Shown here piece after piece: positions 1 to 41,764 of a DNA stretch of 41,764 nucleotides. Location: positions 164,180 to 205,943 of the forward strand of contig NZ_FNPT01000007.1 of the NCBI RefSeq assembly GCF_900107375.1. Reading direction: 5' to 3'. The translations under genes were made by a program, and so were the position numbers. The notes beneath the pieces were generated by a model that saw only the letters and a list, made by a program, of their open reading frames with translations, was not told the origin of the DNA and ran no database searches. Numbering within the stretch: the first letter of the stretch is position 1; every line of letters begins with the position of its first letter. This DNA is from Lysobacter sp. yr284. Lineage in GTDB: Bacteria; Pseudomonadota; Gammaproteobacteria; Xanthomonadales; Xanthomonadaceae.

Positions 1-95
1 GTAGGAGCGGCGCAAGCCGCGACCGCGGCAACCCAACTACGACGAAACCCTCGGCGCAGCTGCATTGCCGCAGTCGCGACTCGCGTCGCTCCTAC
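1..95. repeat. Dispersed palindromic repeat, GTAGGAGC family
   Basis: The element opens with GTAGGAGCGGCGCAAGCCGC and closes with the imperfect reverse complement ending GTCGCTCCTAC, so the transcript could fold into a long hairpin. Relatives lie at 22674-22810, 36813-36902 and 41684-41764. It sits just downstream of the mnmG stop and could help end that transcript. The left edge may continue outside the window. Confidence 0.8.
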
Positions 96-153
96 ACTCG
101 CAATCGCCGCATCGATGCGTCCGGCGAGAACGCCGGCCGCCGCCCTGCCCCGC

Positions 154-2043
<1,890 letters not shown>

Positions 2044-2082
2044 GGGCGTGGGGTTCGGGATGCGAAGAGCCGGGCCGCCGGC

Positions 2083-2106
2083 GAGGGCGAGGGCGAGGGC
2101 GAGGGC
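2083..2106. repeat. Four tandem GAGGGC hexamers upstream of mnmG
   Basis: Four perfect copies of GAGGGC lie 40-63 bases upstream of the mnmG start codon, so they fall in its promoter or 5' untranslated region (reading GCCCTC on the coding strand). Short arrays like this can change copy number by slippage, which makes this a possible expression-tuning site. That role is inference. Confidence 0.6.
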
Positions 2107-2195
2107 GCCATTTTCGCACGCTCGGGCCGGGCGGGCTTTCGGTTCGGCGTCGCTAGCGCGGCGACGAATCCCGGGTCCCGGATCCCACTACGAAC

Positions 2196-2213
2196 TTGGC
2201 ACAGTTCATGCTT
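2196..2213 (+). promoter_or_regulatory. Sigma-54-type (-24/-12) promoter
   Basis: The sequence TTGGCACAGTTCATGCTT matches the RpoN consensus (TGGCACR-N4-TTGCW). The invariant GG is at 2198-2199 and the GC at 2210-2211, at the required 12-base offset. The one clear departure is A instead of T in the -12 element. It faces right, away from mnmG, and predicts transcription starting near 2223. No upstream activator site was recognised. Confidence 0.6.
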
Positions 2214-2222
2214 GAGATATCC

Positions 2223-2337
2223 ATGCACCTTGCGGGGCAGGCGCTAGACGCCGGCTGGAATTGGAACAGGGGCTGGCCAAGCGCTCGCGGGGGAAGCCGG
2301 GGGCCGAATGTCGGGGGACATTCGGCCCCTTTTTATT
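2223..2337 (+). ncRNA. Candidate sigma-54-dependent small RNA, about 115 nt
   Basis: No credible reading frame lies between the sigma-54-type promoter and a textbook intrinsic terminator, so the expected product is a short RNA. It would fold into a small hairpin (GGCG-CTAGA-CGCC, 2240-2252), a less structured stretch with GGA trinucleotides (TGGAATTGGAACAGG, then GGGGGA), and the terminator stem. Repeated GGA motifs are typical of RNAs that bind CsrA/RsmA, but GGA is common in such a GC-rich genome, so that role is speculation. A leader for a downstream gene is unlikely, because the next gene is on the other strand. Confidence 0.5.
2300..2337 (+). terminator. Strong intrinsic terminator
   Basis: A perfect 13-bp stem (GGGGCCGAATGTC, 2300-2312, pairing with 2317-2329) has a GGGG tetraloop and is followed by TTTTTATT on the plus strand. 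No protein gene on the plus strand precedes it in the window, so it must serve a non-coding transcript or be an orphan. Confidence 0.9.
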
Positions 2338-2444
2338 GCCTGTCGTTCAGGCCCGGCTTGCCTGGGCCGGCCCATGCGGGGCCATGCGGGGCCATCGCCC
2401 CGGCCGCATCGCCCCTGCGGGGCCTTCGATGCAACCCATTGATC

Positions 2445-2478
2445 CAAAAAGAAAAGCGCGCGTAGATACGCGCGCTTT
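2445..2478 (-). terminator. Intrinsic terminator on the minus strand
   Basis: A perfect 10-bp stem (AAAGCGCGCG at 2453-2462 with 2469-2478, loop of six) is followed on the minus strand by TTTTCTTTTTGG. It points toward the plus-strand terminator at 2300-2337, so the two transcripts converge on a gene-free gap. Confidence 0.85.
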
Positions 2479-2590
2479 CCGGTCGCGCCCGCGATGCGGG
2501 GCGGAATGGGCGCCGACGCCTGACGGGGACGGAACAGGGGGGATCCGTGATTCCTCGCCAGGCGCCGACATAGAAACCTGTCCTTACCGA
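2445..2590 (-). ncRNA. Candidate structured small RNA with a C-rich loop
   Basis: Upstream of the minus-strand terminator, the RNA could form a 10-bp stem (2557-2566 with 2515-2524, two G-U pairs). This encloses a 5-bp hairpin (2544-2548 with 2529-2533) whose 10-base loop carries six consecutive C residues. C-rich loops are the pairing element of Xanthomonas small RNAs such as sX13, which target G-rich ribosome-binding regions. No similarity to sX13 itself is claimed. The 5' end is a guess, because no convincing promoter was resolved. It could instead be a long 3' tail of the lipoprotein gene at 2766-3305. Confidence 0.35.
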
Positions 2591-2680
2591 AAACGTCCAA
2601 ATACGACGTAAGCGGTCAGTAGCGGTAGATTGCTGTCACTTCGTCAGGAACGCAAGTGCGCGCGGTTCCAGTTCCAAGCA

Positions 2681-2704
2681 AACAGGGGCCCGAAGGCCCC
2701 TGTT
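2681..2704 (-). terminator. Hairpin terminator after the Tyr-rich lipoprotein gene
   Basis: AACAGGGGCC at 2681-2690 pairs perfectly with 2695-2704 across a four-base loop (TTCG on the minus strand), about 60 bases past the stop codon at 2766. The minus-strand tail is TTTGCTTG, a weak U tract, so termination may be partial. Confidence 0.6.
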
Positions 2705-2765
2705 GGTGTCATGAACGGTCGTAATCGGCCGATAGTCGGTGTCCGCCCTGTTCAGCGGAGCCGGA

Positions 2766-3305
2766 TCAGCGCTCCACGTCGCGCCAGGCGCGGCCGCCGT
2801 CGCGGCGTACCGACGGCGTGGACGGCGCGCGCGGGGCCATCTGCGGCCGAGCCATCTGCGGGCGGACCTGCGGCGTGGCGCCCGGATTGTTGTTGCGCGG
2901 GCCCCAGGCGCCGCCGCCGACCGGGCGGGTGTCGCGCCACGGCAGGCCGCCGTCGCCGCGGTTGGGCGGGTTGTTGCTCGTCGGCGGGTTCGGCCGGTTG
3001 GGCCGGTGCGGGCGGTTGGGGTAGTAGTGGCGCGGATAGCCGTAGTAGTACGGATTGCCGTAATAGCCGTAGTACGGGCTGCCGTAGTAGCCGCCGTTGC
3101 GGAAACGGTAGGACTCGCCGTACGGGTAATAGCCGTAGCCCGGCCCGTAATAGCCGCCGCCGTAGCCGCCGTAGTAGTTGTAGTCCACGCTCGGCCGGCC
3201 GTAGTAATACGTGCCCGGACCGCCGCCGCCGCGGACGGCGTAGTCGGAGACGCAGCCGGCCAGCAGGCCGGCTGCAAGAAGCGGAATCATCAGTTTGCGG
3301 ATCAT
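2766..3305 (-). CDS. Tyr/Gly/Asn-rich putative lipoprotein
   Basis: The 179-residue product begins MIRKLMIPLLAAGLLAGC, a type II signal peptide with lipobox LAGC and Cys18 as the lipidation site. Residues after it are dominated by Tyr, Gly, Asn and Pro in irregular repeats (YYGGYGGGYYGPGYGYYPYG and similar). A Pro/Asn/Arg-rich section follows, then a C-terminal segment ending DGGRAWRDVER. The start at 3305 was chosen because the signal peptide begins there and a GGGGGG ribosome-binding stretch lies just upstream; a longer frame to 3431 adds 42 residues with no family features. The protein is probably an envelope-anchored, disordered or adhesive lipoprotein. No named family was recognised. A second small lipoprotein gene lies 82 bases upstream on the same strand and may be cotranscribed. 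Confidence 0.75.
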   Translation of the reverse strand: MIRKLMIPLLAAGLLAGCVSDYAVRGGGGPGTYYYGRPSVDYNYYGGYGGGYYGPGYGYYPYGESYRFRNGGYYGSPYYGYYGNPYYYGYPRHYYPNRPHRPNRPNPPTSNNPPNRGDGGLPWRDTRPVGGGAWGPRNNNPGATPQVRPQMARPQMAPRAPSTPSVRRDGGRAWRDVER

Positions 3306-3387
3306 GGCAGACCCCCCGGTTAGGGTTTCAGATTCTGCCTGAAGCATTGAACTCGGGCTTAACTCGCCCGACCCGCAAATGTCAGGT

Positions 3388-3543
3388 TCAGGCCGCCACG
3401 GCCGGCGCCGCGGGCTGGTCCAGCTCGACATGGGGCGCCGGCTGCGGGTGGTCGGCGGTGGGATTCATGACCGGCGGGGGATAGCAGCCGGTGAGCAAGG
3501 TCAGGACCAGGCTTGCAGCCAGGCAGAGCGAGAGTTTGCGCAT
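3388..3543 (-). CDS. Small putative lipoprotein, 51 aa
   Basis: The short frame encodes MRKLSLCLAASLVLTLLTGC, a clear type II signal peptide with lipobox LTGC and Cys20. About 30 mature residues rich in Pro, Ala and His follow, starting YPPPVMNPTADHPQPAP. The ATG at 3541-3543 is preceded by AGGGGA at good spacing, and this start puts the signal peptide at the N terminus; a longer frame to 3636 does not. The size and make-up fit the many tiny envelope lipoproteins of proteobacteria, and no function can be assigned. It is on the same strand as the Tyr-rich lipoprotein and could share its promoter. Confidence 0.65.
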   Translation of the reverse strand: MRKLSLCLAASLVLTLLTGCYPPPVMNPTADHPQPAPHVELDQPAAPAVAA

Positions 3544-3963
3544 GGAACATCCCCTGTAGTGGGCGCCGACGCGGGGCGTCGCGGGTCGTGGTGGTCCGGA
3601 TGCGCGGGCGCGTCCGGGGTGGCGAGGAGCCAACATGGCCTATCGACCCGCGAATGACCAGCCGGCGCGACCCATCGGCGCTCGCCGCCCGGCACGCGTC
3701 CGATGCGCCATCGCCCATTGCGCGACCGGCACTCCTGCGGGTCTTCCTTAAACTATCGGCGAAGAACGGCGCGATTGCGGTACGGGTTCACAAATCGTTG
3801 CCTGCTGCGACAGCCGGACATGCACCGCGCCTGACTTTGGGGGATTGCGCCGGACCGCACCGTCGCGGGAACCTTCCCGGATGCGTCCGGTCGCACCAGT
3901 ACCGGCCGCGACCGTCCGTGCTGCGGCCGCGACGGCGTCTCTCTACTTCCCGGCCGGTACTCG
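3544..3963. other. Divergent intergenic region without a recognisable gene
   Basis: These 420 bases separate the two minus-strand lipoprotein genes from the plus-strand exporter operon, so they should hold promoters for both. No clear sigma-70 or sigma-54 promoter, repeat or small gene could be identified. Confidence 0.5.
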
Positions 3964-4621
<658 letters not shown>

Positions 4622-4650
<29 letters not shown>

Positions 4651-5632
4651 GCGCATGGCGACGCATGCGATCGCGATCGCCGCGGCCTGGGCGCTGCTGG
4701 CGCCGGCCGCCGGCGCGGTGGTGCTGACCGGCGAGGTGCGCTCGGCCGGCGCGCAGCAGATCTACACGCCGCAGGCCAACACCGCGCCGGTGTCGATCCG
4801 CTACTTCGTGCCCGAGGGCCAGGCGGTGAAGGCCGGCGAGGTGGTGCTGCGCATCGATCCGGGCCAGGCCGGCACCCAGATTCCCGAGCTCGACGCCAAG
4901 ATCGAACAGGCGCGGGCCAAGTCGGCCAAGGAACTGGCCGAACTCGAAGTCAAGGCGGTCGATGCCGAAGTCGCGCTCGCCGACGCCGATGCCGCGCTGG
5001 CCACGGCCAAGGTCGAGGCGGCGATCCCGCGCGGGCTGATCTCGCAGCTGGACTACGACCGCCACCAGGGCGACCTGGACAAGACCGTGCGCGAACAGCG
5101 GCTCAAGCGCGAACAGCTCGACGCCGCGCGCGCCGCGGTCGCGCGCCGGCGCCAGGACGGCGAGCTGGAAACGCGCAAGCTCGGCGTGCAGCGCGATTAC
5201 TACGCCGCGCTGCTGCGCCAGTCGGAAGTGCGCGCCGAGCGCGACGGCATCGTCCTGCACGGGTTCAACAACAACTGGATCGGCGGGCGCATCGACGAAG
5301 GCAGCTCGACCATGCCCGGCAGCAAGGCCGGCGAGGTGGTCGGCAGCGGCGGCGCGATGCAGGTGCGGGCGTGGGCGCTGGAGCCCGACCGTCCCGGCTT
5401 GCGCGTCGGCCAGGACGTGCGGCTGAGCTTCGATGCGTTGCCGCGGCGCGAGCTGCGCGGACGCGTCGCCGCGATCGCCGGCGCGCCGGACCGCAAGTCG
5501 GAGTGGGGCGAGGGCCGCTACTTCGCCATCGACATCGACCTGCCGGCCGGCCACGGCCTGGCGCTGCTGCCCGGCATGAGCGTGCGGGTGACCGCGCCGG
5601 CCGCCGCCGCGGGCGCGGGAGCGGGGCGATGA
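4622..5632 (+). CDS. HlyD-like periplasmic adaptor, first of three
   Basis: This is a 336-residue periplasmic adaptor. An N-terminal signal or anchor (hydrophobic AIAIAAAWALLAPAAGA, residues 15-31) is followed by the first half of a lipoyl/barrel-sandwich domain (VPEGQAVKAGEVVLRIDPGQ, about 60-80). A charged coiled coil spans roughly 85-190 (DAKIEQARAKSAKELAELEV onward). The second half-lipoyl follows (RAERDGIVL), then a beta-barrel region (LRVGQDVRLSFDA). The ATG at 4622 is preferred because AAGG lies 8-11 bases before it; in-frame ATGs at 4634 and 4655 are alternatives. The stop overlaps the next start as ATGA. Such adaptors normally link an inner-membrane pump to an outer-membrane channel, but no channel gene is in this operon. 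Confidence 0.85.
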
Positions 5633-6615
5633 GCCGGCTCGTGCGCCTGGCCGCCGCGCTCGCCCTGGCCACGGCCTGCGCCGCCGCCGTCGCCGCGCCG
5701 CTGCGCGTGGACGGCGAGGTCTACGCGCGCCGGTCCTCGCCGCTGATGCCGCCGAACGTGGAACGGATGTGGCAGTTCGCGATCACCCAGCTCGCGCCCG
5801 ACGGCGCGCCGGTCAAGCGCGGCCAGACCGTGATCAGCTTCGACAGCAGCGACGTGATCAAGCAGCTCACCGAGAAGCGCAGCCAGCTCAAGGAAAAGCA
5901 GAGCGAACTGGAGAAGCTCGACCTGGAACTGGCCGAGCGCGAACGCACCGAGCGCTTGGCCACGGCCGAGGCGCTGGCGGCGCTGGAGAAGGCCAAGCGC
6001 AAGACCGAGCAGCCGGCCGAACTGATCGCCGGCATCGAGTACCGCAAGCTGGTGGTCGCGCGCCAGCAGGCCGAACGCAAGATGGAACTGGCGCGCAAGC
6101 GCGAGGTGCTGTCGGCCGAACAGCGCCGCCAGGAACGGCGTCTGCTGGCGGCCGAGCGCGATCAGTTGCAGGCCGACGTGGACCGCCTGCAGCGTTCGCA
6201 GAAAGCGCTCGACGTGGTCGCCCCGCGCGACGGGCTGATGATGCACCGGAGCAATTTCGAGGGCGAAAAATTCGACGTCGGCTCGCAGGTCTGGGTCGGC
6301 CAGACCGTGGCCGAGATTCCCGACATGGCCACGCTCGCGGTGCGCGCGGAACTGGCCGAGCGCGAGCTGTCGCAGGTGCGGGTCGGCGCGCCGGTGCGGA
6401 TCGTGGTCGAGGGCGGCGCCGGACGCGCGTTGCGCGGCAAGGTCGCCTCGGTCGGGCGCGCGGTGCGCAGCAAGTCGCAAGTGCAGCCAGTGCCGGTGCT
6501 GGACCTGGACGTGCAGCTCGACGACGCGCATGCGCCGTTGCGGCCGGGGCAGGCGGTGCGGGTGGAGATTTCGGCCGCCGCCACGCCGCCGGCGAGCGCG
6601 GGAGCGGGCCGATGA
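5629..6615 (+). CDS. HlyD-like periplasmic adaptor, second of three
   Basis: The 328-residue product starts with a cleavable signal peptide (MSRLVRLAAALALATACAAA..., probable cut after AVAA near residue 23). It then has a half-lipoyl segment with APDGAPVKRGQTVISFDSSD and a long, highly charged coiled coil (about 70-185, rich in Glu, Lys and Arg). The returning half-lipoyl (VVAPRDGLMMHRSNFEGEKFD) and a beta-barrel with a barrel-end motif (VRVGAPVRIVVEG, LRPGQAVRVEIS) follow. The start is the ATG overlapping the preceding stop. It resembles the neighbouring adaptors in layout but is clearly diverged from them in sequence, so the three are not a recent tandem duplication. Confidence 0.85.
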   Translation: MSRLVRLAAALALATACAAAVAAPLRVDGEVYARRSSPLMPPNVERMWQFAITQLAPDGAPVKRGQTVISFDSSDVIKQLTEKRSQLKEKQSELEKLDLELAERERTERLATAEALAALEKAKRKTEQPAELIAGIEYRKLVVARQQAERKMELARKREVLSAEQRRQERRLLAAERDQLQADVDRLQRSQKALDVVAPRDGLMMHRSNFEGEKFDVGSQVWVGQTVAEIPDMATLAVRAELAERELSQVRVGAPVRIVVEGGAGRALRGKVASVGRAVRSKSQVQPVPVLDLDVQLDDAHAPLRPGQAVRVEISAAATPPASAGAGR

Positions 6616-7919
6616 GCCGGCATACGAAGATCGCGGCCGCGACACTGGCCGCCTGCGTGTTGGCGCTTGGCGCGTGCTCGGACCAGATCGCCCCGGCGGC
6701 CACCGAAACCGTCGCCGCCGCGCCGCTGCGCCTGAGCGTGCGCGGCGAAGGCGAGCTGAAGTCGGCCAAGGCCACCCCGCTCAACGTGCCCGGCCGCAAC
6801 TGGGCCGCGCGCCAGGTCGAGTGGATGCTGGCCGAAGGCAGCGCGGTCAAGAAGGGCGACCTGATCGCGCGCTTCTCCGCCGACCAGGGCAAGCAGGAGC
6901 TGGCGCAGACCCTGATCGACCTGCAGCGCAACCAGCTCGCGCGCGCGGCCAAGCAGGGCGACCTGGACACCGCGCAGAGCAAGGTCGGCGTCGACCTGGC
7001 CCAGGTCGCGGTGCAGCTGGCCATCGCCGAGCGCTACGCCAGCGCGGACCTGAGCACGATGGCGCGCAACGAGGTGCTCGACGCGGTCCAGGACCGCAGC
7101 TTCCTCAGCGAGAAGCAGGACATCCTGCAGTGGCAGCGCAGCCAGTCCGGCGTGCGCGGCAACGCCGAGCTGGCGGTGCTCGACGCCCAGCGCGCCACCT
7201 ACGACATCGCCGCCAAGGCCCGCCAGTCCGACCTGGACGCGCTGGAACTGCGCGCGCCCAACGACGGCGTGCTGATGCTGGCGAGCAACTGGCAGGGCGA
7301 CAAGCCTGCGCTCGGCGCGACCCTGCGCGCCGGCTTCGACTACGGCAGCCTGCCCGATGCCTCGGCGATGGAACTGGAATTGAACCTGCCGCAGATCGAG
7401 ACCCAGGGCATCCAGGTCGGCAACGCGGTGGAGATGTTCCCGGTCGGCCGGCCCGAACAGAAGATCCTCAGCAAGCTGTCGTGGGTCGCCAGCGCGGCCA
7501 AGGTGCGCAACCAGCAGAGTCCGGTGAAGTACTTGAGCATGAAGGCGCCGATCCCGGCCGAGGCGATCGCGCGCTACAAGCTGGTGCCGGGCCAGCAGCT
7601 GGAGGCGAGGGTGCTGTTGCTGGATGCGCCGAAGGTGATCAGCGTGGCCAACGTCGCCATCGACAGCGACGAAGGCCGCGACTATGTGCGGGTGAGCGAC
7701 GGCGGCCAGTTCCGCCGCCGCGAGGTCAAGCTCGGCGTGCGCGGGCCGGCGCGTTCGCAGGTGCTCTCGGGCCTGCGCGAGGGCGAGCAGGTGCTGCTGG
7801 CCGAGGCCGGCGCGATCGACGCGCCCACCGCCAAGGCCGAGGACGCGGCCAAGCAAGCCGCGGCCGAACAGGAAAAAACCCAGGACAAGCCGCAAGCGGC
7901 CAAGGCGGTGCGCCCGTGA
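6612..7919 (+). CDS. HlyD/MacA-like periplasmic adaptor lipoprotein, third of three
   Basis: The 435-residue product begins with a lipoprotein signal (LALGAC, Cys22), which sets it apart from the two preceding adaptors. It has the half-lipoyl segment MLAEGSAVKKGDLIARFSAD, a coiled coil of about 100 residues and the returning segment LRAPNDGVLMLASNWQGDK. Beta-barrel and membrane-proximal domains (LVPGQQLEARVLLLD, VKLGVRGPARSQVLSGLREG) follow, then an Ala/Lys/Glu-rich tail. The membrane-proximal domain makes it the most MacA-like of the three. Start and stop overlap the neighbours by four bases each. The lipid anchor suggests it sits at a membrane surface while the other two may be soluble or only loosely held. 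Confidence 0.85.
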   Translation: MSRHTKIAAATLAACVLALGACSDQIAPAATETVAAAPLRLSVRGEGELKSAKATPLNVPGRNWAARQVEWMLAEGSAVKKGDLIARFSADQGKQELAQTLIDLQRNQLARAAKQGDLDTAQSKVGVDLAQVAVQLAIAERYASADLSTMARNEVLDAVQDRSFLSEKQDILQWQRSQSGVRGNAELAVLDAQRATYDIAAKARQSDLDALELRAPNDGVLMLASNWQGDKPALGATLRAGFDYGSLPDASAMELELNLPQIETQGIQVGNAVEMFPVGRPEQKILSKLSWVASAAKVRNQQSPVKYLSMKAPIPAEAIARYKLVPGQQLEARVLLLDAPKVISVANVAIDSDEGRDYVRVSDGGQFRRREVKLGVRGPARSQVLSGLREGEQVLLAEAGAIDAPTAKAEDAAKQAAAEQEKTQDKPQAAKAVRP

Positions 7920-9172
7920 GCCGCGCGCTGGCGTGGCTGCCGTCGATCTGGCGCGAAGCGGTCGAGGAACTGTGGCGGCGCCGGCTGCGCACCCTGCTGA
8001 CCTTGCTCGGCCTGATCTTCGGCGTCGGCGCGATCGTGGCGATGCAGGCGGTGGGCGAGGGCAGCCGGCGCGAGGCGCTGCGCCTGGTCGAGAGCCTGGG
8101 CCTGAACAACCTGATCGTCGAGGCCAAGGTGCAGCAGGACGAGAACAGCCTGCGCGAGATCCGCGCGCGCAGCCTCGGCCTGAGCCTGGCCGACGCCGAC
8201 GCGGCGCTGGCGGTGGTTCCCGGCGCGCAGCGCTACGCCGCCGAGAAACCCATCCGCACCCACTCGGTGTTCAGCGACGACGGCCGCAGCGACGCCCAGG
8301 CCAGCGGCGTCAGCCCGGACTATTTCGAACTCTCCTCGCTGCGCGTGGCCAAGGGCCGCGCGCTGACCGCGCAGGACGACCGCGCGCTGGCGGCGGTGGC
8401 GGTGCTCGGCCACCAGGCCGCCGCCGACCTGTTTCCCGGCGGCGCCGATCCGCTCGGCCGCTATCTCAAGGTCAACCACGTGTGGCTGCAGGTGGTCGGC
8501 GTGCTCGCCGACCGCGACCTCAGCAAGGACCAGTTCGAGGGCGTGCAGCTGGGCCTGGAGAGCAACCGCGTGTACGTGCCGCTGGCCAGCGCGCGGGCGC
8601 GGTTCAAGTTCAATCCGCAGGAGGACGAGGTCGACCGCTTCCTGCTGCGCCTGGGCGACCCCTCGCAGCTGGCGCAGGGCGCGCGGGTGCTGTCGACCGT
8701 GCTCGGCCAGCGCCACGCCGGCAGCGCCGACTTCCGCCTGGTGGTGCCGCAGCAGTTGTTCCAGCAGCACCAGAAGACCCAGCGCATCTTCCGCGTGGTG
8801 ATGGGCGCGATCGCCGGCGTGAGCCTGCTGGTCGGCGGCATCGGCATCATGAACATCATGCTCGCCAACGTGCTGGAGCGGCGCCGCGAGATCGGCCTGC
8901 TGCGCGCGCTCGGCGCGCGCCGGCGCGACGTGGTCGCGCAGTTCCTGCGCGAGGCCACGGTGATCTGCGTCACCGGCGCGGCGCTGGGGCTGCTGTTCGG
9001 GGTGTTGCTGGCCTATTTGATCGCCGCCTTCGCCGGCTGGCAGGTGGCGTGGGCGCCGATCCCGGTGCTGCTGTCGGCGACGTTCTGCGCGGCGGTCGGG
9101 CTGGCGTTCGGGGTGTACCCGGCGCGGCAGGCGGCGCGGCTGGATCCGATCGCGGCGTTGCGGCACGACTGA
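7916..9172 (+). CDS. MacB-like ABC transporter permease (FtsX domain)
   Basis: This is the 418-residue inner-membrane permease of the exporter. Its N terminus carries the first membrane helix (TLLTLLGLIFGVGAIVAMQAVGEG). A large periplasmic MacB-type domain follows (roughly 50-285), then three C-terminal helices in an FtsX domain (from VVMGAIAGVSLLVGGIGIMNI, with MLANVLERRREIGLLRALGARRRD), ending with the family signature PARQAARLDPIAALRHD. No ATPase domain is fused to it; that is supplied by the gene at 3964. The start is a GTG overlapping the preceding stop (GTGA), chosen because it leads straight into SRALAWLPSIWREAVEELWRR. Four transmembrane helices and the length match MacB permease halves. 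Confidence 0.92.
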   Translation: MSRALAWLPSIWREAVEELWRRRLRTLLTLLGLIFGVGAIVAMQAVGEGSRREALRLVESLGLNNLIVEAKVQQDENSLREIRARSLGLSLADADAALAVVPGAQRYAAEKPIRTHSVFSDDGRSDAQASGVSPDYFELSSLRVAKGRALTAQDDRALAAVAVLGHQAAADLFPGGADPLGRYLKVNHVWLQVVGVLADRDLSKDQFEGVQLGLESNRVYVPLASARARFKFNPQEDEVDRFLLRLGDPSQLAQGARVLSTVLGQRHAGSADFRLVVPQQLFQQHQKTQRIFRVVMGAIAGVSLLVGGIGIMNIMLANVLERRREIGLLRALGARRRDVVAQFLREATVICVTGAALGLLFGVLLAYLIAAFAGWQVAWAPIPVLLSATFCAAVGLAFGVYPARQAARLDPIAALRHD

Positions 9173-9336
9173 GCGGGCAAGACCCGGCGCAGCGGAACAA
9201 GGAACGGGGCCGGCACCGCGCCGGCTCGGGGGCCGGGCGCCGCGATGCCGCGTCCGCGCACGGCGGCAGCCGGCGTCCGTCGCGCGACCGCCGCGGCCCA
9301 ATCCCGCTTTCGCGACCCCTACGCTACGCTTGCGCC

Positions 9337-10329
9337 ATGAACGCCCAAACCTCCCCGACTCCCGACGCCGCTCCCGGCTACACCGACGTCCTCGCCGCCG
9401 CCGCGCGCATCGCGCCGCATGCGCACGCCACCCCGGTGCTGACCTCGCGCGCGATCGACGAACTGGCCGGCTGCCGGCTCTACTTCAAGTGCGAGAACCT
9501 GCAGCGCGGCGGCGCGTTCAAGTTCCGCGGCGCGTGCAATGCGGTGTTCTCGCTCAGCGACGAGGACGCCGCGCGCGGCATCGTCACCCAGAGCTCGGGC
9601 AACCACGGCGGCGCGCTGGCGCTGGCCGCGCGCCTGCGCGGCGCCCACGCCACCGTGGTCGCGCCGCACGACACGCCCAAGGTCAAGCTCGCCGCGATCC
9701 GCGCCTACGGCGCCGACATCGTGTTCTGCGAACCCGGCCAGGCCTCGCGCGACGAGGTCACCGCGCAGGTGCTGGCGCGCACCGGCGGGGTGCTGGTGCA
9801 CCCGTTCAACGACCCGCGGGTGATCGCCGGCCAGGGCACCGCGACGCTGGAGCTGATGGCCGCCGCGCCGGGACTGGACGCGGTGATCGCACCGGTCAGC
9901 GGCGGCGGCCTGCTCTCGGGCACCGCCATCGCCGCGCAGGGCGCCGACCCGGCCATCGCCGTCTACGGCGCCGAACCGCTCGGCGCGCGCGACGCCCACG
10001 ACTCGCTGGCGCAAGGCCGCCGCATCACCGGCCGCGTCGCCGACACCGTCTGCGACGGCCTGCGCGCGGAGCTGGGCACGCTCACCTTCCCTATCCTTCG
10101 CTCACGCGTGCGCGAGGTGCTGCTGGTCGACGATGCGCAGGCGATCGCGGCGATGCGGCTGATCTGGGAACGCATGAAGCTGGTGGTCGAACCGTCCGCC
10201 GCGGTGCCGCTGGCGGCGGTGCTGGCCAATCGCGACGCATTCGCGAATGCGAACGTGGGCCTGATCGTCTCCGGCGGCAACGTGGACCTCGATCTGGCCG
10301 CGCAATGGTTCGCCGCGAAGCCGTCGTGA
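9337..10329 (+). CDS. PLP-dependent serine/threonine dehydratase or serine racemase
   Basis: This 330-residue fold-type II PLP enzyme probably deaminates L-serine, L-threonine or 3-hydroxyaspartate, or racemises serine. The PLP Schiff-base lysine is Lys62 in GGAFKFRGACN. The SSGNHGGALAL loop, the glycine-rich phosphate loop (PVSGGGLLSG) and the C-terminal SGGNVD motif are all present. There is no C-terminal ACT regulatory domain, so it is the short catabolic type rather than biosynthetic IlvA. The motif wording is close to eukaryote-type serine racemase and 3-hydroxyaspartate ammonia-lyase. The start ATG at 9337 has no obvious ribosome-binding site. The gene stands alone, 164 bases after the exporter operon. 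Confidence 0.88.
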   Translation: MNAQTSPTPDAAPGYTDVLAAAARIAPHAHATPVLTSRAIDELAGCRLYFKCENLQRGGAFKFRGACNAVFSLSDEDAARGIVTQSSGNHGGALALAARLRGAHATVVAPHDTPKVKLAAIRAYGADIVFCEPGQASRDEVTAQVLARTGGVLVHPFNDPRVIAGQGTATLELMAAAPGLDAVIAPVSGGGLLSGTAIAAQGADPAIAVYGAEPLGARDAHDSLAQGRRITGRVADTVCDGLRAELGTLTFPILRSRVREVLLVDDAQAIAAMRLIWERMKLVVEPSAAVPLAAVLANRDAFANANVGLIVSGGNVDLDLAAQWFAAKPS

Positions 10330-10400
10330 CCGGTTGCGGATTCGGTTCGCGTTTGTTATGCGGCATGCGTTGAGGCGAGGCGCACGGGCCGCATAAAACG

Positions 10401-10446
10401 CGTAAAAACCAGGCTTTTCTGTGATCACTGTTTACGTTTTTTGTTA
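10401..10446. promoter_or_regulatory. AT-rich island with dyads upstream of the ACT-V4R gene
   Basis: In a GC-rich setting this stretch is conspicuously AT-rich. It holds CGTAAA (10401-10406) mirrored by TTTACG (10431-10436), the palindrome GTGATCAC (10421-10428, preceded by T) and GTTAAC. TGTGA resembles one half of a CRP/Clp site, but the matching half TCACA is missing at the right spacing. It is likely promoter or operator DNA; no exact -35/-10 pair was fixed. Confidence 0.35.
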
Positions 10447-10549
10447 ACGCAACTGGCACGCTGCGCCATCGCGCGCCAGTCCCTGTCATGCCGCGCGGAC
10501 CGCTCCGAACAGGGCGATTCAGACCAGCGCACAGGCCGGGGAGTTCTGC

Positions 10550-11368
10550 ATGGTGGATGTCGAGTTTCGCGTGGTCTCCGAGCGCCGCGACGGCCTGTTG
10601 CTGGCCCTGGGACAAGTGGTCATCGCCAACGGCTTCACCTTGCTGCGCCAACGCATGCTCAACAGCGACGAGGGCGTGGTGCTGGTGATGGTGGTGCGCG
10701 GACCGCCCGACCAATTGCTGGTGCTGGAAGAGAAGCTCGGCACCCATCACCTGGTGCAGAGCTTCGAGGCCTCGCCTTACGAGGGCGGCGGCGCGCCGCC
10801 GCCGCAACCGGCCGTGCGCGCCAACGGCGCCGGCAACGGCAACGGCCACCCCGCGCCCGCCGCGCCTGCGCCGGTCGCGTCGGCGCCGCCGCTCGCGCCG
10901 ACGCCGGCCGCGGCCAGCGCCGCGCCGATCGACGTGCAGCGGGTGGAAACGCTGCTGCCGCAGCTGGCCCGCAACTATCCCAACATCCTGCTGCAGCTGG
11001 TCGCGCTGGAGCGCGAGCTGCCGCCGGCCCAGCGCGAGGCGACCTTGCGCTACATCGGCCAGCGCGTCGGCGCCTGGGTCTACAAGCGCGACTTCGCCCT
11101 GGGGGGACAGCTGCCGCTGGCCGACTCGGTGCGCCGCATCGCGTTGCCGGCGATGCGCCAGCTGGTCCAGGCCGAACTCCAGGACGACGTCCTGCGCGTG
11201 CGCAACAGCCCGTTCTGCCATCGCGGCGAGCACGGCGAGTGCTGCCATTTCCTGCGCGGCATGCTCGGCGGCCTGCTCGAAGGCCAGCACGGCGGCCAGA
11301 TGCGGGTGGTCGAGAGCCAGTGCCGCAACACCGGCGCGGAGACCTGCCGGTTCGAATTCGAAGCCTGA
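10550..11368 (+). CDS. ACT-like plus V4R-like domain putative sensor protein
   Basis: The 272-residue soluble protein has three parts. Residues 1-78 look like an ACT-type ligand-binding fold (FRVVSERRDGLLLALGQVV... LVMVVRGPPDQL...). Residues 79-126 are a low-complexity Ala/Pro/Gly linker. Residues 127-272 resemble a V4R (4-vinyl reductase) small-molecule-binding domain, with the typical closing cysteine pattern: FCHRGEHGECC (Cys223, 231, 232), SQC258 and ETC266 followed by RFEFE. V4R domains are known as ligand- or metal-binding sensors in bacterial regulators and in bacteriochlorophyll enzymes. No output domain is fused here, so it must act through a partner. The start ATG at 10550 follows GGGGAGT. 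The next gene is a membrane sensor on the same strand. Domain names are my reading and unverified. Confidence 0.65.
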   Translation: MVDVEFRVVSERRDGLLLALGQVVIANGFTLLRQRMLNSDEGVVLVMVVRGPPDQLLVLEEKLGTHHLVQSFEASPYEGGGAPPPQPAVRANGAGNGNGHPAPAAPAPVASAPPLAPTPAAASAAPIDVQRVETLLPQLARNYPNILLQLVALERELPPAQREATLRYIGQRVGAWVYKRDFALGGQLPLADSVRRIALPAMRQLVQAELQDDVLRVRNSPFCHRGEHGECCHFLRGMLGGLLEGQHGGQMRVVESQCRNTGAETCRFEFEA

Positions 11369-11523
11369 CCGGATAGACCGGTCGACCGCCGCGGCCGGGA
11401 CGCCGCGGCGCCACACGCCGACGCACGCGCCGGCGTGGGATGCCGCTTTGGCGCGGGACGGCGCCCGGGCGGCCGATTGCTGTTCCTATCCAGCCGTACA
11501 ACCCATCCACCAGGGGGTTCGCC

Positions 11524-12267
11524 ATGCCGCTCGACCATGCGATTCAATGCGTCCACGACCCGTTGCTCGTCATCCTTTCCTATGTGGTGTCGGTACTGGG
11601 ATCGTTCACCGCCCTGCAGTTGGCGATCGCCATCCCGGGCGCGACCGGCGCGGCGCGCTGGCGCGCGATCACCGCGGCCGGCATCGCCATGGGCGGCGGC
11701 GCGATCTGGGCGATGCACTTCATCGCCATGCTCGCCTGCCGCATGAACGTGGAAGTGAACTACGACCTGTCCGTGACCCTGGGCTCGGCGGTGATCGCGG
11801 TGGTCTCGTGCATGGCCGGCCTGGCCATCGCCGGCACCGGCATCTTCAACTGGGGCAAGCTGATCGTCGGCGGCGTGCTGATGGGCCTGGGCGTGACCGG
11901 CATGCACTACGCCGGCATGGCCGCGATGCTGATGCCGGCCGACACCGTCTACAACAACTCGCTGCTGGTGGCCTCGGCCGCGATCGCCATCGTCGCCTCG
12001 ATCGTGGCGCTGTGGCTGGCCTTCAACCTGCGCGGCTGGGGCCAGATGCTCGGCAGCGCGCTGGTGATGGGCGTGGCGGTGTGCGGCATGCACTACACCG
12101 GCATGCTCGCGGCGACCTTCATCCCCGACAAGAGCGCGGCCGCCGCCGGCGGCGTCAGCGGCGGCTACCTGGGCATCGGCATCTTCGTGGTCACCACCGC
12201 CCTGCTCGCCGCGGTGCTGACCATCAGCCTGCTGCGCCAGCGCCAGCGCGCGATGGTGCGGATCTGA
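11524..12267 (+). CDS. Stand-alone MHYT-domain membrane sensor
   Basis: The 247-residue integral membrane protein has seven probable helices. It carries the three characteristic motifs that give the MHYT family its name: AMHFIAML, GMHYAGM and GMHYTGM, each at a helix end with Met, His and aromatic residues proposed to bind a metal (copper) and sense a gas. MHYT domains usually sit in front of GGDEF/EAL or kinase domains, but here the protein ends after the last helix with a short basic tail (LLRQRQRAMVRI), so no output domain is attached. The start at 11524 follows AGGGGG at good spacing; a longer frame to 11440 lacks family features. It may work with the ACT-V4R protein encoded 155 bases upstream. 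Confidence 0.88.
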   Translation: MPLDHAIQCVHDPLLVILSYVVSVLGSFTALQLAIAIPGATGAARWRAITAAGIAMGGGAIWAMHFIAMLACRMNVEVNYDLSVTLGSAVIAVVSCMAGLAIAGTGIFNWGKLIVGGVLMGLGVTGMHYAGMAAMLMPADTVYNNSLLVASAAIAIVASIVALWLAFNLRGWGQMLGSALVMGVAVCGMHYTGMLAATFIPDKSAAAAGGVSGGYLGIGIFVVTTALLAAVLTISLLRQRQRAMVRI

Positions 12268-12288
12268 GCGCGAACGCCTGAAACCAGC

Positions 12289-12317
12289 GCGGCCCGGCAT
12301 TCCCACCGCCGGGCCGC
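12289..12317 (+). terminator. Hairpin after the MHYT gene
   Basis: A perfect 10-bp stem (GCGGCCCGGC, 12289-12298, with 12308-12317) lies 22 bases after the MHYT stop. The trailing sequence is GGGCTT with no U run, so it is a hairpin of terminator-like position but weak form. Confidence 0.4.
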
Positions 12318-12335
12318 GGGCTTATGTGGGCGTGC

Positions 12336-12430
12336 GGTTGTGGGAGGGCCTTCAGGCCCGATGCTTTTCGCTCCGCCGCGACGAAGCGACCTGAAACGAA
12401 AGCACCGGGCCTGAAGGCCCTCCCACAACC
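12336..12430. repeat. Dispersed inverted repeat, GGAGGGCCTTCAGGCC family
   Basis: Left arm (12336-12370) and right arm (12397-12430) are near-perfect reverse complements starting GGTTGTGGGAGGGCCTTCAG, with one small indel. The spacer is about 26 bases. Elements of this kind recur in intergenic regions of Lysobacter-like genomes, though only one copy is in this window. Confidence 0.7.
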
Positions 12431-12480
12431 GCCGCGCCTGCGCGATCATGCGCCTGCCCCGCAACGCAGGACGATCGACG

Positions 12481-12906
12481 ATGACCGAAGCCCCCCGCCA
12501 CCACGACCGCGCCACCGAGCTGGTGCTCTCCTACTACGCCGCCTTCAACCGCGCCGACTGGGACGCGATGCTGGCCACGCTCGGCGACGACGTCGTCCAC
12601 GACCTCAACCAGGGCGCGCGCGAAACCGGACGCGAGGCGTTCGCCGCGTTCGTGCAGCGCATGGCGCGGCATTACCGCGAGCAGCTGCGCGACATCGTGG
12701 TGATGGCCTCGGCCGACGGCACCCGCGCGGCGGCGGAATACGTGGTCCACGGCGAATACCTCGCCACCGATCCGGGCCTGCCGGAAGCGCGCGGGCAGAA
12801 GTACGCGCTGCCGGGCGGGGCGTTCTTCGAGATCCGCGACGGGCGGATCCAACGGGTGACCAACTACTACAACCTCGACCACTGGGTGGCGCAGGTCGGC
12901 GGCTGA
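12481..12906 (+). CDS. NTF2-like (SnoaL/ketosteroid isomerase-related) protein
   Basis: The 141-residue product has the cone-shaped NTF2-like fold pattern: an N-terminal helix pair (ATELVLSYYAAFNRADWDAMLATLGDDVVHDLNQG), a middle helix (EAFAAFVQRMARHYREQL) and curved beta-strands (AAAEYVVHGEYLATD, GAFFEIRDGRIQRVTNYYNLDHW). The FN..DW..ML..L.DDVVHD.NQG wording matches the steroid delta-isomerase-related conserved protein group, whose substrate is unknown. The ATG at 12481 is preceded by AGGA and is preferred to 12448, which falls within the tail of the upstream repeat region. It is monocistronic. Confidence 0.8.
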   Translation: MTEAPRHHDRATELVLSYYAAFNRADWDAMLATLGDDVVHDLNQGARETGREAFAAFVQRMARHYREQLRDIVVMASADGTRAAAEYVVHGEYLATDPGLPEARGQKYALPGGAFFEIRDGRIQRVTNYYNLDHWVAQVGG

Positions 12907-13092
12907 AGCCGCGCGCGGGCGCGTGCCAACAAGCGCCCGCGACGGCTGCGAAGCGGGCAACGCCGACCGGCCGATCCGCTGGGCCGGCGAGCCGTAGCGG
13001 CGCGGATGCCTCAAGACGGCGCTATCGGCGCCGGCGGATTCACGCCGCGATGCCGGCTAAAAAGCCGACGAGACGGCCGCAGCGGCGGTGCG

Positions 13093-13334
13093 GCGCGGGC
13101 GCGCTACCAGGTCGCGCCCGCGCGCTGCGCGACGGGCGGAACCCAAGGGCCGCGCCGCGCATGCCGCCGCGACCGGCCCGTCGGACCGAGGAAAGCGGCG
13201 CCGCGGCCGCACGGCCGCGGATGTGCCTTCGAACCGACCGCCCGGGACGCGCCGCGCGCGCCCCACCGCGAGGATCGCGCGATGCGTCCCGGGCCAGTCG
13301 ATTCTCGGACCGGCGCGGCCGTTGCGGCCGCGCC
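13093..13334. repeat. Cluster of perfect GC-rich inverted repeats in a 680-bp gene-free gap
   Basis: The gap 12907-13587 between convergent genes has no credible gene. It holds at least four perfect inverted repeats: 13093-13103 with 13113-13123; 13201-13209 with 13212-13220; 13240-13250 with 13284-13294; 13312-13321 with 13325-13334. None has a U tract. They could be structured RNA, a degenerate mobile repeat or protein-binding sites. The rest of the gap shows only a short direct repeat (TTCCCTGTTGCC, near 13553 and 13578). Confidence 0.55.
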
Positions 13335-13587
13335 GTCTGCATTCAAAAGGACCGACGAGCGGCCTGCGGCGGTGAGAGGGGAGGGGCCGCGCCGCAGGCC
13401 GGGATCGTCGGTCGTAAAACGATGGAGCGCAGGGAGGTACGGAACTGGGGAATGGAGGGCCGTCGAAGGCGCTCGCCGCAGCGGTCGCGGCTCGCGCCTC
13501 GCGCTGCGCGGAGCCGGGACCAACTCCCGAGCGACCGCCCGACCCGCCATTCCCTGTTGCCTTCGTTCCGCGTTCCCTGTTGCCGGC

Positions 13588-15039
13588 TCAGTTGCGCGCC
13601 ACGCCCTCGCGCACCGGTTCGCGCGCGGGCCAGCCGCCGGCCATCGCCTTGTACAAGGCGATCGCGCCGGTGACCGAGCGGGTGCGGCCGTCGGCGAAGG
13701 CGTCCTGCGCCTGCAGCTGGGTGCGTTCGGCGTCGAGCACTTCGAACAGGTCGGCGGCGCCGGCCTCGTAGCGCACGCGCGCGAGCTTGGCGGCCTTGAG
13801 GCTGTCCTGCGCGGCGCGCTCCAGGTGCTGGTCCTCGACCCGCGCGCGGGCGTACCGGACCAGCGCGTTCTCGGTGTCTTCCAGCGCCAGCAGCACGCTT
13901 TGCTGGTAGCGCGCCAGTTCGCCTTCGGCGCTGGCGTCGGCAGCCTTGATGCGCGAACGCACGCGGCCGATGTCGAGGAACGACCAGTCGATGCCGAGCG
14001 CGACCAGGCGGGTCTCGCTGGCGCGTTCGAACAGCGCGCTGGTGTCGATGGCCTGCGAACCGATCAGGCCCGACAGGGTGAAGCGCGGGAACAGGTCGGC
14101 GGTGGCCACGCCGATGCGCGCGGTGGCCGCGTGCAGGCGGTGCTCGGCGGCGGCGACGTCGGGACGGCGGCGCAGCAGTTCGCCCGGCGTGCCGGCGTCG
14201 AGCCGCGCCGGCAACGCCGGCAGCGGCACGGCCTGGTCGAGCTCGGCGACCAGCGAATCGGGCGTCTGCCCGGTCAGCACCGCGAGCCGGTGCTGGGTCA
14301 CCGCGACCTGCGCTTCCAGGTTCGGCACCCGCGCCAGGGTCGCTTCGAGCTGGGCGCGCGCGCGCGCCGTATCGAACTCGGTGCCGCGGCCGGCGTCGAA
14401 GCGCGCCTGCACCAGGCGCAGGGTTTCCTGCTGGTTGTCGGCGTTCTCGCGCGCGACCCGCAGACGTTCCTGCAGGCCGCGCAGCTCGACGTAGCTGCGC
14501 GCGACTTCGCCGACGATGGCGACCTGCATCGCCTGCAGGTCGGCCGCGCTGGCCCAGGTGTCGGCGCGCTGCGACTCGACGTTGCGGCGCACCCGGCCGA
14601 ACACGTCCAGCTCCCAGCTCACGTTGGCCTGGGCGCTGTAGCTCTCGTTGTCGCGGCCGCGGTTGTCGGTGCCCGGCATCTGGTCGCTGCTCGAACGCGT
14701 GTCGCTGCCGCTGGCGCTGCCGGTGATGGTCGGGAAGCGGTCGAACTTGGCCCCGCGCAGCAATGCGTTGGCGCGGTCGTAGTTGGCCAGGGCGATGCGC
14801 AGGTCGTGGTTGGCGCTGAGCGACTCCTCGACCAGGTGGGTCAACAGCGGATCGTTGAAGTTGCGCCAGAACTCGGCGGCCGGGTCCGGCGCGGCGGTGC
14901 CGTCGGTGGCCGCTTGCGCGTCGCCGCGGGCGAACTTCTCCGGCGTGGCCAGGGTCGGCCGGACATAGTCCGGACCGACCGCGCAGGCGGCGAGCGCGAG
15001 CGTCAGCAACGCGACCGCGGGGAGCTTGAGATTACGCAT
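13588..15039 (-). CDS. RND efflux outer-membrane factor lipoprotein (OprM/NodT family)
   Basis: This trimeric outer-membrane channel completes the tripartite pump encoded just upstream. The 483-residue product has a lipoprotein signal (LALAAC, Cys19) followed by the family-typical AVGPDYVRP. The two repeats of the outer-membrane efflux fold then follow: the first from EFWRNFNDPLL with the beta-strand SYSAQANVSWELDVFGRVRR, the second from DLFPRFTLSG with GIDWSFLDIGRVRSRI. Long helices reach into the periplasm. The start at 15039 overlaps the pump stop by eight bases and has GGAGA upstream; a start at 15057 would put six residues before the signal peptide. It is the last gene of a five-gene operon. 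Confidence 0.94.
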   Translation of the reverse strand: MRNLKLPAVALLTLALAACAVGPDYVRPTLATPEKFARGDAQAATDGTAAPDPAAEFWRNFNDPLLTHLVEESLSANHDLRIALANYDRANALLRGAKFDRFPTITGSASGSDTRSSSDQMPGTDNRGRDNESYSAQANVSWELDVFGRVRRNVESQRADTWASAADLQAMQVAIVGEVARSYVELRGLQERLRVARENADNQQETLRLVQARFDAGRGTEFDTARARAQLEATLARVPNLEAQVAVTQHRLAVLTGQTPDSLVAELDQAVPLPALPARLDAGTPGELLRRRPDVAAAEHRLHAATARIGVATADLFPRFTLSGLIGSQAIDTSALFERASETRLVALGIDWSFLDIGRVRSRIKAADASAEGELARYQQSVLLALEDTENALVRYARARVEDQHLERAAQDSLKAAKLARVRYEAGAADLFEVLDAERTQLQAQDAFADGRTRSVTGAIALYKAMAGGWPAREPVREGVARN

Positions 15040-18000
15040 GGACCGTCTCCGAAACATTGTGGTGGTCGCCGTGCGAGACCAGCTTGTTGCCGACCATCTT
15101 GCGCAGCGCCACGTAGAACACCGGGGTCAGGAACAGGCCGAACAGGGTCACGCCGAGCATGCCGGCGAACACGGTGATGCCGGTGACCGAGCGGACCTCG
15201 GCGCCGGCGCCGTGCGACAGCACCAGCGGCACGGTGCCGGCGATGAAGGCGATCGAGGTCATCACGATCGGACGCAGGCGCAGGCGGCACGATTCCAGCG
15301 CGGCTTCGACGATGCCCTTGCCCTGCAGTTCCAGTTCGCGGGCGAACTCGACGATCAAGATCGCGTTCTTGCACGCCAGGCCCATCAGCACCACCAGGCC
15401 GACCTGCACGAACACGTTGTTGTCGCCGCCGGTCAGCTTGACGCCGAGCAGGGCCGAGAGCATGCACATCGGCACGATCAGGATCACCGCCAGCGGCAGG
15501 GTCCAGCTTTCGTACAGCGCGGCCAGCACCAGGAACGCCAGCAGGATCGCGAGCGGGAACACGATCATCGCCGCGTTGCCCTGGCTGGCCTGCTGGTAGC
15601 TCAGGTCGGTCCACTCGATCTCCATGCCGTTGGGCAGGACCTTCGACGCCACGTCCTTGACCACGTCCATCGCCTGCGCCGAGGACATCACGCGCGGGTC
15701 GACGTCGCCGGCGATGTCCGCGGCCGGGTAGCCGTTGTAGCGCAGCACCGGGTCGGGGCCGAAGGTCTGCTTGATGGTGACCATCGAGCCGATCGGCACC
15801 ATCTCGCCGCGATCGTTGCGGGTGCGCAGGTTGGCGATGTCCTCGACGCTGTCGCGGAAGTTGCCGTCGGCCTGGGCGATGACCTGCCAGGTGCGTCCGA
15901 ACTGGTTGAAGTCGTTGACGTAGGCCGAGCCCAGGTAGGTCTGCAGGGTGTCGAACAGCTCGGTCAGCGGCACGCCCTGGGCCTTGGCCTTGACCCGATC
16001 CACTTCGGCATCGAGCTGCGGCACGTTGGCCTGGTAGGTGCTGTTGGCGTAGCCCATGCCCGGGGTCTGCATGATCGTGCCCTGGAACGCGCTGACCGCG
16101 TTCTGCAGCGCGCCGTAGCCCAGGTTGTTGCGGTCCTGGATGAACATCTGGTAGCCCGCGCCGTTGCCCAGGCCGAGGATCGGCGGCGGCATCAGCGCGA
16201 AGGTGAAGCCTTCCTGGAAGCCGGCGATCTTCTGGTTCAGCTCGGCGGTGATCTCCACCGCGCTGCGGCTGCGCTCGCTGAAGGGCTTGAGCGGCAGGAA
16301 CGCCACGCCGGTGTTGGGCGTGTTGGTGAACTGCACCGCGTTGAGGCCCGGGAAGGCGATCGAGTGCTGCACGCCCTCGGTCTTCATCGCCACGTCCGTC
16401 ACCTTGCTCAGCAGGGCGTCGGTGCGGGCGATGGAGGAACCCTCGGGCAGCTTGACCGCGGCGATCAGGTACAGCTTGTCCTGCAGCGGGATGAAGCCGG
16501 CCGGCACGATCTTGAACATGAAGCCGGTGGCGACCAGCAGCACCGCGTAGACCACGAACACCGCGCCGCGCTTGCCCAGGGTGCGCGAGACCGCGCTCTG
16601 GTACTTCTCCGAGCTGGAGGCGAAGAAGCGGTTGAACGGACGGAACAGCCAGCCGAACAGGCGGTCGATCAGGCGGGTCGGCGCATCCTTGGGCGCGCCG
16701 TGCGGCTTGAGCAGGCGCGCGGCCAGGGCCGGCGACAGGGTCAGCGAGTTGATCGCCGAGATCACCGTGGAGATGGCGATGGTCACCGCGAACTGCTTGT
16801 AGAACTGGCCGGTCACGCCCGACAGGAACGCCATCGGCACGAACACCGCGCACAGCACCAGCGCGATCGCCACGATCGGGCCGGACACTTCCTTCATCGC
16901 CTGGTGCGCCGCGTCGAGCGGGCTCAGGCCTTCCTCGATGTTGCGCTCGACGTTCTCGACCACCACGATCGCGTCGTCGACCACGATGCCGATCGCCAGC
17001 ACCAATCCGAACAGGCTCAGGGTGTTGATCGAGAAGCCCAGCAGGTACAGCGCGGAGAACGTGCCCACCACCGACACCGGCACCGCGATCAGCGGAATGA
17101 TCGAAGCGCGCCAGGTCTGCAGGAACAAGATCACCACCAGCACCACCAGCAGCACCGCTTCGAGCAGGGTGGAGACCACCGCCTTGATCGAGTCGCGCAC
17201 GAAGATGGTGGTGTCGTACACCGCCTCGTACTTGATGCCTTCCGGGAACGACTTGGAAAGCTGGTTCATCGTGCCGATGACCTGCTCCTGGATCTGCAGC
17301 GCGTTCGCGCCCGGCGCCTGGAAGATGCCGATGCCGACCGCGTTCTTGCCGTCGAGCTGCGAGCGCAGGCTGTAGTCGCCGGCGCCCAGCTCCAGGCGGG
17401 CGACGTCGGACAGCCGCACCACTTCGCCGTCGTTGCCGCGCTTGAGCACGATGTCGCCGAACTCCTTCTCGCTGCGCAGGCGGCCCTGGGCGTTGATCAG
17501 GGTCAGGAAGTCGCTGCTGTTGGGCATCGGCTCGGCGCCGAGCTGGCCGGCGGAGACCTGCACGTTCTGCTCGCGCATGGCGCGGACCACGTCGCCGGCG
17601 GTGAGGCCGCGCGAGGCGATCTTGTCCGGGTCGAGCCAGGCGCGCATGGCGTAGTCGCCGCCGCCGAAGATCTGCGCGTCGCCGACGCCCGACAGGCGCG
17701 CCAGGCTGTCCTTGACGTGCAGGCGGGCGTAGTTGCGCAGGTACAGGGTGTCGTACTTGCCGTTGGGCGAGGTCAGGTGCACCACCATCAGGAACACCGG
17801 CGACTGCTTCTGCGTCGTCACGCCCTGGCGGCGCACGTCCTCGGGCAGGCGCGCCAGCGCCTGGCTGACCCGGTTCTGCACGCGCACGGCGGCGTCGTCG
17901 GCGTTGGTGCCGGGGCGGAAGGTCACGGTGGTGACCAGCACGCCGTCGGAACCGGCGACCGACTTGATGTACATCATGTCTTCGACGCCGTTGATCGCTT

Positions 18001-18205
18001 CTTCGAGCGGCGTGGCGACGGTTTCGGCGATGACCTTGGGGTTGGCGCCCGGATACACCGTGCGCACGACCACCGAGGGCGGCACCACTTCGGGATATTC
18101 GCTGATCGGCAGGATCGGTATCGAGATCAGGCCGGCGGCGAAGATCACGATCGACAGCACCGCGGCGAAGATCGGCCGGTCGATGAAAAACTTGGAAAAG
18201 TCCAT
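15032..18205 (-). CDS. RND multidrug efflux pump, HAE1 family (MexF/OqxB-like)
   Basis: This inner-membrane proton-driven pump has 1057 residues, the normal length for the family. It starts MDFSKFFIDRPIFAAVLSIV, as in MexF, OqxB and BpeF, with the same early periplasmic wording (PISEYPEVVPPSVVVRTVYPGANPKVIAETVATPLEE). The proton-relay residues are visible: paired Asp in GIVVDDAIVVVENVER (helix 4) and Lys in GLACKNAILIVEFAR (helix 10). Twelve helices in two repeats and two large periplasmic loops are evident. Relatives export chloramphenicol, fluoroquinolones and similar amphipathic compounds; the substrate range here is inference. The adaptor gene lies upstream across a 226-base gap containing a hairpin and a dispersed repeat. 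Confidence 0.96.
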   Translation of the reverse strand: MDFSKFFIDRPIFAAVLSIVIFAAGLISIPILPISEYPEVVPPSVVVRTVYPGANPKVIAETVATPLEEAINGVEDMMYIKSVAGSDGVLVTTVTFRPGTNADDAAVRVQNRVSQALARLPEDVRRQGVTTQKQSPVFLMVVHLTSPNGKYDTLYLRNYARLHVKDSLARLSGVGDAQIFGGGDYAMRAWLDPDKIASRGLTAGDVVRAMREQNVQVSAGQLGAEPMPNSSDFLTLINAQGRLRSEKEFGDIVLKRGNDGEVVRLSDVARLELGAGDYSLRSQLDGKNAVGIGIFQAPGANALQIQEQVIGTMNQLSKSFPEGIKYEAVYDTTIFVRDSIKAVVSTLLEAVLLVVLVVILFLQTWRASIIPLIAVPVSVVGTFSALYLLGFSINTLSLFGLVLAIGIVVDDAIVVVENVERNIEEGLSPLDAAHQAMKEVSGPIVAIALVLCAVFVPMAFLSGVTGQFYKQFAVTIAISTVISAINSLTLSPALAARLLKPHGAPKDAPTRLIDRLFGWLFRPFNRFFASSSEKYQSAVSRTLGKRGAVFVVYAVLLVATGFMFKIVPAGFIPLQDKLYLIAAVKLPEGSSIARTDALLSKVTDVAMKTEGVQHSIAFPGLNAVQFTNTPNTGVAFLPLKPFSERSRSAVEITAELNQKIAGFQEGFTFALMPPPILGLGNGAGYQMFIQDRNNLGYGALQNAVSAFQGTIMQTPGMGYANSTYQANVPQLDAEVDRVKAKAQGVPLTELFDTLQTYLGSAYVNDFNQFGRTWQVIAQADGNFRDSVEDIANLRTRNDRGEMVPIGSMVTIKQTFGPDPVLRYNGYPAADIAGDVDPRVMSSAQAMDVVKDVASKVLPNGMEIEWTDLSYQQASQGNAAMIVFPLAILLAFLVLAALYESWTLPLAVILIVPMCMLSALLGVKLTGGDNNVFVQVGLVVLMGLACKNAILIVEFARELELQGKGIVEAALESCRLRLRPIVMTSIAFIAGTVPLVLSHGAGAEVRSVTGITVFAGMLGVTLFGLFLTPVFYVALRKMVGNKLVSHGDHHNVSETVHA

Positions 18206-18245
18206 GACGGATTCCTTGGTGCGGCGATGAGCCGCATGGGTCCCC

Positions 18246-18273
18246 GGCCGGCCCCGTTGCGGCGGGGCCGGCC
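18246..18273. other. Strong hairpin between adaptor and pump genes
   Basis: GGCCGGCCCCG at 18246-18256 pairs perfectly with 18263-18273 (11 bp, six-base loop), 41 bases upstream of the pump start. On the minus (sense) strand it is not followed by a U tract, so it is more likely an RNA-stabilising or attenuating structure than a terminator. Confidence 0.5.
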
Positions 18274-18304
18274 TTTGATTGCTTGTGAACCGGCTGGAGG
18301 TTGG

Positions 18305-18388
18305 TCATTCCCGCGAAAGCGGGAATCCGGAGACCTCGAGCGTTCTCGCCCGAAAGGCCCTGGATCCCCGCCTTCGCGGGGATGACGA
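18305..18388. repeat. Dispersed repeat, TCATTCCCGCGAAAGCGGGAATCC family
   Basis: The left unit at 18305-18328 is itself a hairpin (ATTCCCGC/GCGGGAAT). The right unit at 18361-18388 (TGGATCCCCGCCTTCGCGGG...) is the diverged reverse complement. A related half element lies at 41347-41372. This one interrupts the RND operon between adaptor and pump. Confidence 0.7.
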
Positions 18389-18431
18389 CAGGTAGATCCG
18401 GCCGGTTCGCGGGGTGGCGGTTAAGTCCGGA

Positions 18432-19652
18432 TCACAAGGCCCCGGCCGCCGCGCCCGGCGCCGCGGGCGCCGGTGCCGGCGCGCCCATGGCGATCGGCTT
18501 GGGCTGCACCGGCATGCCCGGGAAGAACACCTTCTGCACGCCGTGGACGATCACCTTGTCGGTCGGCGCCAGCCCGGATTCGACCACGCGCAGCCCGTCG
18601 ATCATGCGGCCGAGCTTGACGTCCTTGCGCACCGCCGCGTTCTTCGGGCCGAGCACGTAGACGTACTTGCGGTCCTGGTCGGTGAGCACGGCCTTGTCGT
18701 CGACCAGCATCGCCTTGAAGTCGCCGCTGCCTTCCAGCTGCACGCGCGCGAACAGGCCCGGAGTCAGCACGCGCTCGTCGTTGGGGACCACGGCGCGGGC
18801 GCGGATGGTGCCGGTGTTGGCGTCGAGCTGGTTGTCGGTGAAGTCGACGGTGCCGGCGTGCGGGTAGCCGTTCTCGCCGGCCAGGCCGATGCGCACCGGG
18901 TTCTTGTCGCCGGCGCGCTCGCCCTTGCGGGCCAGCTCGTTGTAGCGCAGGTAGGTCTGCTCGTCGGCCTCGAAGTACACGTACATCGGGTTCTGCGAGA
19001 CCACCGTGGTCAGCAGGGTCTGGTCGGCCGAGGCGAGGTTGCCGACGGTGATCAGGGCGCGGCCGGCGCGGCCGTTGATCGGCGAGCGCACCTCGGTGAA
19101 GGTCAGGTCGAGCTGGGCCGAGGCGACCGCGGCTTCGGCCGCGCGAACCGCGGCGTCGCCGCCGGTGCTGGCGGCGCGGCGGGTCTCGAACTCCTCGCGC
19201 GAGATCGCCTTGGCCTCGACCAGGGTCTGGGCGCGCTTGTCCTGGGTCTGGGCCAGGCGCGCTTCGGCGCGCGCGCGTTCCAGTTCGGCCTGGGCGCGGG
19301 CGAGCTCGGCGCGGTAGCGGCGCTGGTCGATCACGAACAGCAGGTCGCCTTTCTTGACGTCCTGGCCTTCCTTGTAGGCGACGCGGTCGACGTAGCCGCT
19401 GACCCGCGCGCGCAGTTCGACCGATTCGGGCGCGCTGACCCGGCCGGTGAACTCGTCCCACTGCCGGACCTGCTTGCTCAGGACCTGGGCGACGCTGACT
19501 TCCGGCGGCGGCGGCGCGCCGCCTTCGTGCGGAGCGGCCTGGCTGCCGCAGCCGGCGGCGGCCAGGGCGATGAGGAGGCTCGCGGTCAACGCGAGCACGG
19601 AGAGTCCGACGCCGGGCTTGCCGGAGCGGACGGAAAAGTGACGGGTGCTCAT
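18432..19652 (-). CDS. RND efflux periplasmic adaptor lipoprotein (MexE/OqxA-like)
   Basis: This 406-residue membrane-fusion protein couples the pump to the outer-membrane channel. It has a lipoprotein signal (ALAAAGC, Cys35), the N-terminal strand VSVAQVLSKQVRQWDEFTGRV with SAPESVELRARVSGYV, and a lipoyl segment (YKEGQDVKKGDLLFVIDQRRY). A helical hairpin (AELARAQAELERARAEARLA... SREEFETRR) follows, then the returning lipoyl (SPINGRAGRALITVGNLA), a beta-barrel and a membrane-proximal domain ending VFFPGMPVQPKPIAMG. The FTGRVSA wording is that of the MexE/OqxA group, matching the MexF-like pump. The start at 19652 overlaps the upstream SDR stop as ATGA, so the SDR and the pump are translationally coupled. 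Confidence 0.93.
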   Translation of the reverse strand: MSTRHFSVRSGKPGVGLSVLALTASLLIALAAAGCGSQAAPHEGGAPPPPEVSVAQVLSKQVRQWDEFTGRVSAPESVELRARVSGYVDRVAYKEGQDVKKGDLLFVIDQRRYRAELARAQAELERARAEARLAQTQDKRAQTLVEAKAISREEFETRRAASTGGDAAVRAAEAAVASAQLDLTFTEVRSPINGRAGRALITVGNLASADQTLLTTVVSQNPMYVYFEADEQTYLRYNELARKGERAGDKNPVRIGLAGENGYPHAGTVDFTDNQLDANTGTIRARAVVPNDERVLTPGLFARVQLEGSGDFKAMLVDDKAVLTDQDRKYVYVLGPKNAAVRKDVKLGRMIDGLRVVESGLAPTDKVIVHGVQKVFFPGMPVQPKPIAMGAPAPAPAAPGAAAGAL

Positions 19653-20623
19653 CGTGGGGTGGGTTCCTGTTTGGGATTCGGTGCGGTCAGCGACTTCAGC
19701 AGGGCGCGCGCGTCGAGCAGACAGCGTTGGGTCTTGTCGTCGGACGTGCAGTCCGGTTCTTGCGCGGTTGCGATCGCGGCTGCGGGAAGCGGGACCGTCT
19801 TGGGTACGGTGTGCGTGCTGGTAGGGGGCGGACTGGTAGCGGGCGGAGCGGAGCTGGCGGGCGTGGCGTGTTCGCGGCTGGCGGGCGCAGAGGGGAGGCG
19901 GATGCGCGGCGGCAACAACGCCGGTCCCGGCGCGCGCACCGCGTAGGGCACGATCGGACGCGGCGGTTCCTCGCCCGCGTCGTGGTCGATCAGCGCCAGC
20001 GCGCGCTGGCCGACCGACAGCGCACTGGGCCATTCGGGGCAGGAATGGCGTTGGTTGAACTCGGTGCACACCGGCGTGTCCACGGCCAGCAGTTGCACGC
20101 GCACGGCCTGCTGGCGCGCTTCGTCGTGCAGCACGCGCGCGAGCATGCGCAGCGCGGCCGCGCCGATCGAGCGGTGGCCGTAGCCGGCCCACGGATGCTC
20201 GCTGCCGGGACCGCCGATCAGCACGTAGGTGCCGCCGCGGTCGCGTTCGGCCAGCAACGGCAGCAGGTGGCGGGCAGCGGCGAGGTGGGGGAGGAGATCC
20301 TCGTCGAGCTTGCGCCGCAGGAACTGCGCCGGACTGTCGAGCAGGCGGCCGCGCTCGGCGCTGCCGCACACCGCCGCGACCACGCCGGCGAACGGGCGGC
20401 CGAGCTTGCGCAGGGCGCGCGCGAGCTTGGCGCCGGCGGCGTCGTTGGCGACCGAACCGGCCAGCACGGTCAGGTCGGCTTGGGGGTAGCCGGCCTTGAG
20501 CGCCTTGAGTTCGCTGGACCTGCGCGCCACCGCGATGACCGGGCGGCCGCTGTCGATCGCGGCCTGCACGACCCCGCGGCCGACGCCGCCGGTGGCACCG
20601 AGTACAACCAAAGGGGCTTTCAT
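19649..20623 (-). CDS. Atypical short-chain dehydrogenase-like protein with Pro-rich tail
   Basis: The 324-residue product begins with a Rossmann nucleotide-binding motif (LGATGGVGRG, residues 8-17) and follows the SDR pattern to about residue 215. In the catalytic motif YxxxK, Tyr148 is present but the lysine position is Ser152 (YGHRS); a candidate serine is at 141. A low-complexity Pro/Ala/Ser section follows from about 230, then a short segment with two cysteines (EPDCTSDDKTQRCLLDARALL) that is not part of SDRs. It may bind NAD(P) without standard dehydrogenase activity, or act as a redox-sensing or regulatory protein. It overlaps both neighbours by ATGA and is therefore part of the efflux operon. 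Confidence 0.8.
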   Translation of the reverse strand: MKAPLVVLGATGGVGRGVVQAAIDSGRPVIAVARRSSELKALKAGYPQADLTVLAGSVANDAAGAKLARALRKLGRPFAGVVAAVCGSAERGRLLDSPAQFLRRKLDEDLLPHLAAARHLLPLLAERDRGGTYVLIGGPGSEHPWAGYGHRSIGAAALRMLARVLHDEARQQAVRVQLLAVDTPVCTEFNQRHSCPEWPSALSVGQRALALIDHDAGEEPPRPIVPYAVRAPGPALLPPRIRLPSAPASREHATPASSAPPATSPPPTSTHTVPKTVPLPAAAIATAQEPDCTSDDKTQRCLLDARALLKSLTAPNPKQEPTPR

Positions 20624-20901
20624 TGTCCCACTCCTGGGACTTTCTCTCCCACAACCGGGATGATCCCGTGATGCTTGTCATCCCGGGTGTAGTGCGCGAG
20701 CACGGCGCCGACCGCCGGCATCAGCAGCATCGCGGCGGGCAGGGCGATGGTGAAGGCCAGCACCCAGGCCAGCATCCACGCTTCTTCGGCGCCCTGGGCA
20801 AGGCCCTGGCGAAACACGACCACGGCCAGCCCGATCAGGGCGGACATGGCCACCAGCATCAGTGGCAGGAATGCGTACCTGGCTTGGCGTGGGGTCAACA
20901 T
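20620..20901 (-). CDS. DUF2798-family small membrane protein
   Basis: The 93-residue product has two hydrophobic helices (FLPLMLVAMSALIGLAVVVF and LAWVLAFTIALPAAMLLMPAVGAVLA) joined by a short loop. The layout and the opening residues (TPRQARYAFLPLMLVAMS) fit the DUF2798 family, whose members are found next to oxidoreductases and efflux genes; their role is unknown. It is the first gene of the minus-strand efflux operon and overlaps the SDR gene as ATGA. The start at 20901 is the first ATG and begins with a typical short basic N terminus. Confidence 0.82.
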   Translation of the reverse strand: MLTPRQARYAFLPLMLVAMSALIGLAVVVFRQGLAQGAEEAWMLAWVLAFTIALPAAMLLMPAVGAVLAHYTRDDKHHGIIPVVGEKVPGVGQ

Positions 20902-20962
20902 GGCGGGGGGACCTCGTGACGATGTGCGGCACAGGTTAGAGACGCGAACGGGTCTTGATTAG

Positions 20963-20991
20963 CCCGGGATTCAGGGAATAATTGTCCCGGC
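20963..20991. promoter_or_regulatory. Dyad in the divergent efflux-operon/LysR promoter region
   Basis: CCGGGA (20964-20969) and TCCCGG (20985-20990) flank an AT-rich core (TTCAGGGAATAATTG); GGGA-N7-TCCC is a second, nested dyad. The site is 62 bases upstream of the DUF2798 start, where a LysR-type regulator or repressor would bind. The rest of the 500-base divergent region (20902-21401) shows nothing else identifiable. Confidence 0.4.
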
Positions 20992-21401
20992 AACGGTCCA
21001 ATCCGGACCCGAGGCCTCTTGAAGGCCGGATGGCCCGCCCCCAACCCGATAGCGCGGGAGGGGGTCCGCCAGGCCGTGCATCGCACGACGGCGCCACTTT
21101 CGTGGTTCGCCGGCGACGGCGGCAGTGGAGGCGATCAATCCCTGCCGGTGACAGCCGTCATCACGTACACCGCGCCGGCAGGAGCCGGCGGGCGCCAAGC
21201 CGCAAGGGACTGGCCGGCTGCACGCCGGCAGACCGCGATCCGCCCGCGTCGCCGCGACGCAGCGCGATCCGGCCGCGCACCGCTGTCCGCTGCACGTACA
21301 CACATCCACACACCTTCCGCCTCGCGTTCGAACACAATCGCCTACCGGCTTCGGGTATGCGCCGCTGTGTTCCGGCCCTCGAACCAGGAGTCCATACCCC
21401 C

Positions 21402-22565
21402 ATGGCTCACGATCTCAACGACACGCTGATCTTCGTCAAAGTGGTCGAAAGCGGCAGCTTCATCGCCGCCGCGCAGGCGTTGCGCCTGCCCAAGACCACG
21501 GTCAGCCGCAAGGTGCAGGAACTGGAAACGCGCCTGGGCGCGCAGCTCCTGCACCGCACCACGCGCAAGCTCGGCCTGACCGAGGCCGGCAACGTCTATT
21601 ACGAACACTGCCAGCGCATCGCCCGCGAACTGGCCGAGGCCGAGAGCGCGGTCGGCCAGCTGCAGGGCGGCCCGCGCGGCTGGCTGCGCATCACCGCGCC
21701 GTATTCGGTCGGCATCACCTGGATCGCGCCGCTGCTGGGCGAGTTCCACGCCCGCCACCCCGAGGTGCGGGTGGAGATGAACCTCAGCAACGAGACCGTC
21801 GACATGATCGACCAGGGCATCGACGTCGCCCTGCGCCTGGGCAGCCTGCCCGACTCGAACCTGATCGCGCGCAAGCTGGCGGTGTTCCGCACCCAGATCT
21901 ACGCCAGCCCCAACTACCTCGCCCGCCACGGCGAACCGCTGCACCCCGACGACCTGCGCCACCACCGCACCCTGGCCATGCCCAAGTCGCGGCGCAGCAA
22001 CAACGAATACGTGTGGCCGCTCAGCGACGGCGAGCGCACCGTCGACTACGTGGTCGACCCGGTCATGGTCGCCAACGATCCCGGCCCGCTGCGCGGCGCG
22101 CTGCTGTGCGGCGAAGCGCTGATGCTGGCCGCCGACGTCACCGTCAAGGCCTTCGCCGAGCAGGGCTACGTGCAGCGCGTGCTGGCCGGCTGGACCGGCC
22201 CGGAATACGAATTCAACGCCGTGTTCCCGCGCGGCCAGGTGCAGTCGCCGAAGGTCCGCGCCTTCGTCGACTTCCTGGTCGAACGGCTGAACTTCGACGC
22301 CGACTACATGCAGGTGCTGTGCCCCGACGCCAAGCGCTTCCGCAAGGCCTCCGAGGAAGCCGAAGCGGCGATGGCGCACGGCCTGGCCAAGGAAGCCGGC
22401 GACACCCGCACGATCGCGGTGCCGGTGGTGGAAGCGATCGAGGCCATCGCCGAAGCGGTCGACGGCGGCAAGCGCCCGGGCAAGGCGCGCGGCGCGGCCA
22501 AGCCCGACGCCGCGCCGGCGCGGCGCGACGATACGCCCAGCGACGAAGACGCCGCGCTGGCCTGA
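21402..22565 (+). CDS. LysR-family transcriptional regulator with extended C terminus
   Basis: This DNA-binding regulator probably controls the divergent RND efflux operon, by family precedent (MexT with mexEF-oprN). The winged helix-turn-helix covers residues 1-60 (LNDTLIFVKVVESGSFIAAAQALRLPKTTVSRKVQELE), with the recognition helix at PKTTVSRKVQELE. The effector-binding region runs from GWLRITAPYSVGITWIAPLL to VRAFVDFLVERL. The protein is 387 residues, some 80 longer than usual. The surplus is a C-terminal segment from about 307, predicted helical then disordered and charged (KRPGKARGAAKPDAAPARRDD). The ATG at 21402 has AGGAG upstream, at somewhat long spacing. An intrinsic terminator follows the stop. 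Confidence 0.92.
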   Translation: MAHDLNDTLIFVKVVESGSFIAAAQALRLPKTTVSRKVQELETRLGAQLLHRTTRKLGLTEAGNVYYEHCQRIARELAEAESAVGQLQGGPRGWLRITAPYSVGITWIAPLLGEFHARHPEVRVEMNLSNETVDMIDQGIDVALRLGSLPDSNLIARKLAVFRTQIYASPNYLARHGEPLHPDDLRHHRTLAMPKSRRSNNEYVWPLSDGERTVDYVVDPVMVANDPGPLRGALLCGEALMLAADVTVKAFAEQGYVQRVLAGWTGPEYEFNAVFPRGQVQSPKVRAFVDFLVERLNFDADYMQVLCPDAKRFRKASEEAEAAMAHGLAKEAGDTRTIAVPVVEAIEAIAEAVDGGKRPGKARGAAKPDAAPARRDDTPSDEDAALA

Positions 22566-22607
22566 TCGCGACGGCGCGCGGCGCCGGACCGTTTCGTTGT
22601 GTGGATC

Positions 22608-22644
22608 CCCTGTCGTCTCGCGGTCGAGGCGGCAGGGTTTTTTT
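22608..22644 (+). terminator. Intrinsic terminator of the LysR gene
   Basis: A 13-bp stem (22608-22620 with 22625-22637, two G-U pairs, CGGT loop) is followed by seven T residues at 22638-22644, 43 bases after the LysR stop. Confidence 0.9.
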
Positions 22645-22673
22645 GGCCCCAACGAATCCCCCGGCCGCTCCTT

Positions 22674-22810
22674 GTAGGAGCTGCGCAAGCGGCGACCGCG
22701 ACAGCGCACCCACGACGAAACCCCGGCAAACTCGCGCGCCGGCAAGCCCGATGCGCATCAAGCGTATGTCGCAAGCGCGGTGTCGCGGTCGCCGCTTGCG
22801 CAGCTCCTAC
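22674..22810. repeat. Dispersed palindromic repeat, GTAGGAGC family
   Basis: Left arm GTAGGAGCTGCGCAAGCGGC (from 22674) and right arm ending GCGCAGCTCCTAC (to 22810) are near-perfect reverse complements of about 33 bases, with a 70-base spacer. It lies between the convergent LysR and recD genes. Confidence 0.8.
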
Positions 22811-22834
22811 GCAAAGCGGCCGCGGGTTTAGCGC

Positions 22835-24712
22835 TCAGCCCAACCGCCACGCCAAGCCCGACACCCGCGCCGCGTGCCGCGCCAGCGCCGAGCGCAGTAC
22901 GGCCTCGCTCGCCGCCACGTGCAGTTCGCTGCGCGCGCGGGTCATGCCGGTGTAGACCAGTTCGCGCGACAGATGCCGCGCGTCCTGCCGCGGCAGCTGC
23001 AGCCACACGCGCTCGAATTCCGAACCCTGCGACTTGTGCACGGTCATCGCGAACGCGCCGCTGTGCGCGGGCAATGCGGACGGGTGAAAGGCGCGCACGC
23101 CCTGGCTGCCGCCGGCGAACCAGGCGACGGTGCCGGCGCCGGGCTCGTCGCGGCCGTCGGCGCGCAAGCACACGCCGATATCGCCGTTGAACAGGCCGTG
23201 GCGGTAGCTGTTCTCGGTGATCAGCAGCAGGCGGCCATGGAAGTACGCGGAACGATGCGCGCCGGCCAGGGCCTCTTCGATCCGCGCGTTGAGCGGGGCC
23301 GCGCCCTGGCCGCCGTCGCGCAGCGCGGTCAGCAGGCGCAGGCGCGCGGCCAGGGCCAGCGCCTGTTCGGGGTCGGCGGCGTCGCCGATCGCGCGCCAGG
23401 CGGGCAGCAGGCGGTCGCGGCCGCCGCCGGCGAGCGGGTCGTGCACGTCTTCGTGGAAATGCACGCCGGCCAGTTCGCCGCTGCGCAGCAACGCCAGCGC
23501 GGTGTCGGCGTCGCCGTCGCGCACGGCGTCGGCCAACGGCGCCAGCCGCAAACTGTCGGCCTGGCGATAGCCGCGGCGCAGGTGCACGCGGTTGGCGCTG
23601 AGCGCGGTCGGCGCCGGCAGCACCGGCACCGCGTCGCCGAGCAGCGGCCGCAACGCCTGCGCCTGCGCGGCGGGCAGGCCGTCGTCGTCGCCGGCGGCAT
23701 CGACGATCGCGGCGAGCACGTCGCCGGCTTCCACCGAAGGCAGCTGGTCGCGGTCGCCGAGCAGGATCAGGCGCGCGCCGTCGGGTACGGCCTCGATCAG
23801 CTTGCACATCAGCGGCAGGTCGACCATCGAGGCTTCGTCGACCACGACGATGTCGAACGGCAGCGGATTGCGCGCGTCGTGGCGGAAACGCGGACGGTCG
23901 GGCACCACGCCGAGCAGGCGGTGCAGGGTGCCGGCCTGTTGCGGCAACGCGTCCAGCAGGCCGGCGTCGAAGCCGTCGCGCCGGTCGTCGTCGGCGCTGC
24001 CGTCGCGCGCGGCGAACGCGGGCAGTTCGCGCAGGCGCGCGGCCGCTGCGTGCAGGCTCTGCGCCATGCGCTCGGCGGCGCGGCCGGTCGGCGCGGCCAG
24101 CGCGATCCGCGGCGGCGCCACGCCGTCCAGATGCGCCTGCGCGATCAGCAGCACCAGCAGGCGGGCGATGGTGGTGGTCTTGCCGGTGCCGGGCCCGCCG
24201 GTGGCGAGCAGCAGCGATTGCAGCAACGCCAGCGCGGCGGCGCGGGCCTGGCGGTCGTCGTCGCGCGCTTGCGGGAACAACTGCGCGAACAGCGGCGCCA
24301 GCGCGGCCAGGTCGGCCGGCGGCGGCGCGAACGCCTGCAGCCGGCGCAGGCCGGCGGCGAGGCGGCGTTCGTATTCGCGGTAACGGCGCAGGTACAGCAG
24401 GCCGTGCTCCAGCACCAGCGGCGCGGCAGGGTCGGCGGCGGCATCGGCGGCCGGCGCGGCGACCCAGCGCGACTGCGCCAGCGCCTCCAGCCACGCCTGC
24501 GGTTGCGGCCATTCGACCGCCGCCTCGCTCAGCGACTGCGGCTGGCGCGGATCGAACGCGGCGTGGCCGCGCGCGATCGCCTGCGAGGCCAGCGCGGCGC
24601 CGGCCAGCACCAGGTCGGGGGTGTCGCGGTCGAGCCGGCGCAGCGCCTGCGCCAGCGCGTGGTCCACCGTGCGCAGCGCGCCGTCGCGGAACAGGGCGTC
24701 GAGCAGGCTCAT
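22835..24712 (-). CDS. recD: Exodeoxyribonuclease V subunit alpha, RecD
   Basis: RecD is the 5'-3' helicase motor of RecBCD, which unwinds and trims double-strand breaks and loads RecA. The 625-residue product matches E. coli RecD length (608). The superfamily 1 motifs are present: Walker A TGGPGTGKTTT at 171-181, motif Ia LAAPTGRAAERM, Walker B VVVDEASMVDLPLM, motif III LLGDRDQLPSVEAGDVL, and the C-terminal MTVHKSQGSEFERVWLQLP with YTGMTRAR. The start at 24712 overlaps the recB stop as ATGA. The N-terminal 100 residues (interaction with RecC) are present. The gene is third in the recC-recB-recD unit. Confidence 0.95.
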   Translation of the reverse strand: MSLLDALFRDGALRTVDHALAQALRRLDRDTPDLVLAGAALASQAIARGHAAFDPRQPQSLSEAAVEWPQPQAWLEALAQSRWVAAPAADAAADPAAPLVLEHGLLYLRRYREYERRLAAGLRRLQAFAPPPADLAALAPLFAQLFPQARDDDRQARAAALALLQSLLLATGGPGTGKTTTIARLLVLLIAQAHLDGVAPPRIALAAPTGRAAERMAQSLHAAAARLRELPAFAARDGSADDDRRDGFDAGLLDALPQQAGTLHRLLGVVPDRPRFRHDARNPLPFDIVVVDEASMVDLPLMCKLIEAVPDGARLILLGDRDQLPSVEAGDVLAAIVDAAGDDDGLPAAQAQALRPLLGDAVPVLPAPTALSANRVHLRRGYRQADSLRLAPLADAVRDGDADTALALLRSGELAGVHFHEDVHDPLAGGGRDRLLPAWRAIGDAADPEQALALAARLRLLTALRDGGQGAAPLNARIEEALAGAHRSAYFHGRLLLITENSYRHGLFNGDIGVCLRADGRDEPGAGTVAWFAGGSQGVRAFHPSALPAHSGAFAMTVHKSQGSEFERVWLQLPRQDARHLSRELVYTGMTRARSELHVAASEAVLRSALARHAARVSGLAWRLG

Positions 24713-27700
24713 CGCGCGCCTCCGGCGAACAGCGCGTCCATCGCCTCGATCAGCGCGCGCGGCGGCTTGCCCGCATGCACGCCGGCGTTCGCATCGGCGA
24801 GGTCGAGGCCGCGGCAGAACAGATAGCGCACGCCGCCGAAGTCGCGCCCGTAGTCGTAGGCCTCGCCGAGGCGGAAGCGCAGCCAGCGGTGCAGGGCGAC
24901 GGTGTAGATCAGCGATTGCAGGTCGTACTCGCTTTCGGCCATGGCGCGCTCGACCTGCGCGGCGTCGAAGCCGGGCAGGCGGTTGGTCTTGTAGTCGAGC
25001 ACGTAGTAGCGGCCGTCGTGCGCGTACACCAGGTCGATCTTGCCGGTCATCAGGCCTTCCAGGCGCCGGCGCGAACCGAAGCCGCGGCGCTCGCGCACCT
25101 GGCCGTGCGCGTGCAGCGCCGCCAGCAGCGCCTCCACCGGCGCGGCGTCCAGGGCGAAGTGGAATTCCATTTCGCTGCGACGCGCCGCCAGCGGCACGTC
25201 GCACAGGCGCGCGCCTTCGGGCAGCGGCGCGACCAGGGTGCGGCCGACCAGCGAGGCCAGCAGCGCCAGGCCGTCGCCGATGTCGGCTTCGGTGTAGCCC
25301 TCGCTGCGCATGGCCGAAGCCAGCACCGCGTCCTGGCCCGGCGGCGGCGCGTCGCCGTCGCGCCAGTCGCGCCAGGCGGCGAAGTCCACGCGTTCGAGCG
25401 CGTTGTGCACGACGTTGCCGAAGCGGCTGCCGCCGAATCGCGCGTCGCCGGGCAACGGCGCGGCCGCGACCGCGTCGGGCCCGGCCTGCGGCTCGTCCTC
25501 GGCGCCGCGCTCGTCCTGCGCGGCCGGGTCGAAGCCGCTGTCTTCGTTGGTCAGCTGGGTGAAGCTGTACACCCACCAGTCGCGCGCGGCGCGCGTGCGC
25601 GCCTCGCGCGCCGGCGGCACCGCGCCGGCCGCGGACGGCGGCAACGGCCGCGGCGGCGTTTCGATCGCGGCGGCATCGACCCGCACGCCGGGCTCGCGCG
25701 CCAGCGCCGCGGGGTCGGCCAGCATCGGCTGCAGCGGCGACAGCGCGGCGTGGTACAGCGGCCCGGTCGCGATCCACAGCGCATGGCGGGCGCGGGTCAG
25801 GCCGACGTAGAGCAGGCGCGCGTCCTCGGCGCGCGCTTCCAGCGCGGCGCGCTCGCTGGCGTCCTGCCACTGCGGCGCGTCCGGGTCGAATACTTCGCTT
25901 TGCAGCTGCATCACCCGGCCGTGCTCGGGATCGGGGTATTCGCACCAGCGCCCGCTGCGCGGTTCGCGGCCCAGCGCCACGAACGGCAGGAACACCAGGC
26001 CGAACTCCAGGCCCTTGCTCTTGTGCAGGGTCAGGATCTGGACCCGGTGCGCGTCCGATTCCAGCCGCAGCTGCTGCTTCTCGTCGCTGTCGTCGGCCTC
26101 GGCGATGCGCAGACGCAGCCAGTCGCGCAGGCCGTGCAGGCCGAGCGCGCGGCGGTCGGCTTCCTGCAGGGTCTCGGCCAGTTGCAGCAAGTTGGTCAGC
26201 CTGCGCTCGCCGTCGCCCAGCGCCAGCAGCCGCGGCGCCTGCTGCGCGCACAGGTCGGCGAGCAGCGCCAGCGGGCCGTGCCGCTGCCAGCGTTCGCGCC
26301 ACTGCAGCGCCTGCGCCTGCCAGCGCGCCTGTTCGGCCTCGTCGGCGGCGACGTGAGCGACCGCGCCGCCGTCCAGGCCCAGCAGCGGCGTCGCCAGCGC
26401 CGCGCGCAGGCGGCCGCTGTCGCCGGGATGCAGCAACGCGTCGAACAGGGTCAGAGTTTCCATCGCCTGCTCGGTCGCGAACAGGCTGCGGCGTCCGGCG
26501 GCGACCGCGGGGATGCCGGCGGCACCGAGCGCGCGCTGGATCTGCGCGGCCTCTTCGTGGCTGCGCACCAGCACCGCGATGTCGGCCGGGCGCAACGGCC
26601 GGCCCTGGATCGTGGCACGGCCCTCGCGCGCATCGGCGAGCCAGCGATGGATCGCGGCGACGCACGCGCGCGCGGCCAGTTCACGCGATTCCGGCGAACT
26701 CCATACCGGCGTCTTGCGGCCGTCGTCCGGCGGCGGCAACGCGCGCAGCACCAGCGCCGGCGCGGTGGCGCCGTCGCGCTGCAGGTCGGCGTCGGCGACC
26801 GCGCCGCCGGCCTCGACCTCGCGGAAGCGGATGCGCGGATCGATGAAAGCCGCCTCGCCGGCCTGCGCGTACAGCGCGGCGATCGCGCGCAGCAGCGACG
26901 GCCGCGAGCGGAAGTTGTGGTCCAGCGGCGGCGCCGCCTCGGCTTGTGCGGCGGCGGCCAGGTAGGTGTGCACGTCGCCGCCGCGGAAGCCGTAGATGGC
27001 CTGCTTGGGGTCGCCGATCAGGAACAGCCCGGTGCCGTCGAGCGAGGCGCCGTCGGCCGCGGCTTCGCCGAACACCCGGCGGAAGATCGCCCACTGGCGC
27101 GGATCGGTGTCCTGGAACTCGTCGACCAGCGCCACCGCGTACTGCTCGCGCAGGCGCCGCGCCAGCGCCTGGCCGTGCGGCCCTTCCAGCGCGGTGGCGA
27201 CGTCGGCGATGAGATCGTCGAAGCTCTGCACCCGGCGCACGCGCTTGAGCTCGGCCAGGCGTTGCGCCGCCGCCGCGCGGATGCGGTGCGCCAATGCGAG
27301 CCGCTGTCCCGCCAGCCACTGCTCGCGCTGCTGGGCGGCGTCGAGGTAGCGCGCGACCGCGTCGAACAGCGGCGAAGCCGGCACCTGCGCCTGCTTGCCT
27401 TTGTTGGCTTTCGACGCCAGCGCGGACGGCGCGAGCTTGGCCGCGCGTTCGTCCAGCGGCTGCGTCCAGTCGCCGTTGGCGCACCAGGCCTGCAACTGCG
27501 CGCGCAGTTCGCCGGGCAGAGGGGCGCGGTAGCTGTTGCCGTTGAGCGCCTTGTCGGCGATGGCCGCGGCCAGCGCGGCGAAGGCTTCGTCGGCGTGCGC
27601 CGCGAACGCGTCGCGCAACGCGGCGCCGGCGCGGTCGAGTTCGGCCAGCGGGTCCTGGCTCGAAGCCGGCGCGGCCGGCAACAGCACCGGCGTGCGCAGC

Positions 27701-28314
27701 AACGCGCCCAGGTCGGCGGCCAGCGACGGCGGCCCGCCCGGCCATTGCAGCGCCAGCAGTTCGGCTTCGCCGGCGTCGTTGCCGAACGCGCGCCACAGGT
27801 CCACCGCGATCTCGTCGAGCAACTCGCGCTCGCTGCCGATCAGCTCCGGCGCGGCGAACGGCTGGCCGGTTTCCAGCGCGTGCTCGGCCAGCACGCGCGC
27901 GCAGAAGCCGTGGATGGTGACCACCGCGGCCAGGTCGATCTCGCGCGCGGCGCGCTGCAGCCGCGCGCGCAGCGCCGCCTCGCCTTCGATCTCACCCTGC
28001 GCGCGCACCAGCGCGCGGGTCAGCGTGCGCTCGGCATCGTCGTCGGCCTCGGCCAGCGACGGGTCGTCCGCGGCGATGCGCGCGGCCAGCAGCAGGCGCC
28101 GGCGCAGGCGTTCGCGCAGTTCCTGGGTGGCCGCGTCGGTGAAGGTCACCGCCAGGATCCGGTTCACGCCGAGGCCGCGCTCGATCACCAGCCGCGCCAC
28201 CAGCGTGGCCAGGGTGTAGGTCTTGCCGGTGCCGGCGCTGGCCTCGATCAGGCGCAGGCCGTCCAGCGGCAGGTCCAGGAAGGGATCGCGGGCGGCGGAT
28301 TCGGGCGCGCTCAT
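24709..28314 (-). CDS. recB: Exodeoxyribonuclease V subunit beta, RecB
   Basis: RecB is the 3'-5' helicase and the only nuclease of the RecBCD complex. The 1201-residue product (E. coli 1180) carries UvrD-type motifs: Walker A ASAGTGKTYTL at 25-35, VTFTDAATQELRERL, Walker B VDEFQDTDPRQWAIF, GDPKQAIYGFRGGDV, and LTLHKSKGLEF with VGLTRARHAL. The C-terminal RecB nuclease domain shows KIDLVYAHDGRYYVLDYKTN near residue 1107, with catalytic Asp and Lys, so nuclease activity should be intact. Start and stop overlap recC and recD as ATGA. No ptrA gene lies between recC and recB, unlike E. coli. Confidence 0.96.
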   Translation of the reverse strand: MSAPESAARDPFLDLPLDGLRLIEASAGTGKTYTLATLVARLVIERGLGVNRILAVTFTDAATQELRERLRRRLLLAARIAADDPSLAEADDDAERTLTRALVRAQGEIEGEAALRARLQRAAREIDLAAVVTIHGFCARVLAEHALETGQPFAAPELIGSERELLDEIAVDLWRAFGNDAGEAELLALQWPGGPPSLAADLGALLRTPVLLPAAPASSQDPLAELDRAGAALRDAFAAHADEAFAALAAAIADKALNGNSYRAPLPGELRAQLQAWCANGDWTQPLDERAAKLAPSALASKANKGKQAQVPASPLFDAVARYLDAAQQREQWLAGQRLALAHRIRAAAAQRLAELKRVRRVQSFDDLIADVATALEGPHGQALARRLREQYAVALVDEFQDTDPRQWAIFRRVFGEAAADGASLDGTGLFLIGDPKQAIYGFRGGDVHTYLAAAAQAEAAPPLDHNFRSRPSLLRAIAALYAQAGEAAFIDPRIRFREVEAGGAVADADLQRDGATAPALVLRALPPPDDGRKTPVWSSPESRELAARACVAAIHRWLADAREGRATIQGRPLRPADIAVLVRSHEEAAQIQRALGAAGIPAVAAGRRSLFATEQAMETLTLFDALLHPGDSGRLRAALATPLLGLDGGAVAHVAADEAEQARWQAQALQWRERWQRHGPLALLADLCAQQAPRLLALGDGERRLTNLLQLAETLQEADRRALGLHGLRDWLRLRIAEADDSDEKQQLRLESDAHRVQILTLHKSKGLEFGLVFLPFVALGREPRSGRWCEYPDPEHGRVMQLQSEVFDPDAPQWQDASERAALEARAEDARLLYVGLTRARHALWIATGPLYHAALSPLQPMLADPAALAREPGVRVDAAAIETPPRPLPPSAAGAVPPAREARTRAARDWWVYSFTQLTNEDSGFDPAAQDERGAEDEPQAGPDAVAAAPLPGDARFGGSRFGNVVHNALERVDFAAWRDWRDGDAPPPGQDAVLASAMRSEGYTEADIGDGLALLASLVGRTLVAPLPEGARLCDVPLAARRSEMEFHFALDAAPVEALLAALHAHGQVRERRGFGSRRRLEGLMTGKIDLVYAHDGRYYVLDYKTNRLPGFDAAQVERAMAESEYDLQSLIYTVALHRWLRFRLGEAYDYGRDFGGVRYLFCRGLDLADANAGVHAGKPPRALIEAMDALFAGGAR

Positions 28315-31300
28315 GCCGCGTCCTCGTCGCGGCCGAACACCACCGCATCAAACACGCGCTTGGCGATCGCGCGGAATTCCTCGCCCAGTTCGGCATCGGC
28401 GAACGGGTCGCGCCCGCGCAGCGCCAGGCGCACGCCGGGCTGGCCGCCTTCGCCCCAGTGGCGCGGGCCGCCGTGCCATTGCGCCTCGGCCTTGCCCCAG
28501 CCGTCCTTGTCCTGCAGCGCCGCTTCGTACCACAGCCAACCCGCGCGCGGCAGGAACGGCAGCGGCAGGCGCAGGCCGTAGTCGCGCAGGCGCAGCAGCG
28601 CGGCCAGCGCGGCGCGCGCCTGTCGCGGCGGCAGCGCGGGGCGCAGGTGCGGGCCGGGGCCGTCGTTGGCCTGGGCGAACTGCGCCAGCGGGCGACCGTC
28701 CTCGAGCGCCGACAGCACCAGCCAGTCCAGGCCGTGGGCGATCTGCGCGGGGCCGTGCAAGGTATCGAAGCGCAGCCGCGCCAGACCGCTGGGGTACAGC
28801 TCGTCGAGCTTGCCGAGCAGGCGCGTGCCGTCCACTTCGAGCTCGAACGGCCGCGTCTGCGCCGCGCCCTCGCGCCAGCGCGCGAACGCGTCGGCGTACG
28901 GCCGCACCTGGCCAAGCAACGCATCGAGCTGGCGCCGCCCCAGCGGCCCCGACGGCAGCAAGGCGCGCGCGCGCAGCGCGGCCTGCAGGCGCTCGCGATC
29001 GACCGCGCCGCCGCCGGCGATCAGCTCGTCGAACACCGCGCGCTGCAGTTGCTGGCGCAGCAGGCCGCGGCCCGGCAGCACCAGCGGCTCGACGTCCTGC
29101 GCGGTCTCGATCTCCTCGGGCAGGCGCAGGCCCAGACGCTGGCGCAGGAACGCGCCCGGCGGATCGCGCAGGAAGCTGCGCAGGTCCTGGTAGTTCAGGC
29201 GCCGCTCGCCGCCGTCGTCCGGCAGCGGCGGTAGCGGGTCCTGCAGCCACGGCCCCAGCTCGCCGCGGCGCGCGGCGCCGGCGTCCACCGCCGGCCGCCA
29301 CTCGCTGCGGTAGCTGAAACGGCGCGGCTCGGCCGCCTCGCCCGCGTCGCCGCCGAACGCGGCCGGCGCGAACGGCTGCAGCGGTTGGCGCACCACGAAC
29401 TGCGCGCGCGCGGCGGCCGGATCTTCGTGGTAGCGGGCGATCGCGTCGAGCAGTTCCGACACCAGCGGCGAGGGTTCGCGCTGGCTGCCGTCGCGCGGGT
29501 CGGCGCCCAGGTAGCTCAGGTAGAACGCGTCGGACGCCGCGCCGAACAGCTGCAGGAACAAGAAGCGGTCGTCGTCGCGCAGCGAGCGGTCGCCGTGGCG
29601 GCGCGCGCCGGTGCCCAGCTCCGCGGCGAGGCGGTTGAGGCCACCGGCCGGGTCGCGGCGCGGGTAGTCGCCGTCGTTCATGCCGAGCAGGCAGATCGCG
29701 CGGAACGGGATCAGCCGCATCGGCACCATCCGGCCGAAGCTGACCCCGCCGGTGAGCAGCGGCGCGCGCGTGTCGGCCTCGGCCAGCGCGGCGCGGAAAT
29801 GCGCGCGCACCACTTCCGGCGCGACGCTGGCGTCGAAACCGGCCGCCGCGGCGTCGCCGGCGAAGGCTTCCACCAGCGAGCGCAGGCGTTCGAGCGTGCG
29901 CTGGTCGGCGCTGTCGCGCGGGCGTTCGGGCAGCAGCGCGCGCAGCAGGCCGAGCAGGCGCTCGGACCATTGGGTCGGGGTCAGTTCGGCGGCGAGGCCG
30001 CGTTCGAACCGCGCCAGCACCCGCAGCAGCCGGATCAGCGCGTCGAGCGCGTCGAGCGCGGCGCCTTCGAGTTCGGCGTAGGGCGCGACGCCGGCGACCA
30101 GGGTGCTCTCGTCCTCGTCGTCGCCGGCGCCCGCGGCGTGGCCGATCAGCAGGCGGTCGAGCGCGAACGCCCAGGTGTAGGCGTCGTCGCCGGGCGCGTC
30201 GTGGCGGCCGCGGTGGGCGGCGTCGATGCCCCAGCGCGCGCCGGCTTCGCCGAGCCACACCCGCAGCCGTTCCAGGCCGTCGCCGTCGAGGCCGGCCTGT
30301 TCGGCGATCGCCGGGGTCGCCAGCAGGTCGAGGATTTCGCTCAGTCCGAAGCGCGACACCGGCAGCGCCAGCAGGCGCAGGAACACCTCGGCCAGCGGCT
30401 CGGCGGCGAGCGGGCTGACGTCGGCCAGCGCATACGGGATGAAGCCCGGGCGCCCGGCCAGGCCGCCGAACACCGCGGCGATGTGCGGCGCGTAGGGATC
30501 GATGTCGGGCGCCAGCACGGCGATGTCGCGCGGCTGCAGCGGCGGGTCGAAGCGGCGGCCTTGCTCGGACTGCGGATCGAGCAGGCCCTGCAGTTGGTCG
30601 TGCAGCACCTGCACTTCGCGCAGGCGGGTGTGGCAGGCGTGGATCTGCACGCTGGCGTCGAGGCGGTCGAGCTGCGCGCGCCACGGCTGCGTCGGCAGCG
30701 CGCGCCGGTGCAGCAGGTCGCGCTGCAGGCGCTGCAGCAGGCTGTCGCGCGCCGGATCGTCGTAGCGGCTGTCTTCCGGGTCGGCGTAGGCGGCGATCTC
30801 GCCGGAGGGGTGCACCACTTCGTAGCCGCCCAGCACCGCCATGAAATCGCGCCCGGCCGCGCCCCAGGCCTGCAGCAGCGGGTTGTCGTCTTCGCCGAAC
30901 GCGGCGGCGTCGCCCTGGCGCAGGCGCTCGGCCAGGGTGCCCAGGTCGCCCCAGTACTTGCGCGTGGGCGTGGGCAGGTAGAAGTGCAGGGCGCCGGCCC
31001 GGGCCTGGGTGGCGATCACCCGCAGCACGTCGGGCGAGATGTTGAGCGTGGCGAACGCGAACAGCCGCGGTGGCAGCCCGCGCGGGGCCTCGTCGCGCTC
31101 GCCGTCGCCGCCGAAGCGGTACAGGTATTCGTCGATCCGGCGCGCGCGGTAGCGGCGGCCGCCGGCGACCTTGCGCCACAGCGCGGCCTGCGGGTCGCCG
31201 CGCTCGTGGCCGGCGTCCCAGGCCAGCAGCCAGTCGCGGCGCCAGGCCTGGTATTTCTCGAACAGGCCGGCCAGTTCGCCGGCCAGCGACCAGGCCTTGA

Positions 31301-31679
31301 GCGGGTCGTCGCCGTCCAGGTAGCCGCGCAGCGGCGCCAGCGCCGGCTCGCGCAACTGCATCGGCTGGGCCAGGTGCGCATACAGCCGCCAGCGCAGCGC
31401 CGCGGCGTCGAGGTCGTCTTCGCCGCCGGCCACGTTGGCGTCCAGCGCGCGCTGGACGAACTCGCCCGGGGTCAGGAATTCCAGGTTCGCGGCGATGCCG
31501 TGCGCCTGCGCCAGGGTCGCCTGCAGCCAGCGGCGCATCGCCACCTGCGGGATCAGGATCGTGTCCGGCGCCAGCAGCGGCTGCCCGGGCGCCGGCGTGC
31601 GCAGCTCCTGCGCGAGCAGGCCGGCGAGCACATCCAGCGCATTGGAATGGTAGAGACGGAAATCGGGACGCGCCGGCAT
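28311..31679 (-). CDS. recC: Exodeoxyribonuclease V subunit gamma, RecC
   Basis: RecC is the scaffold that splits the DNA strands and recognises Chi. The 1122-residue product is the expected length. The N terminus FRLYHSNALDVLAGLLAQEL and the segments LIPQVAMRRWLQATLAQAHGIAANLEF, LFAFATLNISPDVLRVI, MVPMRLIPFRAICLLGMNDGDYPR and RRFSYRSEW are typical. RecC keeps a helicase fold but lacks working ATPase motifs, and none is seen here. It is the first gene of the recCBD unit. The 441 bases upstream separate it from divergent mlaF and must carry both promoters; apart from a hairpin at 31949-31970 nothing is recognisable there. The local Chi sequence cannot be inferred from the protein. Confidence 0.95.
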   Translation of the reverse strand: MPARPDFRLYHSNALDVLAGLLAQELRTPAPGQPLLAPDTILIPQVAMRRWLQATLAQAHGIAANLEFLTPGEFVQRALDANVAGGEDDLDAAALRWRLYAHLAQPMQLREPALAPLRGYLDGDDPLKAWSLAGELAGLFEKYQAWRRDWLLAWDAGHERGDPQAALWRKVAGGRRYRARRIDEYLYRFGGDGERDEAPRGLPPRLFAFATLNISPDVLRVIATQARAGALHFYLPTPTRKYWGDLGTLAERLRQGDAAAFGEDDNPLLQAWGAAGRDFMAVLGGYEVVHPSGEIAAYADPEDSRYDDPARDSLLQRLQRDLLHRRALPTQPWRAQLDRLDASVQIHACHTRLREVQVLHDQLQGLLDPQSEQGRRFDPPLQPRDIAVLAPDIDPYAPHIAAVFGGLAGRPGFIPYALADVSPLAAEPLAEVFLRLLALPVSRFGLSEILDLLATPAIAEQAGLDGDGLERLRVWLGEAGARWGIDAAHRGRHDAPGDDAYTWAFALDRLLIGHAAGAGDDEDESTLVAGVAPYAELEGAALDALDALIRLLRVLARFERGLAAELTPTQWSERLLGLLRALLPERPRDSADQRTLERLRSLVEAFAGDAAAAGFDASVAPEVVRAHFRAALAEADTRAPLLTGGVSFGRMVPMRLIPFRAICLLGMNDGDYPRRDPAGGLNRLAAELGTGARRHGDRSLRDDDRFLFLQLFGAASDAFYLSYLGADPRDGSQREPSPLVSELLDAIARYHEDPAAARAQFVVRQPLQPFAPAAFGGDAGEAAEPRRFSYRSEWRPAVDAGAARRGELGPWLQDPLPPLPDDGGERRLNYQDLRSFLRDPPGAFLRQRLGLRLPEEIETAQDVEPLVLPGRGLLRQQLQRAVFDELIAGGGAVDRERLQAALRARALLPSGPLGRRQLDALLGQVRPYADAFARWREGAAQTRPFELEVDGTRLLGKLDELYPSGLARLRFDTLHGPAQIAHGLDWLVLSALEDGRPLAQFAQANDGPGPHLRPALPPRQARAALAALLRLRDYGLRLPLPFLPRAGWLWYEAALQDKDGWGKAEAQWHGGPRHWGEGGQPGVRLALRGRDPFADAELGEEFRAIAKRVFDAVVFGRDEDAA

Positions 31680-31948
31680 AGGGCGCCATCTTGCCGCACC
31701 GCGACGCGGCGCGCGCGCAACGCATCGGGCGTTTGCGCCTGCCGGCGCGTGCGCGCTCGCCCCGTTTCGCCGCGTCGGCGCCCGCCTCGCAGCCGGCTCG
31801 CGGGCGGCGCGTGCACGGCGGCAAGGCCGGGCCTTAAAAGGCTTTTAATCGCAGCGCGCTTCAATGCCGGCGGCGCGCGCGGCGGCGGCGGCCGGGGGCT
31901 TGCGGCGTCGATCGCGCATTGATCGCGCGCCGATCCGGCAGCGAACCG

Positions 31949-31970
31949 GCGCCGGTCAAATAACCGGCGC
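31949..31970. promoter_or_regulatory. Perfect dyad in the recC/mlaF divergent region
   Basis: GCGCCGGT (31949-31956) and ACCGGCGC (31963-31970) are perfect reverse complements around CAAATA, about 150 bases upstream of mlaF. It could be an operator or a leader hairpin. It is the only distinct element in the gap 31680-32120. Confidence 0.35.
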
Positions 31971-32120
31971 GGCGACGGCGGCGCCCATCGCGGGCTAAGC
32001 TGCGACAATGTCCTACGCTCCACCCCCGTTCAGGCGGCCTGGGCCAAGCTGCGCCGTTTTCCAGGCGCCGGCCTTCCGCCTTCTACGGACGCCCGCTTCC
32101 ACCGGATAGCTGCCGATCGC

Positions 32121-32912
32121 ATGACGACGCCCTCTACGCCCATCGTTCGCCTGACCGACCTGCGCCTGGATCGCGGCGGCCGCAGCGTGCTGCGCGGAAT
32201 CAACCTCAGCGTGCCGCGCGGCAGCATCGTCGCCGTGCTCGGCCCGTCCGGCAGCGGCAAGTCGACCCTGCTGTCGGCGCTGACCGGCGAACTGGCGCCG
32301 GCCTCGGGCACGGTCGAAGTGTTCGGCCAGCCGGTGCCGCAGAACCAGCGCGAGCTGCTGGAACTGCGCAAGGGCATCGGCGTGCTGCTGCAGGGCAACG
32401 GCCTGCTGACCGACCTGACCGCGGCCGAGAACGTGGCCCTGCCGCTGCGCGCGCACACCAAGCTGCCCAACCCGGTGATCCGCCGGCTGGTGCTGATGAA
32501 GCTGCACGCGGTCGGCCTGCGCGCGGCCGCCGACGCCTACCCACGCGAACTCTCCGGCGGCATGGCCCGGCGCGTGGCGCTGGCGCGCGCGCTGGCGCTG
32601 GACCCGCCGCTGATGATCTACGACGAACCGCTGACCGGCCTGGACCCGATCGCCTCGGGCGTGGTCATGAGCCTGGTGCGCCGGCTCAACGACACCCTCG
32701 GCCTGACCAGCATCGTGGTGACCCACCACGTCCACGAAACCCTGCCGGTGGCCGACCACGCCATCGTCATCGCCAACGGCGGCATCGTCTTCTCCGGCAC
32801 CCCGGCCGAGCTGGAACACAGCGACGACCCCTTGGTGCGCCAGTTCCTGCGCGGCGAGCCCGACGGCCCGATCGGCTTCGACGCCGCACCGCGCAACTCG
32901 GAGGCCGCGTAA
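32121..32912 (+). CDS. mlaF: Mla ABC transporter ATPase, MlaF
   Basis: MlaF is the ATPase of the MlaFEDB inner-membrane complex that moves phospholipids between the outer and inner membranes and keeps the outer leaflet asymmetric. The 263-residue protein has Walker A GPSGSGKST at 41-49, Q-loop Gln91 in VLLQGNGLLTDLTAAENV, signature LSGGM at 144-148 (Met in place of Gln, as usual in MlaF), Walker B MIYDEPLTGLDP and switch His in VVTHHVHE. The start ATG at 32121 opens the operon. The stop overlaps mlaE (TAATG). Confidence 0.95.
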   Translation: MTTPSTPIVRLTDLRLDRGGRSVLRGINLSVPRGSIVAVLGPSGSGKSTLLSALTGELAPASGTVEVFGQPVPQNQRELLELRKGIGVLLQGNGLLTDLTAAENVALPLRAHTKLPNPVIRRLVLMKLHAVGLRAAADAYPRELSGGMARRVALARALALDPPLMIYDEPLTGLDPIASGVVMSLVRRLNDTLGLTSIVVTHHVHETLPVADHAIVIANGGIVFSGTPAELEHSDDPLVRQFLRGEPDGPIGFDAAPRNSEAA

Positions 32913-33661
32913 TGGCGTTGTTCGATATCGTCCGCTCGGTCGGCCGCGCCGGCCTGTTCTCGCTGTCGGTGTTCCGCGCGTCCAGGCCGACCGCCGACTT
33001 TTTCCGCGAGCTGGTGCGCGAGATCTACAAGATCGGCGCGCGTTCGCTGCCGATCATCGCCGTTGGCGGCGCGTTCGTGGGCTTGTCGGTGACCTTGCTG
33101 GGCTACCGCGCGCTCGACACCTACGGCGCGGCCAACCAGGTCAGCGCGATGCTCGGCCTGGGCCTGTACCGCGAGCTCGGCCCGGTGCTGACCGCGCTGC
33201 TGTTCATCGGCCGCGCCGGCAGCTCGATCGCCGCCGAACTGGGCCTGATGCGCGCGACCGACCAGATCACCGCGCTCGGCCTGATGGCGATCGACCCGGT
33301 CGGCAAGGCGGTGGCGCCGCGGTTCTGGGCGGCGGTGCTGTGCGTGCCGCTGCTGACCGGCTTCTTCTGCAGCCTGGCGATCAGCGCGAGCTATTTCGAA
33401 TCGGTGCACGTGATCGGCCTGGAGCCCGGCATCTTCTGGCAGGTGCTCAAGGACAGCGTGGATTTCTTCGACGACTTCCTCATGGCGTTCGTGAAGTCGG
33501 CCGTGTTCGGCGGCACCGCGGCGCTGGTGGCGGCCTACGTGGGCTACCACGCCGAGCCGACCATCGAGGGCACCTCGGTGGCGACGACGCAGGCGGTGGT
33601 CAACGCCTCGCTGCTGGTGCTGATGTTCAACTTCGTGATGTCGGCGTTCTTGTTCAAGTAA
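32912..33661 (+). CDS. mlaE: Mla ABC transporter permease, MlaE
   Basis: MlaE is the inner-membrane permease of the MlaFEDB complex. The 249-residue product is close to the usual 260 and has the family helices, with conserved segments IIAVGGAFVGLSVTLLGY, LGLYRELGPVLTALLFIGRAGSSIAAELG, MRATDQITAL and the last helix NASLLVLMFNFVMSAFLFK. The ERELGP-like LYRELGPVLT motif is diagnostic of MlaE-type permeases. The gene starts within the mlaF stop codon. Downstream, a dispersed repeat of about 130 bases separates it from mlaD. Confidence 0.95.
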   Translation: MALFDIVRSVGRAGLFSLSVFRASRPTADFFRELVREIYKIGARSLPIIAVGGAFVGLSVTLLGYRALDTYGAANQVSAMLGLGLYRELGPVLTALLFIGRAGSSIAAELGLMRATDQITALGLMAIDPVGKAVAPRFWAAVLCVPLLTGFFCSLAISASYFESVHVIGLEPGIFWQVLKDSVDFFDDFLMAFVKSAVFGGTAALVAAYVGYHAEPTIEGTSVATTQAVVNASLLVLMFNFVMSAFLFK

Positions 33662-33666
33662 CGATT

Positions 33667-33795
33667 TCCCCTTCTCCCGCTGGCGGGAGAAGGTGCCCCG
33701 AAGGGGCGGATGAGGGCACGCAAGGTGATCGGGGCTGCGCGCTGCGCGCGCCCTCGCCCCAACCCCTCTCCCGCCCGTGGGAGAGGGGCTTTCCG
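33667..33795. repeat. Dispersed repeat inside the mla operon
   Basis: The element begins with the hairpin CTTCTCCCGC-TG-GCGGGAGAAG, then TGCCCCGAAGGGGCG, and ends with the hairpin CCCCTCTCCC-GCCCGT-GGGAGAGGGG followed by CTTT. The two ends are diverged reverse complements. It fills most of the 216-base gap between mlaE and mlaD, so it may attenuate or stabilise the mRNA there. Confidence 0.7.
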
Positions 33796-33877
33796 ATTTT
33801 CGCTGTAGTCCGATAACAGACAAACCGTTTCCCCAGCCGCGTTGAACCGCGCGGGCTTTATCCCCAAGGTGGTGCCC

Positions 33878-34450
33878 ATGTCCGTCCGCAGTCCCCGCAT
33901 CGAATTCGCCGTCGGCGCGTTCCTGCTGCTCGCCCTGGCCTCGCTGCTGGTGTTGGCGATCGCCTCCACCAACGGCAAGTTCGGCTTCGGCCGCGACAGT
34001 TACGAGGTCACCGCCGAATTCACCAGCATCGGCGCGCTGCGTCCGAACGCGCCGGTGAAGATCGGCGGCGTCAACGTCGGCCAGGTCGCCGACATCTCGC
34101 TGAACCCGAAGAGCTACGCTTCGGTGGTCACCCTGTCCATCGACAAGCGCTACAACAAGCTCTCGGCCGACACCTCGGCCGGCATCTTCACCAGCGGATT
34201 GCTCGGCGAGAGCTACATCGGCCTGGCCCCGGGCGGCGACCCGGACAACCTCAAGCCCGGCGACCAGATCTACCTGACCCAGCCGGCGATCGACCTGATC
34301 CAGCTGGTCGGCAAGTACATGTTCAGCGGCGGTGGCGCACAAGGCGGTGGCAACAGCAATGGCGCCGAACCCGCCAAGCCCGCCGACGCCGGCACCCCCG
34401 ATTACCTCAAGGGCGAGCAACCCGCCCCCTCCAGCGAGAGCAAGCCATGA
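33878..34450 (+). CDS. mlaD: Mla periplasmic lipid-binding MCE protein, MlaD
   Basis: MlaD forms the hexameric MCE ring of the Mla complex on the periplasmic face. The 190-residue product (E. coli 183) has a single N-terminal membrane helix (FAVGAFLLLALASLLVLAIAS, 10-30) and an MCE domain (YEVTAEFTSIGALRPNAPVKIGGVNVGQV... FTSGLLGESYIGLAPGG, about 42-130). The helical end LTQPAIDLIQLVGKYMF lines the ring, followed by a Gly/Asn/Pro-rich tail. The start at 33878 follows AAGGTGG at good spacing and puts SVRSPRIEFAVG at the N terminus, as in relatives; a longer frame to 33842 does not. It overlaps mlaC by ATGA. Confidence 0.94.
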   Translation: MSVRSPRIEFAVGAFLLLALASLLVLAIASTNGKFGFGRDSYEVTAEFTSIGALRPNAPVKIGGVNVGQVADISLNPKSYASVVTLSIDKRYNKLSADTSAGIFTSGLLGESYIGLAPGGDPDNLKPGDQIYLTQPAIDLIQLVGKYMFSGGGAQGGGNSNGAEPAKPADAGTPDYLKGEQPAPSSESKP

Positions 34451-35109
34451 AGCGCATCCTGACCGCCTCCGTCCTCGCCTGCGCCCTGCTCGCAGGCGTC
34501 CCGTCCCTGGCCCTGGCCCAGGCCGCCGCTGCGCCGGGCGCTGCGCCGGCCGCCGGTTCGCCCAGCGCGATGGTGCTGGGCAACACCACCCGCATCCTGT
34601 CGACCCTGGAATCGCGCCGCGCCGAGTTCAGCAAGAACCGCGGCGCGCTGAGCCAGTTCGTCACCACCGAGTTCAACCAGCTGTTCGACCGCGACTACGC
34701 CGCGCGCCTGGTGCTGGGCACCCACGGCCGCGGCGCGGCCGACGCCGACGTGGCGCTGTTCTCCGACGCGCTGACCAGCAGCCTGATGCAGCGCTACGGT
34801 TCGGCCCTGCTCGACTTCAACACCCGCCTGCAGGTGCGGATCAAGTCCGAGACCCCGCTGCGCGGCGGCGCCATCGTCAAGGTGTCGAGCGAGTTCCTGC
34901 GCCAGGGCGGCGAGCCGGTGCCGGTGGACTACCTGCTGCGCAAGACCGGCAACCAGTGGAAGGTGTTCGACGTGATGGTCGAAGGCGTCAGCTTCGTGCA
35001 GACCTTCCGCAACCAGTTCGATACGCCGCTGAGCCAGAAGTCGATCGCCCAGGTCGCCGCCGACATCAAGGCCGGCAGGCTGCAGGCGCAGGCGAGCGGC
35101 AACAAGTGA
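34447..35109 (+). CDS. mlaC: Mla periplasmic phospholipid carrier, MlaC
   Basis: MlaC ferries phospholipid across the periplasm between outer-membrane MlaA and the MlaFEDB complex. The 220-residue protein has a Sec signal peptide (MKRILTASVLACALLAGVPSLALA, probable cut after LALA near residue 24) and the MlaC fold: TLESRRAEFSKNRGALSQFVTTEFNQLFDRDYAARLVLG, then DALTSSLMQRYGSALLDF, VKVSSEFLRQGGEPVPVDYLLRK and WKVFDVMVEGVSFVQTFRNQF. The tail after the fold is short. It overlaps mlaD as ATGA and mlaB as GTGA. Confidence 0.94.
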   Translation: MKRILTASVLACALLAGVPSLALAQAAAAPGAAPAAGSPSAMVLGNTTRILSTLESRRAEFSKNRGALSQFVTTEFNQLFDRDYAARLVLGTHGRGAADADVALFSDALTSSLMQRYGSALLDFNTRLQVRIKSETPLRGGAIVKVSSEFLRQGGEPVPVDYLLRKTGNQWKVFDVMVEGVSFVQTFRNQFDTPLSQKSIAQVAADIKAGRLQAQASGNK

Positions 35110-35393
35110 GCGCCAACGCGGCCAGCGTGCGGCGCGACGGCGAGACGCTGGCGTTCGCCGGCGTCCTCGACCGCGCCGCGGCGGCCGCGTTGTGGCCGCA
35201 GGCGCGGCCGCTGGCGGCCGGCGCGCGACGCTTCGACCTGACCGGCGTGGCGTCGGTCGACAGCGCCGGCCTGGCGCTGCTGGCCGAACTGGCCGCGCAG
35301 GCGCCGGGCGTGGCCGTGGTCGGCGACCCGGCCGGGCTGGCCGAGCTGCGCGCCGCCTACCGCCTCGACGATTCGCTCGGTTTCGGCCGCTGA
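35106..35393 (+). CDS. mlaB: STAS-domain subunit of the Mla complex, MlaB
   Basis: MlaB is a small cytoplasmic STAS protein that binds MlaF and is needed for its stability and activity. The 95-residue product has the STAS outline: beta-strands ETLAFAGVL and RFDLTGVASVDS, the conserved turn SVDSAGLALLAEL with Ser53 in the position of the critical Thr/Ser, and AVVGDPAGLAELRAAYRLD. The start is a GTG overlapping the mlaC stop (GTGA); no ATG would give a complete domain. This placement after mlaC is the usual order. Confidence 0.85.
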   Translation: MSANAASVRRDGETLAFAGVLDRAAAAALWPQARPLAAGARRFDLTGVASVDSAGLALLAELAAQAPGVAVVGDPAGLAELRAAYRLDDSLGFGR

Positions 35394-35502
35394 GGGCCGC
35401 ACCGCCGCAACGCCCTCGCACATCCCCATCGTTGCGGTCGCCGACGCCCACGGACGTGGCCTGGCCGCCCCCACCGCTGTCCCGGAAGACTAGACTGCAA
35501 CC

Positions 35503-36714
35503 ATGCGCCCCCACGCACTCCCCCTCGCGCTGGCCTTGGCCCTGGCCGCGCACACCGTCCCGGCTGCGGCGCAGGACGCCGCCCCGGTCCTGCCGGGCGA
35601 TCCGTCCGCACTGATCGTCGACACCGCGGCGCTGGCCGCGGCCGCCCAGGCCGAGCCGGCCGCCACGCCGCAGGCCCCGACGGCCGATCCCGGCGCAGCG
35701 GTGCTGACCGACCCGGCCCGCGCCCTGGCTGAGGCCAACGCCGCCGCCGACCCGACCCAGGCCGACGCCTTGGCCGGCGCGGTCGCCGCCGATGCCGACG
35801 CACCGCCACCGCTGTCGCTGGACTACGCCGTCGCCCAGGTCGACCCAACCGCCGGCGCGACGACGCCGGCCGAGCCGGCCGCCGCGGCCGACGACCCGCG
35901 CACCCAGGCCGAGCGCGACTTCGACGCGCTCTACGGCAACCCGCAAGGCGAGTACAACCCGGTCGCCGATCCCACCCTGCCGGCGCCGGCCAACGTGCCC
36001 GGCGGCTACGACCCGTGGGAGAAGTACAACCGCAAGATGCACCGCTTCAACAACGCGGTCGACCGCGGCGTGGCCAAGCCGCTGGCGCGCGCCTACACCA
36101 AGGTGGTGCCGCGGCCGGTGCGGCTGGGCGTCAGCAATTTCTTCAACAACCTCGGCCAGCCGGTATCGATGGTCAACGCGCTGCTGCAGGGCAAGCCCAA
36201 GCAGGCGGCGCAGTCGCTGGGCCGGTTCGCGCTCAACACCACGCTGGGCATCGGCGGCCTGTTCGACCCGGCCACCGCGGCCAAGCTGCCCAACCGCAGC
36301 GAGGACTTCGGCCAGACCCTGGGCGTGTGGGGCTGGAAGCGCTCGCGTTACTTCGAATTGCCGTTCTTCGGCCCGCGCACCGTGCGCGACGCCTTCGGCG
36401 CGGTCGGCGACGCCCCGCTGAGCCCGCTGCGCCGGATCGAGCGCGACCGCATCCGCATCGGCCTGCAGGGCCTGCAGCTGGTCGACATCCGCGCCCAGCT
36501 GCTGCCGCTGGACAACCTGCGCGAAGGCGCCGAGGACGAATACGCGCTGGTGCGCGACTCGTGGATGCAGCGCCGCGACTACCAGATCTTCGGCGACCGC
36601 CTGGAGAAGAACGGCGAGACCGCGCTGCCGGATTACCTGCAGGACGACAGCAACCCGAGCGTGCCGGCGAACGCGATGCCGGTGATGCCGACCGACGGCG
36701 CCGGCGTGCGCTGA
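35503..36714 (+). CDS. mlaA: MlaA/VacJ outer-membrane protein, without lipobox and with long N-terminal extension
   Basis: MlaA extracts mislocalised phospholipids from the outer leaflet and passes them to MlaC. The MlaA domain runs from about residue 167 (GGYDPWEKYNRKMHRFNNAVDRGVAKPLA) through VSNFFNNLGQPVSMVNALLQG, LGRFALNTTLGIGGLFDPA, RSEDFGQTLGVWG and YFELPFFGPRTVRDAFG. E. coli MlaA is a lipoprotein, but this protein has a signal-peptidase I-type leader (cut near AAAQ24) and no cysteine that could be lipidated. An in-frame TAG directly upstream of 35503 rules out a longer start. Between leader and domain lie about 140 low-complexity Ala/Asp/Pro residues. It is the last gene of the mla operon. 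Confidence 0.93.
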   Translation: MRPHALPLALALALAAHTVPAAAQDAAPVLPGDPSALIVDTAALAAAAQAEPAATPQAPTADPGAAVLTDPARALAEANAAADPTQADALAGAVAADADAPPPLSLDYAVAQVDPTAGATTPAEPAAAADDPRTQAERDFDALYGNPQGEYNPVADPTLPAPANVPGGYDPWEKYNRKMHRFNNAVDRGVAKPLARAYTKVVPRPVRLGVSNFFNNLGQPVSMVNALLQGKPKQAAQSLGRFALNTTLGIGGLFDPATAAKLPNRSEDFGQTLGVWGWKRSRYFELPFFGPRTVRDAFGAVGDAPLSPLRRIERDRIRIGLQGLQLVDIRAQLLPLDNLREGAEDEYALVRDSWMQRRDYQIFGDRLEKNGETALPDYLQDDSNPSVPANAMPVMPTDGAGVR

Positions 36715-36751
36715 GGCGGCGGGTTCGCGCAGCAGCGACAACGGTTAGACG

Positions 36752-36787
36752 AACGGCCCGGATGCGAATCCGGGCCGTTTTGTTTTG
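36752..36787 (+). terminator. Intrinsic terminator of the mla operon
   Basis: A perfect 12-bp stem (AACGGCCCGGAT, 36752-36763, with 36768-36779) has a GCGA loop and is followed by TTTGTTTTG, 37 bases after the mlaA stop. Confidence 0.92.
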
Positions 36788-36812
36788 CGCGGCGGCGGCG
36801 TTGCGGTTGCTC

Positions 36813-36902
36813 CCTGCAGGAGCGACGCAAGTCGCGACCGCGATACTGCGCTTGCGACGCAAGCTTGCGGCCCCGCGGTCGCGACTTGCGTCGCTCCTAC
36901 AG
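36813..36902. repeat. Dispersed palindromic repeat, GTAGGAGC family
   Basis: Arms beginning CCTGCAGGAGCGACGCAAGT and ending GACTTGCGTCGCTCCTACAGG are near-perfect reverse complements around a 35-base centre. It lies between the convergent mlaA and rmuC genes and may add to termination. Confidence 0.8.
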
Positions 36903-36919
36903 GTAGATACGCGACAGCG

Positions 36920-38479
36920 TCAGGTCGGGTCGGGTTCGGGTAAACCGGCCGCGCCTTCGATCGGTTGCGGGCCGTCGGGCGGGGCGGCCGCCTCGTCTTC
37001 GCGGTCGTCGCTGAGTTCCACCAGCTTCGCCGGCAACGCCTTGTTCGGCTTGACCCCGAGGTCGCGCAGCATCTCGGCCTGGCGGATCACGCTGCCCTTG
37101 TTGCGGCTGAGCTTGTCGCGCGCGGCGTCGAAGCTGTCGCGCGCCTGGCTCAGGCGCTCGCCGACTTTCTCCAGGTCGTTGGCGAACGAGGCCAGGCGGT
37201 CGTAGAGCTGGGCGCCGCGCTTGGCGATCTCCTGCGCGTTGCGGCTCTGTGCTTCCTGCCGCCACAGGTGCTTGATCGTGCGCAGCACGAACAGCAGCGT
37301 CGACGGGCTCACCATCAGCACGTTGCGGTCCCAGCCTTCCATGAACAAGCCGCGGTCGTTGGCCACCGCAAGCATGAACGCCGGTTCCACCGGCACGAAC
37401 ATCAGCACGAAGTCGAGCGAGCGCAGGCCGTAGAGCTCCTGGTAGCGCTTCTCCGACAGGCCGCGCATGTGCTGGCGCATCGATTCGATGTGGCGCTTGA
37501 GCGCGCGCGCGCGGGTGTCCTCGTCCTCGGCGCTGACGAACTGTTCGTAGGCGACCAGCGACATCTTGGCGTCGACGATCATGTGCCGGTCTTCGGGCAG
37601 GTGCAGGGTCACGTCCGGGCGGCGCTCGCCGTCCTCGGTGCCGTGGCTTTCCTGCACGTCGTATTCCTCGCCCTTGCGCAGGCCGGCCGATTCCAGCACC
37701 CGTTCCAGCACCAGCTCGCCCCAGGCGCCCTGGGCCTTGTTCGAGCCCTTGAGCGCGGTGGTGAGGTTCTTGGCGTCCTCGCTGAGCGACTGGTTCAGCG
37801 CCATCAGCTGGCGCACCTGCTCGCCCAGCGCGGTGCGGTCGCGGGTCTCGTTGTCGTAAACGGTCTCGACCCGCGCCTGGAACTCGGCCAGCTTCTGCTG
37901 CAAAGGGTCCAGCAGCTGGCCCAGGTGGCTGCGGTTCTGCTCGGTGAAGCGGCGGCTCTTCTCTTCCAGGATCTCGTTGGCGAGGTTGCGGAACTGCGCG
38001 CTGAGCTCGTCGCGCACTTCGCGCAGCTGGGCGATCTTCTCCTGCGCCTGGTTGCGCTCGGCCTCCAGTTGCGTGCCCAGGCGGCCGAGTTCGACCGTGC
38101 GCCGGTTGAGGTCGCCGGCCAGCGCGTCGCGTTCGCGTTCGAGCTGTTCGAACTCCAGGCGCAGGCGCTGCAGGGCCTGCTGTTCCTTGTCGAGTTCGGC
38201 GCCGCTGCGGCCGATCGCCTCGCGCAGCAGACCGCTGTCGCGCACCAGCTGGCTGCGCTGGGCGTCGAGGTCGTCGAGCCGCGCCTGCAGTTCGGGAATG
38301 CGCGCGCAGCGCTCGACCAGCTGGGCGCGCTCGGCGTTGGCGGCGTTGAGCCGGTCGCCCAGCTCGGCGCTCGCGGCCGCCTGCGCGCGCGCGGCGCCGG
38401 CGCGGGCCAGCAGCCAGGCCAGCGCGGCCCCGAACAGGGCGGCGACGAGGATGGCGGCGGCGGCGAGGGTCGGGGACAT
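36920..38479 (-). CDS. rmuC: DNA recombination protein RmuC
   Basis: RmuC limits recombination at short inverted repeats; its biochemical activity is thought to be nuclease-like. The 519-residue product has one N-terminal membrane helix (LAAAAILVAALFGAALAWLLA), a long coiled coil (about 30-230, rich in Glu, Arg, Gln and Leu) and the RmuC domain: GAWGELVLERVLESAGLRKGEEYDVQ, RRPDVTLHLPEDRHMIVDAKMSL, LDFVLMFVPVEPAFMLA, NVLMVSPSTLLFVLRTIKHLW. The tail is acidic and Pro-rich. The PDVTLHLP...IVDAKMSL segment matches the proposed PD-(D/E)xK-like active site. The start is the ATG at 38479. An inverted-repeat-control gene in a palindrome-rich window is a fitting but unproven coincidence. Confidence 0.95.
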   Translation of the reverse strand: MSPTLAAAAILVAALFGAALAWLLARAGAARAQAAASAELGDRLNAANAERAQLVERCARIPELQARLDDLDAQRSQLVRDSGLLREAIGRSGAELDKEQQALQRLRLEFEQLERERDALAGDLNRRTVELGRLGTQLEAERNQAQEKIAQLREVRDELSAQFRNLANEILEEKSRRFTEQNRSHLGQLLDPLQQKLAEFQARVETVYDNETRDRTALGEQVRQLMALNQSLSEDAKNLTTALKGSNKAQGAWGELVLERVLESAGLRKGEEYDVQESHGTEDGERRPDVTLHLPEDRHMIVDAKMSLVAYEQFVSAEDEDTRARALKRHIESMRQHMRGLSEKRYQELYGLRSLDFVLMFVPVEPAFMLAVANDRGLFMEGWDRNVLMVSPSTLLFVLRTIKHLWRQEAQSRNAQEIAKRGAQLYDRLASFANDLEKVGERLSQARDSFDAARDKLSRNKGSVIRQAEMLRDLGVKPNKALPAKLVELSDDREDEAAAPPDGPQPIEGAAGLPEPDPT

Positions 38480-38604
38480 CGGGACTCGGGGCGGGGACGG
38501 GCGGGAAAGGGGGAGCGGGCCGTCCGTGCCCGGGCCAGCGCGCGGCGGCGGTGGCGGCAGGCACCAGCGGGGCGCCTAGTCTAAGGGCCAGTCTAAACGG
38601 GTGA

Positions 38605-38621
38605 GTCTCAGGCCCTGAGAC
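38605..38621. promoter_or_regulatory. 17-bp palindrome in the rmuC/orphan divergent region
   Basis: GTCTCAGG-C-CCTGAGAC is a perfect 8-bp dyad around one base. It lies 126 bases upstream of rmuC and 171 bases upstream of the plus-strand gene. With a one-base centre it cannot form a good hairpin, so a dimeric protein-binding site is more likely. It does not resemble known LexA boxes. Nothing else in 38480-38791 stands out except a possible -10 (GATACT, 38692-38697). Confidence 0.4.
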
Positions 38622-38791
38622 CGGGGCCGGGGTCGCGCAGCGTCGCATCGACTGCGAATTCGGTCACAAATAATCAGCACGATCCGCATTCGATACTCCA
38701 TACGGAACGGCATTGCCGCCCGCGCCTGTGCCAATCTTGGCCGCAGCCGCCGGGTCGCCGCAGGCCCGTTCCGCACAAGGAAGGCCCGCTC

Positions 38792-39115
38792 ATGGACCCG
38801 CGAGACCCCCGACTGTACGCCGACCCGCGCGGCGTCTGGCGCGACGACGGCGCCGGCCGCGTGCACGGCATCCGCTGGCGCGACATCGACGGCATCGACG
38901 GCTACGCGATCGACGCCGCCGACCGCCGCCTGATCTACCTCGAACTGGGCACCGCCAGCGGCGAACGCCTGGAACTGCGCACCGACTGGCCCGGCTACCA
39001 GGACGTGACCCGCGCGCTCAGCGCGCGCCTGCCGGGCCTGGACGTGGACGCGCTGCAGCGGCTGGAGCAGGCGCGGCCGGAAGACCCGCCGGCGGTCCTG
39101 TGGTGGCGCGATTGA
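38792..39115 (+). CDS. Small soluble protein of unknown function, 107 aa
   Basis: The 107-residue product has no signal peptide or membrane helix. It starts MDPRDPRLYADPRGVWRDDG and alternates short beta-strands (RVHGIRWRDIDGIDGYAIDA, RRLIYLELGTASGERLELRTDW) with a helix (YQDVTRALSARLPGLDVDALQRLEQ), suggesting a small alpha/beta or PH-like fold. A strong ribosome-binding site (AAGGAAGG) lies seven bases before the ATG, and codon use matches its neighbours, so it is a real gene. I do not recognise the family. It lies between the minus-strand genes rmuC and rlmI, with its own promoter region. Confidence 0.75.
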   Translation: MDPRDPRLYADPRGVWRDDGAGRVHGIRWRDIDGIDGYAIDAADRRLIYLELGTASGERLELRTDWPGYQDVTRALSARLPGLDVDALQRLEQARPEDPPAVLWWRD

Positions 39116-39160
39116 AACCGCACGGTCGCCGCGGCGCGGGCGCACCCGCCGCGGCGCGCC

Positions 39161-40330
39161 TCAGTCCAGCACGCGGCAGAACACCGCCTTGAGGTAGCGC
39201 GACTCCGGCACCTGCGCCAGCCACGGGTGGTCGGCGCCGGCGCCGGCCACGCGCAGCACCTGCACGGTGCGGCCGGCGTAGAACGCGGCGCGGCGCAGCA
39301 TGTCGAGGAACTGGTCCTCGCTGACCAGGCCGGTGCACGAGAACGTCGCGAACAGGCCGCCGGGCTTGACCACGCCGAGCGCCAGCTTGTTCATGTCCAG
39401 GTACTTCTTCAGCGCCGGGATGACCTGCTCGCGGTCGCGGGTCATCTTGGCCGGGTCGAGGATGACCACATCGAAGCGCTCGCCGGCGTTGCCCATGTCG
39501 CGCAGGTACGGAAAGATGTCGGCCTGGACGAACTTGACGTGGGCGCCGTTGAGCTTGGCGTTGCCCTTGGCGATGCCGATCACGTCGGCGTCGATGTCCA
39601 CGCCGATCACTTCCTCGGCGCCGCGCACCTTGGCGTAGACGCCGAAACCGCCGGTGTTGCAGCACAGGTCGAGCACGCGCTTGCCGGCGACCTGCTGCGA
39701 CAGCCATTCGCGGTTCTCGCGCTGGTCGGCGAAGAAACCGGTCTTGTGCGCGCCGGCCGGGTCGGCGCGGAACTTGATGCCGTATTCGGTGATGGTCGCC
39801 GGCGGCACCGCCTCGGTGCCGCGGAAGTCGAAGCTTTCCTGCTTCTGCACGTGTTCGTCGGCGAAGGCGTAGAAGCGGCAGCCCGGGAACTGCGCGCGCA
39901 GCGCGTCGTAGATCCACTCGCGGTGGCGGAACGCGCCGGCGCTGAAGTACTCGACCACCAGCAGGTCGCCGTAGCGGTCCACGACCAGGCCGCTGATGCC
40001 GTCGCCCTCGCTGTGGACCACGCGCCAGGCGTCGCTGACCTCGTCGAGCCGGAGCACGTCGCGGCGCAGCGACACCGCCGCGGCGATCTTGCGCGCGAAC
40101 CAGTCCGCATCGACCGCCACGTCCGGATCGTTTTCGAGCATGCGCAGGGCGATGCGCGAGTGGCCGTTGTAGAAGCCGCGGCCGATCCACTCGCCGTCCA
40201 CGCCGACCACCTCGACGATGCTGCCGGGCTTGGGGCGCTGGGCGGGCTTGTCGACCAGGCGCTGGAAGATCCAGGGGTGGGTGGATTTCCAGGCGTTCTT
40301 GAGGCGTACGGTGGGGAGTTCGGTAGTCAT
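39161..40330 (-). CDS. rlmI: 23S rRNA (cytosine-C5)-methyltransferase, RlmI type
   Basis: This SAM-dependent enzyme is expected to methylate C5 of a 23S rRNA cytosine (C1962 in E. coli). The 389-residue product (E. coli 396) begins with a PUA RNA-binding domain (residues 1-70, with HPWIFQRLVDKP and WIGRGFYN). It continues with the EEHD-like middle domain (ISGLVVDRYGDLLVVEYFS) and ends with the methyltransferase: HKTGFFADQRENR, SAM loop LDLCCNTGGFGVYA (220-233), acidic VIGVDID, DPAK at 292-295, and the catalytic Cys332 in FSCTGLV. The active-site motif is DPAK, where RlmI has DPPK; Cys332 is intact. The start is the ATG at 40330. Confidence 0.9.
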   Translation of the reverse strand: MTTELPTVRLKNAWKSTHPWIFQRLVDKPAQRPKPGSIVEVVGVDGEWIGRGFYNGHSRIALRMLENDPDVAVDADWFARKIAAAVSLRRDVLRLDEVSDAWRVVHSEGDGISGLVVDRYGDLLVVEYFSAGAFRHREWIYDALRAQFPGCRFYAFADEHVQKQESFDFRGTEAVPPATITEYGIKFRADPAGAHKTGFFADQRENREWLSQQVAGKRVLDLCCNTGGFGVYAKVRGAEEVIGVDIDADVIGIAKGNAKLNGAHVKFVQADIFPYLRDMGNAGERFDVVILDPAKMTRDREQVIPALKKYLDMNKLALGVVKPGGLFATFSCTGLVSEDQFLDMLRRAAFYAGRTVQVLRVAGAGADHPWLAQVPESRYLKAVFCRVLD

Positions 40331-40456
40331 CGCGCCATTCTACCGGGCGCGGCACCCCGGGCCGGAATGCGAACGCCGGCCCAATCCCGCCGGCGGGACA
40401 ATGAAGCCCACCGCGGCCGGCTTGTTTTGCCCGCCGCCGGTGCCAATCTGGTTCCC

Positions 40457-41245
40457 ATGCACCTGCCCACCGACGCCCCGATCCCCGACACCCCGGCGCA
40501 GCGCAAGACCGACCGCGCGCGGCTGACCCGGGCCCTCAACGCCAGCCTGGCCTTCGTGCTGGCGCTGGCGGCGGTGTTCGCCGCCCAGGGCAGCTTCGAC
40601 ATCCGCCCGTTCACGATCGAGCCGTGGACCGTCGAGGGCCTGCTGGGCGTCCTCACCGCGCCGCTGCTGCACGGCTCGATCGAGCACCTGGCCGCGAACG
40701 CGACCTCGCTGCTGCTGTTGGGCACCCTGGCCGGCGCGGTCTATCCCAAAGCGACGCTGCGCGCGCTGCCGGTGGTGTGGCTGGGCTCGGGCCTGGGCGC
40801 GTGGTTCCTGGGCGAGCCCGGCAGCCATCACCTGGGCGCCAGCGGCCTGACCCACGGCCTGATGTTCCTGGTCATGACCCTGGGCCTGCTGCGCCGCGAC
40901 CGGCCCTCGATCGCCGCGGCGATGATCGCCTTCCTGCTCTACGGCGGCATGTTGCTGACGGTGCTGCCGCGCGAAGCCGGCGTGTCCTGGCAGGCCCACC
41001 TGGGCGGCGCCGTGGCCGGCGTGGCCTCCGCCTTCGCCTTCCGCCGGCGCGACCCGCTGCCGCCGCGCAAGCGCTACAGCTGGGAAGACGAGGAAGACGC
41101 CGAGCTGGTGCCGCTCAACGACGAACTGGAACCGCCGAGCCCGCGCAACGTGCCGGTGCTGTGGAACCGGCCGGAGCCGCGCGATGTGCACAGCGGCGTG
41201 GTGCTGCAATTCCCGCCGCGCGAGCCGCCGCCCGGGGCGCAATGA
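40457..41245 (+). CDS. Rhomboid-family intramembrane serine protease
   Basis: The 262-residue product has a six-helix rhomboid core from about residue 29 to 196. The expected catalytic residues are present: Ser129 in GASGLTHGL and His181 in WQAHLGGAVAGV, as well as the helix-2 HxxxN (His77, Asn81 in SIEHLAANATSLLLLG). The wording is close to the bacterial rhomboid group and suggests an active protease. The C-terminal tail (about 197-262) is cytoplasmic, acidic and Pro-rich (YSWEDEEDAELVPLNDELEPP) and would be longer than in E. coli GlpG. The ATG at 40457 is chosen because it gives a plausible N terminus; no ribosome-binding site is visible. It is divergent from rlmI. Confidence 0.88.
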   Translation: MHLPTDAPIPDTPAQRKTDRARLTRALNASLAFVLALAAVFAAQGSFDIRPFTIEPWTVEGLLGVLTAPLLHGSIEHLAANATSLLLLGTLAGAVYPKATLRALPVVWLGSGLGAWFLGEPGSHHLGASGLTHGLMFLVMTLGLLRRDRPSIAAAMIAFLLYGGMLLTVLPREAGVSWQAHLGGAVAGVASAFAFRRRDPLPPRKRYSWEDEEDAELVPLNDELEPPSPRNVPVLWNRPEPRDVHSGVVLQFPPREPPPGAQ

Positions 41246-41291
41246 CCCCCGCCGCGATCGGCGGCGCTCGACCCGGCAGCAGCCGGCTGCG

Positions 41292-41372
41292 GTAGGCGCG
41301 GCGTGTGCCGCGACCGCGGCGACGCAGCTACGCGGCTCATCCCACCGTCATTCCGGCGAAAGCCGGAATCGC
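41292..41372. repeat. Degenerate repeat pieces after the rhomboid gene
   Basis: GTAGGCGCGGCGTGTGCCGC (from 41292) is a diverged GTAGGAGC-family arm, and TCATTCCGGCGAAAGCCGGA (from 41348) is a diverged copy of the 18305 half element, itself a hairpin. They lie 46 bases and more after the rhomboid stop. 41373-41543 holds nothing recognised. Confidence 0.55.
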
Positions 41373-41543
41373 TTTTGCCGTTGCCGTTGCTGTTCGCCCG
41401 GACGCCACTCCACGCGTAGAACATGCCCGCAGCCCCGGAGGGCGCGCGCATGGATGCGCGCGCGCGCCATGGGGCAGGATGCCCCTTATGGCGCGGCCCC
41501 GCGAACGGTGCTGGACCTAGTGGCTCTTGATTCGAAACAGGGA

Positions 41544-41600
41544 AAAGCACTTTCTTTGGTTACTTTCTTTGTTGCTTTGGACAAAGAAAGTGACCCGGCC
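41544..41600. repeat. AT-rich inverted repeat with CTTTCTTTG units
   Basis: CACTTTCTTTG and TACTTTCTTTG occur in tandem, and the second pairs with CAAAGAAAGTG: ACTTTCTTTG (41562-41571) with CAAAGAAAGT (41582-41591), a perfect 10-bp stem with a 10-base loop. The base composition is far from the rest of the window. The three short units look like part of a dispersed intergenic repeat. Confidence 0.6.
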
Positions 41601-41683
41601 GCTTGCGGACGGAAGCTTTGGATCTTTGCTTGTCATCGCACGCACGAACACACAAAAGCCGAACCCACCGCGGCACGCCCCCT

Positions 41684-41764
41684 GTAGGAGCGGCGCGAGC
41701 CGCGACCGCGCCATCGCAGATGCGATGAAAGTTTCGTCGTAGTTGCATTGTCGCGGTCGCGGCT
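41684..41764. repeat. Dispersed palindromic repeat, GTAGGAGC family, cut by the window end
   Basis: The left arm GTAGGAGCGGCGCGAGCCGC and the beginning of the right arm (GTCGCGGTCGCGGCT) are present. The closing GCTCCTAC lies outside. Its centre (GATGAAAGTTTCGTCGTAGTTGC) resembles the centre of the copy at 1-95. Confidence 0.75.

Follow-up and report, generated by a model that had tools for sequence, protein, structure and literature searches.

Comparative analysis of a 41,764-nt stretch of Lysobacter sp. yr284 DNA (the window) and of related genomes establishes two conserved, structured small RNAs that are encoded convergently, one of them behind a conserved sigma-54 promoter element, and whose loops are complementary to each other. 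The first of these RNAs is asX1; the second lies on the opposite strand, carries a C-rich loop and is referred to below as the partner. We consider it rather likely that asX1 serves as a sigma-54-switched decoy, or sponge, for the partner. The conserved sigma-54 element and the convergent complementary partner appear to be new, whereas the RNA family asX1 is known. The features concerned, in window coordinates, are as follows.

154–2043, minus strand: mnmG (gidA), divergent neighbour
2196–2211, plus strand: sigma-54 -24/-12 promoter element (TTGGCACAGTTCATGC)
2226–2335, plus strand: asX1 small RNA (Rfam RF02235), three covarying helices, found by covariance model match
2263–2272, plus strand: conserved loop of asX1, GGAACAGGGG, which complements the partner loop
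2299–2330, plus strand: asX1 intrinsic terminator with GGGG loop
2451–2480, minus strand: intrinsic terminator, probably the partner's; 13 pairs followed by TTTTT, read on the minus strand
2499–2583, minus strand: convergent C-rich-loop RNA, the partner (R2 match G000:C25:166678-166762 minus, 80 bits)
2531–2546, minus strand: partner loop GGATCCCCCCTGTTCC
2603–2619, no strand assigned: dyad GTGAC-N7-GTCAC of the type found upstream of pilA, a presumptive PilR site (7/10 in the window)

Identity and structure of asX1

The initial annotation of this DNA had placed a probable undescribed small RNA next to mnmG. The neighbour was correctly named (154–2043, minus strand; TIGR00136, 876.9 bits), and the RNA, judged by its sequence match, is real but already has a name: it matches RF02235, asX1, over the full length of the model (positions 1–115 of 115) and scores 90.3 bits where the cut-off is 70, which is incompatible with its being undescribed. 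When the window was searched with Rfam for families such as CrcZ and GlmY, only RF02235 reached its cut-off.

asX1 is a structured RNA of 110 nt, and the covariation of its stems, suggested earlier as a check, is readily found. In an alignment of 62 of the 67 representatives (L120, L121, L122, L123 and L124, which are divergent or longer, were omitted), three helices comprise 30 pairs with 93% of cells paired; 23 of the 30 pairs have changed on both sides, and 0 of 500 shuffles reach any of these measures. The hairpin and T run reported previously also hold up, as a terminator of 14 pairs with a GGGG loop followed by TTTTT; terminator-like sites number eight in positions 1–6000, compared with 2.2 in shuffles. 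As to the accompanying remark that no reading frame intervenes, open frames do overlap the block mechanically (e.g., 2196–2465 on the plus strand), but the stems show compensatory changes. The conserved unpaired parts of asX1 are G-runs, namely the loop (AATT)GGAACAGGGG, of which ACAGGG is kept in 60 of the 62 representatives, and the GGGG of the terminator loop, likewise present in 60 of 62.

Reads of asX1 have been reported from cells of X. campestris and Xylella (PMC12189769 for Xylella), and asX1 together with two other small RNAs has been linked to virulence (PMC12189769), no mechanism being found in the portions of the open-access literature covered. A tie of asX1 to sigma-54 or to a convergent partner was likewise not found in these portions.

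The sigma-54 promoter element

The element consists of TTGGCAC at 2196–2202, six further bases and TGC at 2209–2211, so that GG and GC are separated by exactly 10 nt, the required spacing, as the initial annotation had stated. From the position of the promoter, the start of asX1 is expected at about 2223. The strict form TTGGCAC-N6-TGC occurs nine times in the 6.25-Mb genome, compared with four times for the reversed control. Among the other strict sites are ones preceding what we take, from the translations, to be a glnA-like frame and two pilin-like frames, and one of the nine (L133, at C35:115191 of the same genome) lies ahead of a frame that is presumably Ro60/TROVE-like.

Across 398 genomes, TGGC-N8-TGC is present at all 124 asX1 loci, although the RNA model by which these loci were found excludes the promoter. 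The distance from the C of GC to the start of the asX1 model is 12–15 nt in every one of them, and the bases separating the -24 and -12 boxes are variable. The comparison thus supports a strongly conserved sigma-54 promoter ahead of the small RNA. The contrary pattern named at the outset, a terminator kept in relatives while the promoter is not, was looked for, and the promoter is kept in 124 of 124 loci.

A separate observation concerns CRP/Clp-type sites (TGTGA-N6-TCACA) between mnmG and asX1, which score at least 9/10 in 15 of the 124 loci; the 12 listed all belong to genus g6, in which perfect or near-perfect sites lie about 39 bp before the asX1 -24 box (L002–L015).

Distribution of asX1

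The RF02235 model matched 124 of the 398 genomes of the order, 122 of them among the 129 genomes of f1 (the family of the window, its own genome counted) and two in f12. When 47 genomes were searched with our own asX1 model, R1, 19 matches had an E value of up to 1. The promoter is in place at 11 of them; seven of the eight matches lacking it look like chance and were set aside. In G091 (L168), the R1 match is off-set and a sigma-54 element is present at the true start. Among the matches listed, the asX1 pattern occurs in Xanthomonas, Stenotrophomonas, Pseudoxanthomonas, Lysobacter, Arenimonas, Thermomonas and Rehaibacterium. A record titled Bacillus subtilis SK7B5 (L263) also carries the promoter–RNA pattern, probably through contamination or mislabelling.

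In two f1 genomes, G247 and G333, asX1 was not detected by the models used; G247 keeps the partner with no sigma-54 element nearby, and in G333 both RNAs are absent by these models. Loss of RpoN was considered as the cause of a missing asX1 and rejected, RpoN being present in 22 of 22 genomes tested.

A convergent RNA with a C-rich loop

Just 3′ of asX1, on the opposite strand, lies the partner, a hairpin with the loop GGATCCCCCCTGTTCC. In an alignment of 72 of 79 representatives (the genera of the seven omitted rows are otherwise represented), 96% of cells are paired and 14 of 17 pairs have changed on both sides, values reached by 0 of 500 shuffles. Read on the minus strand, the stems contain 145 G–U cells compared with 12 A–C cells, which places the RNA on that strand. 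Located by the motif GAACAGGG, the partner core is found beside 130 of 134 asX1 loci, 25–467 bp from the end of asX1; under the same rule it was not found at L032, L054, L057 and L175.

The partner model, R2, has a single match (E up to 0.01) in each of 273 genomes out of 398. These comprise 128 of 129 genomes in f1 and, by our own count, 123 in f12 and a further 22 spread over six other families; under laxer filters, a second weak match appeared in one of 30 genomes (G021). The loop is nearly invariant across loci. In the window and in the loci of six relatives, no Rfam family matches the partner above its cut-off, and sub-threshold matches touch only its terminator region. The loop was likewise not found in the portions of the open-access literature covered. 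The partner is apparently an undescribed and widely conserved RNA, as far as sequence comparison can tell.

CRP-type sites occur 5′ of the partner in 6/6 f11, 3/3 f4, 57/126 f1 and 13/34 f12 loci (0–7% in shuffles; examples are L416, L418 and L424) and in none of the six f3 and three f2 loci; the partner may be controlled by CRP/Clp in some families. We also note that a Tyr/Gly-rich, lipoprotein-like frame (2766–3305, minus strand, in the window) follows the RNA pair in several loci (e.g., L003, L033, L117 and L175); no NCBIfam match was found for this frame.

Complementarity of the two loops

The asX1 loop GGAACAGGGG and the partner loop CCCCTGTTCC are perfect complements. A perfect complement of at least 9 nt (9–10 nt) to the partner loop is present in asX1 at 123 of 124 f1 loci, a count that bears on the asX1 side alone, the loop core having served to locate the partner. 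Shuffled asX1 sequences reach the observed mean complementarity in 0.3% of cases; when the partner hairpin is shuffled instead, 7.7% reach 9 nt anywhere. Loop–loop covariation cannot be shown because the partner loop hardly varies. Duplex predictions for the whole RNAs were dominated by generic GC pairing and were set aside.

A more independent look for convergent sigma-54 elements starts from the R2 model of the partner alone. In 27 of 28 f12 loci and in all six loci each of f3 and f11, such an element is present 3′ of the partner loop at a distance of 60–330 nt, compared with one, zero and zero elements, respectively, in the opposite orientation. Two f1 loci were scored as having none, though one of them (L409) has it at 320. 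The convergent element is also absent from all eight loci read in f2 (three), f4 (three), f5 (one) and f10 (one), suggesting that the partner has a role of its own.

The RNAs behind the convergent promoters of f12, f3 and f11 are overall unlike asX1. The hexamer CAGGGG is present in 25 of 27 of these RNAs in f12 and in 6/6 each in f3 and f11 (11%, 14% and 3% in shuffles), and in 106 of 124 asX1 RNAs of f1 (22% in shuffles). The f11 RNA is short, roughly 50–65 nt as judged by eye, and in most cases consists of CAGGGGGAATC and a terminator hairpin; it complements the partner loop on its other flank, over up to 12 nt. In f12 and f3, the match to the partner loop extends over only 5–7 nt.

Candidate activators

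As the activator of asX1 we tentatively name PilR, which appears the likeliest enhancer-binding protein, an assignment to which we would give slightly less than an even chance. One line of evidence is a dyad derived from 33 regions with a sigma-54 element before pilin-type frames (30 fetched loci), where GTGAC-N7-GTCAC scores at least 8/10 in 82% of regions compared with 10% in shuffles. At this score, the dyad occurs within 300 bp downstream of asX1 in 94 of 124 loci (76%), other spacings giving 9–24%; upstream of asX1, the pilA-type dyad is found in 10% compared with 13% in shuffles. Near asX1, it sits 5′ of the minus-strand partner element: in the 240 nt that precede the partner loop on its 5′ side, a score of at least 8 is reached in 102/126 f1 and 28/34 f12 loci (9% and 13% in shuffles). 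The dyad is not conserved in f3 (2/6) or f11 (1/6). A control with 4-nt spacing is also frequent in f12 (26/34), f3 (5/6) and f11 (6/6) and lower in f1 (40/126), perhaps on account of CRP-type sites, though f3 has none.

The position of the dyad in f12 and f3 bears on this assignment. There, a second sigma-54 element on the strand of asX1 lies about 200–355 nt past the partner loop (23 of 28 f12 loci by our own count, 6/6 in f3), and behind it many loci have a conserved frame of about 60 amino acids (HHDLLIELGRVEMAM...), apparently a sigma-54-driven small protein; loci with both include L404, L437, L441 and L408. In these two families the dyad, where found, mostly lies some 50–80 bp before the second element and is probably the enhancer of that gene, which weakens a simple link between PilR and asX1. 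No such second element is seen in f1 (12 of 122 loci, compared with 23 for the reversed control), yet the dyad is kept in this family; its target there may be asX1, reached from a downstream position, or the partner.

The enhancer-binding proteins themselves provide a further line of evidence. Both genomes of genus g29, one of which is only 86% complete, carry asX1 behind its promoter, and each encodes just one strong enhancer-binding protein. These proteins fall in a GSFTGA group (64–88% identity), distinct from those that exceed the NtrC cut-off. Since members of this group lie about 0.7–4 kb from pilin-type genes in four genomes, we take the group to be of the PilR type. Xylella is reported to possess NtrC and PilR as its only enhancer-binding proteins (PMC3224663) and to carry asX1 (PMC12189769).

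NtrC was considered as an activator and rejected: the best scores for TGCACY-N5-RGTGCA are similar to those of shuffles upstream of, within and downstream of asX1, and an NtrC-type site of at least 11/12 is present at none of the 124 asX1 loci. GlrR-, PrpR- and P. aeruginosa-like PilR motifs gave no clear enrichment upstream of asX1.

The decoy model and its alternatives

In the model that we favour, asX1 would base-pair with and sequester the second small RNA, whose convergent gene lies at a distance of between a few dozen and a few hundred bases. The C-rich loop of the partner hairpin would be of the kind that sX13 uses on G-rich motifs near translation starts, and the asX1 loop, with its GGAACAGGGG, would copy the motif that the partner is presumed to target. 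An active enhancer-binding protein, most likely PilR, would allow sigma-54 polymerase to make asX1; the partner would then be titrated and mRNAs with a GGGG motif freed, possibly including that of pilA itself. Expression, dependence on sigma-54 and PilR, pairing in the cell, the direction of titration and the targets are what we infer. Long hairpins could limit pairing, and the dyad is placed on the 3′ side of asX1, close to the partner. GGGG is present in 35 of 38 pilA-like leaders, making pilA a candidate target of the partner; energies calculated for its pairing with pilA leaders had no background for comparison and did not settle the matter.

The same complementarity and arrangement could be read with the roles reversed: asX1 would be the effector acting on mRNAs, and the partner would control it as an antisense-type RNA. 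The reported asX1 reads in X. campestris and Xylella cells could also speak for this. We regard this as unlikely. The partner is the more widespread of the two (273 of 398 genomes, compared with 124 for asX1 by the Rfam model) and, in the loci read from f2, f4, f5 and f10, has no sigma-54 element converging on it; moreover, its loop is nearly invariant, whereas the asX1-like RNAs differ by family yet keep the complementary core. This retention of CAGGGG in dissimilar convergent RNAs of four families, where chance would give 3–22%, together with the fixed convergent arrangement, also argues against the two RNAs being independent, each carrying a motif of some third party such as G-rich ribosome-binding sites or an RNA-binding protein. 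That reading, which we hold to be quite improbable, draws on the lack of loop covariation, on the GGGG of the 35 pilA-like leaders, which suggests that motifs resembling the Shine–Dalgarno sequence and its complement are common here, and on the presence of sX13, another C-loop RNA, in 129 of 129 f1 genomes.

It is very improbable that asX1 acts mainly by sequestering CsrA/RsmA, an idea that extends the earlier speculation about its GGA-rich middle part. GGA does occur in the main loop of 52 of the 62 representatives, and 45 of 62 have it at a second site, which lends weak support to CsrA/RsmA binding. However, several genera have lost GGA (the loop GGA in g7 and g13), whereas 60 of 62 representatives retain ACAGGG, and the loop of the terminator reads GGGG. 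The feature that is kept in the asX1 loop is the G-run matching the loop of the convergent RNA.

A broader form of the decoy model is a doubtful extension in our estimation: an order-wide module of two RNAs, in which a C-loop RNA would restrain GGGG-led mRNAs (pilA being the candidate) and a convergent decoy would be switched on by PilR and sigma-54 through a downstream enhancer. On this reading, the bodies of the decoys differ between families, while promoter, position and CAGGGG core are kept. The dyad of f12 and f3, which probably serves another sigma-54 gene, makes the extension less likely.

Relation to known systems and significance

Besides CrcZ, which the initial annotation cited as the classic case, the RpoN-driven small RNAs known include GlmY/GlmZ and the Qrr RNAs. 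GlmY/GlmZ of enterobacteria resemble asX1 in the logic of a sigma-54-driven decoy RNA. GlmY is a decoy for a protein, RapZ, whereas the proposed target of asX1 is an RNA; the sequences are unrelated, and the window contains no GlmY/GlmZ match above the Rfam cut-off. CrcZ/CrcY of Pseudomonas share with asX1 the character of a sigma-54-dependent sequestering RNA, but asX1 is devoid, by eye, of the AANAANAA-type repeat of CrcZ/CrcY. CrcZ antagonises Hfq–Crc (PMC8657755).

The C-rich loop of the partner is similar in character to those of sX13 (RF02232) of Xanthomonas, which represses mRNAs with GGGG motifs via the C-rich loops CCCC and UCCCCCU (PMC3771888). However, sX13 has three hairpins and is located at polA, and the partner is a separate RNA: no RF02232 match for it was found in the window or in the loci of six relatives, and in this genome sX13 sits on a different contig. 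Co-occurrence of sX13 with asX1 was considered and proved uninformative, as sX13 is also present in seven f1 genomes that have no RF02235 match.

These results assign asX1 to a promoter class and supply it with a candidate activator and a molecular partner; they also add a widely conserved RNA with no match in Rfam 15. If the decoy model is true, Xanthomonas, Stenotrophomonas, Lysobacter and their relatives would possess a sigma-54 decoy RNA whose gene stands tail-to-tail with that of the small RNA it targets. If the order-wide module is true as well, the transcriptional regulator of the pilin would also lift a block on translation.
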